NCBI GenBank assembly: GCA_020740485.1
Contig: DYMN01000006.1
Span: 1 to 64,000, forward strand
Direction of reading: 5' to 3'
From: Polaribacter sp.
GTDB taxonomy: Bacteria; Bacteroidota; Bacteroidia; Flavobacteriales; Flavobacteriaceae
DNA length: 64,000 nucleotides
Positions 1 through 64,000 of this stretch are shown here, piece by piece (position 1 is the first letter of the stretch; every line of letters begins with the position of its first letter). A model generated the notes under the pieces. That model had not been told where the DNA came from. It saw nothing but the letters and a program-made list of their open reading frames with translations, and ran no database searches. The translations under genes and the position numbers were made by a program.

Positions 1-794
1 CCTTTGCAGAAATAAATCCGGTGCAAAGTCAATTGGATTTATTGAAAGTTTGGTTACTCAAAAACAAACAAACCAATCGTTGGGAAACGACCAAATCCAC
101 CACAGAAGCCATTTTCGGACTTTTAGCTTACGGAACAGATTGGACGGCAAGTGAAGAATTAGTTGATGTAAAAGTAGGTAATGAAATGATGGTTCCTACA
201 CAAACCCAAGCCGGAAGCGGTTATTTTAAAACTTCGTGGAATGGTACAAATATCAAACCTGAACAAGCGGTTGTTACCTTGACTAAAAAAGACGAAGGCA
301 TCGCTTGGGGTGGATTGTATTGGCAATATTTTGAAAATTTGGATAAAATTACCTTTGCCGAAACCCCATTGCAATTGAGTAAAAAATTATTCCTAAAACA
401 AAATACCGATACCGGTGAAAAACTCTTTGAAATTAAAGATTCAACGCAAGTAAAAGTAGGCGATTTGGTAAGAGTCAGAATAGAATTAAAAGTGGATAGA
501 CCTATGGAATTTGTTCATATGAAAGATATGCGTGCCAGCGGTTTTGAGCCTGTAAATGTGTTGTCGCAATACAAATACCAAGACGGATTGGGCTATTACG
601 AAAGTACCAAAGACGCTGCCACTAATTTCTTCTTTGATCAATTACAAAAAGGAGTTTACGTGTTTGAATATGATTTACGCGCCAACAACGCCGGAGATTT
701 CAGCAACGGCATCACCACGATACAATGTATGTATGCCCCTGAATTTAGCAGCCACAGTGAAGGGGTGAGGGTAAAGATTGCAAATTCTAAGTAA
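1..794 (+). CDS. alpha-2-macroglobulin family protein, C-terminal part (runs off left edge)
   Basis: Frame is open to the window start (FAEINPVQSQLDLLKVWLLKNKQTNRWETTKSTTEAIFGLL...); C-terminal motifs typical of bacterial alpha-2-macroglobulin-like proteins. Confidence 0.75.
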   Translation, partial: FAEINPVQSQLDLLKVWLLKNKQTNRWETTKSTTEAIFGLLAYGTDWTASEELVDVKVGNEMMVPTQTQAGSGYFKTSWNGTNIKPEQAVVTLTKKDEGIAWGGLYWQYFENLDKITFAETPLQLSKKLFLKQNTDTGEKLFEIKDSTQVKVGDLVRVRIELKVDRPMEFVHMKDMRASGFEPVNVLSQYKYQDGLGYYESTKDAATNFFFDQLQKGVYVFEYDLRANNAGDFSNGITTIQCMYAPEFSSHSEGVRVKIANSK

Positions 795-805
795 CAAAAA
801 CAAAA

Positions 806-1636
806 TCATCCGATGGCTTTGGGGTCGTCGGATGATGATTTACCTAGTTCCACTGCTCTGTTGTAAGCTGCATAAAGGGCTTTGTGAATTGTTTTATCAA
901 GTTGAAATTCTTCAAATACTTTCAAAGCGGCTTCGGTTGTTCCACCTTTAGATGCTACTTTTTGAATTAAGTCCTCGCAAGAATCGTTATGGTTTTTATA
1001 ATACTCTAAAATTCCTTTAAAAGTTTGATAAATCATCAGTTCCGCTTGTGCTTTGGTAAATCCTAATTCTATGGCAGTATCTTTCATAGATTTCATAAAA
1101 TAAAGTACATATGCTGGTCCTGACCCCGAAACAGCCGTTCCGGCGTTAATGAGCATTTCATCGGAAACATAGAGGTTTTTTCCGGTGCTTTCCAATAGAT
1201 TTTGAACGGTTACCAATTCTATTCTACTCACTTCGGCAGACGAACTCAACACGCTCATCCCTTGACCGATTTGGGCAGCTAGATTAGGCATCACTCTGAT
1301 TATTTTTTGCACCTTTAAAAGGGATTGGATTTGCTCAATTTCAATTCCCGCCATAATAGAGAGCACCAATTGATCTTTAGAAATATATCCCACAATTTCT
1401 CCCGCAAGCTCTTTAAAGTTCTGCGGTTTTACAGCTAATAAAATCAAATCGAATTTTTCTAAATAGGAACCGGGTTGGGTATAAAAATTTTTCACGCCCA
1501 TACTTGCGAAGACTTCTTTTTTGTCAGCACTTTTTTCATATACTGACAATTCCGAAGCATCTGCGGTATCATTATCGAGAAAACTCTTGATGTAACTCTG
1601 CCCCATATTCCCTCCGCCTATGATGATAATTTTCAT
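806..1636 (-). CDS. proC: pyrroline-5-carboxylate reductase
   Basis: N-terminal Rossmann motif MKIIIIGGGNMGQS; AVSGSGPAYVLYFMKSM and ASKGGTTEAALKVFEE motifs. Confidence 0.93.
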   Translation of the reverse strand: MKIIIIGGGNMGQSYIKSFLDNDTADASELSVYEKSADKKEVFASMGVKNFYTQPGSYLEKFDLILLAVKPQNFKELAGEIVGYISKDQLVLSIMAGIEIEQIQSLLKVQKIIRVMPNLAAQIGQGMSVLSSSAEVSRIELVTVQNLLESTGKNLYVSDEMLINAGTAVSGSGPAYVLYFMKSMKDTAIELGFTKAQAELMIYQTFKGILEYYKNHNDSCEDLIQKVASKGGTTEAALKVFEEFQLDKTIHKALYAAYNRAVELGKSSSDDPKAIG

Positions 1637-1723
1637 TTTTTCTTTGTTTTTTTAATTGAAAATTTCCGTTAATTCAGAACATTAAAACGTTTCAAAAGTA
1701 GTTTTTTATTTTGACAAAATAAA

Positions 1724-1752
1724 AAAGTCGGAGTTGTTGAGGCTCCGACTTT
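1724..1752. terminator. intrinsic-terminator-like hairpin
   Basis: AAAGTCGGAGttgttgaggCTCCGACTTT inverted repeat between proC and the TonB receptor. Confidence 0.7.
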
Positions 1753-1770
1753 ACATATTAATTCAAAAAA

Positions 1771-4464
1771 TTAGAACTTATAATTAAATGATAAGTTAAA
1801 TAGAGCTCCCAATTGACTAAAATGATAGCCATCGTAAGTCATTTGAGAATAACGTTGACTGAAGGTAATCATATTAGAATTAAATTGTTTAGCCACAGGG
1901 TCTTTTAAAATAGCTTCGCCTGCCGAATTAAGTGCCACAAATTTCCATTCAGGTAATACATTCAAGAAATTATTGGCATTGAATGCAATGCTGAATTTTT
2001 CAGTTGCATTGTAGTTTATTCCTAAATCACTTACTATTTTAGGGATAAATTCAGTTATCAGATTATTATCAATACCATCTTGTTGGAAAGTAGTCTTTCC
2101 AAAATATGTATTATTCAATGAAAATCCGAATTTTCCGATATTGTATTCTGTTCCTAAAATCCATTTGGTTATTGGTCTTGAGGTAAATAACAAATGTTCT
2201 TGTGTTTTGTCAATCAACTCTTGTCCTAAAAATTTCGGAGTAGCATTAGTTTTTTCATTTTGTAAGGTGTAGTTACCGGCTAAATTAAAATTGAGTTTTC
2301 CATTCCCAAGTCCAATATTTCTGTAACTCGCCACCACGTCTATACCGCTTGTAGTAGTGTTTAACGCATTAGAGAAAAAGAATACATCTCCGTTATTGTC
2401 TGCATTGATATCAATAAGATTTCCAAGAACGATGCGATCTTTAATGTTAATCAAATAAAAATCAGTGGTAAAACTGAAATTCTTGGAGGGTTTAAACCCA
2501 AAACCAGCTGTGAAATTGTTTGATTTTTCTGCAGTTAACTTTTTAACGCCCAAAAGTTTTGCTTGAGGTGATACGTTGTTCACCAACCCGCTCACTTGCA
2601 CAATCCCTCCTGAAAATCCGTATTGTGATTTTTGAGAATAAATTTGGTGTAAAGTAGGTGCTCTAAAACCAGTTGAAACAGAGGCACGAAGGGTAAATTT
2701 ATCCTCAAACATTTTATAGCGGCTACTGAATTTATAAACACTGGCTGTTCCAAAATCGCTATAGTTTTCTATACGATACGTTCCGTTGATCAAGAAATCT
2801 TTATTAACATCATAGGCTAAGTCAATATAACCCCCCAAATTTTGTCTGGTAAAAGTACCTGAATTTTCTGGTCTGTTGCCGGCAAAAGAGTCAGCACCTG
2901 AACCATCCCAAGAAGCTTTGTCTCCTTCTACAATGGTAAATTTTTCAGATCTGTACTCAGTACCAAAACCTACACTCAATTGTTCGGTCAATACTTTTGA
3001 AATGTCAATATTACCTACTACATGAGAAAATACAGTACCTCCGGGTTTAAAGTTAATCGGACTGTTTTCTCTATATACATTTGCACCATTTTCATCTTTT
3101 ATATCAGAACGATTATGTGAATTAAAAACAGTATAGTCTTGTGAGTTTCCACCAAAAGTAATACTGGCATCCGTATTCCAATCATTTTTTTGAGTTTTTA
3201 CTCCCAAGGTTGCATTGTAATCATCTAAATCACCATCAAAAGTAGGTACATAACCATCATAATTACCGGGAACACCTGGAGCAGGGAAAAAATCAGCCAA
3301 ATATGGGTAATCCGCTACAGGTCTCCAATAAGGCGTTCGGTAGTTCGCAAATGAATTTACTTTTTTACTTACGTAAGCTGCATTAAAATAGGCTTTTGAA
3401 TGATCAGCGATATTTAATGCACCGTTCACTTCAAATTTGGCAGCAGCAGTTTCCGGAGAAGCATTGATATTACCGGCATCAGGATGTCTTGATAAAAAGT
3501 TTTTTACCACATTCATATCCGCTCCAAAAGTATCAACTTCCCCTTGTGCATCTACTGTTCCGGGACGGTTAGCCATTGCTACTTTAGAAAAATCTATAGT
3601 ATAGTTTATAAACCCTGCATCATCAAAAATTTTAGAACCATTGTTATAGCTCACTCCCAGCATTTTTCCATCTCCTTTACCGGTTATTCCGGATCTGAAA
3701 GTAGCTGCACCATCGTTTACATCGTCTTTTAAGATGATGTTCATAACCCCTGCAATGGCATCAGAACCGTACTGAGCAGAAGCCCCGTCTCTTAATATTT
3801 CAATTCTCTCGATAGCATCTACCGGAATACCGGAAATGTCAGCACCGGTTTCACCACGTCCGGGAGAAGTTTGGGTGTAGAGTAACGAACTCAAATTTTT
3901 TCTTTTTCCATTAATTAATATTAACGTTCTACTGGGTCCCATATTACGGATTTCGTATGGATCCAATAATGAGGTTGCATCGTTTACGGGTGTTTGTACT
4001 GAGTTGAATGAGGGTATTCTATATTGCAAAGCTTTATCCAATGAACTTTGCCCTGAATTGGTAACTTCTTTTACGGGTAACACATCCACCGCTAATGGGG
4101 TGTCGGTGTTACTTCTGGCAGCTACTCTCGATCCTACCAATACTACTTCGTCTAATGAAATATCTTCATTATGAAGTACTACATTTAATTTTAAATTTTC
4201 ATCTTTTTTTAATGAAATTTTCTTTTTTTCACTTCTATATCCTGTATAACTGAACTCTAATTCATAGTCTCCACTTTGTAGGGAGAGAGTGAATAAACCA
4301 TCTAAATCGGTTGTAGCTCCTTTTCCTGTATGTCCAATAACAATAATATTTGCCCCAACTAAGGGATCATTGTTGTTGTCTTTAACCGTTCCGCTTATGC
4401 TACTCTGCGAAAACCCTAACAATAGACTAAAAAATAGTCCAAAAGAAAAATAAATTTTTTTCAT
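1771..4464 (-). CDS. TonB-dependent receptor with N-terminal carboxypeptidase-regulatory-like domain
   Basis: Signal peptide, SGTVKDNNNDPLVGANIIV, plug domain (TLILINGKRKN, IERIEILRDGASAQYGSDAIAGVMNIILK), C-terminal aromatic end. Confidence 0.92.
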   Translation of the reverse strand: MKKIYFSFGLFFSLLLGFSQSSISGTVKDNNNDPLVGANIIVIGHTGKGATTDLDGLFTLSLQSGDYELEFSYTGYRSEKKKISLKKDENLKLNVVLHNEDISLDEVVLVGSRVAARSNTDTPLAVDVLPVKEVTNSGQSSLDKALQYRIPSFNSVQTPVNDATSLLDPYEIRNMGPSRTLILINGKRKNLSSLLYTQTSPGRGETGADISGIPVDAIERIEILRDGASAQYGSDAIAGVMNIILKDDVNDGAATFRSGITGKGDGKMLGVSYNNGSKIFDDAGFINYTIDFSKVAMANRPGTVDAQGEVDTFGADMNVVKNFLSRHPDAGNINASPETAAAKFEVNGALNIADHSKAYFNAAYVSKKVNSFANYRTPYWRPVADYPYLADFFPAPGVPGNYDGYVPTFDGDLDDYNATLGVKTQKNDWNTDASITFGGNSQDYTVFNSHNRSDIKDENGANVYRENSPINFKPGGTVFSHVVGNIDISKVLTEQLSVGFGTEYRSEKFTIVEGDKASWDGSGADSFAGNRPENSGTFTRQNLGGYIDLAYDVNKDFLINGTYRIENYSDFGTASVYKFSSRYKMFEDKFTLRASVSTGFRAPTLHQIYSQKSQYGFSGGIVQVSGLVNNVSPQAKLLGVKKLTAEKSNNFTAGFGFKPSKNFSFTTDFYLINIKDRIVLGNLIDINADNNGDVFFFSNALNTTTSGIDVVASYRNIGLGNGKLNFNLAGNYTLQNEKTNATPKFLGQELIDKTQEHLLFTSRPITKWILGTEYNIGKFGFSLNNTYFGKTTFQQDGIDNNLITEFIPKIVSDLGINYNATEKFSIAFNANNFLNVLPEWKFVALNSAGEAILKDPVAKQFNSNMITFSQRYSQMTYDGYHFSQLGALFNLSFNYKF

Positions 4465-4706
4465 TTTAATAAAAATTTAAATTAGTTAATGTATTTAATA
4501 TAAAGAAGTAGTTAATATTTTAATTACTTATTTGATTTGCAAATAAAACATTTAATTGAATACAAATTAACAATTTTTTAACTTTTGTAACAATTACTAC
4601 AAAAAAGATAAGAGACGAATCATTTCAGGTGATATTTTCTCAATTTTTCTTTCAATTGTTTTTTCCTTTGGATTATTATTTAGATATTTGTCTAAATATA
4701 TAAATA

Positions 4707-4985
4707 ATGTCACTTTCTAAAGTTTTTAAAGCACTAAATGATCCTACACGTCGTGAAATTCTGAATATTTTACGTAAATCCGATTTGTATGCGGGTGAAA
4801 TTGTAGCTCATTTCAATATTTCCGGGGCGAGTATTTCACATCATTTGGATATTTTGAAAAATGCGGAGTTGATTATAAGTGAAAAGAAAGGGCAATTTGT
4901 TATATACAGTCTGAACACTACGGTTGTTGACGAAATTTTAAACTGGATGGTCGAACTAAAAAATAATTCCAAAAATGAAAATTAA
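4707..4985 (+). CDS. ArsR-family regulator, SdpR-like
   Basis: MSLSKVFKALNDPTRREILNILRKSDLYAGEIVAHFNISGASISHHLDIL winged helix; overlaps the next SdpI-like gene. Confidence 0.85.
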   Translation: MSLSKVFKALNDPTRREILNILRKSDLYAGEIVAHFNISGASISHHLDILKNAELIISEKKGQFVIYSLNTTVVDEILNWMVELKNNSKNEN

Positions 4986-5649
4986 AACTATTATTTATCA
5001 ATTGATTTTATTGCTTTTACCCTTGCTTTATTTGCTATTAAAATGGAATCAATTAGCCGAAAAATTACCTATGCACTTCAACACACATAATGTTCCGGAC
5101 AGATACGGTAATAAAACGGAGCTTTTGTTCTTGGTATTATTTATGAGTGCAGTGGGTTTCGGTTTGTCTATGTTATTGTTGAATATCAAAAAAATAGACC
5201 CCAAACAAGCCGATAGAACCGATTTCAACTTGATGAAGAAAATTTCTTGGGTAATAGTAGTATTTATGGCTTTGTTGAACCTTGGTATTGTGTATGAAAT
5301 TTCCAATTACGAAATTGATAAACCAAGCGATTTGATGCAAAAATTTATTTTTCTTTTGCTAGCATTATTATTTACCACTTTAGGTAATTTTATGGAAAAT
5401 ATCAAACCTAATTATTTTGTTGGCGTGCGAACCCCTTGGACCTTAAATGATGAAAAAAACTGGATAGTAACCCATCGTCTTACTGCTAAATTGTGGTTTT
5501 TTGGGGGGATTCTATTCTTTTTTATAATATTAATATTCCCTATTGACATCACAACTAAACTATTGTTGCCGTTCCTGTTACTAATTGCTTTTATTCCTAT
5601 AGCATATTCATTTTACATCTTTAAAAAAGATAAAGCCAAAATTCAATAA
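4975..5649 (+). CDS. SdpI family membrane protein
   Basis: Multi-TM; LPMHFNTHNVPDRYGNKTE (DUF1648-like) and NYFVGVRTPWTLNDEKNWIVTHRL (SdpI motif). Confidence 0.85.
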   Translation: MKIKTIIYQLILLLLPLLYLLLKWNQLAEKLPMHFNTHNVPDRYGNKTELLFLVLFMSAVGFGLSMLLLNIKKIDPKQADRTDFNLMKKISWVIVVFMALLNLGIVYEISNYEIDKPSDLMQKFIFLLLALLFTTLGNFMENIKPNYFVGVRTPWTLNDEKNWIVTHRLTAKLWFFGGILFFFIILIFPIDITTKLLLPFLLLIAFIPIAYSFYIFKKDKAKIQ

Positions 5650-5787
5650 TTCTAAGTATCACTTCGTTCGTTGCCTGTTTTTTTATTTCCGATTGTTTGG
5701 TTCCGTTTTTTTGCCCATTCCTTTAGCCCCGTCCTTTAGGGCGGGGACAACAGATGTTATTTTTACAAAAGAGGCTTTAGCCAAAAT

Positions 5788-7836
5788 CTATTTCAACACA
5801 AAAGCTCCTTTTTCTCTTGTAGCGTGAAAGGGAATCTTATAGGTTTTACAAGTTTTCTCCCATTGGGCTATCCTATAAGGGTAATTCGAACCATCTGCAA
5901 TGATGAACTTGGGACTTATTTCTCGGATGCATCGATCTAAATTGATTTTAGGACTTTGGGTAAGCAACACCAAATCCGGTTTGAAGCTCAAATTTTGATA
6001 AATACCCAAACTGTCAATTTTTAAAAGGATTCCTTTTTTGGTCAAATAAATATTTTTATTTAATGGGTTAATATTCAGTTTTTCAATTTTATATGCCATT
6101 TTGTAAGTAGTTAAAAAAGGATAATTATCGAGATGAATTGAATCGTTAGCGTGTAATATTTCCAAATTACTTCGAGTTTTAATCCCCAATATAGTTTCTT
6201 TGTTTTTGTGAAAAACAACCATTTCTTTACTTTGACTTTGGGTGTATTTTTCAGAGATAAAAACTAATTGCATTACAATAACGCCAAGCAAAAAGGTTTG
6301 AAATTGAGTGCTAAAAACATACGGTTTTTTGATGCTAAAGAGCCAACGCAATAATAAAAAGATAACGAGATAGCTCACTAAGGTATCTGAAATAGTAAAT
6401 GGAATGTTTTTTATTAAAAATTGTTCTTTTGTGGCAACCCAATACACAAACTGATTCATAATGGACAGTATTCCGTTGTAAATGTAAACAATAAAATCAG
6501 GTAGAATACCCAATACGGCGAGTAATGCCACTAATAATCCCATTCCCAAAATAATTCCAATAAATGGAATAATCACAACATTTGACAACCAAAACAGCGA
6601 CGGAAATTGATGAAAATAATACAAACTCAACGGCAAAGTAGCAAGCGTAGCGGCAATTGACACGGTGAGTAATTGCGCAATTTTATACAAAAATACAGGT
6701 TTTTTTGTAGGCAAGATTTCCATCATTTTGGGTTGCAACACCACAATTCCAATCACGGCGATATAACTCAGCTGAAAGCCCACGTCAAACACAAATAAGG
6801 GTTCAATGAGCAATATGATAAAATAAGAAGCAAAAACCGATTCTAACACAGGTGTTTTCTGATTTCGAATAAATGTACCGATAGTGATAAAGCTAAACAT
6901 CGTAACGGCGCGTACCACGGAGCCGCTCAATCCGGCAACTAAAGCAAAAATCCATAAAATGAGGATGATGCTAATTCCGATATATAATTTCCCGTTTTTC
7001 AATCTTTTTAAAGGAGAAAAAACAAAACTCAAAATCAAAAACAAAATCCCGACGTGTAGCCCCGAAACGGCTAAAATATGTACTACACCTGCTCCGGTAT
7101 AATCACCTTGCAAATTCTTGGAAACAAATTGCCTATCGCCAAGAATCAAAGCATTGATTACAGCCCATTCGGATTTTCCAAAGCCCGGGTTTTGCATTTT
7201 TTTCTGAATGAAATCTCTCAATTGTAATCCAATAAGCGACAAACGGTTAATTTTAATACCAACAGATTTGATAAAGCGCGTCTCAACTTCAGTTTGATAA
7301 AACACACCTTTGTGTGCCATATAGTAAGCATAATCAAAGGTATGCGGATTGAGCGGTTTAGGAATTTTCTCAAACACAGAAGGAAGGAGCAAAACTTCGC
7401 CAATTTGATATTTTTTTGTTGAATCATTTTTTGCAACCATCAAAATGGCTTTTCCTTCACTTACTTTTTGATCTATTTCCGATACCTGAACTATATATTT
7501 GTCCTGATAGGTTGTGGCTTTCATCGTTTCCAAAATCTGCACTTTTGCCATACTCCCTGCGGAAGAAAAATGTGAAAAGTGCAAAGGTTGGTTTTGTGGT
7601 TGTTGTGATAAAATAAGTTGCCAACCTAAGAATATAAAAAAAAGATAAGTGGCAATTTGGAATCCGTATTTGGCTTTGACATTAATTTTATTATAAAGTA
7701 AAATACTGAACACTAACGATATAATCAATCCCACGTAAAGTAGAACATAGGAAATTTCAAAATAATTTCCGAGCACGATTCCAAGCGTCAAAAAGACCGA
7801 AAAATGTAAAGGGATATATTGATGTATCTTATTCAT
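5788..7836 (-). CDS. comEC: ComEC/Rec2 family DNA-uptake protein
   Basis: DUF4131-like N-terminus; HILAVSGLHVGILF competence motif; C-terminal region LLTQSPKINLDRCIREISPKFIIADGSN. Confidence 0.88.
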   Translation of the reverse strand: MNKIHQYIPLHFSVFLTLGIVLGNYFEISYVLLYVGLIISLVFSILLYNKINVKAKYGFQIATYLFFIFLGWQLILSQQPQNQPLHFSHFSSAGSMAKVQILETMKATTYQDKYIVQVSEIDQKVSEGKAILMVAKNDSTKKYQIGEVLLLPSVFEKIPKPLNPHTFDYAYYMAHKGVFYQTEVETRFIKSVGIKINRLSLIGLQLRDFIQKKMQNPGFGKSEWAVINALILGDRQFVSKNLQGDYTGAGVVHILAVSGLHVGILFLILSFVFSPLKRLKNGKLYIGISIILILWIFALVAGLSGSVVRAVTMFSFITIGTFIRNQKTPVLESVFASYFIILLIEPLFVFDVGFQLSYIAVIGIVVLQPKMMEILPTKKPVFLYKIAQLLTVSIAATLATLPLSLYYFHQFPSLFWLSNVVIIPFIGIILGMGLLVALLAVLGILPDFIVYIYNGILSIMNQFVYWVATKEQFLIKNIPFTISDTLVSYLVIFLLLRWLFSIKKPYVFSTQFQTFLLGVIVMQLVFISEKYTQSQSKEMVVFHKNKETILGIKTRSNLEILHANDSIHLDNYPFLTTYKMAYKIEKLNINPLNKNIYLTKKGILLKIDSLGIYQNLSFKPDLVLLTQSPKINLDRCIREISPKFIIADGSNYPYRIAQWEKTCKTYKIPFHATREKGAFVLK

Positions 7837-7936
7837 AGCAAGATTATTTAGTAAGTAAGTTCTTGATTTATTAATACATTAGTGAACTAAGTAAATATTT
7901 TTTGATACACAAATAATGTTAAAATCCTTAAAGAAA

Positions 7937-8599
7937 CTACTCATCTTCATTTACTTTTTTTTCGACTAAAAAGCGGTCAATTAAAAAATGCCCTAAATAG
8001 ATGAGCGGGGTCAATGCAATGGCAATTACTAACTTTACTGAATAACCTGTGAGTGCAGAACGAATGTAAACCTCAGTTGATAAGATCCCGGTAAGCCAAA
8101 AGGCAATACCTAAAACAATAAAACTATCAAAAAGTTGCGAAATCACAGTAGAACCCGTGGAGCGTAACCAAAGCCATTTCCCTTTAGTTCTCGATTTAAA
8201 AAAATGAAACAACACTGAATCAATAAGTTGAGAAAACAGAAAAGCAACGATACTCCCTACTATAATCCACATACTTTGACCAAAAACGGCGTTAAACTGA
8301 AGATCCGAAACAGTACTAATGGGTGTGGCAGCGGGAATTTTTATTCCAAAGTAGATCAATATGAAAGTATAAGCGATAAAAATAGTAGTTAAAAAAGTGA
8401 TTTTTTTGACCCCTTTCTTCCCAAAATATTCATTGATTAAATCGGTTGTAACAAAAACTACAGGCCACGGAAGAATTCCTAAACTCATCACACTTTCCCC
8501 GACATAAATCAATTTGCTTCCTATTAATTCCGCAACAATGGCATTCGTTATAAAAAACCCTGCTAAGATGATATAAAGAAATTCCTTTTTAGGATTCAT
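7937..8599 (-). CDS. queuosine precursor transporter (YhhQ-like)
   Basis: VVFVTTDLINEYFGKKGVKK and SQLIDSVLFHFFKSRTKGKWLWLRSTGSTVISQLFDSFIVLGIAF motifs. Confidence 0.88.
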   Translation of the reverse strand: MNPKKEFLYIILAGFFITNAIVAELIGSKLIYVGESVMSLGILPWPVVFVTTDLINEYFGKKGVKKITFLTTIFIAYTFILIYFGIKIPAATPISTVSDLQFNAVFGQSMWIIVGSIVAFLFSQLIDSVLFHFFKSRTKGKWLWLRSTGSTVISQLFDSFIVLGIAFWLTGILSTEVYIRSALTGYSVKLVIAIALTPLIYLGHFLIDRFLVEKKVNEDE

Positions 8600-8618
8600 T
8601 TTTTTAGGAATATTTACT

Positions 8619-9734
8619 TTATTTTAAACTTTTGGTTATTATGTCTGCTACTTTTATAGATGCACCTTCTCCACCTAATTTTTCTTCTAATGTTAAATAT
8701 TTTTCAAATATTTGCTGTCTAAAATCATCGTTGAGAATGGGTAACAATTCTTTTTGGAGCCGAATTTCATTAAAATCATTTTGAATCAGTTCGGTTACCA
8801 CTGGAGCATCCATCACCAGATTGACCAGAGAAATGTATTTTAAATCTTTGACTAAATTTTTAGCAATAAAATAAGATACAGCACTCGATTTATAGCAGAC
8901 CACTTGTGGCACTTTGAATAACGCTGTTTCTAAGGTGGCGGTGCCCGAAGTTACTAATGCGGCATAAGCAATATCTAATAAGTCATACGTTTGGTTTTCA
9001 ATAAATTTTATATCAAAATTAGCAATATAAAGTTGGTAAAAATCAAGTTTTCTGTTTGGAGCTCCCGCAATGACAAACTGATAATCAGGAAAATAAGCTG
9101 ACATTTTCGCCATGAGTGGCAACATGTGTTTTATCTCTTGCGTGCGACTTCCGGGTAATAAAGCAATAATAGGTTTTTCAGATAATTGATGTTTTTTTCT
9201 AAATTCAAATTCATCAATGGGTGCTCTATTTTCAATGACATCCTGCAAGGGATTGCCCACATAATGCACAGGATATTGGTGCTTTTCTTCGAAGTATGGT
9301 TTTTCAAAAGGGAAAATCACATAGAGATTATCTACGTATTTTTTTAATTTTTCTACCCTTTTTTCATTCCATGCCCAAACTTTAGGAGCTATATAAAAGT
9401 GTACCGGAATACCGATGCCATGCACATATTGCGCTATACGCAAGTTAAAACCGGCGTAATCCACCAAAATAACGGCATCGGGTTGGTAATGCTCAATATC
9501 TTTTTTACATTCGGTTATAAAGCCGCTTAAGGTTCTGATGTTTTTGATCACTTCCCAAAAACCCATAAAAGCCATTTTTTTATAATGCTTTACTAAAGTT
9601 CCACCGGCATTTTGCATCAAATCGCCACCCCAAAACCGAATTTCGGCGTTAGCATCCTTTTGATACAATGCTTTCATTAAGTTGGAGGCGTGCAGGTCAC
9701 CTGAAGCTTCACCGGCAATAAGGTAGTATTTCAT
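8619..9734 (-). CDS. lpxB: lipid-A-disaccharide synthase
   Basis: MKYYLIAGEASGDLHASNLMKAL start (preferred over the upstream ATG at 9761), FYIAPKVWAWNEKR, LLPGSRTQEI, SGTATLETAL. Confidence 0.93.
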   Translation of the reverse strand: MKYYLIAGEASGDLHASNLMKALYQKDANAEIRFWGGDLMQNAGGTLVKHYKKMAFMGFWEVIKNIRTLSGFITECKKDIEHYQPDAVILVDYAGFNLRIAQYVHGIGIPVHFYIAPKVWAWNEKRVEKLKKYVDNLYVIFPFEKPYFEEKHQYPVHYVGNPLQDVIENRAPIDEFEFRKKHQLSEKPIIALLPGSRTQEIKHMLPLMAKMSAYFPDYQFVIAGAPNRKLDFYQLYIANFDIKFIENQTYDLLDIAYAALVTSGTATLETALFKVPQVVCYKSSAVSYFIAKNLVKDLKYISLVNLVMDAPVVTELIQNDFNEIRLQKELLPILNDDFRQQIFEKYLTLEEKLGGEGASIKVADIITKSLK

Positions 9735-9840
9735 TTTAAAATTACGATTTACAAATAACAAATAACAATTTACAAATTACGATTTACGAATTAAGAATTA
9801 CGGTTTACAAATTTACAAATTACGAATTACTGACAGCGTG
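9735..9840. repeat. low-complexity AATTACGATTTAC-type intergenic repeats
   Basis: Repeated 'acaaattacgatttacgaatta' words; similar tract at 15430-15480. Confidence 0.7.
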
Positions 9841-9841
9841 A

Positions 9842-10126
9842 TTAGAAAGAGTTTAGTTTAAAATACAGAATCACTAAGGTGATAAAAATTACTCCCATTA
9901 GCACGCCACGCGCTTTATAGTCTTCTTTTCGTTTGATATACACAAAAAACAACAACAAATTGGGAATAGCCCCCAAAGAAAGAACAATACTTTGCAAATG
10001 CCCTTCTATCATCATTTTCCATGAAGTTTCAAACCCGTCCGGTGTGGCGAATTCCAAATAGATATAACTTCCGGCGATGGTTGCCAGTATGCTGAGTATA
10101 AATCCTATGGCTATTTTTTGGTACAT
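9842..10126 (-). CDS. small membrane protein, copy 1 of 3
   Basis: MYQKIAIGFILSILATIAGSYIYLEFATPDGFETSWKMMIEGHLQSIVLSLGAIPNLLLFFVYIKRKEDYKARGVLMGVIF; near-identical to ORFs at 12143 and 13472. Confidence 0.8.
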   Translation of the reverse strand: MYQKIAIGFILSILATIAGSYIYLEFATPDGFETSWKMMIEGHLQSIVLSLGAIPNLLLFFVYIKRKEDYKARGVLMGVIFITLVILYFKLNSF

Positions 10127-10216
10127 ATAAACTAAAATTAACAAGTACAAATCTAAATAAAAAAAGGTTGCTTAATTAAAAACAACCTTTAAACTTATAA
10201 TTTGAAAAGTATTATA

Positions 10217-11017
10217 CTATTTTCCAAAAGAATAACGAATACCTACATTAAATCCTAAAGATGAATAAGGAAGGATTTTAGTCAATCGATGATTTTCAGG
10301 ACTTGTATTATTAAGTTTATCAACATAAATGATTTCTCTTTCATCCAACGGAATGTCATCAATTGTACGTTCTATAACAATTCCATCGGGATTTTTAGAT
10401 AAAGAATTATATTCTGTCAGTGTAGCTTTATCTTTTTTTACATTGATTCCTAAATAATCTAATTCAAAGTATAAACCCATATTATGATTGAATCTATATT
10501 CATAACCCAAAGCCCCTCTATATCCAAGAGGCATTTTACCTTTTACTTCATAAACGTATAAGATATCTAAAGTATATAATCCTACTTGATGATGCTCAGT
10601 TTTTTCTTCTGTCATTTTCCCTCCCACTTTTGTTGCGAATCCAAATTTAACATACAAACCGTTGTCCGATTTGTAGATTAATGTGGGCGCTAAACCAATA
10701 AATGTTGTTTTTGCATTTATTTTTTCAGAGCTTTCCTCACTTACACTTGCTTCAATTAATTGTTCACTTCCCATCAAGTAGGTAAACCCTAATTCAACCC
10801 CTAAATTATCGTTTAAAAAATAACCAAGATTAAGTTTTCCGTTTACTCCGGTTCCATAAGTTCCATAAATATTTTTTGCAGATGTGGGGAATGTTTTTTC
10901 AATCCCTAAAACCCTTTTTGGCATTCCTATGGAATAACCGGCTCCAAGAGAAGCGTAAAATTGGGCAAATGTGGTTGCAGACACTAGCATTAATGATAAT
11001 AAAAATAATTTTTTCAT
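10217..11017 (-). CDS. outer membrane beta-barrel protein (array copy)
   Basis: Signal peptide MKKLFLLSLMLVSATTFAQ, FYASLGAGYSIGMP, barrel-like alternation, C-terminal GIRYSFGK; close paralog of 11061-11891. Confidence 0.82.
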   Translation of the reverse strand: MKKLFLLSLMLVSATTFAQFYASLGAGYSIGMPKRVLGIEKTFPTSAKNIYGTYGTGVNGKLNLGYFLNDNLGVELGFTYLMGSEQLIEASVSEESSEKINAKTTFIGLAPTLIYKSDNGLYVKFGFATKVGGKMTEEKTEHHQVGLYTLDILYVYEVKGKMPLGYRGALGYEYRFNHNMGLYFELDYLGINVKKDKATLTEYNSLSKNPDGIVIERTIDDIPLDEREIIYVDKLNNTSPENHRLTKILPYSSLGFNVGIRYSFGK

Positions 11018-11060
11018 TTTAATTAATTTAAATTTTGATTACTCTCAAGTTTTTCAGCTA

Positions 11061-11891
11061 TCACTCCTTTTTTTTAGGAACCTCTATATGTATATTACCA
11101 ATAGTATAACGAATACCAATATTAAATCCAAAAGATGAATAAGGGCGGGTTTCGGTCAAATTATAGCTCCTCCACCAAGATGTTTCATCTGTATAATTCG
11201 AACAATGGCAACCTTCATCCTCAAAGGTACGAATAACAACACCATTCTCTGTTTCCTCGTAAGCAGTTAATGTAGATTTGTCTTTTTTTATACTGACATC
11301 AAGATATTCCATTTCTATGAACAAATTCAAATTGTTACCTACTTCAAATTCATATCCCATAGCACCGGTAAATCCAAGAGGCATTTTACCTTTACTTTCT
11401 AAAGTTCTTTTAGTTATGTATATCCCATTTACCTGTTCGGATCTCTCTGCTACTTTACCCCCTATTTTAGTTGCAAAGCCAAATTTACCATACAAACCAT
11501 TGTCCAATTTGTAAAATAATGTGGGAGCTAAACCAATAGATGTTGCTTTTGCTTTTGTGGTTATTTTTGTTTCACTATTAATAGAAACATATTCATATAT
11601 TCCAATTAATTGTTCACTCCCCATTAAATAGGTAAAACCTAATTCAACTCCTAAATTATCGTTTAAAAAGTAACCCAAGTTGAGTTTCCCGTTTACTCCG
11701 GTTCCATAAGTTCCATAAATGTTATTCTCATGAAATTCATAGTTAACTGTAGAATTAGAACCTTCATCAAGCCCTAAAACGCCATTACCATAAGGCATTC
11801 CCATAGAATAACCGGCTCCAAGAGAAGCGTAAAATTGTGCAAATGTAGTTGCAGAAACTAGCATTAATGATAATAATAAGATTTTTTTCAT
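11061..11891 (-). CDS. outer membrane beta-barrel protein (array copy)
   Basis: MKKILLLSLMLVSATTFAQFYASLGAGYSMGMPYG; shared NLGYFLNDNLGVELGFTYLMGSEQLI with the 10217 paralog. Confidence 0.82.
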   Translation of the reverse strand: MKKILLLSLMLVSATTFAQFYASLGAGYSMGMPYGNGVLGLDEGSNSTVNYEFHENNIYGTYGTGVNGKLNLGYFLNDNLGVELGFTYLMGSEQLIGIYEYVSINSETKITTKAKATSIGLAPTLFYKLDNGLYGKFGFATKIGGKVAERSEQVNGIYITKRTLESKGKMPLGFTGAMGYEFEVGNNLNLFIEMEYLDVSIKKDKSTLTAYEETENGVVIRTFEDEGCHCSNYTDETSWWRSYNLTETRPYSSFGFNIGIRYTIGNIHIEVPKKKE

Positions 11892-12142
11892 TTTAATTAA
11901 TTTAAATTTTGCTTACTCTTAAGTTTTTCAGCTATCACTCCTAACTCTTTTATAAATTTTCAGGATTACTCCTTTTATGTCTATTAGATTCCATTCTACT
12001 AAAACGGCATCGTGAAAATACTAAATAATTTTTTAATTTAAGTTTTTTTAACGCTGCAAAACTTTCAACCCTGATCTTGACAGATGTTCTTTTTCAGTGC
12101 ATCACTTTAGATTACTCAGTGCACCACATTAACCAATCTCAA

Positions 12143-12421
12143 TCAAAAAATCCTAAAATACAGAATCACTAAGGCGATTAAAATTACTCCCATTAACACG
12201 CCACGCGCTTTATAGTCTTCTTTTCGTTTGATAAACACAAAAAATAACAACAAATTGGGAATAGCCCCCAACGAAAGGACAAGTCTTTGCAAATGCCCTT
12301 CTATCATCATCTTCCACGAAGATTCAAACCCGTTCGGAGTGCCCAATCCCAAATAAAGATAGCTACCAACTAAGGTAGCTAAAATACTAAATAAAAATCC
12401 TATGGCTGTTTTTGGGTACAT
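12143..12421 (-). CDS. small membrane protein, copy 2 of 3
   Basis: MYPKTAIGFLFSILATLVGSYLYLGLGTPNGFESSWKMMIEGHLQRLVLSLGAIPNLLLFFVFIKRKEDYKARG; paralog of 9842 and 13472. Confidence 0.8.
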   Translation of the reverse strand: MYPKTAIGFLFSILATLVGSYLYLGLGTPNGFESSWKMMIEGHLQRLVLSLGAIPNLLLFFVFIKRKEDYKARGVLMGVILIALVILYFRIF

Positions 12422-12464
12422 ATTACAATATATAATTAAAGCAAAGATGAAAAAAAAAGGGAAT

Positions 12465-12493
12465 AAAAAAAGCCACCCTATAGGTGGCTTTTT
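12465..12493. terminator. intrinsic-terminator-like hairpin
   Basis: AAAAAAGCCACCctatAGGTGGCTTTTT. Confidence 0.75.
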
Positions 12494-12508
12494 ATAAATT
12501 AATGAATA

Positions 12509-13204
12509 TTACATAAATTTATATCCTACTCCTAATTGGAAGAATTGATTTTTTACTTGATAACTATCAGTTCCTATTTTGCCGTCAGATCCACTTACTT
12601 CTCCTTCTTCTGCTTTTTGGATGTCAGAAAGACCTAAATTATACCCTAAAGAAAACATTAGTCCATTTTCTAATTTATAACCAAGACCCATTTTTAAACC
12701 GAAATCAGTAGAATTATAATCTTCTTTCACGTCTTTATTGTCAAAACTAGCAACTAAATAGTCGTTTCCAGCTAAAGGGTGGTTTATATATACGTTACCA
12801 TCTTGTTTTGCAGATAATAAAAATCCAACATAAGGACCTACTTCAATACTCAAACTTTCAGTAACATAATATTTAGCTAATACAGGAATTTGTAAATAAG
12901 CCAAATTACCCTTTACTTCATTTTTTGTTTCAACTTCATTGTACTTTACATATTCCCCTTTTCCTTGAAAACCGGATCCAAAGTAATCCAATCCTGCTTG
13001 CAAAGCAAAAGCATCGCTCATTTCCATTTCAGCAAACACTCCTATATTCGGGCGAATAGCCGCTTTGAAAAGTGCATTGTAATCTTTATCTGTAGTCATA
13101 GTACCACCATAATTCACACCTACTTTAGCTCCAAAGGATATATCTTGAGCTAAGATAAAACTAGAAGATAAAACCGCTAAGGTCAATAAAAATAATTTTT
13201 TCAT
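12509..13204 (-). CDS. porin family / outer membrane beta-barrel protein (array copy)
   Basis: Signal peptide MKKLFLLTLAVLSSSFILAQ, FGAKVGVNYGG, FFQLGVGYKFM C-terminus. Confidence 0.82.
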   Translation of the reverse strand: MKKLFLLTLAVLSSSFILAQDISFGAKVGVNYGGTMTTDKDYNALFKAAIRPNIGVFAEMEMSDAFALQAGLDYFGSGFQGKGEYVKYNEVETKNEVKGNLAYLQIPVLAKYYVTESLSIEVGPYVGFLLSAKQDGNVYINHPLAGNDYLVASFDNKDVKEDYNSTDFGLKMGLGYKLENGLMFSLGYNLGLSDIQKAEEGEVSGSDGKIGTDSYQVKNQFFQLGVGYKFM

Positions 13205-13300
13205 TTTAATTAAGTTAAATTTTGCTTACTCTTAAGTTTTTCAGCTATCACTCCTTACTCTTTTTTTAAGGATTTTCAGGGTTACTCCTTTTTCGTTTAA
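13205..13300 (-). promoter_or_regulatory. conserved leader of the OMP array with repeated AAG-N2-TTTCAG-N3-T-N-ACTCC(TT) element
   Basis: cttAAGtttttcagctatcactcCTT...AAGgattttcagggttactcCTT; the same leader recurs at ~11025-11070 (one element), 11892-11985 and 14501-14585. Confidence 0.6.
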
Positions 13301-13471
13301 TAGATTCCATTCTACTAAAACGGTTGCGTAAAAATAATAAAAAATTTTAACTTAGTCATTTCGTTGATGGTTTTTTTAACGCTATAAAACTTTCAACCCT
13401 AAAACTTCACAGAGGTACTTTCTCATTGCATCACTTTAGCTTACTCAGTGCACTACATTGACCAATCTCAA

Positions 13472-13750
13472 TCAAAAAATTCTAAAATACAGAATCACTA
13501 ATGCGATAAAAATTACTCCCATCAACACCCCACGCGCTTTATAGTCTTCTTTTCGTTTGATAAACACAAAAAACAACAACAAATTGGGAATAGCACCCAA
13601 TGAAAGAACAATACTTTGTAAATGCCCTTCTATCATCATTTTCCATGAAGTTTCAAACCCGTCCGGTGTGGCAAATTCCAAATAGATATAACTTCCGGCG
13701 ATGGTGGCTAAAATACTGAATAAAAAACCTATGGCTATTTTTTGGTACAT
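13472..13750 (-). CDS. small membrane protein, copy 3 of 3
   Basis: MYQKIAIGFLFSILATIAGSYIYLEFATPDGFETSWKMMIEGHLQSIVLSLGAIPNLLLFFVFIKRKEDYKARG. Confidence 0.8.
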   Translation of the reverse strand: MYQKIAIGFLFSILATIAGSYIYLEFATPDGFETSWKMMIEGHLQSIVLSLGAIPNLLLFFVFIKRKEDYKARGVLMGVIFIALVILYFRIF

Positions 13751-13784
13751 GTTCTAAACGATTAATTCCATGTAAAGATAATAA

Positions 13785-13812
13785 AAAAAAGCTGTCCAAA
13801 AGGACAGCTTTT
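13785..13812. terminator. intrinsic-terminator-like hairpin
   Basis: AAAAAGCTGTCCaaaaGGACAGCTTTTA. Confidence 0.75.
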
Positions 13813-13840
13813 ATGTTTTAGTAAAAAAAGTTGTTCAAAA

Positions 13841-14488
13841 TTAGAAAGCATATCCTAATTTCAAACCACCAATCATACCAGGAATTATTTCGAAAATTTT
13901 AGCACCATCTACTTCAGTTGTTGTTAAACCAGTACCGGATAATTTACTTTTACCATCCACTCCTGAGAATAAACCTAAACCAAGTTCAGCTCCTAAATAT
14001 ACTTTTTTAGCAAAATAGTAATCAGCACCTAAAGATACTCTTACACCAAACATTGAATTACTTTCTTCATAGTTCAAAACGCTAGCAGGAGAAGAATTTG
14101 AGTCAGTTACATCATGTTTTCCACCTGTTTTTTTGAATAGGAAATCACCGGCTAAAAATGGATCAAGACGGTCAGTGCCTTCAAAATGTTTTTCATACCC
14201 TAATCCAATTGTGAATGCAGATTCAGAATCAATTGTTTCTACTTTGCTAACAGTTTCACTTTCTTTAGCATTGTAAATAAGTACCATAGCACGAACAGCA
14301 GATTTGTCAGAATTGAAATATCTCAATTTTACAACAGCACCAACACCTTGGCCAGCATCATGTGGAGTAACAACAGAATTACTAATACCTCCGGTTAATC
14401 CAAAATCAGTAGCAAAATCACCTTTCACAGCTTTGTACTGCGCGTTAATAGAACTAAAAATTGCAATTGCAACAAATGTTAATAAAAT
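13841..14488 (-). CDS. outer membrane beta-barrel protein (array copy) lacking a canonical start codon
   Basis: In-frame upstream reading gives KKKKILLTFVAIAIFSSINAQYKAVKGDF..., an apparent signal peptide; the expected ATG is AAA inside an A13 run. Nearest candidate starts are ATT at 14486-14488 or GTG at 14426-14428 (the latter would remove the signal peptide). Confidence 0.65.
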   Translation of the reverse strand: MLLTFVAIAIFSSINAQYKAVKGDFATDFGLTGGISNSVVTPHDAGQGVGAVVKLRYFNSDKSAVRAMVLIYNAKESETVSKVETIDSESAFTIGLGYEKHFEGTDRLDPFLAGDFLFKKTGGKHDVTDSNSSPASVLNYEESNSMFGVRVSLGADYYFAKKVYLGAELGLGLFSGVDGKSKLSGTGLTTTEVDGAKIFEIIPGMIGGLKLGYAF

Positions 14489-14653
14489 TTTTTTTTTTTT
14501 AATTAAGTTAAATTTTGCTTACTCTTAAGTTTTTCAGCTATCACTCCTTACTCTTTTTGAGGATTTTCAGGGTTAATCCATTTTAATTTATATGAACTAA
14601 GATGTAACAATTTGTTAGAGGTTGCGTAAAAATACAAATTTTATAAAATAAAG

Positions 14654-15430
14654 CTACAACTCCCAATTATTCAAATCATCAATAAAATGATGGGCGGTTA
14701 GGTCAAATTGTACCGGTACAATAGAAATATAATTATTTGCCAACGCCCATTCATCAGTATCTTCGCCTTTGTCCATATTTACAAATTTTCCGGTGAGCCA
14801 ATAGTATTCTTTACCATGCGGATTGACACGTTTATCAAATTCTTCTTCCCAATAAGCGCGCGCTTGCCTACAGATTTTTATGCCTTTAAACGTTTTTTCT
14901 TTTGATTTCGGGAAATTGACATTTAATACTACGCCACTGGGTAATCCGTTTTTCAATACCCCTAAAACAATATTTTTGATGTATGCTTTTAAATGTTCAA
15001 ATTCGGCATTGTATGAGTAATCCAAAAGTGAAAAGCCCACCGCAGGCACGCCTTCTACACCTGCTTCTACCGCCGCACTCATCGTTCCGGAATAAATGAC
15101 ATTGATGGATGAATTAGAACCGTGATTAATGCCGGAAACACATATATCCGGTTTTTTATTGAGGAGTTCATTGACCGCTAATTTCACACAGTCTGCCGGA
15201 GTGCCACTGCACGAATATTCTATTTGAGGACCGTTATCTATGTTCACGGGTTCTACAAAAAGCGTATTGTTTACCGTGATAGCGTGACCCATGCCACTTT
15301 GCGGGCTATCCGGTGCCACTACTACTACTTCGCCAATTTCATTCATAGCATCTATGAGATTTCTGATGCCCGGCGCTGTGATACCGTCGTCATTGGTCAC
15401 TAATATTAAGGGTTTTTTTGGTTGTATCAT
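14654..15430 (-). CDS. surE: 5'/3'-nucleotidase SurE
   Basis: PLILVTNDDGITAPGIRNL, VAPDSPQSGMGHAITV, CSGTPADCVKLA, SGINHGSNSSINVIYSGTMSAAVEA. Confidence 0.95.
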   Translation of the reverse strand: MIQPKKPLILVTNDDGITAPGIRNLIDAMNEIGEVVVVAPDSPQSGMGHAITVNNTLFVEPVNIDNGPQIEYSCSGTPADCVKLAVNELLNKKPDICVSGINHGSNSSINVIYSGTMSAAVEAGVEGVPAVGFSLLDYSYNAEFEHLKAYIKNIVLGVLKNGLPSGVVLNVNFPKSKEKTFKGIKICRQARAYWEEEFDKRVNPHGKEYYWLTGKFVNMDKGEDTDEWALANNYISIVPVQFDLTAHHFIDDLNNWEL

Positions 15431-15477
15431 TTTAGAATTACGATTTACGATTTTAGAATTACGATTTTAGAATTACG

Positions 15478-15495
15478 TCCCGATAACTATCGGGA
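15478..15495. repeat. palindromic intergenic repeat TCCCGATA-ac-TATCGGGA
   Basis: Perfect 8-bp arms with 2-nt loop; diverged relatives at 15542, 30084 and 38892. Confidence 0.75.
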
Positions 15496-15566
15496 TACGA
15501 TTTTAGTCCCGAAAGTTTTTGCGACACGATTTTAGATTTACGTTTCGATAACTATCTGAATACGTA

Positions 15567-15594
15567 TTATTAAAGGTGGTTGAGCTTGCCTGCA
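15567..15594. repeat. 28-nt dispersed repeat (inverted copy at 45360-45387)
   Basis: TTATTAAAGGTGGTTGAGCTTGCCTGCA is the exact reverse complement of 45360-45387. Confidence 0.85.
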
Positions 15595-15893
15595 CTGATC
15601 TTCGGTCGTTGAGCGGAGTCGAAACGCCGAAGTGTCGAAACCACGATTTTAAATTTTAAAGACACTATCCTAAAAAGGGAATGCGTTTTAAATTCTCAAA
15701 AATAGAACTTATTACCCATACCGATTTTATTTTGTTTTAAATAATTATTAACAAGTTTTTAAGGTTATTCTTGCATTTCTAAAAATATTAACATTATTTT
15801 GGAATACTTTTTGAATGTATGAGCGTTAATAGATGTAACATTGCCGTCCGTTTGGAAGACAAACGTTAAATCGTCTAAAAACTAATTATTATA

Positions 15894-18026
15894 ATGTCTA
15901 TTTTAAATTTTATGAAGCGAAATTATAAATATTTGATTCCTATTGTGTTGATTGCGGGTGTGTTGTTGAGTTTTAAATTCCACAACGAGCCCGATCCGGT
16001 GAAAGATAGAGCCATTCTCGAAGTTTTAAACTATATTTTGCGAGAAGGTCATTATCAACCAAAACCTATTGACGACGCTTTTTCTAAGAATATTTACAAG
16101 GAATTTATTAAAATATTAGATCCTTCAAAGCATTATTTTTATCAATCTGATATCAATGATTTTCAAAAGTACGAAAATAAAATTGACGATCAAATTTTGA
16201 ATAATGACTTGACTTTTTTCTACACCGTTTACAATAAGTATATTCAAAGAGTGGAAGAATCAAAAGCTTTTCAAAAAGAAGCTTTAAACGAACCTATTAC
16301 ACTCACAGAGGATAAAGACTACAACTTTGATGAAGAAAAACTCTCATTTTCAAAAAACAAAAAGGAAATGCAAGAATCTTGGCGTTTGCAAATGAAAATG
16401 AGGTATTTGGGAAATTTATATGATAAAGAAACCACTGAAACTGATTTAGTAAAAAATGATTCCACTTATGTTCCAAAAACTTTTGAAACATTACAAAACG
16501 AGGCTTTAGAAGCTACCAAGAAAAACATGAACGATTTGTATGACAGATTAAAAGAATTAAATGAAGATGATTACTATGCCCTGTTTTTAAATGTTTTATC
16601 AGCTCAATTTGACCCGCACACCAATTATTTTGACCCTAAAATCAAAAAGAGTTTTGACATTTCTATGTCCGGAAAATTGGAAGGAATTGGGGCGCGATTG
16701 CAAAAAGAGGGCGAATACACCAAAGTGTTTGAACTTATTTCGGGTGGTCCCGCTTGGCGTTCCGGTGAATTGGAAGTAGGCGACATCATCTTAAAAGTAG
16801 CACAAGGCGATGAAGAACCTTTGGATATAGTAGGAATGCGTTTGGATGATGCTATTGAATTTATCAAAGGGAAAAAAGGAACGACCGTGAAATTGACTTT
16901 GAAAAAAGTAGATGGAACCATAAAAGTCATTCCAATAGTTCGTGACATTGTAGAAATTGAAGAAACTTTTGTAAAATCATCCATTGTAGAAAAAAACGGT
17001 AAAAAATACGGTATCATCAATCTACCTAAATTCTATTTTGATATGGACGGAAAGAGTTTTCACAATTCTGCCGATGATATGGAAAAAGAAATTAAAAATC
17101 TCAAGAAAGAAGGCGTGAGCGGTATTATGTTGGATTTACGCGATAATGGCGGTGGTTCGCTGAAAACAGCCATAGATATTTCAGGGTTGTTTATTGACAA
17201 AGGACCTGTGGTGCAGGTAAAATATCGCGGGGAAAAACCAACGATTAAAGACGATGAAAAATCCGGAATTTTGTGGGAGGGTCCGCTTGTGGTTTTAGTT
17301 AATGAACTTTCTGCATCCGCTTCAGAAATTGTGGCTGCCGCCCTACAAGATTACGGCAGAGCAGTAGTGGTGGGTAGCAAACAAACTTATGGAAAAGGTA
17401 CTGTACAAAATTTTTACGAACTCAATGAATACGCTAAAAACAAACAAGATTTAGGGTCATTGAAAATGACCATCCAAAAGTTTTATAGAATCAATGGTGG
17501 TTCCACTCAATTAAATGGCGTAGTGCCTGATGTTATAGTACCAACGCGTTATTCCTATTTAAAAATTGGGGAGCGTGATGAAAAATTTCCATTAGCTTGG
17601 GATAAAATAGCACCTGCAAATTACTCAAAATGGAATGGTTACGAGAATTTTGATGCCGTAGTCAATGAAAGTAGCTTAAGGGTCAATGATAATGAAACCT
17701 TTAATTTAATCAATGATAACGCAAAATGGTTGGATGAAAACCAAAAGGATAATCTCATTTCTTTAAATTATAATAAATACAAAGAAAAGATAAAAACTAA
17801 CGAGGATAAAGCCAAAACCTTTGATAAAATTAAGGAATTTAATTCCGGTTTAAACTTCAATTCGCCGGAATATGAAAAAACTTTAGTTGCCAATGACACA
17901 CTTCTTCAAAAGAAAAGAGACGATTGGCATAAAGAGTTAAGCGAAGATGTTTATGTAGATGAAGGTTTGCGTATATTAGAGTCGCTTAAAGTAAAATCCG
18001 TTGGGTCGGTTGCAATAAAACCTTAA
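15894..18026 (+). CDS. prc: carboxy-terminal processing (tail-specific) S41 peptidase
   Basis: PDZ domain (ISGGPAWRSGELEVGDIILKV), S41 catalytic region (LVNELSASASEIVAAALQDYGRAVVVGSKQTYGKGTVQ). Confidence 0.93.
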   Translation: MSILNFMKRNYKYLIPIVLIAGVLLSFKFHNEPDPVKDRAILEVLNYILREGHYQPKPIDDAFSKNIYKEFIKILDPSKHYFYQSDINDFQKYENKIDDQILNNDLTFFYTVYNKYIQRVEESKAFQKEALNEPITLTEDKDYNFDEEKLSFSKNKKEMQESWRLQMKMRYLGNLYDKETTETDLVKNDSTYVPKTFETLQNEALEATKKNMNDLYDRLKELNEDDYYALFLNVLSAQFDPHTNYFDPKIKKSFDISMSGKLEGIGARLQKEGEYTKVFELISGGPAWRSGELEVGDIILKVAQGDEEPLDIVGMRLDDAIEFIKGKKGTTVKLTLKKVDGTIKVIPIVRDIVEIEETFVKSSIVEKNGKKYGIINLPKFYFDMDGKSFHNSADDMEKEIKNLKKEGVSGIMLDLRDNGGGSLKTAIDISGLFIDKGPVVQVKYRGEKPTIKDDEKSGILWEGPLVVLVNELSASASEIVAAALQDYGRAVVVGSKQTYGKGTVQNFYELNEYAKNKQDLGSLKMTIQKFYRINGGSTQLNGVVPDVIVPTRYSYLKIGERDEKFPLAWDKIAPANYSKWNGYENFDAVVNESSLRVNDNETFNLINDNAKWLDENQKDNLISLNYNKYKEKIKTNEDKAKTFDKIKEFNSGLNFNSPEYEKTLVANDTLLQKKRDDWHKELSEDVYVDEGLRILESLKVKSVGSVAIKP

Positions 18027-18043
18027 TTCAACCAAAAAAAATT

Positions 18044-18084
18044 AAAGGGGCAAAAAATATTTTTTAATATTTTTTGCCCCTTTT
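18044..18084. terminator. intrinsic-terminator-like hairpin
   Basis: AAAGGGGCAAAAAATATTtttTAATATTTTTTGCCCCTTTT. Confidence 0.75.
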
Positions 18085-18109
18085 CTATTGTATAAAATTC
18101 GATAAAAAA

Positions 18110-19135
18110 CTATAAATCAAAGCGAACACCCATTGAAATATTTGTGGTTTCAGTGTTTTTGAAAAGCGGATGCAAATCGTATTTTATGTATAAATTAGTG
18201 TCTTGGTAACCTATTGAACCCATTAAACCATACAATAAATTGTTCGTATTGTAATCAGCACTGATCTTTTCTTTCTTTTGTTCGCGAGGCGGATCGTATT
18301 TGATAATTTGTTTGGTATTGATTCGCAAGCCGGCGTAGCCACCAAAACCTATTTTTACACTTTTATTTCTCGTCGGAATCATTTTACCATCCACTTCTTT
18401 ATTGCCTGAAAAATCAAATTCTAACCCAACGGGAACGATGATGGAGGTGTTTCTCAATTTTGATTTTTTTAAATCTTCCGAATGTGTTATTATTTGAGTA
18501 TAATCACCTGCATCTACATGATACTGATTATTAAATAGTTTCAACTCATTCCATTGAAAAGAAATACCATAAGTCAAGTTAACCAAGCTACTTTCCTTAC
18601 TGAAAGAAGTCTTGTAGCCCCAACCCAATTCTAAAAAATTAGAGTTCCAAATATCGTAAGTACTGCTGTCTAATGATTGCAATGTCCCGTCAGTCAGTGC
18701 GTTATTTAACCCAAACGCAAAAACAAGTCGGTTTTCGGTGCGTCTGTAATCATCCTCAGACTTTTTCTTCTTTTTAATGTGAATTTCAACGTTACTTTTA
18801 TCATTTTTTGGTACCGTATCAATTCTTATGTCATTTTCGAAAGCACTCACAACAATTTCTTTGGTAAACTCATTCATTATTTCGGAGCTTTCGGTGGCAA
18901 TATTTGAAATTTTTTTGCCAATATTTCCTGCAACTTCTTTTTTGAGTTCATCAGCTTTTTCCTTATCAATTTCACCTGATTCAAGTTGCTTGTCTATAAT
19001 TTTCAATTTTTCAATCAGATCATTTGCATGTAATTTAATTTCAGCATTCAAGCTATCCAATTTTTCTTTAGGATATTCTTGAGACAACAAGAAAAACGGA
19101 AATAATAAAAATGTAAATAATAGTTTTGCTTTCAT
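18110..19135 (-). CDS. putative outer membrane beta-barrel protein with N-terminal coiled-coil segment
   Basis: Signal peptide MKAKLLFTFLLFPFFLLSQ; charged helical region; barrel-like C-terminus NISMGVRFDL. Confidence 0.6.
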   Translation of the reverse strand: MKAKLLFTFLLFPFFLLSQEYPKEKLDSLNAEIKLHANDLIEKLKIIDKQLESGEIDKEKADELKKEVAGNIGKKISNIATESSEIMNEFTKEIVVSAFENDIRIDTVPKNDKSNVEIHIKKKKKSEDDYRRTENRLVFAFGLNNALTDGTLQSLDSSTYDIWNSNFLELGWGYKTSFSKESSLVNLTYGISFQWNELKLFNNQYHVDAGDYTQIITHSEDLKKSKLRNTSIIVPVGLEFDFSGNKEVDGKMIPTRNKSVKIGFGGYAGLRINTKQIIKYDPPREQKKEKISADYNTNNLLYGLMGSIGYQDTNLYIKYDLHPLFKNTETTNISMGVRFDL

Positions 19136-19245
19136 GAGTTGATTATTAGATTATTAATTATTAAGTTATTGATTATTGGACTAAACAAAGATGTTCAGTT
19201 AGCTATCGGAATCGCTATCGTTCAACTTCCAACTTCTACTATTCC

Positions 19246-19920
19246 TTACTTCAATGCAATATTCAAATCGTTTATTGTTTTTTTTGCTTTTTCAATTATT
19301 TTGGTTCTAAATCGTTTGTCTTTTTCATTTTTTATCTCGGATTCTGCCATTTTCAATAATTCATCAGGGTCTATTGTAAATTGGGTTTCAGGAAGTTCCA
19401 AGTTTTTCAGCACAGCATCGACAAGCGCTAATTCATCAGAATTTTCCACTTTGATTGCATTGGTTTCCGGTGATTTCGTTTCTTCGCTCATTACTATATC
19501 AACCGTTTGATGCTCTGTGAGCACTGGAATATATTCAGCTCTAGCTACGGGTTTGATTTGATTTGAATTCACTTGTTTTTCAGCTTGTTTTGTAATTGGA
19601 ATATTATGGGTTGAAATCTTTGTGCTGTTAGCCCTTTCTACCTGTTTCACTTCATTGGATAAAACGGGATGAGTCGGATTTAAATTGATTTCTGTTGAAG
19701 GTTCTACTACGGTAACAGGTATTTTTTCAGTATCTTGCTTGAGCACCCAAACCAATCCCAATATCATCGCAGCCGCAGCAGTAGCAATCCAATATTTATT
19801 GTTTAATTTTGGTTGCAAAGGCAATCCCGTTGCCAACTTTTGCCATGCATCCGGACTTACTTCCATCTTTCGATGATTTAAGTATTCGGCTACTTTTTTA
19901 TCAAAATTGTTATCTTCCAT
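19246..19920 (-). CDS. putative membrane anti-sigma factor-like protein
   Basis: Single TM segment YWIATAAAAMILGLVWVL after a short cytoplasmic N-terminus; directly downstream of, and overlapping, an ECF sigma gene. Confidence 0.6.
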   Translation of the reverse strand: MEDNNFDKKVAEYLNHRKMEVSPDAWQKLATGLPLQPKLNNKYWIATAAAAMILGLVWVLKQDTEKIPVTVVEPSTEINLNPTHPVLSNEVKQVERANSTKISTHNIPITKQAEKQVNSNQIKPVARAEYIPVLTEHQTVDIVMSEETKSPETNAIKVENSDELALVDAVLKNLELPETQFTIDPDELLKMAESEIKNEKDKRFRTKIIEKAKKTINDLNIALK

Positions 19921-20467
19921 ATTGTAATTGGTTTTGTGTGGTAAGTTGATTTTTGAGCCAAGTTCTGGCTTTGTGTAATTGGCTTTTCGAGGTGCCTTCG
20001 CTTATGTTCAGCATTTTTGCTATTTCTTGGTGATTGTATCCTTCTACGACATATAACAAAAAAACTGTTCTGTATCCCACCGGTAACGCATCCAAAAAAT
20101 GTTGAATGGCTTCTATTTCTAATGAGCTGTCACTGAAATCACCGGATGTTACATTCAAATCTTCTGTACTTTCCGTCCATTCAAAACTGCGTTTGCGAAG
20201 GAATGATATGGACTCGTTGATCATGATTTGCTTGATCCAGACTTTCAGATTTTTACTGCTGTCAAATTGTTCCAAATTTTGAAATACTTTAGTAAAACCG
20301 ATAATCATCGTATCTTCTGCAAAATGAAAATCACTAATGTATTGCCTACAAATACTGAGCATCTGCGGTGCAAACCTGTCGAAAAGTTCTTTTTGAGCCA
20401 ATCGGTCTTGACGGATGGCGCTTTTGATTAAAGAATTTTCTGTATTGGGTAATTTTATGATTTTCAT
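19910..20467 (-). CDS. RNA polymerase ECF-type sigma factor
   Basis: Sigma70 region 2 (DRLAQKELFDRFAPQMLSICRQYI) and region 4 (LPVGYRTVFLLYVVEGYNHQEIAKMLNISEGTSKSQLHKAR); start taken at MKIIKLPNTENSL. Confidence 0.88.
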   Translation of the reverse strand: MKIIKLPNTENSLIKSAIRQDRLAQKELFDRFAPQMLSICRQYISDFHFAEDTMIIGFTKVFQNLEQFDSSKNLKVWIKQIMINESISFLRKRSFEWTESTEDLNVTSGDFSDSSLEIEAIQHFLDALPVGYRTVFLLYVVEGYNHQEIAKMLNISEGTSKSQLHKARTWLKNQLTTQNQLQYGR

Positions 20468-20610
20468 TGAAAAACGGTTTGCGAATAGGCGCAGTGGCAT
20501 ATTTCGGGACACAAAACTGTCAATATACTACAAAAGTTGATGCGAGGTCTAAAGTTAAATTAACCACTTCACCCGCCATTGATCCAAACGCCTGTTAACT
20601 GCTGTATTTA

Positions 20611-21291
20611 TTAATAGGGAATTGTCAATATCATTCCTTGTTTGTCCAAAAGTGTAATTCTTTCAGGACTTGAATTTTGTATTTTTTGGTTTGGATATAA
20701 ATGATAAACGCCAATTTTCTTTGAATCAATTATTAATTCTTTTTCAGCTGCGTCCAACAGAATCCAATATGGAATAAACGCCCAATCAATACCTTTAACC
20801 ACAGAAACAGTCTCAGCATTTTCAGTATCGCCTGATAGGTAAATCTTTTTTCCGTGCCAAGTTACAACATAAGATCTGTGCCTGATTGAAAATCTATGTT
20901 TTGTTTTTAGGATTTCAATATCAAATTCAGGTATAGACTTGGCAAAATCTTTTAGTTTTCTATTTTGCCATTGAGTGAATTTTCTTCCATTTTTATTTCT
21001 AATTATTTCATTCATATTTTTTGCAGAATAATGATCTTTATGCTTATGAGTGAAAATAAAGGTAGAGTTTTCAACTACGCTATCTAATTCCTTTTGGTGA
21101 TAAGTCATATATCCATATGCACCAGATTTATAAGGGAAGTCAAAATATATACTTGTTTGCCCAGCGGTCATATGTAATCCGCAATTGCCAATGAAACGAA
21201 TCTTTATTTCATTGTTTTGACAAAAACCATAATTGGAAACAAACAGCAAAATTAGTGTTCCAATGAATGATATTTTTTTACATTTTTCCAT
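20611..21291 (-). CDS. MBL-fold metallo-hydrolase
   Basis: Signal-like N-terminus; TFIFTHKHKDHYSAKNM; KKIYLSGDTENAE. Confidence 0.8.
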   Translation of the reverse strand: MEKCKKISFIGTLILLFVSNYGFCQNNEIKIRFIGNCGLHMTAGQTSIYFDFPYKSGAYGYMTYHQKELDSVVENSTFIFTHKHKDHYSAKNMNEIIRNKNGRKFTQWQNRKLKDFAKSIPEFDIEILKTKHRFSIRHRSYVVTWHGKKIYLSGDTENAETVSVVKGIDWAFIPYWILLDAAEKELIIDSKKIGVYHLYPNQKIQNSSPERITLLDKQGMILTIPY

Positions 21292-21456
21292 TTTATCGTT
21301 GTTTTAATATTGCAGTTAACGCTTGGTGTAGGCGATGTGGTGGTGAAGTTATCACTTCATTTTTAGTTTGGAACTGACTTTTATTAAAAGCACTGACCTT
21401 TGATTTAGCACTGAAATCGCTATTTTTTAGACGCTCTGTTTTAGCGGTTCGTACTT

Positions 21457-22590
21457 TTATTCGGGTTTTGTCCAAAATAAATTTGGATTGTTCGTTTTAT
21501 AATGAATAAATTTTACACCTGTTTTTGTGTTGATTTCCTCGCTTTTTTGCGGATTTTGTACAATACCGTCTAATGGCAGTAATTCAACATACGTTATTTC
21601 TTTACCATTTTTCTGTGTTTCAGTGTCATATTCGCTAATAAGTGGCGCTTCTATGCGATATAAATTTTTTGACATATATTTTTCAAGATAATCTTCTTTA
21701 GTCTGCAAATTTTCTCTATTCCAATTTGCATCTGCGTTAAGAACCAAAGGTTGTCCATTAACAAGTCTTTCTCTAACTTCTTTTATTCCTAATAAGTTTC
21801 CCTTTTCGTCCATTACATATGCGTCAAAAGTAGGATCAATCCAAATCCATTTTTCTAACTCTTTACTATAAACCATATTTATTACGTGGCAGTCGTCAAA
21901 TTCTGTTTCTTTCGGCATACAAGTAATATATCTGGATTTCATACCCATTGAAAGATAACATTCGTTTAAAATTGTGGCTAACATTCTGCAATTCACGCCT
22001 CTGTTTTCCACTTTACAAACATTGATTAGGTCAATAGCGTTTTTTAGAGTCGGATTTTCAGAACCCCCATCGTGTTTTACAATGTTATGTACCCAATGTA
22101 GTAAATTGAAAATTTGAGTAAGTTCGCTTCCTTTTCCTGCAATAGAATCTAATTTTAAATCTTGTCTGATTCTTTGTAAGTTTGGATTATCTGCGGATTG
22201 ATATGTGAATTTTGGAATAAAACGATTGTCAGAATATTCATATTTTCCTGCATTTTTTATAATTTCTAATCGTGAAGGTTCATATTTTATCTGTGTTCTT
22301 GCAGAATCCTTACCGTTTAGTAATATAATAAAATCGTATTGTTTTTTAGGTTTTATTTTAAAGGAAATAGAGTCAATGTCTGTGTAAAATGTAACCTTTT
22401 TTGCAGAAGTTGTATAAACGTCTAATTTTTCCTCTGGAACAATTCTCCACGCACTTTTTTGTGTTTTATTGTCCTCCTTAATGTCAACGATTGTAGAATT
22501 TGCTTTGATAATTGGTAATTTTTTTTGAGCAAAAGCTGTTTGACCAGTGAGAATTAAAAAAAGTAAAGTAAAATAAATTGCCTGTTTCAT
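21457..22590 (-). CDS. transglutaminase-like domain protein, exported
   Basis: Signal peptide; NRGVNCRMLATILNECYLSMGMKSRYITCMPKE...DCHVINMVYSKELEKWIWIDPTFDAYV (Cys/His/Asp triad context). Confidence 0.8.
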   Translation of the reverse strand: MKQAIYFTLLFLILTGQTAFAQKKLPIIKANSTIVDIKEDNKTQKSAWRIVPEEKLDVYTTSAKKVTFYTDIDSISFKIKPKKQYDFIILLNGKDSARTQIKYEPSRLEIIKNAGKYEYSDNRFIPKFTYQSADNPNLQRIRQDLKLDSIAGKGSELTQIFNLLHWVHNIVKHDGGSENPTLKNAIDLINVCKVENRGVNCRMLATILNECYLSMGMKSRYITCMPKETEFDDCHVINMVYSKELEKWIWIDPTFDAYVMDEKGNLLGIKEVRERLVNGQPLVLNADANWNRENLQTKEDYLEKYMSKNLYRIEAPLISEYDTETQKNGKEITYVELLPLDGIVQNPQKSEEINTKTGVKFIHYKTNNPNLFWTKPE

Positions 22591-22712
22591 TTTGTAAATT
22601 TATGTTTATTCTGTTTTTATTTGCTGCTGTTCGTTCAGCCTGACCGTTAACATACCTATATACGCAAAAACCTTGCAAAGGGTTGCCTGAGTAAAGAAAA
22701 AAAATACTTTTT

Positions 22713-23222
22713 TTATTCTAAAATGTATAAATCTAAAAAATCTGCAGTTTGAGATGAATTTAATCGCAATGTAAATCCTTCATTTTCTAAAATTATTTTA
22801 CCTCCTTTTGAATAAGCCAGAGCCAAAACAGGAAGTTTAGTTTGGGAACGGGTTATCAATAAAAAATGCCGCATTAATCGATGGGACAATTTCTTACCAC
22901 GAAATTCAGGGTGTAAAGCGATTTCAGAGATATAAATGCCTTTTGGATGAATGGGGTCGATGTCAGCAGCATTAATTTCGCTTTCTTTTATTTTCCCATT
23001 TAACAATAGCTCAAAGCCATTTTCATTTAAATACCAATAACTCAATGCTCCGATTAAAGTTTCATTTTCAAATAAACCGATGATACCTTGATTAAATTTT
23101 AACCACCAAGACCTTTGAATTTCAGTAGGAACAGCCGATTTCCCAAAACAAATTTGATACAGGCGGTCTACGGTTTCAAATTCGTAAATAGTAGTAATGA
23201 ATTTGGTATGATAATGGGACAT
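22713..23222 (-). CDS. GNAT family N-acetyltransferase
   Basis: IYISEIALHPEFRGKKLSHRLMRHFL motif A. Confidence 0.8.
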   Translation of the reverse strand: MSHYHTKFITTIYEFETVDRLYQICFGKSAVPTEIQRSWWLKFNQGIIGLFENETLIGALSYWYLNENGFELLLNGKIKESEINAADIDPIHPKGIYISEIALHPEFRGKKLSHRLMRHFLLITRSQTKLPVLALAYSKGGKIILENEGFTLRLNSSQTADFLDLYILE

Positions 23223-23223
23223 T

Positions 23224-23751
23224 CTAATCTAAATAAGAATGTTTATACCCTTCGTTTTTTAGGATTTTTAAAATGTCTTTTTCCAAAGTTTCGCGTGCGT
23301 ACTCCACATAACGATTGATTTCTTTTCCGTCTTTGTAAAATATAAATGTGGGCACATTGGTAATTTCAAGCCCTTCTTGTTCATTTCCCGGTGATTTTTT
23401 CTCACGATTTACTGTGATCATTTCCAAGTTTTTATAATTAAAGCCGGATTGATCTAAAATCTTGTAAAATTGGGGAACTTCCCTCCTACTATCGCCACAC
23501 CAAGTGCCCATGACGGCTTTGATTTTTACTCCTTTTAATAAAGGTTTGATTTGTTCTAAAATCATAGTGTCCGGTTGATACGAATTGTATTCAGTTTCAA
23601 ACCATTCTCCAAAGGGAGCTTGTTGGAAATTGGATTTTTGAGCTAACCCAACCAAATTTCCTTTTTCGTCTACTTTGGCAGTATTTACTATTTTAGGACT
23701 GCATGAAATAACAAAGAGTATTGCAAAAATTAATAAAACAGATTTTGTCAT
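23224..23751 (-). CDS. thioredoxin-family lipoprotein
   Basis: Lipobox LFVISC; GTWCGDSRREVPQFYKIL; NVPTFIFYKDGKEINRYVEYARE. Confidence 0.8.
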   Translation of the reverse strand: MTKSVLLIFAILFVISCSPKIVNTAKVDEKGNLVGLAQKSNFQQAPFGEWFETEYNSYQPDTMILEQIKPLLKGVKIKAVMGTWCGDSRREVPQFYKILDQSGFNYKNLEMITVNREKKSPGNEQEGLEITNVPTFIFYKDGKEINRYVEYARETLEKDILKILKNEGYKHSYLD

Positions 23752-23919
23752 TATTTTTAAATTTAGGAACTGTTACGAAATAACATGGTTATTTATATTT
23801 TATAAAAAACTTATAATTAGCTATTTACTTTATAACTTTACAAACTCTTAGTAGTTTGTTTTTTCTAAGTTTTTTAGAATACTCAAAATTACATAAAGTT
23901 TGGGATTTGAAAATTGGAA

Positions 23920-23952
23920 TTTGATTTTTTTTACATTATTTGATTATTTTTG
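23920..23952 (+). promoter_or_regulatory. Bacteroidota-type promoter (TTTG ... TAnnTTTG)
   Basis: TTTG at 23920-23923 and TATTTTTG at 23945-23952, ending 6 nt before the ATG at 23959. Confidence 0.55.
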
Positions 23953-23958
23953 TAGCCA

Positions 23959-24936
23959 ATGAAAACCGTAGAACGCATAAAACAGCCCATTCATGCAGAG
24001 ATGGAATACTTTGAAAGTAAGTTCCGTCATGCCATGCACACCAATGTTCCGTTGTTAAACAGAATAATGGATTACATTGTGCATCGCAAGGGAAAACAAA
24101 TGCGTCCTATGTTTGTGTTTCTCACAGCAAAAATGGTGACCAATGGTGGTTTTCACGAAAGAACTTATAGAGGAGCATCCATCGTTGAATTAATTCATAC
24201 GGCATCTTTAGTTCATGATGATGTGGTGGACGACAGCAATATGCGACGTGGTTTTTTCTCCATCAATGCACTTTGGAAAAACAAGATTGCAGTATTGGTT
24301 GGAGATTTTTTATTATCGAAAGGTGTTCTATTATCTGTTGACAATGGTGATTTTGATTTACTGAAAATCATCTCGCGTGCGGTGCGAGAAATGAGTGAAG
24401 GAGAGCTAATACAGATAGAAAAAGCAAGACGATTGGATATTACGGAAGATGTATATTTTGATATTATTCGTAAAAAAACAGCTACACTTATAGCGGCTTG
24501 CACTGCTATAGGCGCGGCTTCTGTAAGTGCAAATCAAGAAACGGTGGATGATATGTGGCGTTTTGGAGAAACCATAGGTTTAGCTTTTCAAATCAAAGAT
24601 GACTTATTCGATTATACCGATGACCAAATAGGCAAGCCAACCGGCATAGACATCAAAGAACAAAAAATGACCTTACCGCTCATTTATGCTTTAAATACTT
24701 GTTCTAAGGAAGAAAAAAAATGGGTTATTAATTCTATCAAAAATTACAACAAAAACAAAAAAAGGGTTAAAGAAGTCATCCAATTTGTGAAAGACAAAAA
24801 CGGTTTGGCTTACGCAGAACAAAAGATGTTAGGTTTTCAAAATCAAGCCATCCAAATGCTTGATAAATATCCACAAAACAAATATAAAGAAGCATTGGTT
24901 ACGATGATAAACTATGTGGTAGAACGCAAAATTTGA
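23959..24936 (+). CDS. polyprenyl diphosphate synthase
   Basis: ELIHTASLVHDDVVDDSNMRRG and IKDDLFDYTDDQIGKPTGIDIKEQKMTLPLI Asp-rich motifs. Confidence 0.93.
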   Translation: MKTVERIKQPIHAEMEYFESKFRHAMHTNVPLLNRIMDYIVHRKGKQMRPMFVFLTAKMVTNGGFHERTYRGASIVELIHTASLVHDDVVDDSNMRRGFFSINALWKNKIAVLVGDFLLSKGVLLSVDNGDFDLLKIISRAVREMSEGELIQIEKARRLDITEDVYFDIIRKKTATLIAACTAIGAASVSANQETVDDMWRFGETIGLAFQIKDDLFDYTDDQIGKPTGIDIKEQKMTLPLIYALNTCSKEEKKWVINSIKNYNKNKKRVKEVIQFVKDKNGLAYAEQKMLGFQNQAIQMLDKYPQNKYKEALVTMINYVVERKI

Positions 24937-24937
24937 T

Positions 24938-26236
24938 ATGAATCTATTTGAAAAAAGAATTCCTATTTCACAACTGTCGGCTGATTTCTTCATAAAATTA
25001 CAATATTGGGCAAGCCAATTTGAAACTTTTGCTTGGCTTAATTCCAATGATTATCCGCAACAATATACTACATTTAAAAAAGCATTGGCCGTTGAAGCTT
25101 TTTCCGAAATTAAATGCAACATTCAAGATGCTTTTAAACAATTGAAAGAATATAAAAATAGGACAAATAATTACATTTTCGGGTATTTAACCTATGACTT
25201 AAAAAATGAAATAGAAGAACTGACTTCCAGTAATTTTGATGGCTTACAATTTCCCGATCTCTATTTTTTTGAACCTAAAAAACTATTTTTCATTTATGAC
25301 ACTTACATAGAAATCGTATACCATCGCCATTGCGTGGATGCTATCGAAAAAGACTTACAAAACATAAAAAACCAAAATATCACATTAAAAGCTGTTCGTC
25401 AAAGTTTAGAAATCAAGACGAGAATTTCAAAAGAAAATTATTTGCATAAATTTAAACAATTACAGCAAAAAATAGTGCGTGGCGATACGTATGAAACCAA
25501 CTTGTGCATGGAATTTTATGTTGAAAATGCTGAAGTAAATCCACTCGACATTTTCACCCAATTAAACGAAAAAACAAAAGCACCCTTTTCCGTTTTTTTT
25601 AGACATCAGCAACATTATTTATTATCCGTGTCACCCGAAAGATTTGTCAGAAAGGAAGGCAACAAAATCATCACACAACCTATCAAAGGTACGGCGATGA
25701 GATTTAATGATCCAGAGCAGGATTTACGCTCAAAACACAATTTAGAAATTGATGCCAAAGAACGCTCGGAAAATATTATGATTGTAGATTTGGTGCGCAA
25801 CGATTTGTCGAAATCAGCGTCTAAGGGAAGTGTAAAAGTGGAAGAATTGTCTAAAGTCTACGCGCTTCCCAATGTTTATCAAATGATTTCGACCGTTACG
25901 TCCATTGTAAAACCTGAGGTTGATTCCGTTGATGTGATTCGCGATTTATTCCCTATGGGAAGTATGACCGGTGCTCCTAAAATTGTTTCGATGAAGATAA
26001 TTGAAGCATTAGAAGAAACCAAAAGAGGATTATATTCCGGTTCATTTGGCTATTTTTCACCAACAGACGATTTTGATTTTAATGTAATTATTAGAAGTAT
26101 ATTATACAATTCAGATCATAAATATTTATCTTATTCCGTAGGCAGTGCTATTACAAATCTATCAACGGCTGAACAAGAACACAACGAATGTTTACTGAAA
26201 GCGGAAACCCTTTTTAAAACATTAATAAATCAATAA
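24938..26236 (+). CDS. pabB: aminodeoxychorismate synthase component I-like
   Basis: Chorismate-binding motifs: SPERFVRKEGNKIITQPIKGTAMR, RSENIMIVDLVRNDLSK, DLFPMGSMTGAPKIVSMKIIEALEETKRGLYSGSFGYFSP. Confidence 0.88.
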   Translation: MNLFEKRIPISQLSADFFIKLQYWASQFETFAWLNSNDYPQQYTTFKKALAVEAFSEIKCNIQDAFKQLKEYKNRTNNYIFGYLTYDLKNEIEELTSSNFDGLQFPDLYFFEPKKLFFIYDTYIEIVYHRHCVDAIEKDLQNIKNQNITLKAVRQSLEIKTRISKENYLHKFKQLQQKIVRGDTYETNLCMEFYVENAEVNPLDIFTQLNEKTKAPFSVFFRHQQHYLLSVSPERFVRKEGNKIITQPIKGTAMRFNDPEQDLRSKHNLEIDAKERSENIMIVDLVRNDLSKSASKGSVKVEELSKVYALPNVYQMISTVTSIVKPEVDSVDVIRDLFPMGSMTGAPKIVSMKIIEALEETKRGLYSGSFGYFSPTDDFDFNVIIRSILYNSDHKYLSYSVGSAITNLSTAEQEHNECLLKAETLFKTLINQ

Positions 26237-26306
26237 TAAACGAAAGAGCAATTTTTTGGAATGAAAATTGTTTTGAATAAATTCAAATCTAAAAAAACAG
26301 AATTTT

Positions 26307-27101
26307 ATGTTTACAAAGAAATACTTTTTGTTGCTTTTTATAATCCTATTGCAGGGTATATTATATTCGCAAGCCAACGCTACTTCATTCAATAAAGCCT
26401 TTAAGGAAGGAGAATTCTTAAAATACAGAATACACTTTGGGGCGATAAATGCTGGTTTTGCTACCATTAAACTTACCACAGAAACCAAAAATGGACAAGA
26501 ATTATATCACGCATCGGGAAAAGGTTGGACTGTGGGAACCGCGAAATTTTTTTACGTGGTAAAAGATACTTATGAATCTTATTTTACCAAAGGATATATT
26601 AAGCCGGTAATTCACAAACGTAGAGTAGATGAAGATGGTTACATCATCCGCAGAGATAAGTTTTTTGACTTTGATAATAAAACGGTGACCGTAGAAGATT
26701 TAGAAAAGAACACTAAGAAAGTATATCCCATAGACAAAGTACAAGATATGGTTTCGGCATTGTATTATTTGCGTAATTTAGACCTTAACAGCATCAAAAA
26801 CGGAAGTGAAGCAAATGTAAATTTATTTTTCGATGGAGAATCCTTTCCATTTAGATTGAAATTCATTAAGAAAGAAATTATCAAAACCAAATTCGGAAAA
26901 GTAAAAACTTGGAAAGTACAACCCTTGGTACAGAAAGGACGCGTTTTTGAGAATAATGAAAGTTTAACCATTTGGATTACAGATGATGAAAACAAAATTC
27001 CCATTAGAATTAAAGCTTCTTTAGTTGTAGGCTCGCTAAAAGCTGATTTAGAAAACTTTAGCGGATTAGCTAACTCATTTGTCATAGTAGCCGATAAATA
27101 G
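26307..27101 (+). CDS. DUF3108-type exported protein
   Basis: Signal peptide; FKEGEFLKYRIHFGAINAGFATIKLTTE; NESLTIWITDDENKIPIRIKASLVVGSLKADLENF. Confidence 0.75.
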   Translation: MFTKKYFLLLFIILLQGILYSQANATSFNKAFKEGEFLKYRIHFGAINAGFATIKLTTETKNGQELYHASGKGWTVGTAKFFYVVKDTYESYFTKGYIKPVIHKRRVDEDGYIIRRDKFFDFDNKTVTVEDLEKNTKKVYPIDKVQDMVSALYYLRNLDLNSIKNGSEANVNLFFDGESFPFRLKFIKKEIIKTKFGKVKTWKVQPLVQKGRVFENNESLTIWITDDENKIPIRIKASLVVGSLKADLENFSGLANSFVIVADK

Positions 27102-27204
27102 GATTGTTTTAAATAATTATTAAAAAGAACTTACCTTGTATTGAATTTCGCTATTGAATTTGTAGTTTTGCGAACTCAAATTTTCAATTTTCTAATTCTT
27201 CACA

Positions 27205-28458
27205 ATGCGCAAATATTGGATTGTCTCCACAATAGTTTTCTTCTCTTTGTTTTCTTGTAACAGTGATAAAAAAGTACTTCAACCCGAAGATGTCATCAAA
27301 CCGATTTATGAATATGGTTATGATATAACCCAATTTAATGTAATTAAAGATAGTGTTAGAGCTGACGAAACATTTAGTAGTATTTTGGACAAATATGGCG
27401 TAAGCATCCAAACCATCTACAAAATTGATTCCATGGCAGTCCTTGACAGTATTGATTTAACTACGCTGAAAAAAGATAAATTTTACACCATTCTCACTAA
27501 ACAAGATACTGCAGAAACCTTTCAAGCTTTTATTTATGAATTAAATCCGGTGGAATATTGGCGCATTGATCTTCGTAATTCTATTCCAATTGTGGAAAGA
27601 GTAAGGAAAAATATAACAACCAAACGAATGCATGCTTCGGGAATTATCAGTGGCTCTTTATTTCAAACATTAGAAGATATCAATGTTGACCCTTATGTAG
27701 CTATAAAAATGGCTGAAGTATATAAGTATAGTATTGACTTTTATAAAATCCAAGAAGGAGATAAATTTAAAATCATATTTGACCAACAATTTATTGACGA
27801 TACCATTCCATATCAAGCGGAAAAAATCTATGCTTCTTATTTTGAACACAAAAGAAAGCCTTTTTATGCTTTTGGATATGTAACGGACACCACTAAAAAT
27901 AATTTCCAATATTACGATGAAGAAGGTCGAGAGTTGAAGAAAATGTTTTTAAAATCTCCCATTGCCTTTGGACGCATTTCATCAAAATACAGTATGAGTC
28001 GTTATGTTTCCATTTATGGTCGCCTTAAACCGCATTTAGGAACCGATTTTGCTGCTCCTATCGGAACTCCTATCACGACTACAGCAGACGGTGTTGTGGA
28101 AGAATCAGCCTACAAAGGTGGGAATGGAAATTATGTAAAGGTAAAACACAATAATACCTATTCTACTCAATACCTGCATATGAGTAAGCGTGCTGTGGCA
28201 AAAGGACAACGCGTTTCGCAAGGTCAAGTCATAGGATACATCGGAATGACAGGAAGCACCACCGGTCCACACGTTTGTTATCGTTTTTGGAAAAACGGCA
28301 AACAAGTAGATGCTTTAAAACAAAAAGAAACCAAATCTGACCCTCTTCCTGCAAAGGAAAAATCAGCTTACTTAGCTTTTATCAAACCTGTGAAAGCTGA
28401 ATTGGACAGTCTGGGTTTTAAAAATATGGAGAAAAAGAAAATGCTGAATGATAAATAA
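27205..28458 (+). CDS. M23 family peptidoglycan DD-metallopeptidase, lipoprotein-like
   Basis: Lipobox-like LFSC; GRLKPHLGTDFAAPIGTPITTTADG, HNNTYSTQYLHMS, GSTTGPHVCYRFWKNGKQVD. Confidence 0.92.
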   Translation: MRKYWIVSTIVFFSLFSCNSDKKVLQPEDVIKPIYEYGYDITQFNVIKDSVRADETFSSILDKYGVSIQTIYKIDSMAVLDSIDLTTLKKDKFYTILTKQDTAETFQAFIYELNPVEYWRIDLRNSIPIVERVRKNITTKRMHASGIISGSLFQTLEDINVDPYVAIKMAEVYKYSIDFYKIQEGDKFKIIFDQQFIDDTIPYQAEKIYASYFEHKRKPFYAFGYVTDTTKNNFQYYDEEGRELKKMFLKSPIAFGRISSKYSMSRYVSIYGRLKPHLGTDFAAPIGTPITTTADGVVEESAYKGGNGNYVKVKHNNTYSTQYLHMSKRAVAKGQRVSQGQVIGYIGMTGSTTGPHVCYRFWKNGKQVDALKQKETKSDPLPAKEKSAYLAFIKPVKAELDSLGFKNMEKKKMLNDK

Positions 28459-28508
28459 ATCAAAATACACCTTAGAGATAAATCATCGGTAGCATAAAAA
28501 TTATAAAA

Positions 28509-30068
28509 ATGTCAAAATACATCAATCCAACCCAAACCGCAGCTTGGTCTGCATTAAAAGCCAATGCCATAGAATTACAAAAAGTTCACATGAACGATTT
28601 GTTTAAAAGCAATCCCAATCGAAAAAAAGATTGCTCCATCCAAATAGATAGTTTACTATTTGATTATTCTAAAAATCTCATTAACCCACAAACCAAAGAA
28701 TTGTTGCTGCAATTGGCTAATGAAGTACAATTAAAAGAGTCAATACAACAATTATTTTCGGGCGAAAAAATAAATATGACGGAGCAAAGAGCGGTGTTAC
28801 ACACCGCCTTACGCGATTTTAAATATTCAGGCATAAAAGTGGATGACGTAGCGGTGTATCCATTAGTAAATGATGCGCGCAATCAGGTAAAATCTTTCTC
28901 CGAAAAAGTTATTTCGGGAACTTGGAAAGGCTATTCCGGAAAAGCGATTACCGATGTGGTGAACATTGGGATCGGAGGTTCAGATTTAGGTCCACAAATG
29001 GTGATGGAAGCTTTGAGTTTTTATCAAAATCATTTGAAAGTGCATTTCATTTCCAATGTAGATGGCGACGCTGCTCATGCGGTTTTGAAAAAACTGAATC
29101 CTGAAACCACTTTGTTTGTCGTAGTTTCAAAAACTTTCACCACCATAGAAACTTTAACCAATGCTACAACTTGCAAGAATTGGTTGATGCAAACTGCACC
29201 GGAATCCGCTGTGAAAAACCATTTTGTGGCGGTTTCTACCAATCTTAAAGCCATTTCTGAATTTGGAATTGATGCCGAAAACGCCTTCCCGATGTGGGAT
29301 TGGGTTGGGGGTCGTTTTTCTATGTGGAGTGCTGTTGGTTTGGCTATCGCACTCGGATTGGGCTATGATCATTTTGAACAATTTTTACAGGGAGCCCACG
29401 CCGCAGATACACATTTTCAGAATGCTGATTTCTCTCAAAACATCCCTGTTATCATGGGATTGTTGACTGTATGGTACACTAATTTTCGCGATGTAAAAGC
29501 TGAAACTATTTTGCCTTATGCAGAATCTCTGAATAAGTTAGTAGCTTACCTGCAACAATTGTTTATGGAAAGCAATGGCAAGTCAGTGGACAGGAATGGT
29601 GAAAAAATTGATTATCAAACCGGAACTGTGATTTTTGGTGCACCGGGAAGTAATTCGCAACATTCCTTTATGCAACACATCCACCAAGGAACGCAATTGG
29701 TTCCTGCTGATTTTATCGGTTTTGAACAACCTTTGTACGGTGATATGCACCATCATAAAATATTGATGGCTAATTTTCAAGCGCAAACTATGGCACTGCA
29801 AGAAGGAAAAAGCGCTGATGCAGTTCATTTAACTATGAAAATGGAAGGTAAAGAAAATGACATCAACCGATTATTGCCCTATAAAATATTCGAGGGAAAT
29901 AGAGTTTCTAACACCCTTTTATTCAATAAATTAACCCCTTACGCATTGGGAATGCTCATTGCTTTATATGAACACAAGGTTTTTGTAGAGGGCGTAGTTT
30001 GGAATATCAATAGTTTTGACCAATTCGGAGTGGAATTAGGAAAGGAAATGGCGAAGAAATTAGGATAA
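28509..30068 (+). CDS. pgi: glucose-6-phosphate isomerase
   Basis: DVVNIGIGGSDLGPQMVMEAL, FVVVSKTFTTIETLTNA, GAPGSNSQHSFMQHIHQGT. Confidence 0.96.
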   Translation: MSKYINPTQTAAWSALKANAIELQKVHMNDLFKSNPNRKKDCSIQIDSLLFDYSKNLINPQTKELLLQLANEVQLKESIQQLFSGEKINMTEQRAVLHTALRDFKYSGIKVDDVAVYPLVNDARNQVKSFSEKVISGTWKGYSGKAITDVVNIGIGGSDLGPQMVMEALSFYQNHLKVHFISNVDGDAAHAVLKKLNPETTLFVVVSKTFTTIETLTNATTCKNWLMQTAPESAVKNHFVAVSTNLKAISEFGIDAENAFPMWDWVGGRFSMWSAVGLAIALGLGYDHFEQFLQGAHAADTHFQNADFSQNIPVIMGLLTVWYTNFRDVKAETILPYAESLNKLVAYLQQLFMESNGKSVDRNGEKIDYQTGTVIFGAPGSNSQHSFMQHIHQGTQLVPADFIGFEQPLYGDMHHHKILMANFQAQTMALQEGKSADAVHLTMKMEGKENDINRLLPYKIFEGNRVSNTLLFNKLTPYALGMLIALYEHKVFVEGVVWNINSFDQFGVELGKEMAKKLG

Positions 30069-30191
30069 AAATATTTCTCGCAATCCCGATTGCTGTCGGA
30101 ACTTAAAGACGTAAAAAATTCCAAAATCCTCGCAAGTATTTTGGAATTTTTTTATGGTAAAAGGAATTTAATCCTTTACAATATTGATAAT

Positions 30192-30653
30192 TTACCCTAT
30201 CGCTTGTCGGATTACTTCACTTTCAAATCCTTTTTGTGAGAGGTGGAAAAATAATTTTTGAAGCAATTGTTCTTTGTTTTGGGCTTTAATTTTGGGAATT
30301 TGTTTTTGTGCTAATTGCTGCGCTAATTGCAAATATGCTTCTTCATCAATTTGACTGAGTGCATTTTCTATAAAGAGATTAGCAACCCCTTTTTGATACA
30401 AACCGGCTTTGATTTTGTTTTTTCCCCATTGATTGATCTTGAATTTTCCGCTTACATATGCATTAGCAAAACGCTGTTCGTCAAAAAATTTTTCATCAAT
30501 CAATTGTTGTAATAAGGCTTCCTTTTCATCGATAAGTACGCCAATCTCCGACATTTTTTTTAAAACATCTTGCTTACATCGCTCTTGATAAGCACAAAAA
30601 CGAGCCAAAGTATTGAGTTTATTCTTAATGTCTGACTTCATTTCTAAATTCAT
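30192..30653 (-). CDS. recX: RecX family regulatory protein
   Basis: CAYQERCKQDVLKKMSEIG, DEQRFANAYVSGKFKINQWGKNKIKAGLYQKGV. Confidence 0.85.
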   Translation of the reverse strand: MNLEMKSDIKNKLNTLARFCAYQERCKQDVLKKMSEIGVLIDEKEALLQQLIDEKFFDEQRFANAYVSGKFKINQWGKNKIKAGLYQKGVANLFIENALSQIDEEAYLQLAQQLAQKQIPKIKAQNKEQLLQKLFFHLSQKGFESEVIRQAIG

Positions 30654-30665
30654 TTTTCACTTATA

Positions 30666-33600
30666 TTAATTTCCCATCATTTTCATCATTTCAAATGCTT
30701 TTCGCACTGTTTTTATTTGGTCAAATCGGATGAGCAATCGCAAACCTTTCGGAGTTGTTTTCTCACTTATTTTGCACCATTGTGGGTTTTTTTGGGCAAA
30801 TTGCATAATGTTTACAAATGTATCGGTCTGATAAAAACCAGATTGGGGGTCTGCAATAAAATAACCGAACAACGTGTCTTTTTTTAGAACAATTTTCTCA
30901 ATACCCAAAGAAACTGCCAGCCATTTCATCCGTACGCTGACCAACAAATCTTCCACTTCCGTTGGAAAAGGGCCAAAACGGTCTATCAAGTTTTTTTCAA
31001 AAACAGCTAATTCGGCTTCATTTTTTAGTTCGCCCATTGCGGTGTAAAGATTCATCCTTTCCGTAATGATATTGATGTAACTATCGGGAATCATCAATTC
31101 TAAATCGGTTTCTATTTGTACCTCATTGACAAATGGTTTCGCAATATGATTACCGGCAAATAGTTCTTTGTACTCGTTTTCTTTCAATTCTTCAATGGCT
31201 TCGTTCAATATTTTTTGATAGGTTTCAAAGCCAATATCGTTAATAAATCCACTTTGTTCAGCACCTAACAAATCGCCGGCACCTCGTATTTCCAAATCTT
31301 TCATAGCAATATTAAAACCGCTTCCCAAGTCGGAAAAAACCTGAATGGCTTCTACCCTTTTGCGCCCTTCGGAAGAGATGGTATCCATCGGCGGGGTAAT
31401 GAGATAGCAAAAAGCTTTTTTGTTGCTTCTCCCCACCCGTCCACGCATTTGATGTAAATCGGCTAAACCGAAACTCTGTGCATTATTGATAAAAATAGTA
31501 TTGGCATTAGGTACATCCAATCCGCTTTCTATAATGGTGGTGGCAACCAAAATATCAAATTCATTATTGATAAATCCTAACATCAACTCTTCTAATTTTT
31601 GTCCATCCATTTGTCCATGTCCGATTCCGATTTTAGCATCGGGTAACAAACGTTGGAGCATTCCGGCAATTTCTTTGATATTTTCAATCCGATTGTTGAT
31701 AAAAAAAACCTGCCCACCCCTTGAAATTTCATAGTGCACCGCATCGCGAATGGTTTCTTCATTCATACGGATTACTTGGGTTTCAATAGGATGCCTATTG
31801 GGTGGCGGTGTATTGATGATAGACAAATCGCGCGCAGCCATTAGTGAAAACTGCAAGGTGCGCGGAATGGGAGTTGCCGTCAGCGTCAAAGTATCTACAT
31901 TGGCGCGCAACGTCTTGAGTTTGTCTTTGATATTGACCCCAAATTTTTGTTCTTCATCAATAATGAGCAATCCCAAATTTTTGAATTTCACTTTGTCTTG
32001 CACCAATTGGTGTGTACCGATAAGGATGTCAATTTTTCCTTCTTCCAATGATTTGAGAATCTCCGTTCGTTGTTTTGCCGTTCGGAACCGATTGAGGTAG
32101 TCTACGCGTATAGGAAAATCTTTCAAACGCTCTCTAAAACTTCGATAATGTTGAAAAGCCAAAATAGTAGTTGGCACTAAAACTGCCACTTGTTTTCCGT
32201 TGTCCACCGCTTTGAATGCAGCTCGCATAGCAACTTCGGTCTTCCCAAATCCTACATCGCCACAAACCAATCGATCCATGGTTTGTTCGCTTTCCATGTC
32301 AGTTTTTACATCTTGTGTAGATTTAAGTTGGTCGGGGGTGTCTTCATACATAAAACTCGCTTCCAATTCGGTTTGCAAATAGGAATCCGGTGCATATTGA
32401 AAACCTTTTTGCATTTTGCGTTTGGCATAGAGTTTAATCAAGTCGAAAGCTATTTCCTTGACCCGTTTTTTAGTCTTTTGTTTTAGATTTTTCCAAGCAT
32501 CTGAACCCAATTTATACAACTTGGGCACAGCACCGTCTTTGGAATTGTATTTGGTGATTTTGTGTAGTGAATGTATGCTGATGTATAGAATATCACGGTC
32601 GCCGTAAATCAATTTGATAGCTTCTTGCGGACGACCTTCTACCTCTATTTTTTGTAACCCGGCAAATTTTCCTATCCCGTGGTCAATGTGTGTAACATAA
32701 TCCCCGATTTCCAAATTTGACAATTCCTTTAAACTCACCGCTTGTTTTTTTTGATAACCTGTTTTGAGTCGGAATTTGTGATAGCGCCCGAAAATTTGGT
32801 GGTCTGTATAGCAAGCCAATTTCAGTTCATCGTCCACAAAGCCTTGATAAATTGGCACCACCAAAGTTTTATATTGTACCTCAGGACCTATGTCTTCAAA
32901 AATAGTGTGAAAACGCCTGGCTTGTTTTTCATTATCACAAAAGAGGTAATTGTCAAAACCACGGGCTGTATTCTCTTGAAAATTAGCAATCAACAATTCA
33001 AATTGGTTGTTAAAAGCCGGCTGTGGTAGCGTATTCCACAATAATTTTGCATTTTCCAATTGAATTTTTACTACTTGGCGATTTCCCAAATCCTGTTGAA
33101 AATAAGTCGAATTGACAAATAAATTCTCAGGTTCAAGGTGATTTAATTCTGATTTTAAATGTTGAAACGCTTCGGTGGCTTTTTCGAATAAAGTGTCAAT
33201 TTTGTGGTAAACTAACTTTTCATCTTTGAGCCACACTAGGGTTTTACTGCCAATATACTGCAAAAATGATTGACGACGTTCTTGAATGAGTTTATCCGCC
33301 ACATTGGGCACAATTTGCATACGAGACACTTTTTCGGTAGAGAGCTGAGTTTCTATGTCAAACAGGCGAATACTTTCCACCTCATTTCCAAAAAATTCAA
33401 TCCTATATGGAGCATCGTGGCTGAAAGAAAACACATCAATAATACCACCACGCACGGCAAATTCACCCGGTTCGGATACAAAATCTACCTTGTTGAAACG
33501 GTATTCAAACAATGTTTCGTTAATAAAGTCCAACGAGAGTTTGTCTCCCACATGCACTTTAAGCGTATTGGATTCTAATTCAGCCTTGGTAACCACTTGT

Positions 33601-33902
33601 TCAAACAGCGCATCGGCATAGGTGACAATCAGGGCAGGTTTTCGTTGCGAATTGAGCCGATTAAGCACTTCTGTTCGCAACAAAATATTGATATTGTCCG
33701 TTTCTTCCACTTGATACGGACGACGGTAAGACCCCGGAAAAAACATAACCCTTTCTTTGTCAATAAGTTGCTCAATATCATTGAAATGATACGCCGCTTC
33801 TTCTTTATCGAGAAATACAACGAGAAAGGGATGATCTACTTGTTTAAATACAGAAACGATAAAAAAAGACAAAGCAGATCCACTCAAATGTGGTACTGAC
33901 AT
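30666..33902 (-). CDS. mfd: transcription-repair coupling factor (N-terminus probably extends upstream)
   Basis: CarD-like domain, MDRLVCGDVGFGKTEVAMRAAFKAV, DEEQKFGV, TLTATPIPRTLQFSLMAARDLS, LHQMRGRVGRS. Frame remains open upstream to ~34028. Confidence 0.95.
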   Translation of the reverse strand: MSVPHLSGSALSFFIVSVFKQVDHPFLVVFLDKEEAAYHFNDIEQLIDKERVMFFPGSYRRPYQVEETDNINILLRTEVLNRLNSQRKPALIVTYADALFEQVVTKAELESNTLKVHVGDKLSLDFINETLFEYRFNKVDFVSEPGEFAVRGGIIDVFSFSHDAPYRIEFFGNEVESIRLFDIETQLSTEKVSRMQIVPNVADKLIQERRQSFLQYIGSKTLVWLKDEKLVYHKIDTLFEKATEAFQHLKSELNHLEPENLFVNSTYFQQDLGNRQVVKIQLENAKLLWNTLPQPAFNNQFELLIANFQENTARGFDNYLFCDNEKQARRFHTIFEDIGPEVQYKTLVVPIYQGFVDDELKLACYTDHQIFGRYHKFRLKTGYQKKQAVSLKELSNLEIGDYVTHIDHGIGKFAGLQKIEVEGRPQEAIKLIYGDRDILYISIHSLHKITKYNSKDGAVPKLYKLGSDAWKNLKQKTKKRVKEIAFDLIKLYAKRKMQKGFQYAPDSYLQTELEASFMYEDTPDQLKSTQDVKTDMESEQTMDRLVCGDVGFGKTEVAMRAAFKAVDNGKQVAVLVPTTILAFQHYRSFRERLKDFPIRVDYLNRFRTAKQRTEILKSLEEGKIDILIGTHQLVQDKVKFKNLGLLIIDEEQKFGVNIKDKLKTLRANVDTLTLTATPIPRTLQFSLMAARDLSIINTPPPNRHPIETQVIRMNEETIRDAVHYEISRGGQVFFINNRIENIKEIAGMLQRLLPDAKIGIGHGQMDGQKLEELMLGFINNEFDILVATTIIESGLDVPNANTIFINNAQSFGLADLHQMRGRVGRSNKKAFCYLITPPMDTISSEGRKRVEAIQVFSDLGSGFNIAMKDLEIRGAGDLLGAEQSGFINDIGFETYQKILNEAIEELKENEYKELFAGNHIAKPFVNEVQIETDLELMIPDSYINIITERMNLYTAMGELKNEAELAVFEKNLIDRFGPFPTEVEDLLVSVRMKWLAVSLGIEKIVLKKDTLFGYFIADPQSGFYQTDTFVNIMQFAQKNPQWCKISEKTTPKGLRLLIRFDQIKTVRKAFEMMKMMGN

Positions 33903-34151
33903 TTGATTTTCATGACCATTTATTTGCTGAACGAGTTGAAGCGTGCGTGTTGCTTGGTCGTATTTTTGAGCAATATTGGAAAGACTAAAAATAAGCTTAT
34001 ATTTGAGTGCAAAAATAATTTTTTTTAGTTATAATTTTTATTTGTTTAGAGAACTTAATAGAAACGTAACCTATATTACATTTAAATTTTATGAAAGTCC
34101 AAAATATTTTCATATCATTGCATCTTGTAAAGTCTAATCCCAAGATTAAAA

Positions 34152-34877
34152 ATGAACGAATCAAATTTCGAATCCAACCCAAAGGTGAGAGATGTTGAAA
34201 TTACGCTTGCCCCCTTATCTAATTTTTTTATCAAGTTAGACCAAAACAACTTGATAGAATATGCTGATTTAGAATTCTGCAACATCATTGGTTATGACGA
34301 ACACGAATTAATCGGAGAATCTTTTCATAAGATTTTACATCCTTCTATGCCCAAGGTTTTTTTTGATATGTTGTATGAAAACCCATTAAACAGAGAAAAA
34401 TTTTTAATGGTGATTAAACTATTATCAAAAGATGGCAGATTTTTTTGGGTATTGAGCGAATACATCACTAAAACAAATAATTTTGGTGAGATTATTAATC
34501 AATATAACCGAAGTACAGCAGTGTCAAGTTATGTGGTGCAACAAATAGAACCACTTTATAAAATACTTTCGAGGATTGAGGCTAAAACAGGTAATACGGT
34601 AGTTTCGAGAAGGTATATCACCGGTTTTTTGGAGGAACAGATTACTACTTATCACGATTTTGCTAATAAACTATTTAGCAGTGTACCTAATACACCTGAA
34701 AATCAAGATTTTTTTGGAAACAATGCAACCAGCTTGAAAATTTTCAATAACCGAGAAGCTCATTTTAATCAAAATAATTTCAATCCATTTTTAGAGAACC
34801 CAAAAAAGGAAGCTGAAGAAGTCCCACATCCTCCAAAACGCGGATTTTTCAGTTTTTTATTCAATAGCAAGGAATAA
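34152..34877 (+). CDS. PAS-domain protein
   Basis: FIKLDQNNLIEYADLEFCNIIGYDEHELIGESFHKILHPSMPK...KDGRFFWVLSEYITKTNNFGEIINQYN PAS fold signature. Confidence 0.78.
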   Translation: MNESNFESNPKVRDVEITLAPLSNFFIKLDQNNLIEYADLEFCNIIGYDEHELIGESFHKILHPSMPKVFFDMLYENPLNREKFLMVIKLLSKDGRFFWVLSEYITKTNNFGEIINQYNRSTAVSSYVVQQIEPLYKILSRIEAKTGNTVVSRRYITGFLEEQITTYHDFANKLFSSVPNTPENQDFFGNNATSLKIFNNREAHFNQNNFNPFLENPKKEAEEVPHPPKRGFFSFLFNSKE

Positions 34878-34900
34878 ACTTTTTAACTCGTTATTATTGA

Positions 34901-35371
34901 ATGAATTGGAACACCCAACTTTTCCTACTAATCACATTAATTGTTGTCATCTATATTATTTGGCAATTGTTTGTATTTATTCTATTTGAGATTAAAAAGC
35001 AAATTAGAATTATTGATAAATACGAACAATATCTCGAAGCAGAGACCTCTTTTAAAAAAAGTGAAGAAGTGCTTTTATCACAAGTTGAAGGTGTTTTTGG
35101 GGCTGAAGTTTCTCAGCATTTGAAAGCCGGAACTATTTGGGAAAATATGCCAACTTATTTATTAGAAATAGCTTTGGGAGATCCAAAAAAAGTCGAGAAA
35201 ACGGAACTTTTTTATACCTGTGTGTATGGGCCCTACAAAGACATATTCCAAGAAGAGTATTATCTTAAAGTTAATGTCGACAAAAAAGCAGTTAAAAATT
35301 GGAGAAAATGTGTTTCAGAAGAAATACAGATTGAAAACAAAGAAATCAATCAACTGAATGCTGCCTTATGA
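34901..35371 (+). CDS. membrane-anchored hypothetical protein
   Basis: One N-terminal TM helix ([23 protein letters not shown]) then soluble domain; 3' end overlaps next ORF by 4 nt (ATGA). Confidence 0.65.
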
Positions 35372-36426
35372 GTTTTAAAAATTACTATCACATAATGGGT
35401 GTTTCTAAAACGGCAACCTCTCAGGAAATCAAAAGAGCCTATAAAAAATTGTCAGCAAAATTTCATCCTGATAAAAACGAAAATGATATTTTTCTGGGTG
35501 AAATGTTTAAAAACATCAATGAAGCCTATCATATTTTATCAGATGAGAAAAAAAGAGAACTCTTTGACAAACAATTAGATGAGTTAACAGAAACAGCAGA
35601 ACAAATCAGTGATGACGAGTTACAGATACTCTCCAAGATTATAAAAGATTATAAATTAAAAAAAAATAGTTATGAAGAAAAAAAATCAATTTATGTTAGG
35701 TTTCTCAATAAAAAATTTCCGAAAAGCAATTCTATCCGAAAAGTATTATTAGCTGCTATAATTATTTTAATATCCTATTTTAGCTTAAAACCTCAGTTTT
35801 ATGTTGTCAAAAATATAATGTATAGCCGCATTGAAAAAGATTCAGTATGGACTTCCATAAAATACACAAACGTTTATAGTGAATTAAATAAGAACAGTAA
35901 AATAATCGGAACTATTTTACCCAATAAAAAAATTAACTCAAAACTATATCGCGCCGGTTTTGTTAAAATTCAATTTATTGATAACAAAAATAATGTAAGA
36001 AAAGGATACCTTTATCAAACTGATTTGATGAAAAAAAGCAAAAGAGATGTTTTTCTCACCCAAATTTTCCATCCAAAATTAATTTTAAATAATCCTGAAA
36101 AAACAGATGAAATTTACAAAATTATTATTGAACACAATCCAAATTACCTTATAGAGCCTCAAGATATTGATTATTTGGTAAAATCAAAATCGGATCATTC
36201 AGAATATAAATACAGCATTGAGGACAAGACTATAGTAGAATATAAGTCTAATGTGAATTTAAACATTGAAGCTGTGGCTGAAAAAATTAAGTCTTTTGGT
36301 TTTGTCCTCGATGCTTCCCAAAACATATACCAATTAAAATACAACACAAATTATACCGTTGAAATAAAAAGCATAACCGATTCTAAAACCCAAATTATAT
36401 ACAGGTATTTTCCGGATAAACCTTAA
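35368..36426 (+). CDS. J-domain protein with TM helix and possible SH3-like C-terminal region
   Basis: [35 protein letters not shown] (HPD motif); [43 protein letters not shown]...[10 protein letters not shown]3b-like. Confidence 0.82.
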
Positions 36427-37806
36427 TCATAATATTTTTTTTACCCAATTAAAATACCTAAACGGCACGTACTTCACAGGTAAATCCATCCAAGTAGGCG
36501 TAATGATTACAGAACGCGCGTTGCTAAATGCCTTAAAAGAATCAAAACCGTGATATTGACTCATCCCGCTATTGCCCACACCTCCAAAAGGCATATGATG
36601 GTTGGCTATATGCATTAAAGTGTCGTTAATACAAGCTCCTCCTGAAGTAGATTTAGATAGTATTTCTTTTGTTTTACTACTTTTCCCAAAATAATAAAAA
36701 GCCAATGGTTTTTCGTGAGCATTGACATAATCTAACGCTTCATCAACTTTATCAAAAGTTAAAATTGGAAATAGAGGTCCAAAAATTTCATCCTGCATAA
36801 TGGGGAAATCAGGTTGCACTTCGTCAATAATAGTGGGAGCAATGTATTTATCATTACTATCTATTTTACCACCAAATACTATTTTGCCGTGTTGCATCAA
36901 GGTTTGTAAGCGTACCACATTTTGAACATTGACAATACGCGGATAAAATTCGGACTGCTGTGGGTCTTCGCCATAAAAAGCTGTGATAGCTTTGGGAAGC
37001 TCTTCTAATAATTTACTTTTTACTCTATTATTCACAAAAATATAATCAGGAGCTATACAGGTTTGACCGGCATTGATAAGTTTTCCCCAAGCAATGCGTT
37101 TGGCAGCGACCATAATGTCAGCATCTTCATCCACAATACAAGGGCTTTTGCCTCCCAATTCCAAAACCATAGGCGTCAAATGTTCGGCAGCGTATTTCAT
37201 TACGATTTTTCCCAATGTAGGACTTCCCGTAAAAAAAATCAAATCATAACGCTGTGCCAACAACATTTGATTGACCTCACGTCCGCCATTGAAATAAGCA
37301 ATATAATGGCTTTCAAAAGTTTCTTTAACGATCTTTTCCATTACCGATGAAGTGTTCGGAGTGTAAGGCGATGATTTCAACATTGCGGTACAACCGGAAG
37401 AAATAGCCCCAATTAATGGAGCAAACAACAAATGAAAGGGATAATTCCAAGGAGCTATAATCAATGAAACACCCAATGGTTCGTAATAAATTCGACTACG
37501 GGAAGGCAATAATTGAATAGGAGTATAAACCCTATGTGGTTTTGCCCATTGTTTCAATTTTTTAATGTGAAAATCGAGTTCCCCAAGCACAATGCTGATT
37601 TCTGTTAAGTAGGCTTCTTGATAGGATTTGCGTAAATCTTGCCAAAGGGCATCGGCGATCTCTTTTTCATATTTTAAAATAGCCTTTTTAAGATTTTTAA
37701 GTTGTAAAATCCTATATTTAATATCTTTAGTAGTGTTAGATGCAAAAAATAGACGTTGCATATTTAATACAGTCTCTATGGATGGTTGTTCTATTTTATT
37801 TTGCAT
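36427..37806 (-). CDS. aldehyde dehydrogenase
   Basis: NYPFHLLFAPLIGAISSGC, FTGSPTLGKIVM, LELGGKSPCIVDEDAD, GQTCIAPDYIFV. Confidence 0.93.
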   Translation of the reverse strand: MQNKIEQPSIETVLNMQRLFFASNTTKDIKYRILQLKNLKKAILKYEKEIADALWQDLRKSYQEAYLTEISIVLGELDFHIKKLKQWAKPHRVYTPIQLLPSRSRIYYEPLGVSLIIAPWNYPFHLLFAPLIGAISSGCTAMLKSSPYTPNTSSVMEKIVKETFESHYIAYFNGGREVNQMLLAQRYDLIFFTGSPTLGKIVMKYAAEHLTPMVLELGGKSPCIVDEDADIMVAAKRIAWGKLINAGQTCIAPDYIFVNNRVKSKLLEELPKAITAFYGEDPQQSEFYPRIVNVQNVVRLQTLMQHGKIVFGGKIDSNDKYIAPTIIDEVQPDFPIMQDEIFGPLFPILTFDKVDEALDYVNAHEKPLAFYYFGKSSKTKEILSKSTSGGACINDTLMHIANHHMPFGGVGNSGMSQYHGFDSFKAFSNARSVIITPTWMDLPVKYVPFRYFNWVKKIL

Positions 37807-37868
37807 AATTTTTTTAATTTATAAAATTTCGTTAATTGATATTATACAAATATTTTAGGCAATAATAC

Positions 37869-38675
37869 TCACACTCTTCCTTTAAAATGATCCATGGTGT
37901 GATAGATTCCCAATATTTTACCGGCGACAAAATCAAAAGCTTTCACCGGTAAAATGCCTTGCGTCAATCGAATAAAGTGCATTCCCAAGGGCATACTGAC
38001 ATATATTTTATCTTTTTCAATTCCTTTTAGAATCATTTTAGCGGCGTATTCCGGTTTTAATATAGGGATGATTTGCGATTTTACACCGTCGAACATACCG
38101 GTATTGATATAATAAGGGGTTACGGTAGTAACTTTTACATTGGTATTCAAATACTCCATTTCGATACGCAAACTATCTGACCATCCGGTTGCTGCCCACT
38201 TACTGGCAACATAAACCGACATTTTTGGGTTGGAAATAAAACCTGCAGAAGAAGCAATATTGCAAATATGCCCTCCTCCATTTTGTATCATATCGGGTAA
38301 AAACTGTAGGGTAATTAACATCAACGAATTGGCATTAATTGCCATAGTTTTATTGATTTCTTGCGTGGAATGTTCGTGAAAATATTTCCCGACCACCATT
38401 CCGGCATTGTTTATTAAGATGTCAATGTTGCCGTGATTTTGTTTCACCAACTGAGCAGTATTAATGATTTCGCTTTCACTACTTACATCTACTTTGTAGC
38501 CTGTGATTTTACCCAAATGAGTAAATTCATTAATAGTAGTATCAATTCCGTTTTGATTGATGTCCCAAATGATGAGTTCAGCTCCTTTTTCAAGCGCCCT
38601 ACGCGTCATTATTTTCCCAATTCCCGAAGCGGCACCGGTAATGAGAACTTTGGTGTTAGAATGAATAAGCATTGT
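37869..38675 (-). CDS. short-chain dehydrogenase/reductase
   Basis: KVLITGAASGIGKIMTRRA, DILINNAGMVVG, SVYVASKWAATGW (YxxxK). Confidence 0.9.
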   Translation of the reverse strand, partial: TMLIHSNTKVLITGAASGIGKIMTRRALEKGAELIIWDINQNGIDTTINEFTHLGKITGYKVDVSSESEIINTAQLVKQNHGNIDILINNAGMVVGKYFHEHSTQEINKTMAINANSLMLITLQFLPDMIQNGGGHICNIASSAGFISNPKMSVYVASKWAATGWSDSLRIEMEYLNTNVKVTTVTPYYINTGMFDGVKSQIIPILKPEYAAKMILKGIEKDKIYVSMPLGMHFIRLTQGILPVKAFDFVAGKILGIYHTMDHFKGRV

Positions 38676-38734
38676 ATGAAATATTTTCTCCAAATATACA
38701 ATTTGTCAGGAGAAAAAGCAAAATCATTTGAAAT

Positions 38735-38769
38735 AAAAAAGTCCCAATCTAAAAGATTGGGACTTTTTA
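38735..38769. terminator. intrinsic-terminator-like hairpin
   Basis: AAAAAAGTCCCAATCTaaaAGATTGGGACTTTTT. Confidence 0.78.
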
Positions 38770-38772
38770 TGT

Positions 38773-38844
38773 GGTACCCCCAGGAATCGAACCAGGGACA
38801 CATGGATTTTCAGTCCATTGCTCTACCAACTGAGCTAGGGTACC
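38773..38844 (-). tRNA. tRNA-Phe (GAA)
   Basis: Reverse complement GGTACCCTAGCTCAGTTGGTAGAGCAATGGACTGAAAATCCATGTGTCCCTGGTTCGATTCCTGGGGGTACC; cloverleaf with GAA anticodon. Confidence 0.95.
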
Positions 38845-38867
38845 GTATTACTTATTTCTTTTTTTCA

Positions 38868-38941
38868 ATTTTCAGTCTCTTTGCTTTACCATCCCGATAG
38901 ACCTGCCACGCAAGGCGTGGTATCGTGAGAGCTAGGGTACC
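38868..38941 (-). pseudogene. tRNA-Phe 5'-half remnant interrupted by a palindromic element
   Basis: Copies of the tRNA 5' end (gagctagggtacc) and anticodon-arm segment (attttcagtc...ttgct-ttacca) flank TCCCGATA...TATCGTGA. Confidence 0.55.
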
Positions 38942-38984
38942 TTTTTGAATGGGGTTGCAAATATAAGAAGTTTTTTTAATTAAC

Positions 38985-39016
38985 AAAAAACATCCGAAAA
39001 TTTCGGATGTTTTTTG
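38985..39016. terminator. intrinsic-terminator-like hairpin
   Basis: AAAAAACATCCGAAAaTTTCGGATGTTTTTTG. Confidence 0.78.
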
Positions 39017-39027
39017 TTGAAAAAGTT

Positions 39028-39621
39028 TTATTCATCGTCTTCGTCGGCTTCTTCAGTTGCTACTGCAACGGCAGCTCCTCTTGCCATACGGACTTGACAA
39101 ATCACGATATTGTCGGGTTGGTTTATTTTATACTCCTCAACTCGGATGTCTTGAACAGTTACTTTTTCCCCAATTTTTAACTTCTCAATGTCAATGTTAA
39201 TAACATCCGGAAGATTTTTAGGTAATGCTGTAACAGACAATCTTGTGTTGGTAATTTTCAAAAGTCCTCCTGCTCTAACTCCGGCAGGGCTTCCATTTAG
39301 TTTTACAGGAATACTCATTGTAATCGATTTATCATCGTGCAATTGATAAAAATCTATGTGTAAAATTGCATCAGATACAGGGTGGTACTGAACATCTTGC
39401 TTGATAGCGTTAAACACCTTGTCACCACCTAAATCTAAACTCACCGTATGTACGTCAGGAGTATAAATTAAAGGTTTTAATGACATTTCATCAACTGAAA
39501 AGTGAATTACTTCCTTCCCTCCGTATAATACGCAAGGGACCTTTTCAGCATTACGTAGTGCCTTACTGTCTTTCTTGCCTACGCTTTCTCTTTTGGATCC
39601 TTTGATCGAAATAGATTTCAT
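39028..39621 (-). CDS. rplY: 50S ribosomal protein L25/Ctc
   Basis: MKSISIKGSKRESVGKKDSKALRNAEKVPCVLYGG; HIDFYQL; acidic C-terminal tail. Confidence 0.94.
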   Translation of the reverse strand: MKSISIKGSKRESVGKKDSKALRNAEKVPCVLYGGKEVIHFSVDEMSLKPLIYTPDVHTVSLDLGGDKVFNAIKQDVQYHPVSDAILHIDFYQLHDDKSITMSIPVKLNGSPAGVRAGGLLKITNTRLSVTALPKNLPDVINIDIEKLKIGEKVTVQDIRVEEYKINQPDNIVICQVRMARGAAVAVATEEADEDDE

Positions 39622-39841
39622 TTGTTTATTGATTATTAATTATTGATTATTTGGTTATTTGGTTAATTATTATTATCTTATTTATTTCAAAAAAAAATTC
39701 GATGATTACTTCGAAATTAATAATATCAATTGCAACGTAAATAAAAAAATTGATTACTCTAATTTATTCTTGTAAAACTCTGTTTAATAAAAAAAGTTCA
39801 TCAAATAATAAAAATTATTCTTGCTTTTTACTTTTTACTTT

Positions 39842-40780
39842 TTACATTATAAATTGCCAACTCGTTGATTCATTGCCTTGAACATTATGCATCACCTGCG
39901 CAAATAAAGGGGCGCAAGATACAACTTTTATTTTATCATTCGCAAATTTTAATGGAATTGTATCTGTAACCATTACTTCAGTCAATGGTGAAGTGGTAAT
40001 TCTCTCATTAGCTTTACCTGAAAAAATAGCGTGTGTAGCAATGGCTCTTACGCTTTTTGCTCCTTTGTCTAACATCAATTCAGCTGCTTTTGTAATCGTT
40101 CCGGCAGTATCTATCATATCATCTACCAATATTACATTTTTTCCTTCCACGTTTCCAATGAGTTCCATTTTACTTACCACATTAGCTTTTTCTCTTTGCT
40201 TGTAACAGATAACCACATCTGAATCTAAATATTTTGAATAAGAATGTGCTCTCTTTGATCCTCCCATATCCGGTGATGCAATCACTAAATTATCTAACTG
40301 TAATGATTGAATATAAGGTATGAATATTGCTGAAGCATACAAATGGTCAACCGGTTTTTCAAAAAAACCTTGAATTTGGTCAGCGTGCAAATCCATCGTC
40401 ATAATTCGTGTAGCACCAGCGCTTTGCAATAAATTTGCTACCATTTTTGCCCCAATCGCCACTCTGGGTTTATCTTTTCTATCTTGGCGCGCCCATCCGA
40501 AATAGGGCATCACTGCCGTAACGTGGCGAGCCGATGCTCTTTTAGCAGCATCTAACATCAATAACATTTCCATTAAATTATCAGAAGGAGGCATGGTTGA
40601 GCCAATGATGAAAACCCTGCGTCCTCTCACAGATTCCTCAAAGGCAGGTTGAAACTCACCGTCGCTGAATCTTTGAACATTCACTTTACCTAACTCTAAT
40701 CCGTAACTTTTTGCAATTTTAAGCGCTAATTCCTCACTTTGAGAACACGCGAAAATTTTGGGTGGCAGATCAAAACTCAT
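39842..40780 (-). CDS. prs: ribose-phosphate pyrophosphokinase
   Basis: KIFACSQSEELALKIAKSYG, RVFIIGSTMPPSDNLMEMLLM, VILVDDMIDTAGTITKAAELM PRPP loop. Confidence 0.96.
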   Translation of the reverse strand: MSFDLPPKIFACSQSEELALKIAKSYGLELGKVNVQRFSDGEFQPAFEESVRGRRVFIIGSTMPPSDNLMEMLLMLDAAKRASARHVTAVMPYFGWARQDRKDKPRVAIGAKMVANLLQSAGATRIMTMDLHADQIQGFFEKPVDHLYASAIFIPYIQSLQLDNLVIASPDMGGSKRAHSYSKYLDSDVVICYKQREKANVVSKMELIGNVEGKNVILVDDMIDTAGTITKAAELMLDKGAKSVRAIATHAIFSGKANERITTSPLTEVMVTDTIPLKFANDKIKVVSCAPLFAQVMHNVQGNESTSWQFIM

Positions 40781-40886
40781 AAATTAGCATTAATGAAGTT
40801 ATTTTGCAAAATTACATCTTTTTTACGGAAAACCTTACTAACATTTATAAAATCATTTTTTATTATTGTTTTTCAAATATTTTTTC

Positions 40887-40894
40887 TACTTTTG
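40887..40894 (+). promoter_or_regulatory. promoter -7 box TACTTTTG upstream of tRNA-Leu
   Basis: TAnnTTTG match with TTG 18 nt upstream (40866-40868). Confidence 0.5.
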
Positions 40895-40913
40895 TCGTCC
40901 CTATTTCATTTAG

Positions 40914-40997
40914 GCCTTGGTGGCGGAATTGGTAGACGCGCTGGACTCAAAATCCAGTGCTAGCAATAGCGTGTGGGTTCGATTCCCACCCAAGGTA
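40914..40997 (+). tRNA. tRNA-Leu (CAA)
   Basis: GCCTTGGTGGCGGAATTGGTAGACGCGCTGGACTCAAAATCCAGTGCTAGCAATAGCGTGTGGGTTCGATTCCCACCCAAGGTA, long variable arm, CAA anticodon. Confidence 0.94.
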
Positions 40998-41023
40998 CTT
41001 TAAAATCAACATCCTCACGTGGG

Positions 41024-41983
41024 ATGTTTTTTTTTGTGATTAGATATTATACCCTATTTTTGTATAAATTTTTTAAATTGAACGAATCATATCCTTCCAT
41101 AATAGCACTTGGCACTTTTGACGGAGTGCATCTGGGACATCAACAAATTATTCATCAGGTTTTGACAATGGCATTCGATGAAAAGTTAAAACCTATTTTA
41201 GTTACTTTTTTTCCGCATCCTTCACATATCCTAAATCCTGAAAAACCCTTAAAACTGATAAATTCCATAGATGAGCGGGTCAAACTGATAAAAAGTCATG
41301 GCATTGAATCAGTTTATGTTCAGGAATTTACACGCGAATTTGCTAATCAGTCCGCTGCTGAATTTGTGGAAAACACACTACTCAAAGAGCTCAATATGAA
41401 AATATTAATCGTGGGGCATGATCACCAATTCGGCAAAAATAAAGAAGGGGACTTTGAGTTTTTATCTCAATTAGGCGCGAAAAAAGGATTCAAAGTGATT
41501 CAAGTTAAGCCTTTCTATTATCAAGGCTACTTAATCAGCTCAACACTCATCAGAAATTTAATTCTAGAAGGGGATTTTGATAAAGCCAATTCATTTTTGG
41601 GTTATCCCTTCTGCTTATTTGGAAAAGTGGTACAAGGCAATCAATTAGGAAGAAAAATCGGATTTAACACGGCTAATATCGTTTTAGACTTTTCCAATAA
41701 AATAGTCCCAAGATTGGGTGTTTACATCGTAAAAACAAATATCCTCGGAGAAATCGTTTGGGGAATGATGAATGTTGGTTTTCGACCCACAGTAGATGGA
41801 AAAACCCAAACCATTGAAGTTCATTTTTTCTTTTTTGATAAAGATTTGTATTTTCAACATTTGAAAATTAAAGTTTTACATTGGGTAAGGGAAGAAAGGA
41901 AGTTTTCTGATATTGACGAATTGAAGAACCAACTGAATAAAGATAAAAACACCGCTTTAACGTGGATTAATCAATATAAATAA
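41024..41983 (+). CDS. ribF: bifunctional riboflavin kinase/FAD synthetase (start uncertain)
   Basis: SIIALGTFDGVHLGHQQII, LIVGHDHQFGKNKEGDFEFL, ISSTLIRNLILEGDFDKAN, GMMNVGFRPTVDG. The ORF-track start at 40973 lies inside the tRNA and is unlikely. Confidence 0.9.
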   Translation: MFFFVIRYYTLFLYKFFKLNESYPSIIALGTFDGVHLGHQQIIHQVLTMAFDEKLKPILVTFFPHPSHILNPEKPLKLINSIDERVKLIKSHGIESVYVQEFTREFANQSAAEFVENTLLKELNMKILIVGHDHQFGKNKEGDFEFLSQLGAKKGFKVIQVKPFYYQGYLISSTLIRNLILEGDFDKANSFLGYPFCLFGKVVQGNQLGRKIGFNTANIVLDFSNKIVPRLGVYIVKTNILGEIVWGMMNVGFRPTVDGKTQTIEVHFFFFDKDLYFQHLKIKVLHWVREERKFSDIDELKNQLNKDKNTALTWINQYK

Positions 41984-42351
41984 TGGGAATCATTAAACTA
42001 AAAAACATCAAACTATATGCTTATCACGGATGCTTAAGAGAAGAAGCACTTATAGGCAGCGAATACAGAGTAGATTTAACTGTAAAGGCAAACTTAAAAC
42101 CTTCAGCAAAATCTGATAAGTTAAAAGATACCATAGATTATGTAACCCTAAATACCATTGTTAAGGAAGAAATGGCACTGCGCTCTGAACTATTGGAAAA
42201 CGTTGCCAAAAGAATAATAGATCGTATAATGAAAAATTTTCCTACCGTAACAATGATAGAAGTAGATGTTGCAAAAACCAACCCGCCCATTGGGGGGAAT
42301 GTGGAAAGTGTAAACGTGATATTGACAGAAAAACGCAAACTAAAAAAATAA
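41983..42351 (+). CDS. folB: dihydroneopterin aldolase
   Basis: MGIIKLKNIKLYAYHGCLREEALIGSEYRVDLTV; DTIDYVTLNTIVKEEM; KTNPPIGGNVESVNVIL. Confidence 0.93.
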   Translation: MGIIKLKNIKLYAYHGCLREEALIGSEYRVDLTVKANLKPSAKSDKLKDTIDYVTLNTIVKEEMALRSELLENVAKRIIDRIMKNFPTVTMIEVDVAKTNPPIGGNVESVNVILTEKRKLKK

Positions 42352-42472
42352 TAGGTTTTTTTATTTTTTTATGTAAATTTGCATCCCCATAATGTTAGTA
42401 AGTGAGAGCTGAAAGGAAAAAATCATCCTTTTCCCTTTTAACTTTTTCCTTTTAACTTTTAACATTCTAATA

Positions 42473-42543
42473 GGCACTTTGGCCGAGTGGTCAGGCAGAG
42501 GTCTGCAAAACCTTGTACAGCGGTTCGAATCCGCTAGGTGCCT
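42473..42543 (+). tRNA. tRNA-Cys (GCA)
   Basis: GGCACTTTGGCCGAGTGGTCAGGCAGAGGTCTGCAAAACCTTGTACAGCGGTTCGAATCCGCTAGGTGCCT; GCA anticodon, U73 discriminator. Confidence 0.94.
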
Positions 42544-42726
42544 CTGAAAGAAAACCATCATTCAACGAAGTTGTTTGATGGTTTTTTGTTTTTCATCAAA
42601 GATTTTTATTTATTTGCTCAATAATTTAACAAAAAAAATGAAATGAGCATAACAAAAAGTTGATACCAACCGAAAATGATTATGCGAATTCCATCTGACC
42701 TTTAAAAAACAATTAAACATAAGCGG

Positions 42727-45186
42727 ATGAAAGTATTAAAATTTGGTGGAACATCGGTAAGCTCTCAAATATCACTACAAAATCTCGTAAAAATTGTAAA
42801 AACAGAATACGCTATTGATAATGAATTGATTGTAGTGTGTTCTGCGCTTTCCGGGATTACCAATTTATTGCAAAAAATGGCAATAGATGCCTCTTTACAA
42901 CAAAATTACACTATTGATTTAAAAGAAGTTGAATCGATTCACATCCAACTGATAAAAGAAGTGTTACCCATTCATTTTCAAAATGAAGTACTTATTCATC
43001 ATAAACTATTACTCAATGAATTAGAAAATATTTTGGAAAGTGTGTCCTATTTGAGAGAAATATCTCCCAAAACGAACGACCGAATTATTTCTTTTGGTGA
43101 AAAATGGAGTAATCAAATTGTATACAATCTTCTCAAAGAAAATATAGACCCTATCATCTCCGTTAATACGAAAACTTTAATCAAGACGGACTCCAACTTT
43201 GGAAATGCACAAATAGATTTTGAACTCACTGAAAAAATCGTTCAAGATTGGTATCAAACCCTTAAAAATCAAAAACCCGTAGTAATAGCTACCGGATTTA
43301 TTGCGTCTGACATCTCAGGAAATACTACCACTTTAGGAAGAGGAGGTAGTGATTACACAGCTTCTGTTTTGGGGGCCTTACTCAACGCATCTGAAATTCA
43401 AATTTGGACCGATGTCAACGGCTTTATGACCGCCGACCCAAAATGGGTTTCCAATGCTAAAAGTTTGCCTTTTTTGAGCTATGCAGAAGCGATGGAACTT
43501 TCCTATTTCGGGGCTAAAGTCATTTACCCACCCACGATGATTCCGGTTATCAATAAGCAAATCCCCATTTTAATCAAAAACACTTTAAATCCTGAATTTA
43601 TCGGAACTACAATACATAATTCCACTGAAAAGGGAAATTCTATGGCTAAAGGAATTGCTTCTGTTAATGACTTAGCTTTGATAAACATTGAGGGAAATGG
43701 ATTAATTGGGTTTAAAGGTTTCGACGGTAGACTTTTTACTGCATTGGCTAACCACGATGTTAATATTATTATGGTTACCCAAGCCGGCTCTGAACACAGC
43801 ATCAGTTTTGCGTTAAGTCCCCAAGACGCCGAAAAAGCAAAAAAAATTATTTTAAAAGAGTTTAAATATGAATTTTTGATTAATAAAATTGAAAAAGTCA
43901 GTATAGAAAAAGACGTGAGTATAGTGGCGGTAGTAGGAGAAAACATGAAACACCGTAAAGGAATTGCAGGCAAAGTGTTTCACGCTTTAGGCAAAGCAGG
44001 GGTCAATATCATCGCTATTGCTCAAGGTTCATCTGAATTGAATATTTCGATGATTATAAAAAAAGAAACGCTCAAAAAAGCAATCAATGCTATCCACAAT
44101 GATTTGTTTCTATCTGACATAAAAAATGCGCATCTATTCGTTGCAGGCATCGGGAATATTGGAGGAGAACTACTAAAACAATTGGACCAACAAAACACCA
44201 AATTAGCAACTAATCACAATTTACAACTCAATTTAATCGGGATTGCCAACTCTAAAAAAACCTTTATTGATATAAGTGATTTGCAATTTAAAAATTACAG
44301 AGAAAAATTAACTCAAAAAGGGGCAAAAATTTCTTTTGATACCATATTGGAAAATCTAAAAAATACGCATTTACCTAATTTGATCTTTGTGGATAATACG
44401 GCAGATGCAAGTTTAGCTTTTTACTATAAAAAATTTTTAGAAAACAATATATCAGTGGTAACTTGCAATAAAATAGCTACCTCAAGTCAGCAATCAGAAT
44501 ATGATGAATTAAAGAAAATTACATTAGAAAAAAATATCAGTTTTCTCTACGAAACCAATGTGGGCGCCGGATTGCCTATCATCAAGACAATTCAAGATTT
44601 GATTGCCAGCGGCGATGAAATCATTAAAGTTGAAGCCATTTTAAGTGGCACACTTTCTTATATTTTCAATCAATATTCCAAAGAAAAAACCTTTGCACAG
44701 GTTGTAAAAGATGCTCAAGAAAAGGGTTACACTGAGCCCAATCCGGTTGACGATTTATCTGGCAAAGATTTTGCGCGCAAAATGTTGATTTTAGCACGTG
44801 AATCAGGGGTAAAAATGGAAATGGACGAAATTGAAATAGAACCTATTTTACCGGAAGTAGCCTTAAAAGCCTCCAATTTAAAAGAATTCTATCAAAGCCT
44901 TGAACATAACGAAACGCTGTTTGCACATCAAAGAGATAAAGCTTTTGAAAACAAACAATTCCTGAGATATATGGGAACGTTTGAAAATGGGAAAGTGAAA
45001 TTAGCAATCAAAGCAGTCGATCAAAATCATCCATTCTACGGACTCACGGGAAGTGATAATATTATCGCCATTACCACAAATAGGTATTTAAACAATCCGC
45101 TTGTAGTAAAAGGACCCGGAGCCGGAGCTTGCGTTACAGCAGCCGGTGTTTTTGCCGATATTATGAGTGCCGCTAACCTGTTTTAA
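42727..45186 (+). CDS. thrA: bifunctional aspartokinase/homoserine dehydrogenase
   Basis: MKVLKFGGTSVSS; TTLGRGGSDYTASVLGALLNA; ACT repeats; LFVAGIGNIGGELLKQL; YETNVGAGLPIIKTIQDLIASGDEI. Confidence 0.96.
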   Translation: MKVLKFGGTSVSSQISLQNLVKIVKTEYAIDNELIVVCSALSGITNLLQKMAIDASLQQNYTIDLKEVESIHIQLIKEVLPIHFQNEVLIHHKLLLNELENILESVSYLREISPKTNDRIISFGEKWSNQIVYNLLKENIDPIISVNTKTLIKTDSNFGNAQIDFELTEKIVQDWYQTLKNQKPVVIATGFIASDISGNTTTLGRGGSDYTASVLGALLNASEIQIWTDVNGFMTADPKWVSNAKSLPFLSYAEAMELSYFGAKVIYPPTMIPVINKQIPILIKNTLNPEFIGTTIHNSTEKGNSMAKGIASVNDLALINIEGNGLIGFKGFDGRLFTALANHDVNIIMVTQAGSEHSISFALSPQDAEKAKKIILKEFKYEFLINKIEKVSIEKDVSIVAVVGENMKHRKGIAGKVFHALGKAGVNIIAIAQGSSELNISMIIKKETLKKAINAIHNDLFLSDIKNAHLFVAGIGNIGGELLKQLDQQNTKLATNHNLQLNLIGIANSKKTFIDISDLQFKNYREKLTQKGAKISFDTILENLKNTHLPNLIFVDNTADASLAFYYKKFLENNISVVTCNKIATSSQQSEYDELKKITLEKNISFLYETNVGAGLPIIKTIQDLIASGDEIIKVEAILSGTLSYIFNQYSKEKTFAQVVKDAQEKGYTEPNPVDDLSGKDFARKMLILARESGVKMEMDEIEIEPILPEVALKASNLKEFYQSLEHNETLFAHQRDKAFENKQFLRYMGTFENGKVKLAIKAVDQNHPFYGLTGSDNIIAITTNRYLNNPLVVKGPGAGACVTAAGVFADIMSAANLF

Positions 45187-45359
45187 ATTAAAAGTATATT
45201 GATCAGGTTGAGTGAATGAATTCTTGACGCAATTTATAACTCTAAAATCAATCTAAAATCGTAAATCGTGGTTTTGAGACTTCTACTTCCGCTAAATTCG
45301 CCACGCAAGTTGAAAATCACGACTTGGCGCGAGCGTCGTATCGGAATCGACAAGCACAC

Positions 45360-45387
45360 TGCAGGCAAGCTCAACCACCTTTAATAA
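45360..45387. repeat. 28-nt dispersed repeat (inverted copy of 15567-15594)
   Basis: TGCAGGCAAGCTCAACCACCTTTAATAA between thrA and thrB. Confidence 0.85.
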
Positions 45388-45408
45388 ATCAAAAAAATTC
45401 AAAAAATT

Positions 45409-46344
45409 ATGTCTTCATCTACTGTAAAAGTGTTTGCACCAGCGACCATAGCCAATTTATCCGTCGGATATGATGTATTAGGATTGGCTTTGCATCAACC
45501 CGGAGACGAAGTCATTCTTAGAAAAAACAAGACCGGAAAAGTTACTATCTCTAAAATTTCGGGTGACGAAGGTAAATTACCTTATGATCCCACTAAAAAT
45601 ACAGTGAGCACCGTAATAATAGACTACTTAAAACAGAGAAATCTCGATTTTGGTGTTGATATAGAATTGAATAAAAAAATGCCGTTTGGAAGTGGATTGG
45701 GTTCCAGTTCTGCCAGTGCCGTTGCCGGATTGGTTGCCATCAATGCCTTGGCCGATATGCCTTGGGAGAAAAAATTACTACTACCCTTGGCTATGGAAGG
45801 CGAACGCGTGGCTTGTGGCATTGCACACGCCGACAATGTGGCGCCTTCACTACTGGGCGGTGTAACGCTCATCCGAAGTTACCATCCTTTAGAGGTCATC
45901 AAACTTCCTTTTCCCGAACATTTACATCTGGGCTTGGTTTATCCACACGTCAATATACCCACCTCGCAAGCCCGTAGGATTTTACCACAAAAAGTTACAC
46001 TCAAAGACGCTTCCGTACAATGGGGTAACCTTGGCGGATTAGTAGCCGGCTTTTGTCTTAAGGACGTTGAACTCATCGGTAACAGCATGAATGATATCCT
46101 CATTGAGCCCGTAAGGTCTTTATTGATCCCTTATTTTGATGCATTGAAAAACATAGCTTTACATCAAGGCGCACTCAATTTTGGAATATCCGGTTCCGGA
46201 CCGACTATGTTTATTCTGACCAACGACGAGCGCACCTCTTCTACTATCGCAGACCAAATTCAACGTTATCTCAAAGAAAGAAACGTCAATTCTAACACTT
46301 ACCTCAGTAAGATCAATCCGGAAGGAGCCTTGGTTCTTTCCTAA
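45409..46344 (+). CDS. thrB: homoserine kinase
   Basis: VFAPATIANLSVGYDVLGLAL; MPFGSGLGSSSASAVAGLVAIN GHMP motif; GALNFGISGSGPTMFIL. Confidence 0.96.
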   Translation: MSSSTVKVFAPATIANLSVGYDVLGLALHQPGDEVILRKNKTGKVTISKISGDEGKLPYDPTKNTVSTVIIDYLKQRNLDFGVDIELNKKMPFGSGLGSSSASAVAGLVAINALADMPWEKKLLLPLAMEGERVACGIAHADNVAPSLLGGVTLIRSYHPLEVIKLPFPEHLHLGLVYPHVNIPTSQARRILPQKVTLKDASVQWGNLGGLVAGFCLKDVELIGNSMNDILIEPVRSLLIPYFDALKNIALHQGALNFGISGSGPTMFILTNDERTSSTIADQIQRYLKERNVNSNTYLSKINPEGALVLS

Positions 46345-46358
46345 TATTACCAAAATAA

Positions 46359-47663
46359 ATGAAACTATACAGCACCCGCAATCCCAAGCACATCGTTAGT
46401 CTACAAGAAGCCGTTTTCAAAGGGTTAGCCGATGATGGCGGTCTTTATTTACCTACGGAAATTCCCGTTTTTGAAGCCGATTTTTTTAAACAAATACATC
46501 AAATGCACTTGCAGGAAATTTATTTGGAAGTGGCAAAAAAATGGATAGGAAGTGCGGTACCGGAAACGGAGTTACGAAAAATCATCAAAAGAGTTTTTTA
46601 TTTTGATATCCCGATAGTCCAAATTCACGATAATATATTCACATTGGAACTGTTTCACGGACCTACGCTTGCTTTCAAAGATGTAGGCGCCGGTTTTATG
46701 GCGGGTTTAATGGCTTATTTTATCAAAGATCAAAATAAAGAAATTAATATTGTGGTAGCCACTTCCGGCGACACTGGAAGTGCTGTAGCTGCCGGTTTTT
46801 ATGACGTGCCGGGCATCAATGTTTTTATTCTCTATCCAAAAGGTAAGGTAAGCCCATTGCAAGAAAAACAATTGACCACGTGGGGCAAAAACATCAAAGC
46901 AGTGGAAGTAGAAGGCACTTTTGATGATTGTCAAGCTTTAGCAAAAAAACTCCTTTCTGACAGAGCGCTCAATACCCAAATCAACATTAGCTCAGCTAAC
47001 AGTATCAACATAGCCCGCTTAATTCCGCAATCATTTTACTACTTCAGTTCTTACGCCGATTTAAAATTATTTGGAAATAGTTTTGCTTATTCCGTCCCCA
47101 GTGGTAATTTCGGAAATCTCACTGCCGGATTGTTAGCCAAAAAAATGGGCTTACCTATTGATTTCTTTATAGCGGCAACTAATGTCAATGACGTATTTCC
47201 TAATTATTTACAGACCGGAACTTACACCCCAAAGCCTTCCGTAGAAACCATAAGCAACGCTATGGACGTGGGAAATCCGAGTAATTTTGAGCGTATGATG
47301 GATTTATACCCTGAATTTGAAAAATTAAAACAAAATATCAAAAGCAAACATTATACGGATGATGCCACGCGGGTTATTATCAAAGAAGTGTTCGAAAAAT
47401 ACAGCTATACAATGGACCCACACGGCGCAGTGGGTTATTTGGCTTTACGAGATAAGATAAAGGAATTAGGTGTAGAAGTCGGTGTTTTTTTAGAAACCGC
47501 ACATCCCGCTAAGTTTAAAAGTGTGTTAGATAGCACTTTAAACACTTCTATTGAAGTACCGGAAAGATTAAATGTATTTGACTCAAAACCAAAAGTAGCC
47601 ATTCCTATTCGTAACAATTACGACGAAATAGTGCAAATCATCAAAGTAGTTAATGGAATTTAA
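46359..47663 (+). CDS. thrC: threonine synthase
   Basis: MKLYSTRNPKHIVSLQEAVFKGLADDGGLYLP; FHGPTLAFKDVGAGFM; VVATSGDTGSAVAAGFY. Confidence 0.96.
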   Translation: MKLYSTRNPKHIVSLQEAVFKGLADDGGLYLPTEIPVFEADFFKQIHQMHLQEIYLEVAKKWIGSAVPETELRKIIKRVFYFDIPIVQIHDNIFTLELFHGPTLAFKDVGAGFMAGLMAYFIKDQNKEINIVVATSGDTGSAVAAGFYDVPGINVFILYPKGKVSPLQEKQLTTWGKNIKAVEVEGTFDDCQALAKKLLSDRALNTQINISSANSINIARLIPQSFYYFSSYADLKLFGNSFAYSVPSGNFGNLTAGLLAKKMGLPIDFFIAATNVNDVFPNYLQTGTYTPKPSVETISNAMDVGNPSNFERMMDLYPEFEKLKQNIKSKHYTDDATRVIIKEVFEKYSYTMDPHGAVGYLALRDKIKELGVEVGVFLETAHPAKFKSVLDSTLNTSIEVPERLNVFDSKPKVAIPIRNNYDEIVQIIKVVNGI

Positions 47664-47753
47664 ATTACATTTGTCAATAAGATTCATTTCTGCTTACTGA
47701 CTCAAAATGATTTTTTTAATTTCTAACTACTACTCTATACCATTCACTTTAAA

Positions 47754-48614
47754 ATGAAAATATATCCCATTAACACCGGTAATTTTAAACTCGACGGGGG
47801 AGCCATGTTTGGCGTAGTTCCTAAAAGTTTGTGGAATAAAACCAATCCTGCCGATGACAACAATATGATCTCAATGGCGCTGCGCTGTATGCTTATAGAA
47901 GACGGTAAGAGGTTAACGTTGATTGATACCGGAATGGGCAACAAACAATCGGAAAAATTCTTTGGTTTTTACGATATGTATGGCGATGATACTTTAGATC
48001 TGTCATTAGCCAAGTACGGTTTTCATCGCGACGATATCACCGATGTTTTTTTAACGCACCTTCATTTTGACCACTGTGGAGGTAGTATTCAATGGAACAA
48101 AGAGAGAACCGGATACGAACCTGCTTTCAAAAATGCAAAATTTTGGACAAATAAAGACCATTGGCAATGGGCTACCGTGCCTAATCCACGCGAAAAAGCC
48201 TCTTTCTTACCTGAAAATACCCAACCTATGCAAAGCAGCGGTCAACTCAATTTTATCGACCTGCCTAATAAGGAATATAATACGAACAGCAAATTGGGTT
48301 TCGATATTTTGTTTGTTAATGGACATACTGATAAAATGATGATTCCCCACATTCAATACCAAGGAAAAACTTTGGTTTATATGGCAGATTTACTACCTAC
48401 CACCGGACATATTCCACTTCCTTATGTTATGGGTTACGACACCCGACCGCTCTTGACTATGGATGAAAAGGCTAAATTCTTGCAGAAAGCAGTGGATGAA
48501 AATTACTATTTATTTTTGGAACACGATGCCTATACTGAAGTTTGTACGCTTCAAAACACCGAAAAAGGAATCAGACTTGGAGAAAAATTCAATTTTTATG
48601 AAATATTTAAATGA
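47754..48614 (+). CDS. MBL-fold metallo-hydrolase (lactonase-like)
   Basis: VFLTHLHFDHCGGSIQW; LIDTGMGNKQSEKFF; VYMADLLPTTGHIPLPYVMGYD. Confidence 0.85.
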   Translation: MKIYPINTGNFKLDGGAMFGVVPKSLWNKTNPADDNNMISMALRCMLIEDGKRLTLIDTGMGNKQSEKFFGFYDMYGDDTLDLSLAKYGFHRDDITDVFLTHLHFDHCGGSIQWNKERTGYEPAFKNAKFWTNKDHWQWATVPNPREKASFLPENTQPMQSSGQLNFIDLPNKEYNTNSKLGFDILFVNGHTDKMMIPHIQYQGKTLVYMADLLPTTGHIPLPYVMGYDTRPLLTMDEKAKFLQKAVDENYYLFLEHDAYTEVCTLQNTEKGIRLGEKFNFYEIFK

Positions 48615-48672
48615 TTTATTGTAACTTAAAAACTATTTTTGCAACTTATAAATTTATTGTAAATTATTAATT

Positions 48673-50352
48673 ATGAAATTAACTAAAATAGTACTCGGGA
48701 TGGGTTTAGCTATAAGCTTAACAGCTTGTGGAACTCAAAAAACCGCCACCCAAACTCAACCCAAAAATGATTTTATTACTACACAAGGAGTCGTTGCAAA
48801 AAAAGTGCCCTTGACAGACGAGCAAATGAAGGCTTGGCCCCACATGGACTTGATAAAAGACTCTGTTCCGGGAATAAGTGTGGAAAGAGCTTACGAATTT
48901 TTAAAAGGCAAAACACCCACTACAGTGATTGTGGCAGTAAATGACTCCGGAATAGATATTGAACATGAAGATTTGAATTATGCCGTTTGGACCAATGAAG
49001 ATGAAATACCCAACAACGGAATAGACGATGATAAAAATGGCTATGTTGATGACATTCACGGTTACAACTTTTTGAGTGGTGCACCGGGTAAGTCAGCTCC
49101 CGAACAATTGGAAATTACGCGTTTAGTAGCTAAACTAATGCCTTTATACGAAGGCAAAACTATTGATCAAGTTGCTGATAAGGCTGAATTTGAGAAATAT
49201 AAGAAAATGAAGGCGGAAGTAGACCAAAAATACCAAGAAGCCAAAGGACAATTAGAGTTTTATGGAACAATACAAAAAAATTTAATCGCTGCTGACAAAG
49301 CCATTCAAGAAAAATTAGGCAAAAAAGACTACACCGTAGATGAAATTATGACCTTAGAATTAGGTGATGATGATGCCAATATGGGTAAAATGATGATGAC
49401 GCGTTTGTTAGCTGCCGGCTTGACTCCTGAAGATGGCATAAAAGAAATTCAAGGCGCAGTAGATCATTTTAAAAATCAAGCTGAAAATAATTACAATTTA
49501 AGCTTTAAAGGTCGTTTGTCCAATGACAACGTTGATGACATAAATGACAGAAATTACGGTAACGGCAATGTCATGGGCTCAAAAGAAGTTGAAACACACG
49601 GCTCGCACGTTTCCGGTATTATCTTGGCTCAAAGAAACAATGGGAAAGGTATGAATGGCGTAACTAACGATGCTAAATTAATGACGGTTCGTTGTGTGCC
49701 TGATGGTGATGAATATGATAAAGATGTTGCTTTAGGTATTCGTTATGCTGTAGATAATGGAGCTAAAGTGATTAATATGAGTTTTGGAAAATCTTTTTCA
49801 GCACATCCTGAATGGGTTTACGATGCTATCAAATATGCTGAAAGCAAGGATGTTCTTTTGGTTCACGCTGCCGGAAATGACGGTGCTAATATTGATTTAG
49901 CAGAAAATTTCCCCAATGATTCTAAAGATAAAATTAAAGAAATAGCAGACAATGTACTTACTGTAGGAGCCATGACCTATAATTTTGATGAAAATTTACC
50001 GGCTTCTTTCTCAAACTATGGTAAATTAAACGTAGATATTTTCGCCCCAGGTTTTGCCGTTTATTCCACCACTCCAAATAATACCTATGATTCTTATCCG
50101 GGGACTTCAATGGCTTCTCCGCAAGTAGCGGGAGTGGCTGCATTGATTCGTGCCTACTATCCTCAATTAACAGCGATCCAAGTGAAACACATCATTATGG
50201 ATTCAGGGGTTGCTATGAATTTTGAGGTGATGCAACCTAATGAAGAAGGTGAACCTAAAAAAGTATTATTTAATACTTTAAGTGTTTCAGGTAAAGTTTT
50301 AAATGCCTATAACGCTGTTAAATTAGCCGAACAAATCGCAAAAGGAAAATAG
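48673..50352 (+). CDS. S8 subtilisin-family serine peptidase, lipoprotein
   Basis: Lipobox LTAC; VAVNDSGIDIEHEDL, HGSHVSGIILAQRNN, YPGTSMASPQVAGVAALI catalytic D/H/S motifs. Confidence 0.94.
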   Translation: MKLTKIVLGMGLAISLTACGTQKTATQTQPKNDFITTQGVVAKKVPLTDEQMKAWPHMDLIKDSVPGISVERAYEFLKGKTPTTVIVAVNDSGIDIEHEDLNYAVWTNEDEIPNNGIDDDKNGYVDDIHGYNFLSGAPGKSAPEQLEITRLVAKLMPLYEGKTIDQVADKAEFEKYKKMKAEVDQKYQEAKGQLEFYGTIQKNLIAADKAIQEKLGKKDYTVDEIMTLELGDDDANMGKMMMTRLLAAGLTPEDGIKEIQGAVDHFKNQAENNYNLSFKGRLSNDNVDDINDRNYGNGNVMGSKEVETHGSHVSGIILAQRNNGKGMNGVTNDAKLMTVRCVPDGDEYDKDVALGIRYAVDNGAKVINMSFGKSFSAHPEWVYDAIKYAESKDVLLVHAAGNDGANIDLAENFPNDSKDKIKEIADNVLTVGAMTYNFDENLPASFSNYGKLNVDIFAPGFAVYSTTPNNTYDSYPGTSMASPQVAGVAALIRAYYPQLTAIQVKHIIMDSGVAMNFEVMQPNEEGEPKKVLFNTLSVSGKVLNAYNAVKLAEQIAKGK

Positions 50353-50379
50353 AACTTTCACCTATTTTTAAAAATTCAT

Positions 50380-50414
50380 AAAGCTGTTTACAATTTTTGT
50401 AAACAGCTTTTTTT
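50380..50414. terminator. intrinsic-terminator-like hairpin
   Basis: AAAGCTGTTTACAAtttTTGTAAACAGCTTTTTTT. Confidence 0.8.
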
Positions 50415-50506
50415 AGTTTAAATTTTGATTTTTATATCAAACCTATTTTCAAAAATCAATGATAACTCTTTAAAAAAATTAAGAACCATTCTGTCAGAAA
50501 AAATGC

Positions 50507-51106
50507 TTAAGGTTTAGATTCTTGAATTAATCGTGCTCCTGTATTTTTAAATAGGAATGAATTTTCTATCAATTGTTGATCTTTTTCATAGAGGTAATAT
50601 GTATCTGCAGCGCTAATAAACATAATACTATACACATTGGGATGAAGATAATAATAGTGAATTTTGAAAAATTGTTTTTTCGCTATATCTGAATTAAATG
50701 TGTTCGTATCATAATACAATAAATAATGATTTTCACTTTTTTTCAATAGTTTTTGATAATGATCGCTTTCTGTATTTATTTTGATTTTATTGTTGATGAA
50801 TTCTTCAAAATTTCCAACTATGCTGTCCTTATAAATGCAAAAATAAGTACTAGAATAAATCCCTGCCTTAGTTTTATCTCCAAAAGTCATTGATATATTA
50901 TCATTTGTTTCTTTAAAAGGTGCAACATAAACACTAGGATCATCAACTACTAATGGATCATCAATTATACGCCAATTTTTGGGATATTTAAAATTGAAAT
51001 CTTGGTTTTCGAAAATTTTAACTTAGGTTTGAAGTTCAGCATCCTTAACCGACCTTGGTGAAGTGCATGAAACCATTAGTAAGATTATAGGAATAAACTT
51101 GTGCAT
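50507..51106 (-). pseudogene. hypothetical lipoprotein gene interrupted by one in-frame TAA (51023-51025)
   Basis: Continuous frame MHKFIPIILLMVSCTSPRSVKDAELQT*VKIFENQDFNFKYPKNWRIIDDPLVVDDPSVYVAPFKETNDNISMTFGDK...; the downstream part is the 127-aa ORF 50507-50890. Confidence 0.75.
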
Positions 51107-51134
51107 ATAATTGAGATTAACAAAACAAATATAA

Positions 51135-51164
51135 TAAAAAAACCGTTCAAATCTGAACGGTTTT
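51135..51164. terminator. intrinsic-terminator-like hairpin
   Basis: AAAAAAACCGTTCAaatcTGAACGGTTTT. Confidence 0.75.
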
Positions 51165-51192
51165 AATCAAGAAAAACAAAGTTTTAAAAAAG

Positions 51193-52059
51193 TTATTTTA
51201 CACTTGGTTTACCCAGCGCATCCCATTCAGCATAAGCTCCTTCGTAATTTTTTACATTTTTGAATCCCATCATATTTACCAAATATGCATAAAGTGTTGC
51301 TCCTTTTACACCGGTTTTACAATAAACTAAATAAGTTTTTTCGGGATTTAATTCTATTCCCGCTAATTTTGTAAATTCTTCAGGTGAAATAAAAATATTT
51401 GTTTCTTTCTGAACCAAACTTTCATAAGGAATGTTAATAGCGCCTTCTATATGACCCTTGCTGTAAGTGTTTTTATCATCCAAAATGCCTTTAAATTCGT
51501 TTTCCGGACGTGCATCGATTATGATTACATCAGGATTTCCGATTGCAGATTCAACAAAAGCAGCATCGGCATAAACTTCAGGATTTAGATTTACAGTAAA
51601 AGTTTTAGCTTTTACTGTTGGGACAGCAGAAGTTAATTTGACGCGTGCATCACGGAAACCTGCATTTTCGCGATGTAATAATTTCACATCTTTTGCACCG
51701 AGATATTTCAAAATCCAATATACTCTGGTTGCATATTTTTGACTTCCTTCATCATATACCACGATGGTATCTTCATTTGAAACGCCTTTTGTGCCTATAA
51801 TTTTAGCAACTTCTTCTGTGGGAAGCAGAAGCCCTTCCACCTTGTTTTCTTTATCGTTTAAAATAGCATAAGGAATATTGATGGCGCCATCCACGTGGGT
51901 TTGAGCGTACAATTTATCCTTACTAGCGTCAATAACCACTATGGGTTTTTCTTTTTGAAGTGTAACAAAATCTTTGGCTGAAATAATTTCTTGTGCAAAA
52001 GATTTGCCAACAAATAACAAGGCGATGATTAATAATCCGAATATTTTTTTTGTGATCAT
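51193..52059 (-). CDS. exported sulfurtransferase with two rhodanese domains (3-mercaptopyruvate sulfurtransferase-like)
   Basis: Signal peptide MITKKIFGLLIIALLFVGKSFAQ; two rhodanese repeats; catalytic loop YLVYCKTGVKGATLYAYL. Confidence 0.9.
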   Translation of the reverse strand: MITKKIFGLLIIALLFVGKSFAQEIISAKDFVTLQKEKPIVVIDASKDKLYAQTHVDGAINIPYAILNDKENKVEGLLLPTEEVAKIIGTKGVSNEDTIVVYDEGSQKYATRVYWILKYLGAKDVKLLHRENAGFRDARVKLTSAVPTVKAKTFTVNLNPEVYADAAFVESAIGNPDVIIIDARPENEFKGILDDKNTYSKGHIEGAINIPYESLVQKETNIFISPEEFTKLAGIELNPEKTYLVYCKTGVKGATLYAYLVNMMGFKNVKNYEGAYAEWDALGKPSVK

Positions 52060-52092
52060 TTTAGTTTAGTTTATTAAGTTTATTTGAGAAGA

Positions 52093-52124
52093 GTGTGAGT
52101 AATATATTGCTACATTACTCACAC
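52093..52124. promoter_or_regulatory. 11-bp perfect-stem hairpin between porin and sulfurtransferase genes
   Basis: GTGTGAGTAAT-atattgctac-ATTACTCACAC. Confidence 0.6.
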
Positions 52125-52189
52125 AAAAACAATACCATTATTGAGTGTTTCTAAAAAAATAGCAAGTAGAAAACTATTTACAATCATGT

Positions 52190-53320
52190 TTATTTAATAA
52201 TGGCTTGTAGTTGAATTTGTAATACATCTTGATATGCTTGAGTAGGCAAGTATTTTGCTTCTTTTGTATTATATTGATAGTTAACTTGTAGTCTGGTCCA
52301 TTCGTTAAAATGGTAATTAAATCCTGCAGTCCATCTTAAGGCATGACTATTATCAACTGCAACATCATTCAATTTGTCAATACCATATGATTCATATTTG
52401 AATACAGGTTCGAATTTATCTTTAATTCTATAAAGAGCAGTTAAATAATAGCCGCTTCTTTCTGTAGAACCATCCACAACACTTACTGCTCCTCCGCAGC
52501 CACCACCAGTTGTATAGGAACCGTTATCTGTTCCAGAAATATATTCGCCTTGTAATATGAATTTTTTATATTTTACAGCTGCATCAAAGCCTAATCTGGT
52601 TCTACTGTCATCTTCTGTAGCTGTTGGAGAATCAGGTGTGAATTTACCGGTTTTATAGCTACCACCCAGAGTAAAATATTTACTGGGCGAAAAAGTTAAA
52701 CGAGCCACATACGTTTTTAAATTGTCAGACAGAGAATGAAATTCATAATCGTCGCCCATTACATCTCTTCCTTCACCGTTCATCAAGGCTAATTGATAAG
52801 TAAACACATCTTTAACCCCTTCAGAAATTTTTATTTTTTCACCTGTACTACCTGATAACATAAATCCCATATCGCGGATAGGTCCGGCTAATTCGTTTAC
52901 CACATCCGACCTATCAATAGTATAGAGTTTATGACAACCTTGCATTTGTTCTGCACCAAACGGAGCTTTAAATTGTCCAACTGCTGCTGTTAAAAATGGT
53001 TTGTATCTGTCGTAAGAAACATAAGCATCGCAAATTCCGAATCCGGCTGCAGGGGCATATTCCATGATAAAATAGTAAGAAAAATCATAAGGAATATTTC
53101 CCATCACACCCAAACGGGCACGGTTAAAGAAAAATCCACTTTGATCTAAATCGGGCGTGTGTTCTTTATTCATTCCTGTTATTGCGTATTCGTATTGTGG
53201 TTGAATAAAACCGAATATTTTTATGCCGTCTCCTTCGCCGGGACCTTCACAACCTTGTGAATAGGAAAATTGAAAAGCAATTGCAACAGCTAAAATTATT
53301 ATATATTTAATTGATTTCAT
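52190..53320 (-). CDS. porin (OprO/OprP-like outer membrane channel)
   Basis: Signal peptide; FGFIQPQYEYAITG, FFFNRARLGVMGNIPYDFSYYFIMEYA, AAVGQFKAPFGAEQMQG; C-terminal QLQAIIK. Confidence 0.82.
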   Translation of the reverse strand: MKSIKYIIILAVAIAFQFSYSQGCEGPGEGDGIKIFGFIQPQYEYAITGMNKEHTPDLDQSGFFFNRARLGVMGNIPYDFSYYFIMEYAPAAGFGICDAYVSYDRYKPFLTAAVGQFKAPFGAEQMQGCHKLYTIDRSDVVNELAGPIRDMGFMLSGSTGEKIKISEGVKDVFTYQLALMNGEGRDVMGDDYEFHSLSDNLKTYVARLTFSPSKYFTLGGSYKTGKFTPDSPTATEDDSRTRLGFDAAVKYKKFILQGEYISGTDNGSYTTGGGCGGAVSVVDGSTERSGYYLTALYRIKDKFEPVFKYESYGIDKLNDVAVDNSHALRWTAGFNYHFNEWTRLQVNYQYNTKEAKYLPTQAYQDVLQIQLQAIIK

Positions 53321-53387
53321 TTTTTGTGTATTTTAAATAAAGATATTATTGATATGATTATAGTCAGGTATTAGTTTCAAATATGTT

Positions 53388-54470
53388 TTAAGGAGCAACG
53401 TATATACCATCGGTGTTGGCGCCATCTGTTTTATAATACCCGTATCCTGAACCACTGTTATAAGAACTGGCACTGCCGGCACCGCCCCATGTGACAGCTT
53501 GTAAGTTTAATGGGTCGCCTGCAACATTTGGGCTTGCTAACATATCGGTGTGAATGATACCATTTGCACCAAATGATAAACTACGGGCGTTGTTGTAACC
53601 CAAAACTTGTAACCAAGTGGTAACAATTGACGATGTTTGTCCGGTATAACAATAGGTTAACACGTTACTTGCTTCAGGATTATAATGTTTTAGATTATCA
53701 AAAGTAATATCATTCATATTGTAAGCCCCGTTAATATGTCCAAAATGGTTGTATTGGGCTACAGTCCATTTATTGATAATTTGATAATTTGATGGGGTTG
53801 TCAATACATCTACTTTAGAAACATTCCAAGGCATTGCTAAAATTGCATTTAAACGAGCATTTAAAATTTCTTGACCGGTTGTTTTACCTGTGGATAAAGT
53901 AGGACTATCAAAATCTGTTAATGTCGGTGCAGCTGTAGTTACCCAATTAGTGGTAGCATACTGCGTTGCATTAGTAGTATTCCAAGAATTTGCAGCAGTA
54001 GTAAAAGCAGGATTCCAAGATGACATTCCCCATTTTAAAAATTTAGCATTGGGATAACCAGCCATTCTTAGAATAGTAGCAGCACGTGATGCAGTTTGAC
54101 CTGAAAAACAAACCACTAAAATTTTTGTTGTTTTTTCAGCCGGTGCAGCCGTTAGAATATTTGCCAATGGAATATTTTGAGCACCCTTGATATGTCCATT
54201 ATTGAATGTAGTAGCATCTCTAATATCTATAACTGTCCAACCCGGGATGCCATAATTATTGGTAGCATCAACGATACCACTATCAGTAGTAAGTTTTGCC
54301 GGTGTAACCAAACCGTTCGAAATAGTGTTGAAATCCAAGTTATTAGCAGTCATATAGTCAACGAGTACTGAGAACTCATCGGTTGACAATTCCTCATATT
54401 TTCGGCAACTTGTGGTAACAAATAACGGTATTATTACCGCTAATAATAAAATTGAAATTATTTTTCTCAT
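53388..54470 (-). CDS. rhodanese-domain lipoprotein (two domains)
   Basis: Lipobox TTSC; TVIDIRDATTFNNGHIKGAQNIPL with ILVVCFSGQTASRAA; second domain HINGAYNM with VLTYCYTGQTSSIVTTWLQVLGY. Confidence 0.88.
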   Translation of the reverse strand: MRKIISILLLAVIIPLFVTTSCRKYEELSTDEFSVLVDYMTANNLDFNTISNGLVTPAKLTTDSGIVDATNNYGIPGWTVIDIRDATTFNNGHIKGAQNIPLANILTAAPAEKTTKILVVCFSGQTASRAATILRMAGYPNAKFLKWGMSSWNPAFTTAANSWNTTNATQYATTNWVTTAAPTLTDFDSPTLSTGKTTGQEILNARLNAILAMPWNVSKVDVLTTPSNYQIINKWTVAQYNHFGHINGAYNMNDITFDNLKHYNPEASNVLTYCYTGQTSSIVTTWLQVLGYNNARSLSFGANGIIHTDMLASPNVAGDPLNLQAVTWGGAGSASSYNSGSGYGYYKTDGANTDGIYVAP

Positions 54471-54623
54471 GATGATTAAAAATTTAATTAATTGTTAATG
54501 TATTCTACTTTGCTTTGGAAATAATGAAATATTTAGAACTATTTCCGTGTACAAATTTCCGATTTATCAAAATAAAGCTCAATTTTTTGGATATGTATTA
54601 AAACAACTTTATTATTACATCCT

Positions 54624-54657
54624 ATCAACTTTTTAATTGATAAAAATCAACTTTTTA
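54624..54657. promoter_or_regulatory. FNR-type box TTGATAAAAATCAA (54637-54650) within a 12-nt direct repeat ATCAACTTTTTA
   Basis: Perfect TTGAT-N4-ATCAA; ATCAACTTTTTA occurs at 54624 and 54646, 22 bp apart, in the divergent intergenic region. Confidence 0.7.
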
Positions 54658-54687
54658 TTGTAAATTTGTAACCCAAATACTAGTTAT

Positions 54688-55365
54688 ATGTTAGATTGTT
54701 TAAAAGATATTCAACATCAAGAATCTTTTAATTTACTGAATAATAGCGAATTAGATGTCTTAAACCAAAATAAGATTACAGTCCATTACAAAAAAAATGA
54801 TACCATTGTCAAGCAAGGCACCTTTGTAAACAATATCTTTTTTAGTCAAAGCGGTTTGTTTAAATTGCACGTAGAAGGCAACCAAAAGAATATAATTCTG
54901 ACTTTTAAAGGAAGTAAGGTGTTTTTGGGAATTTCGAGTATTTACCATTCCACGGGGATGCATTTGTACTCCGTAACGGCGCTGGAAGATTGCATTGTGG
55001 ATATGTATGATATGTCAGCGTTTAAGCAAGTACTTCAAACTAATGTGGCATTTGCCAATGAGATTCTAAAGTATGTCAATCACAATTCCGGTAGAATTTT
55101 CCGTCGTTTTATTAATATGACTGAAAAAAATGCACGCGGGAAAGTGGCAAATATGATATTATGTCTTTCCAATAGTGTTTACTTCAGTCCTGAATATACC
55201 TTAAATATTACAAGAAAGGAAATGGCAGATTTTTTAGGGATTTCTATGGAAAATATTGTGCGTATTCTCAAAGAATTTAAAAATGACGGATTGGTAATAG
55301 TGGAAGGGAAGCGAATTCAGATAATTAATGCTGATTCTTTAATTAAGGTATATGATTTCGGGTGA
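54688..55365 (+). CDS. Crp/Fnr family transcriptional regulator
   Basis: cNMP-binding fold (VHYKKNDTIVKQGTFVNNIFFSQSGLFKL) and HTH (LNITRKEMADFLGISMENIVRILKEFKNDGLV). Confidence 0.92.
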   Translation: MLDCLKDIQHQESFNLLNNSELDVLNQNKITVHYKKNDTIVKQGTFVNNIFFSQSGLFKLHVEGNQKNIILTFKGSKVFLGISSIYHSTGMHLYSVTALEDCIVDMYDMSAFKQVLQTNVAFANEILKYVNHNSGRIFRRFINMTEKNARGKVANMILCLSNSVYFSPEYTLNITRKEMADFLGISMENIVRILKEFKNDGLVIVEGKRIQIINADSLIKVYDFG

Positions 55366-55377
55366 TTCGGACTTAAA

Positions 55378-55410
55378 GTAAGGGTTTGACTAACAGTCAA
55401 GCCCTTACTC
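55378..55410. terminator. bidirectional hairpin between convergent genes
   Basis: AGTAAGGGTTTGACTaacAGTCAAGCCCTTACT. Confidence 0.7.
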
Positions 55411-55427
55411 TTCCAACCCATACTCTG

Positions 55428-57206
55428 TTAAGGAATGATACATTTTTTGGTTCTGTTTTTCAGCATTTTTTGGTATTCTCCTTCAACCATTCTGTTTAAA
55501 AAAGCCTTATCTTTTCCGTGACATTCAATACAAGCCCCTACTTGCAGCATCTTTTTTTGGTCTTTTAAATCCAAAGGTTTTAGATAATCGTGTGCAGAAT
55601 AGGTTTTTTTTGGATTTACATCTTTTAAAAATCCGATCCAAGCATCTTGTGGCAATCCGTCCTGTGGCGCATCGGCGTAATAGGAATCAAATTTCCATTG
55701 AGCTTTGCTGTTTTTAACTTCATAGATTAATTTGCCACGTCCAAAACCCAGTGCTTGCGGATTATTGTGGCAGGAGGCACAGTCTCGAACTTCTTTTGTA
55801 GTAGTATGGGCAGCATTGGGTGCATACCAGCGGATAAATTTTTCAACAAACTTTTTGTTTTCATCAGGAAATTTTGAGGCATCCAAGGTCATGATCATAC
55901 CCGGAATGGTAGGCACGTATTCTTTGGTTTTACCGGCGGCACTAACTCCTATCGTAGGTGGCAAGTAACCAAATTCGGCGATGTGTTCTACCCAACGTCC
56001 TTTAATTTGGTCCTTATTAGTTAAAGTTGGATCAAAATCGGTATGACAACCTATACAAGTGGGAGACCAAGCTGTGTGACACATACTGCAAGAAAGGCTA
56101 TTATGCACTTCATCTCGTTTACAAGCTGAGGATATTTTGAATTCTTTTTTTGATATTTTGGAGGTGAGATATCCGTTTCCTTCTTTATCAACTCTGGTAT
56201 TAACTAATGGTATATTATTTTTTTCTGTAACAACAAATGAATAATGAGGATTCTTATAGCCACGCAACGCATAATCTTTTACAGAAATATAATCCATTTT
56301 AGCAGTCTTTTTCTGAAATTTTCCTTGGGGATGACAATCTTTACATTGAATCTTTACGGCTTGCGCTTCGTGTTTATACAAGGTGCCATCACCCATAATT
56401 TCTTGTGAGGTATGGCAATCTATACATTGCATTCCTAAGGTATGGTGTACATCAGGCGTTGTTTTTTCAAAGATACGTCCATCCATCAATTCGCGATACC
56501 CTTTTTTACCTTTTACATCTTCCGACGTGTAAAGGGTTTCGCTCCAACCCTCGTAATTGGTAGATATTCTACCGGAACGGCTGTGGCATCCGAAACACTT
56601 GTCATTGCCAACATTGAGATTGATTTGCGGGTGTATGTTGTCGTGAATATTGGGTTTAGCCCCATTTTCATAGTTTAAATGGCACGCCAAACATCCACCG
56701 CCACGTGTAAGCTCTGTAACTTCTGCATACTGTTTTTTTTCATTGCCCAAATGACAAGTTCCACATTTGTTTTTCAAATGCACGTCTGCTGCCGTATGTT
56801 TCAAATGGGCTATATAAAAAAGTGAATCGGTGTGATGCACTTCTTCAAAGAGAAACTTATCCACGCTTACAATTCCACTGTTAGTGGTCATCAGCGATTT
56901 GCTGATTCTTTCATATTCATTGGCGTGGCACTGTGCTGTGGCACAAGTTTGTTGGGCATTTTGCAAGTTACCGGGAATGAGAATCATGCCTTTGTGCGCT
57001 TCGTCTTTATCGCTAGATTTTGTGTTTCCCAAATGACAAGCAGCACAACCTATGGTCTTTGGGTCGTGATATTTACTGAAACCACTCATTTCTGCATGAC
57101 AAGAGGTGCATGACTCACCTTGAGCCATAGCTGTGTAATCTCCTTTATTTTTTTTACAACTCGAGAGAATAATTAGTAGCAGTAATATGTAGTAAGTGGA
57201 TTTCAA
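55428..57206 (-). CDS. multiheme c-type cytochrome lipoprotein (12 candidate haem motifs), TTG start
   Basis: Eleven CxxCH motifs plus one CATAQCH (CX4CH); lipobox ILSSC; only a TTG start is available before an in-frame TAG in the adjacent tandem repeat. Confidence 0.85.
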   Translation of the reverse strand: MKSTYYILLLLIILSSCKKNKGDYTAMAQGESCTSCHAEMSGFSKYHDPKTIGCAACHLGNTKSSDKDEAHKGMILIPGNLQNAQQTCATAQCHANEYERISKSLMTTNSGIVSVDKFLFEEVHHTDSLFYIAHLKHTAADVHLKNKCGTCHLGNEKKQYAEVTELTRGGGCLACHLNYENGAKPNIHDNIHPQINLNVGNDKCFGCHSRSGRISTNYEGWSETLYTSEDVKGKKGYRELMDGRIFEKTTPDVHHTLGMQCIDCHTSQEIMGDGTLYKHEAQAVKIQCKDCHPQGKFQKKTAKMDYISVKDYALRGYKNPHYSFVVTEKNNIPLVNTRVDKEGNGYLTSKISKKEFKISSACKRDEVHNSLSCSMCHTAWSPTCIGCHTDFDPTLTNKDQIKGRWVEHIAEFGYLPPTIGVSAAGKTKEYVPTIPGMIMTLDASKFPDENKKFVEKFIRWYAPNAAHTTTKEVRDCASCHNNPQALGFGRGKLIYEVKNSKAQWKFDSYYADAPQDGLPQDAWIGFLKDVNPKKTYSAHDYLKPLDLKDQKKMLQVGACIECHGKDKAFLNRMVEGEYQKMLKNRTKKCIIP

Positions 57207-57217
57207 ATTTTGATGAA

Positions 57218-57343
57218 GTTGATGCTGTTGATACTATTGATGCTGTTGATGCTGTTGATGCTGTTGATGCTGTTGATACTATTGATGCTGTTGATGCTGT
57301 TGATGCTATTGATGCTATTGATACTGTTGATACTATTGATACT
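57218..57343. repeat. 14 x 9-bp tandem repeat (RTTGATRCT) with 45-bp higher-order period
   Basis: Fourteen consecutive 9-mers differing only by A/G at two positions; 57218-57262 and 57263-57307 are identical 45-mers. Confidence 0.95.
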
Positions 57344-57345
57344 GC

Positions 57346-57425
57346 TTGCACTGAGCGTAGTCGAAGTGTTGATACTTGCACCTAACTTGCATGCCCTTAG
57401 CGAAGCCGAAGTGTCGAAGTGTTGA
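57346..57425. repeat. dispersed intergenic repeat (CTGAGCGTAGTCGAAGTG / TTAGCGAAGCCGAAGTGTCGAAGTG type)
   Basis: Related words at 15600-15645 (cggtcgttgagcggagtcgaaacgccgaagtgtcgaaacc). Confidence 0.6.
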
Positions 57426-57447
57426 TAAAACTAAAAACAGTAATATT

Positions 57448-58773
57448 CTACTTGATTTTTTTATGCAATGCAATAGCATTCCTGTCACTCATTCCGGCAA
57501 TAAAAGTGCAAATTCCCAGCAGTCTTTCATAAAGATTGTCTTTTTGATAATGAAATTCTTCCGGCAAAAGGGCTAAAACCAATTTGTCGAAACCGGTGGT
57601 TTTGCCTTCGTAATCATTATTTACGGCTGTAGTAAAAACATCTAATAAATCTGTCAATACGTGATAACCGGTTATTTCCTTTTCAATTACTTCTTTTGAA
57701 CGATACATCTTTTCGATGCTAATATCTAATATATCATCTAATTGGGCTTCGTATTTGCATTTATCGAGCAATGAATGTTCGAATATACCCTCCAGAATTG
57801 CTTCTTCTTGATCAATAAAAACTTTAACGGCTTCATCTATCAAAGATTGAATTGCCAAGGCACGCAAGTAGCTCACACGATCTTTTTGAGTTTTCAATCC
57901 GTAATATTTTTCTGTAATTAAGTTATTGCGAACCAAGTTCAGTAAATATTCCAAGGCTTTATCTTCGGGAATCAGCCCCAAATTGATTCCGTCTTCAAAG
58001 TCAATGATGCTGTAACAAATATCGTCGGCAGCTTCTACTAAATAAGCTAAAGGATGTCGATAAAAACCGAGTTCCTCTTCTCGAATGGATTTTAATCCCA
58101 ATTCTGTTGCTACCTCTTTTAAAAAGGCTTGATCTTTGTAAAAAACACCAAATTTTTTTTCAGCGATATGTTTGGTTTTCTTAACCGGAACGGACAATTT
58201 GGGATATTTCATAAAGGCACCCAAGGTAGCATAGGACAAACGCAATCCTCCTATGATTCCCTCTCTGCTTTCCGTGAGAATACGGAATCCGTTAGCATTA
58301 CCTTCAAAACTGACTAAATCTTGCCATTGGGTTTCATTGAGATGCAATTTGTATTTCCTACCGTTGCCATTGAGAAAAAAATCGCCCATAGCTCTTTCGC
58401 CACTATGCCCAAAAGGTGGATTACCTATATCGTGCGCTAAGGCGGCAGCGGCTACAACAGCTCCAAAATCATTGGTTTTAAAGCCGTTTTCTAACAAATC
58501 GGGATGTTTTTTCAATAATTTTTGCCCTACAATTCTTCCTAAAGAACGTCCTACAACACTAACTTCCAAACTATGGGTCAAACGTGTATGTACAAAGTCA
58601 ACATCAGACAAAGGCACTACTTGCGTTTTGTTCTGCAAGCTGCGAAAATGGTCGGAAAATACGATACGATCATAATCCACTTCAAAACCCAAACGGGTTT
58701 CATCTTGCATCAATCGTGGACGTGATTCTTTGTCACCAAAACGTTTTAAAGATAGAAGTTGTTGCCAATCCAT
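57448..58773 (-). CDS. dgt: deoxyguanosinetriphosphate triphosphohydrolase (dGTPase)
   Basis: RTRLTHSLEVS-type HD region (DFVHTRLTHSLEVSVVGRSLG; AAALAHDIGNPPFGHSGE), VEAADDICYSIIDFEDG. Confidence 0.94.
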   Translation of the reverse strand: MDWQQLLSLKRFGDKESRPRLMQDETRLGFEVDYDRIVFSDHFRSLQNKTQVVPLSDVDFVHTRLTHSLEVSVVGRSLGRIVGQKLLKKHPDLLENGFKTNDFGAVVAAAALAHDIGNPPFGHSGERAMGDFFLNGNGRKYKLHLNETQWQDLVSFEGNANGFRILTESREGIIGGLRLSYATLGAFMKYPKLSVPVKKTKHIAEKKFGVFYKDQAFLKEVATELGLKSIREEELGFYRHPLAYLVEAADDICYSIIDFEDGINLGLIPEDKALEYLLNLVRNNLITEKYYGLKTQKDRVSYLRALAIQSLIDEAVKVFIDQEEAILEGIFEHSLLDKCKYEAQLDDILDISIEKMYRSKEVIEKEITGYHVLTDLLDVFTTAVNNDYEGKTTGFDKLVLALLPEEFHYQKDNLYERLLGICTFIAGMSDRNAIALHKKIK

Positions 58774-58970
58774 GAAATGAGATTTTAAAGTACAAAAGTA
58801 AGTTTTTTGTGGTGTTTATTCGACTTTTATATAAAGTTTATCATTACAAATAATGTGAAAATTTGGTATTCAACTCAATCGATTTAGTTGGAAATAAATT
58901 AGATTCTTTTTAAGAATTGATCCGCTAATTTAGCCTATCTTTGCCTATAATTTTAATAAAATCGGAACAC

Positions 58971-59903
58971 ATGTCTGAAAAAATATTAGTAATAGGAGCT
59001 TGCGGACAAATAGGGTCGGAGCTTACTATGAAATTGCGTGAAAAATATGGGAATCAAAACGTCATTGCCTCTGACATCAGAGAAGGAAATGATGAACTGA
59101 TGAATTCCGGCCCCTTTGAATTTATTGACGCCACAGACAAAGCTTCAATTTTGATGGTCATTCACAAGTATGGTATTACTACGATTTATCTGATGGCAGC
59201 AATGCTTTCTGCCACCGCAGAAAAACAACCCAAAAAAGCTTGGGACATCAACATGAACACCTTGTTGTACATATTGGATTTTGCCAAAGAAAAAATAATC
59301 AGCAAAATATATTGGCCCAGTTCCATTGCTGTATTTGGTGAAACCACCCCAAGAATTGACACCCCGCAACAAACCATTTTAGAACCGGCTACCGTTTACG
59401 GAATCAGTAAATTAGCAGGAGAAAGATGGTGTGCCTACTATCATCAAAAATTTGGAGTAGATGTGCGTACCTTACGTTATCCGGGAATCATTAGTTGGAA
59501 AACGCCACCCGGTGGTGGTACTACAGATTATGCGGTAGAGATATTTCATAAAGCATTATCCGATGGTAAATACGAATGTTTTTTAAGTGCTGAAACTACA
59601 TTACCTATGATGTATATGGACGATGCACTCAAAGCTACCTTAGATGTGATGGACGGACCAAAATTTGACACTTATATTGCTTATAATGTAGCTGCCGTTA
59701 GTTTTAATCCCAAAGAACTAACATCAGAAATTCAGAAACACTTACCCAATTTTACCATTAGTTACAAACCTGATTTTCGGCAAAAAATTGCCGATACCTG
59801 GCCACAAACCATCAACGATTCGTTGGCACGTAAGGAATGGAGTTGGAAACACGAATACGAAACATCAGATTTGGTAAGTGTAATGTTGGAAAATTTGAAG
59901 TAA
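58971..59903 (+). CDS. NAD-dependent epimerase-fold L-threonine dehydrogenase-like protein
   Basis: ILVIGACGQIGSELTMKLREKYG; KIYWPSSIAVFGETTPR; TVYGISKLAGERWCAYYHQKFGVDVRTLRYPGIISWKTPPGGGTTDYAVEIFH. Confidence 0.88.
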   Translation: MSEKILVIGACGQIGSELTMKLREKYGNQNVIASDIREGNDELMNSGPFEFIDATDKASILMVIHKYGITTIYLMAAMLSATAEKQPKKAWDINMNTLLYILDFAKEKIISKIYWPSSIAVFGETTPRIDTPQQTILEPATVYGISKLAGERWCAYYHQKFGVDVRTLRYPGIISWKTPPGGGTTDYAVEIFHKALSDGKYECFLSAETTLPMMYMDDALKATLDVMDGPKFDTYIAYNVAAVSFNPKELTSEIQKHLPNFTISYKPDFRQKIADTWPQTINDSLARKEWSWKHEYETSDLVSVMLENLK

Positions 59904-60066
59904 ACCGCCTAAAGAGCTTTACAAAAATCGGTAAAAATCGGTTTGTAAGTGTTTTCAGCGTTATAAGTTACATTTACTACAATTTATTATTAACATTTTT
60001 GTAATTTTGCGAACTAATTTTAACCGTTAAGTGGTAATTACTTAACCTTTATTTAAATACAATAAA

Positions 60067-61290
60067 ATGGATTTATTTGATAAATTAATTAAAAAATCAG
60101 GACCTCTTAAAGATTATGCGCTATCAAGCGAAGGTTATTATATGTTTCCTAAGTTAGAAGGGGAAATAGGACCCAGAATGCATTTTCAAGGAAAACCGGT
60201 AATCACTTGGAGTTTGAACGATTATTTGGGGTTAGCCAACCGACCTGATGTAAGAAAAGTAGATACGGAAGCAACCGCAAAATGGGGTTTAGCCTATCCT
60301 ATGGGAGCCAGAATGATGAGTGGTCAAACCGATTTACACCAACAATTAGAAAGAGAATTAGCTGCATTTGAAGGAAAAGAATCAGCTTTTTTATTGAATT
60401 ACGGGTATCAAGGTATCATGTCCATTGTACATTCATTAGTAGACAGACACGATGTGATTGTGTATGACTACGAAGCGCACGCCAGTATTGTTGATGGTGT
60501 TTCATTGCACATTGGAAAGCGCTTCGTTTACCAACACAATGATATGGAAAGCTTTAAAAAAGCATTGGACAAAGCCACAAGAGTAATTGAAGAAACCGGC
60601 GGTGCTATTTTAGTAATCACTGAAGGGGTTTACGGCATGCGTGGCGATCAAGGTAAAATCAAAGAAATTGTCTCTTTTAAAAAAGATTATAACTTCCGCC
60701 TATTAATTGACGACGCTCACGGCTTTGGTACTTTAGGACCTAATGGACAAGGAGCCTCGTTTGAACAAGGGGTACAAGACGAAGTGGATATTTATTTTGC
60801 AACATTTGCCAAGAGTATGGCAATGATTGGGGCGTTTGTCGCTTCTAAAAAAGAAATTATATTGCATTTGCAATACACCATGCGCAGTCAAATTTTTGCA
60901 AAATCACTTCCCATGCCTTTTGTAGAAAGCGCCTTGTATAGATTAAACATTTTTAGAAGTTCAACCGAACAAAAAGACAAACTTTGGAAAGTGGTAAATG
61001 CTATGCAATCCGGATTAAAAGCTGTGGGCTATGAAATAGGCGTAACTAACTCTCCTGTAACGCCGGTATATTTAAAAGGAAGTATAGAAGATGCTCGTAA
61101 TATTGTTGAAGAAATGAGAGAAAAATACGGTATCTTTACTTCAATGGTTGTGTATCCTGTAATTCCGAAAGGAATGATTATTCTCAGAATTATACCGACA
61201 GCTGCTCATACCATGCAAGATGTTGAAGAAACTTTAGTTGCATTTGAAAAAATGAAACCTTTTATCAAAGCATTAGAATCAAATTCATAA
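60067..61290 (+). CDS. PLP-dependent alpha-oxoamine synthase (KBL/SPT family)
   Basis: SLNDYLGLANRPDV, YDYEAHASIVDGVSLH, LLIDDAHGFGTLGPNGQG, TFAKSMAMIGAFVA. Confidence 0.88.
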   Translation: MDLFDKLIKKSGPLKDYALSSEGYYMFPKLEGEIGPRMHFQGKPVITWSLNDYLGLANRPDVRKVDTEATAKWGLAYPMGARMMSGQTDLHQQLERELAAFEGKESAFLLNYGYQGIMSIVHSLVDRHDVIVYDYEAHASIVDGVSLHIGKRFVYQHNDMESFKKALDKATRVIEETGGAILVITEGVYGMRGDQGKIKEIVSFKKDYNFRLLIDDAHGFGTLGPNGQGASFEQGVQDEVDIYFATFAKSMAMIGAFVASKKEIILHLQYTMRSQIFAKSLPMPFVESALYRLNIFRSSTEQKDKLWKVVNAMQSGLKAVGYEIGVTNSPVTPVYLKGSIEDARNIVEEMREKYGIFTSMVVYPVIPKGMIILRIIPTAAHTMQDVEETLVAFEKMKPFIKALESNS

Positions 61291-61293
61291 AAC

Positions 61294-61324
61294 AAAAAAC
61301 CTGATGAAATCATCAGGTTTTTTT
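61294..61324. terminator. intrinsic-terminator-like hairpin
   Basis: AAAAAACCTGATGAaaTCATCAGGTTTTTT. Confidence 0.8.
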
Positions 61325-61347
61325 GTTAAAATAGCAAACTAAATTTT

Positions 61348-61974
61348 TTAAAAATACAATGTCACTCCGATTGGAAACATTAAATGATGTATGTAACTAT
61401 CTTTATAAACCTCATTAAAACTTAGTACCGCTTTTGTTTCTAGTGCTATCTTTTCATCGAGTTTTACACCAAGATTAACAAAAGCAACTGTGTTTGTACT
61501 TTCCGGCTTTTTATCTCCTGAGTAGGAAGTGAGAAAATCCAATCCCGCACCCACTCCAAAATACAATTGAGGTTCACGAGCTATAAACAGATTAAACGAT
61601 GTTGATACGTCGAGATAAGTATATTTTCTATCTAATGTCTTTAGAGAATAACTACCTAATAACCCACCATCATAGGTAGATTCTTTATAAATTTGGGTTG
61701 AAACGTATTCTGTAGATAATGCTATAAATCCGTTTTCCCCTTTTGCTTCTCCGGTAAAGCCAAATCTATAACCTATCTTTAGATCAGCCAATTGTGGAAC
61801 TCCTTTTACCACATCGTCTCCGTTTAAAACAGACTCTAAACTTCTATTTCTCTCTAAATCAGGTAAAATTGCTGAATTAATTTGAAGGGAAGCTTTGACG
61901 CCGGGCTTAAAAACCATTTGCGAAAAACCCACTACAGAAAGCATAAAAAATAAGCCAAAAATTTTTGTTTTCAT
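61348..61974 (-). CDS. porin family / outer membrane beta-barrel protein
   Basis: Signal peptide MKTKIFGLFFMLSVVGFSQ; LYFGVGAGLDFLTSYSG; C-terminal MFPIGVTLYF. Confidence 0.75.
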   Translation of the reverse strand: MKTKIFGLFFMLSVVGFSQMVFKPGVKASLQINSAILPDLERNRSLESVLNGDDVVKGVPQLADLKIGYRFGFTGEAKGENGFIALSTEYVSTQIYKESTYDGGLLGSYSLKTLDRKYTYLDVSTSFNLFIAREPQLYFGVGAGLDFLTSYSGDKKPESTNTVAFVNLGVKLDEKIALETKAVLSFNEVYKDSYIHHLMFPIGVTLYF

Positions 61975-62068
61975 TTTAAATTGAATTAATTTAACTGCAA
62001 AAGTAGACATTAAAACGCTCCGTTTTGTAACAAATCGTACATTTGCGTTATTTAAATTTACATTTTAC

Positions 62069-62506
62069 ATGAATTGGTTTCATAAAAATTTTGAAGAATT
62101 AACCTTAAGAGAATTATACTCCATTTTAAGATTGCGCGCCGAAGTTTTTGTGGTAGAACAAGCAGCTGCCTATCAAGATGTAGACAATAAAGACCCTTTG
62201 GCTGAACATATATTTGCCATAGCGGATGGAGAAGTGGTGGCTTATACGCGTGTTTTCAAAAAGGGAGATTATTTTGATTTGGCTTGTATAGGAAGGGTTG
62301 TGGTAAAACCCAGTCACAGAGGGCTGAATTTGGGTCACGAATTGATGAAAAGAGCCACTTCCTATATGGACAAACTAAATTATGGTTCTATACACATTAG
62401 TGCTCAGGCCTACCTTCAAAAATTTTATGAAGGTTATGGTTTTAAAATAGTATCAGACCTTTATTTAGAAGATGGTCTACCACATTACGGCATGGAAAGA
62501 GATTAA
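62069..62506 (+). CDS. ElaA-like GNAT acetyltransferase
   Basis: FEELTLRELYSILRLRAEVFVVEQAAAYQDVDNKDPLAEHIF; IGRVVVKPSHRGLNLGHELMKRA. Confidence 0.9.
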   Translation: MNWFHKNFEELTLRELYSILRLRAEVFVVEQAAAYQDVDNKDPLAEHIFAIADGEVVAYTRVFKKGDYFDLACIGRVVVKPSHRGLNLGHELMKRATSYMDKLNYGSIHISAQAYLQKFYEGYGFKIVSDLYLEDGLPHYGMERD

Positions 62507-62507
62507 T

Positions 62508-62537
62508 AAAAAAACCGCCATTTATAAATGGCGGTTT
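62508..62537. terminator. bidirectional intrinsic-terminator-like hairpin
   Basis: AAAAAACCGCCATTTATAAATGGCGGTTT. Confidence 0.82.
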
Positions 62538-62552
62538 GAATAAATATATTTT

Positions 62553-63308
62553 TTAATTAATTTCAAATTTAATAGGCAAACTATAATTAACTCTAACTGC
62601 CTTGCCATTCATTTTGCCGGGTTTCATTTTTGGTAATTTATTCACAACCCTTATAGCTTCATTTTCCAAACTTTTATGCGTACCTCTTGCAAATACGCTT
62701 TTTATTTGTCCATTAGCATCTACTTTAAAGGTAACGTTAATTCTTTGAACACCTTCAAGTCCTAAAGTCTGTGCAATTTCAGTATCGAAGTTTTGGTTGA
62801 TATATTCCGTAACTTTCTGACTAAAACATTTTTTTAGCTCATCATTATTTCCTTTACAACCCGGAAATACGGGAGCTTCGTCTACAAGTATCAAAGAAAC
62901 CTCATCTTCGGGCTTCAAATCTTCCGGCACAATTTGTTCCGGTATATTCGTAATTAGTAGTCGTGTATTTTTTGTGGGATCTAAAACATCTGTGTTAATA
63001 ACCGGTTCATCAATAGGAACATCATCCTCTTTTATATCAAATTGATCCAAGACCAGAATTTCGGGTTGCTTGTAATCCTGCTTTTGTGGTTCATCTTGAT
63101 TTGTTTCCGGTGGAAATTCATCTAAAGGAGAAGATGTATCGGGAAAATAATCCACAGTAACTTTATTGTCATACGTTTTAGATTCAATAGCTAAGTATGC
63201 CATGAGCAAAGCAAAAACAAATCCTAATTGTATAAAAATACCGGATGATTTGCGTTGTACCTCATCTTTTTGAAGATTTGGTTTGTTTTGGTTTTGTGTA
63301 TTATTCAT
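62553..63308 (-). CDS. energy transducer TonB-like protein
   Basis: N-terminal TM, acidic/Pro-containing periplasmic linker, C-terminal TonB domain (VQRINVTFKVDANGQIKSVFARGTHKSLENEAIRVVNKLPKMKPGKMNGKAVRVNYSLPIKFEI). Confidence 0.88.
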   Translation of the reverse strand: MNNTQNQNKPNLQKDEVQRKSSGIFIQLGFVFALLMAYLAIESKTYDNKVTVDYFPDTSSPLDEFPPETNQDEPQKQDYKQPEILVLDQFDIKEDDVPIDEPVINTDVLDPTKNTRLLITNIPEQIVPEDLKPEDEVSLILVDEAPVFPGCKGNNDELKKCFSQKVTEYINQNFDTEIAQTLGLEGVQRINVTFKVDANGQIKSVFARGTHKSLENEAIRVVNKLPKMKPGKMNGKAVRVNYSLPIKFEIN

Positions 63309-63423
63309 ATTATATTAGTTTTTATTGCTTTTTTATTGCATAATCCACGTGTAAAATAGGAATGAAACAACAAATAAAGCAAATTGTTAATAATATGTTA
63401 AACACAAACTTTGTGCCAAAAAC

Positions 63424-63453
63424 AAACCGCTATGAGGTATGCTCATAGCGGTT
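63424..63453. terminator. hairpin between tandem TonB-like genes
   Basis: AAACCGCTATGAggtatgcTCATAGCGGTT. Confidence 0.65.
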
Positions 63454-63478
63454 CAATTATATATCATGTATTTGGAAA

Positions 63479-64000
63479 TTACTCCACTAAAAAGGTAATA
63501 GGTAAATTATAAGGAACCGCAACCGCTCTTCCTCTTTGTTTTCCTGGACTTAGTTTAGGTAATAATCCGGTAACTCTAACAGCTTCTGCTTCTAAACGTT
63601 TGTGAGGGGCTCTTGCTTGAATATTGGTAATATTACCGGTTTTATCAACTTTAAATCCAACGTTTATTTTGTATTTCCCGGGTTCCAAACCTACTTCATT
63701 GGTTAAATCAGTATTAAATTTACTGGTTATAAAGTCTTTCACCTTTTCAGAAAAACATTTTTTTAGTGCTTCTTTATCTCCTTTACATCCGGGATAAACC
63801 GGTACATCTTCGATTATATTGAAGGGTACGTCTTCCACCACATCTTCTTCTTCTTCCACTTCTTGAATATCGTGAATTACCACAGCCTGCTTTTCATTGG
63901 TTTCTGTAGATTCCACCACTACTTCCTCAATTTTCTTATTGTCTTCAACCACTTTAATGTCTTCAATCACAGGTGGTGGTGGTGGTAAATTTTCAGGTTT
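63479..64000 (-). CDS. energy transducer TonB-like protein, N-terminus off right edge
   Basis: Frame open to window end (KPENLPPPPPVIEDIKVVEDNK...), C-terminal TonB domain (YKINVGFKVDKTGNITNIQARAPHKRLEAEAVRVTGLLPKLSPGKQRGRAVAVPYNLPITF). Confidence 0.88.
   Translation of the reverse strand, partial: KPENLPPPPPVIEDIKVVEDNKKIEEVVVESTETNEKQAVVIHDIQEVEEEEDVVEDVPFNIIEDVPVYPGCKGDKEALKKCFSEKVKDFITSKFNTDLTNEVGLEPGKYKINVGFKVDKTGNITNIQARAPHKRLEAEAVRVTGLLPKLSPGKQRGRAVAVPYNLPITFLVE

What the first reader, a model, noticed from the sequence alone, without database searches (positions are those of the whole stretch)
51193..57206. Putative redox-controlled exported sulfur-transfer system: rhodaneses + porin + multiheme cytochrome + Crp/Fnr regulator
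Seen: same-strand genes for a double-rhodanese lipoprotein, a porin and an exported mercaptopyruvate-sulfurtransferase-like protein, a divergent Crp/Fnr regulator, and a 12-motif c-type cytochrome lipoprotein next door. All effectors carry export signals, so sulfur/sulfane handling would be extracytoplasmic. Both domains of the lipoprotein keep an apparent active Cys (VVCFSGQT, TYCYTGQT). Inference: uptake through the porin, persulfide relay by rhodaneses, and electron exchange by the cytochrome, switched on by low oxygen or a sulfur signal. I know of no named pathway with exactly this set.
Basis: partly seen in the sequence, partly recalled or inferred. Interest (0 to 1): 0.72.

Follow-up and report, generated by a model that had tools for sequence, protein, structure and literature searches.

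The report
Exported sulfur-relay module for anaerobic respiration
A bacterium related to Flavobacterium carries a conserved set of exported sulfur-carrying proteins, a matching outer-membrane channel and a many-haem electron carrier that in related bacteria sit beside a sulfur-breathing enzyme, suggesting an undescribed way for these common bacteria to respire sulfur compounds outside the cytoplasm.

Summary
The genes are real and were described nearly correctly. The set is not peculiar to this genome. The double-rhodanese lipoprotein (RHODLP), a Porin_O_P-type porin and an exported MPST-like rhodanese form a module that recurs across Bacteroidota and other phyla, next to respiratory redox genes: octahaem tetrathionate-reductase-family cytochromes, decahaem cytochromes, or a Psr/Phs-type molybdoenzyme operon with YeeE/YedE sulfur-transport genes and two more rhodaneses. 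The window cytochrome is ExtM-like. In 15 of 16 family-level genomes holding both, it sits divergently beside that Psr/Phs operon; in this genome the operon lies on another contig (C38). One relative (L228) has everything in one locus. A perfect FNR-type operator lies between the Crp/Fnr gene and RHODLP, but the regulator lacks the four-cysteine oxygen sensor. The porin family has three invariant cysteines; one aligns to a phosphate-binding serine of OprP. Best reading: an extracytoplasmic sulfane-sulfur relay feeding a Psr/Phs-type reductase (sulfur, polysulfide or thiosulfate respiration). The closest named system is Geobacter extHI...M (selenite/tellurite), but the homologues fall well below its orthologue cut-offs. 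Substrate, direction and the porin cysteine's role are untested. New variant of a known kind.

The parts
53388..54470 (-). RHODLP: exported tandem rhodanese lipoprotein with two active-site cysteines (C121 in CFSGQT, C274 in CYTGQT); first gene of the RHODLP-porin-MPST-like run
   Evidence: AlphaFold2 pLDDT 86.8 and best Foldseek matches all rhodanese proteins
52190..53320 (-). Porin_O_P-family outer-membrane porin, predicted 16-stranded barrel, family-specific invariant Cys24, Cys129, Cys275
51193..52059 (-). Exported mercaptopyruvate/thiosulfate sulfurtransferase-like protein; cysteine loop (CKTGVKG) only in the C-terminal domain
54637..54650 (.). Perfect FNR-type operator TTGATAAAAATCAA in the divergent promoter region (37 bp before the Crp/Fnr start codon); it lies in an imperfect 22-bp two-copy repeat
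54688..55365 (+). Crp/Fnr-family regulator, divergent from RHODLP, without an FNR four-cysteine cluster
55428..57206 (-). Multihaem c-type cytochrome lipoprotein, 11 CXXCH + 1 CX4CH, ExtM-like (202.6 bits, E 8.7e-60, below the equivalog cut-off of 800)

Best explanation
The window genes are the outer-membrane and periplasmic half of a sulfur-respiration system whose catalytic half is encoded elsewhere in the same genome (contig C38: PsrA/PhsA-like molybdoenzyme, Fe-S subunit, NrfD-type membrane subunit, two half-size YeeE/YedE proteins, two membrane-anchored or exported single-domain rhodaneses). Proposed steps: (1) a sulfane-containing anion (polysulfide, thiosulfate or tetrathionate) crosses the outer membrane through the porin; (2) the lipid-anchored tandem rhodanese and the MPST-like rhodanese take sulfane sulfur as cysteine persulfide and pass it on; (3) the Psr/Phs-type enzyme reduces it to sulfide with quinol electrons through the NrfD subunit, while the dodecahaem ExtM-like cytochrome carries electrons to or from the envelope; (4) the Crp/Fnr regulator controls its own gene and the divergent rhodanese-porin genes through the TTGAT-N4-ATCAA site. 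Shown: gene content, domains, active-site conservation, operator conservation, genomic linkage and co-occurrence. Inferred: every transfer step, the substrate, the reductive direction, and the signal.
For: Co-occurrence in the same 200 family-level genomes: RHODLP in 11, ExtM-like cytochrome in 18, PsrA/PhsA-like in 17; all 11 RHODLP genomes hold both others (p 8e-14, 3e-14); cytochrome and PsrA-like together in 16 (p 1.5e-20). In 15 of those 16 the two genes are divergent neighbours, and in 7 of the relatives RHODLP is in the same locus. L228, another family of the class, has Crp-RHODLP-porin-MPST-cytochrome-PsrABC-YeeE-YeeE-rhodanese-rhodanese in one locus with an SQR-type-III-like gene. Own-genome operon on C38: best solved relative of its catalytic subunit is the Thermus enzyme 2vpw, E 1.2e-177, next 7e-47. 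Elsewhere the module is joined to TIGR04315 octahaem cytochromes (564 bits, cut-off 375), a thiosulfate-reductase-like cytochrome b, YeeE/YedE and TusA. Operator: 5 of 23 divergent Crp regions perfect, 0.065 expected; 0 of 103 other divergent regions in the same loci.
Against: No substrate evidence. The PsrA-like protein scores below NCBIfam's PhsA cut-off (465 against 694), so polysulfide versus thiosulfate is open and another substrate possible. Five genomes have cytochrome and Psr operon without RHODLP at the threshold used, so the relay is not obligatory. In Ignavibacteria-like genomes RHODLP travels with a decahaem cytochrome and mostly without Psr operon or porin. OTR-family cytochromes also reduce nitrogen compounds in vitro (general knowledge). 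For Lutibacter sp. B1, which carries the full set (L047), the passages of the source paper that I searched report fermentation and no sulfur respiration (PMC11129491). The p-values ignore shared ancestry among genomes.
Confidence: 0.6

Rival explanations
1. Oxidative or detoxifying use: the system handles sulfide-derived polysulfide (from SQR) or runs the Psr-like enzyme and cytochrome towards sulfur oxidation or disproportionation at oxic-anoxic interfaces.
For: L228 has an SQR-III-like gene and a TauE-type exporter in the same locus; multihaem cytochromes could serve either direction; L068 carries TusA and YeeE next to FlpD- and HdrA-like genes.
Against: No SQR-like hit in the window genome with that query (the genome is 84.6% complete and the search had no positive control). 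The Psr/Phs family is known as reductases. The FNR-type operator fits anaerobic control better.
Confidence: 0.15
2. Chalcogen-oxyanion or metal reduction as in the Geobacter ext cluster: rhodanese, porin and dodecahaem cytochrome reduce selenite/tellurite or pass electrons to extracellular acceptors.
For: ExtH, ExtI and ExtM models match (E 1.6e-13, 1.1e-12, 8.7e-60); L226 has an ExtP-like cytochrome b fused to an ExtM-like cytochrome; deletion of extI impairs selenite/tellurite conversion (PMC5877670); in Ignavibacteria-like loci RHODLP lies beside 14-haem cytochrome clusters.
Against: All three scores are far below the equivalog cut-offs (50.4/200, 47.5/150, 202.6/800). Linkage is to sulfur genes. 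The ext assignment rests on an extI mutant and may itself reflect a sulfur role.
Confidence: 0.13
3. Sulfur acquisition for assimilation: porin, rhodaneses and YeeE/YedE import thiosulfate or sulfane sulfur for biosynthesis rather than respiration.
For: YeeE/YedE halves match Pfam Sulf_transp and, weakly, TsuA models.
Against: Multihaem cytochrome, NrfD membrane subunit and Psr/Phs molybdoenzyme are respiratory parts and are the most tightly co-occurring ones.
Confidence: 0.07
4. The cytochrome and the rhodanese-porin genes are unrelated neighbours; only the latter form a module.
For: The cytochrome is separated by the oppositely oriented Crp gene, and 7 of the 18 cytochrome-bearing genomes lack RHODLP.
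Against: Every RHODLP genome in the family sample has the cytochrome (11/11); the close relative L042 has the same order; L226 and L228, from other families, also pair them.
Confidence: 0.05

Closest known systems
Geobacter extHIJKLMNOPQS cluster (selenite/tellurite reduction; ExtH rhodanese lipoprotein, ExtI porin, ExtM 12-haem cytochrome)
   Same: Exported rhodanese, Porin_O/P-related porin and dodecahaem cytochrome in one neighbourhood; detectable homology to ExtH, ExtI and ExtM; a divergent regulator gene
   Different: Scores 25-32% of the equivalog cut-offs; Crp/Fnr instead of LysR regulator (PMC6148476); RHODLP itself does not match ExtH; linked to Psr/Phs, YeeE/YedE and OTR genes
Psr/Phs polysulfide and thiosulfate reductases (Wolinella, Thermus, Salmonella), including the Wolinella periplasmic rhodanese Sud as polysulfide carrier (general knowledge)
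   Same: Own-genome C38 operon has catalytic, Fe-S and NrfD-type subunits, best solved match 2vpw; a periplasmic rhodanese relay is the mechanism proposed here
   Different: Four rhodanese genes, a dedicated porin, half-size YeeE/YedE pair and a dodecahaem cytochrome; below the PhsA cut-off
OprP/OprO phosphate/diphosphate porins
   Same: Porin_O_P over the Pfam cut-off, 16 strands, best fold match 2o4v
   Different: OprP K121, S125 and K126 replaced; invariant Cys at the S125 position and two further invariant Cys
Octahaem tetrathionate reductase (TIGR04315) clusters with rhodaneses, as noted in Dethiobacter (PMC10376724)
   Same: In many relatives the RHODLP-porin-MPST run follows an octahaem cytochrome and cytochrome b
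   Different: No octahaem gene in the window; own-genome search found none, but its control did not ring
MOLY/YTD sulfur-disproportionation clusters (PMC12998232)
   Same: Molybdoenzyme and YedE/TusA themes
   Different: MOLY has a TorD-like chaperone and no membrane anchor; YTD has YedE, TusA, DsrE and conserved hypothetical proteins; porin and multihaem cytochrome are not among the components the paper lists

Membership tests
Geobacter ext selenite/tellurite cluster | ExtM, ExtI, ExtH equivalog scores over NCBIfam cut-offs | tested here: not met
   202.6/800, 47.5/150, 50.4/200
Geobacter ext selenite/tellurite cluster | Rhodanese, porin and 12-haem cytochrome together | tested here: met
Geobacter ext selenite/tellurite cluster | ExtKL selenoprotein cytochrome and ExtNOPQS in the cluster | tested here: inconclusive
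   No such neighbours in the ORF list or among the ORFs scanned; rest of genome not searched for them
Psr/Phs reductase (own-genome operon on C38) | Molybdopterin catalytic subunit closest to PsrA/PhsA | tested here: met
   2vpw E 1.2e-177; PhsA model is the best NCBIfam hit, 465 bits, below its cut-off of 694
Psr/Phs reductase (own-genome operon on C38) | 4Fe-4S subunit and NrfD-type membrane subunit in the operon | tested here: met
   homologues identified by Pfam
Psr/Phs reductase (own-genome operon on C38) | Reduction of polysulfide or thiosulfate | not testable with these tools
   needs enzyme assay
Porin_O_P | Pfam PF07396 over gathering cut-off | tested here: met
   56.4 bits against 20.9
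OprP-type phosphate porin | Central phosphate-binding K121, S125, K126 | tested here: not met
   HMMER alignment to 2o4v and family alignment
FNR oxygen sensor | Four cysteines ligating a [4Fe-4S] cluster | tested here: not met
   Window protein has one N-terminal Cys (C4); relatives have two or three
FNR/Crp regulator | TTGAT-N4-ATCAA operator in the controlled promoter | tested here: met
Active rhodanese | Active-site cysteine in the loop | tested here: met
   C121 and C274 each at least 90% conserved
Octahaem tetrathionate reductase | TIGR04315 gene in this genome | tested here: inconclusive
   No hit, but control genomes did not ring either

The most novel reading that the evidence does not exclude
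The porin is the founding member of a sulfane-selective outer-membrane channel family: an invariant cysteine has replaced a central anion-binding serine of OprP at the constriction, so that polysulfide or thiosulfate is bound, perhaps as a transient persulfide or by a redox-gated disulfide with Cys24 or Cys275, and handed to lipid-anchored tandem rhodaneses. Together with the Psr/Phs-type enzyme and the dodecahaem cytochrome it forms a dedicated sulfur-uptake and respiration system of Bacteroidota and neighbouring phyla.
Probability: 0.15. Interest if true: 0.8.

Novelty: new variant of a known kind. Interest (0 to 1): 0.58.

Why it matters
Flavobacteria and their relatives are abundant in marine and sediment habitats and are mostly treated as aerobes or fermenters. 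A conserved exported sulfur-respiration module would give many of them a place in the sulfur cycle and a marker for it. How sulfane compounds cross the outer membrane is unresolved (PMC10045233 says no such membrane protein has been experimentally confirmed in sulfur oxidisers); a cysteine-bearing porin genetically tied to rhodaneses and a sulfur reductase makes that question directly testable. It also suggests that the Geobacter ext rhodanese-porin genes, known from selenite/tellurite and metal work, may belong to a wider sulfur-handling kind.

Tried and rejected
Chance or one-genome neighbourhood: rejected. Straight membership of the ext cluster: rejected on cut-offs. Classical oxygen-sensing FNR: rejected on cysteines. 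Octahaem reductase in this genome: not found, inconclusive. SQR-like gene in this genome: not found with one query, no positive control. FNR box upstream of the own Psr operon: only 8 of 10 positions, no better than most other upstream regions, so co-regulation of the two contigs is not shown. Plasmid carriage of RHODLP: no match in PLSDB. PDB relatives of the cytochrome: none. Whole-genome haem-motif count: list truncated, not informative beyond 96/85 matches against 40/40 control. The large genes next to RHODLP in L192/L197/L212, first taken for molybdoenzymes by length, do not look like it from their N-termini and were not scanned. Literature searches with the expected gene combinations found no description of this module; the library lacks most subscription journals.
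Full report
OBSERVATION. reproduces the five ORFs at the stated coordinates; one search gives the domains: rhodanese pairs in 51193-52059 and 53388-54470, Porin_O_P in 52190-53320, cNMP_binding + HTH_Crp_2 in 54688-55365, cytochrome c3/c7-type in 55428-57206. The cytochrome has 11 CXXCH and one CX4CH. RHODLP has CFSGQT and CYTGQT loops at 121 and 274. Across 36 relatives the first loop cysteine is lost in one and the second in three.

WHAT THE GENES RESEMBLE. NCBIfam places the cytochrome nearest ExtM (E 8.7e-60), the porin nearest ExtI (1.1e-12), and matches the MPST-like protein weakly to ExtH (1.6e-13), all below the equivalog cut-offs. In Geobacter these belong to extHIJKLMNOPQS: rhodanese, porin, small protein, selenoprotein cytochrome, 12-haem ExtM and a cytochrome b/Rieske pair. 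Deletion of extI impairs conversion of selenite and tellurite (PMC5877670). Otero and colleagues describe ExtH as a rhodanese-family lipoprotein that is often replaced by other rhodaneses (PMC6148476).

NEIGHBOURHOOD. A scan of named genomes with RHODLP gave 59 loci. Of 58 with a usable RHODLP, 24 have the porin next to it on the same strand and 15 have RHODLP-porin-MPST in order. The record titles of these include Bacteroidota, Chlorobiota, Calditrichota, Cloacimonadota, Eisenbacteria and Armatimonadetes. L042, a Flavobacteriia MAG with 76% identical RHODLP, repeats the whole window order. In many Bacteroidales-type loci the run is preceded by a divergent Crp gene, a TIGR04315 octahaem cytochrome (564 bits, cut-off 375), a thiosulfate-reductase-like cytochrome b and a single-domain rhodanese lipoprotein. 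In others it is preceded by full-length YeeE/YedE, once with TusA. In an even sample of 397 genomes of the phylum, 31 have RHODLP; in 26 of 28 loci examined it is paired with a decahaem cytochrome.

THE MISSING HALF. In Lutibacter sp. B1 (L047) and relatives the ExtM-like cytochrome is divergent from a Psr/Phs-type operon: molybdopterin subunit, 4Fe-4S subunit, NrfD subunit, two half-size Sulf_transp (YeeE/YedE) proteins, two rhodaneses. RHODLP, RHODLP and porin follow it. The window genome has the same operon on contig C38 (L101_15 to L101_9; the proteins are 31-80% identical to those of relatives, catalytic subunit 65%), not next to the cytochrome. Its catalytic subunit has Thermus 2vpw as by far the best solved relative. 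Across the same 200 family-level genomes RHODLP, the cytochrome and the catalytic subunit occur in 11, 18 and 17; the overlaps are 11 (RHODLP-cytochrome), 11 (RHODLP-catalytic) and 16 (cytochrome-catalytic); hypergeometric p 8e-14, 3e-14 and 1.5e-20, not corrected for phylogeny. The coordinates show cytochrome and catalytic subunit as divergent neighbours in 15 of the 16 genomes with both; the window genome is the exception. L228 (a different family of the class) has Crp, RHODLP, porin, MPST, cytochrome and the full Psr-YeeE-rhodanese operon in one locus, with an SQR-III-like gene, a TauE-type gene and another rhodanese upstream. In L226 an ExtP-like cytochrome b is fused to the ExtM-like cytochrome, which suggests that this cytochrome can take quinol electrons.

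REGULATION. TTGATAAAAATCAA at 54637-54650 is the only perfect FNR-type site in the window; alone that is weak, since 24 of 100 shuffles have one. The comparative result is stronger: 5 of 23 divergent Crp regions have a perfect site against 0.065 expected, 10 have at least 9 of 10 positions against 0.9 expected, and 0 of 103 other divergent regions in the same loci have a perfect site (8 have 9 or more). In the perfect cases the site lies about 37-57 bp from the Crp start. The site sits in a 22-bp two-copy repeat. The window regulator has lost the N-terminal cysteines its relatives keep in part, so oxygen sensing by an iron-sulfur cluster is unlikely, and the signal is unknown. No good site precedes the own Psr operon, so co-regulation with the window genes is not shown.

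THE PORIN. AlphaFold2 gives a 16-stranded barrel (pLDDT 77) whose best fold match is OprP. Three cysteines, 24, 129 and 275, are invariant in 28 of 28 sequences and in three further members, and are usually the only ones; related Porin_O_P proteins outside the family lack them, apart from one stray alignment of a cysteine to position 129. In the HMMER alignment to OprP, Cys129 falls on S125, K121 and K126 are replaced, and R137 falls on R133. PMC5877670 lists D94, Y62, S124, S125, K121, K126, R34 and R133 as OprP's phosphate-binding residues. The alignment is at low identity and the model coordinates could not be inspected, so the position of Cys129 in the constriction and any disulfide are inferences.

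LOCATION. RHODLP has a lipobox-like TTSC. After the cysteine, 4 of 28 relatives with a scored lipobox match the optimal Bacteroidetes surface-export signal C-X-K-(D/E)2 exactly and 21, including the window (CRKYEE), fit a loose version of my own (PMC5080379). Surface exposure is plausible but not shown. The first of the two tandem RHODLP copies in several Flavobacteriaceae lacks the lipid cysteine.

MECHANISM AND RIVALS. The best reading is a sulfane relay from porin to exported rhodaneses to a Psr/Phs-type reductase, with the dodecahaem cytochrome as electron carrier. The linked gene families (octahaem tetrathionate-reductase family, thiosulfate-reductase-like cytochrome b, YeeE/YedE, TusA, SQR-like) agree on sulfur and not on one substrate. 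The main rivals are oxidative use or disproportionation, and an ext-like role in selenite/tellurite or metal reduction. Lutibacter sp. B1 carries the full set, but in the passages I searched it is reported as a fermenter with no statement of sulfur respiration; this is neither support nor refutation.

EVOLUTION. In the porin tree the window and L042 group with a Cytophagales sequence (96/93) and not with the other Flavobacteriaceae porins, which form their own supported clade. The RHODLP-porin-MPST module of this genome may therefore have a different history from that of its family relatives. This was not tested further.

NOVELTY. Each part has known relatives; the recurring assembly, its spread and the cysteine-bearing porin were not found in the papers searched. 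New variant of a known kind.

Noticed in passing
57210-57344: A 9-bp tandem repeat (TTGATGCTG, 15 copies) fills the space just upstream of the cytochrome start.
   Followed up: no
L228:2617-19901: All-in-one locus in another family of the class: TauE-type exporter, rhodanese, SQR-III-like, Crp, RHODLP-porin-MPST, dodecahaem cytochrome and Psr-YeeE-YeeE-rhodanese-rhodanese operon.
   Followed up: partly
L226:4167-6845: ExtP-like cytochrome b fused to an ExtM-like multihaem cytochrome in one 892-residue protein.
   Followed up: partly
L049:10001-11863 and L054 (622-aa ORF upstream of the porin): RHODLP homologues of about 620 residues, roughly twice the usual length, possibly four rhodanese domains.
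   Followed up: no
L182-L188, L201, L203, L205, L206: Ignavibacteria-like genomes often place RHODLP and a decahaem cytochrome next to a 14-haem cytochrome, a protein of about 425 residues without a Pfam match, and a small tetrahaem protein, resembling extracellular electron-transfer clusters.
   Followed up: no
L192:7546-13155: Five RHODLP-like paralogues in a row in a context unlike the respiratory ones.
   Followed up: no
window 52190-53320 against L030-L047 porins: The window porin does not group with those of its own family but with a Cytophagales sequence, hinting at module exchange.
   Followed up: partly
50507-50890: Short ORF (127 aa, minus strand) downstream of the MPST-like gene with no Pfam or NCBIfam match.
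   Followed up: no
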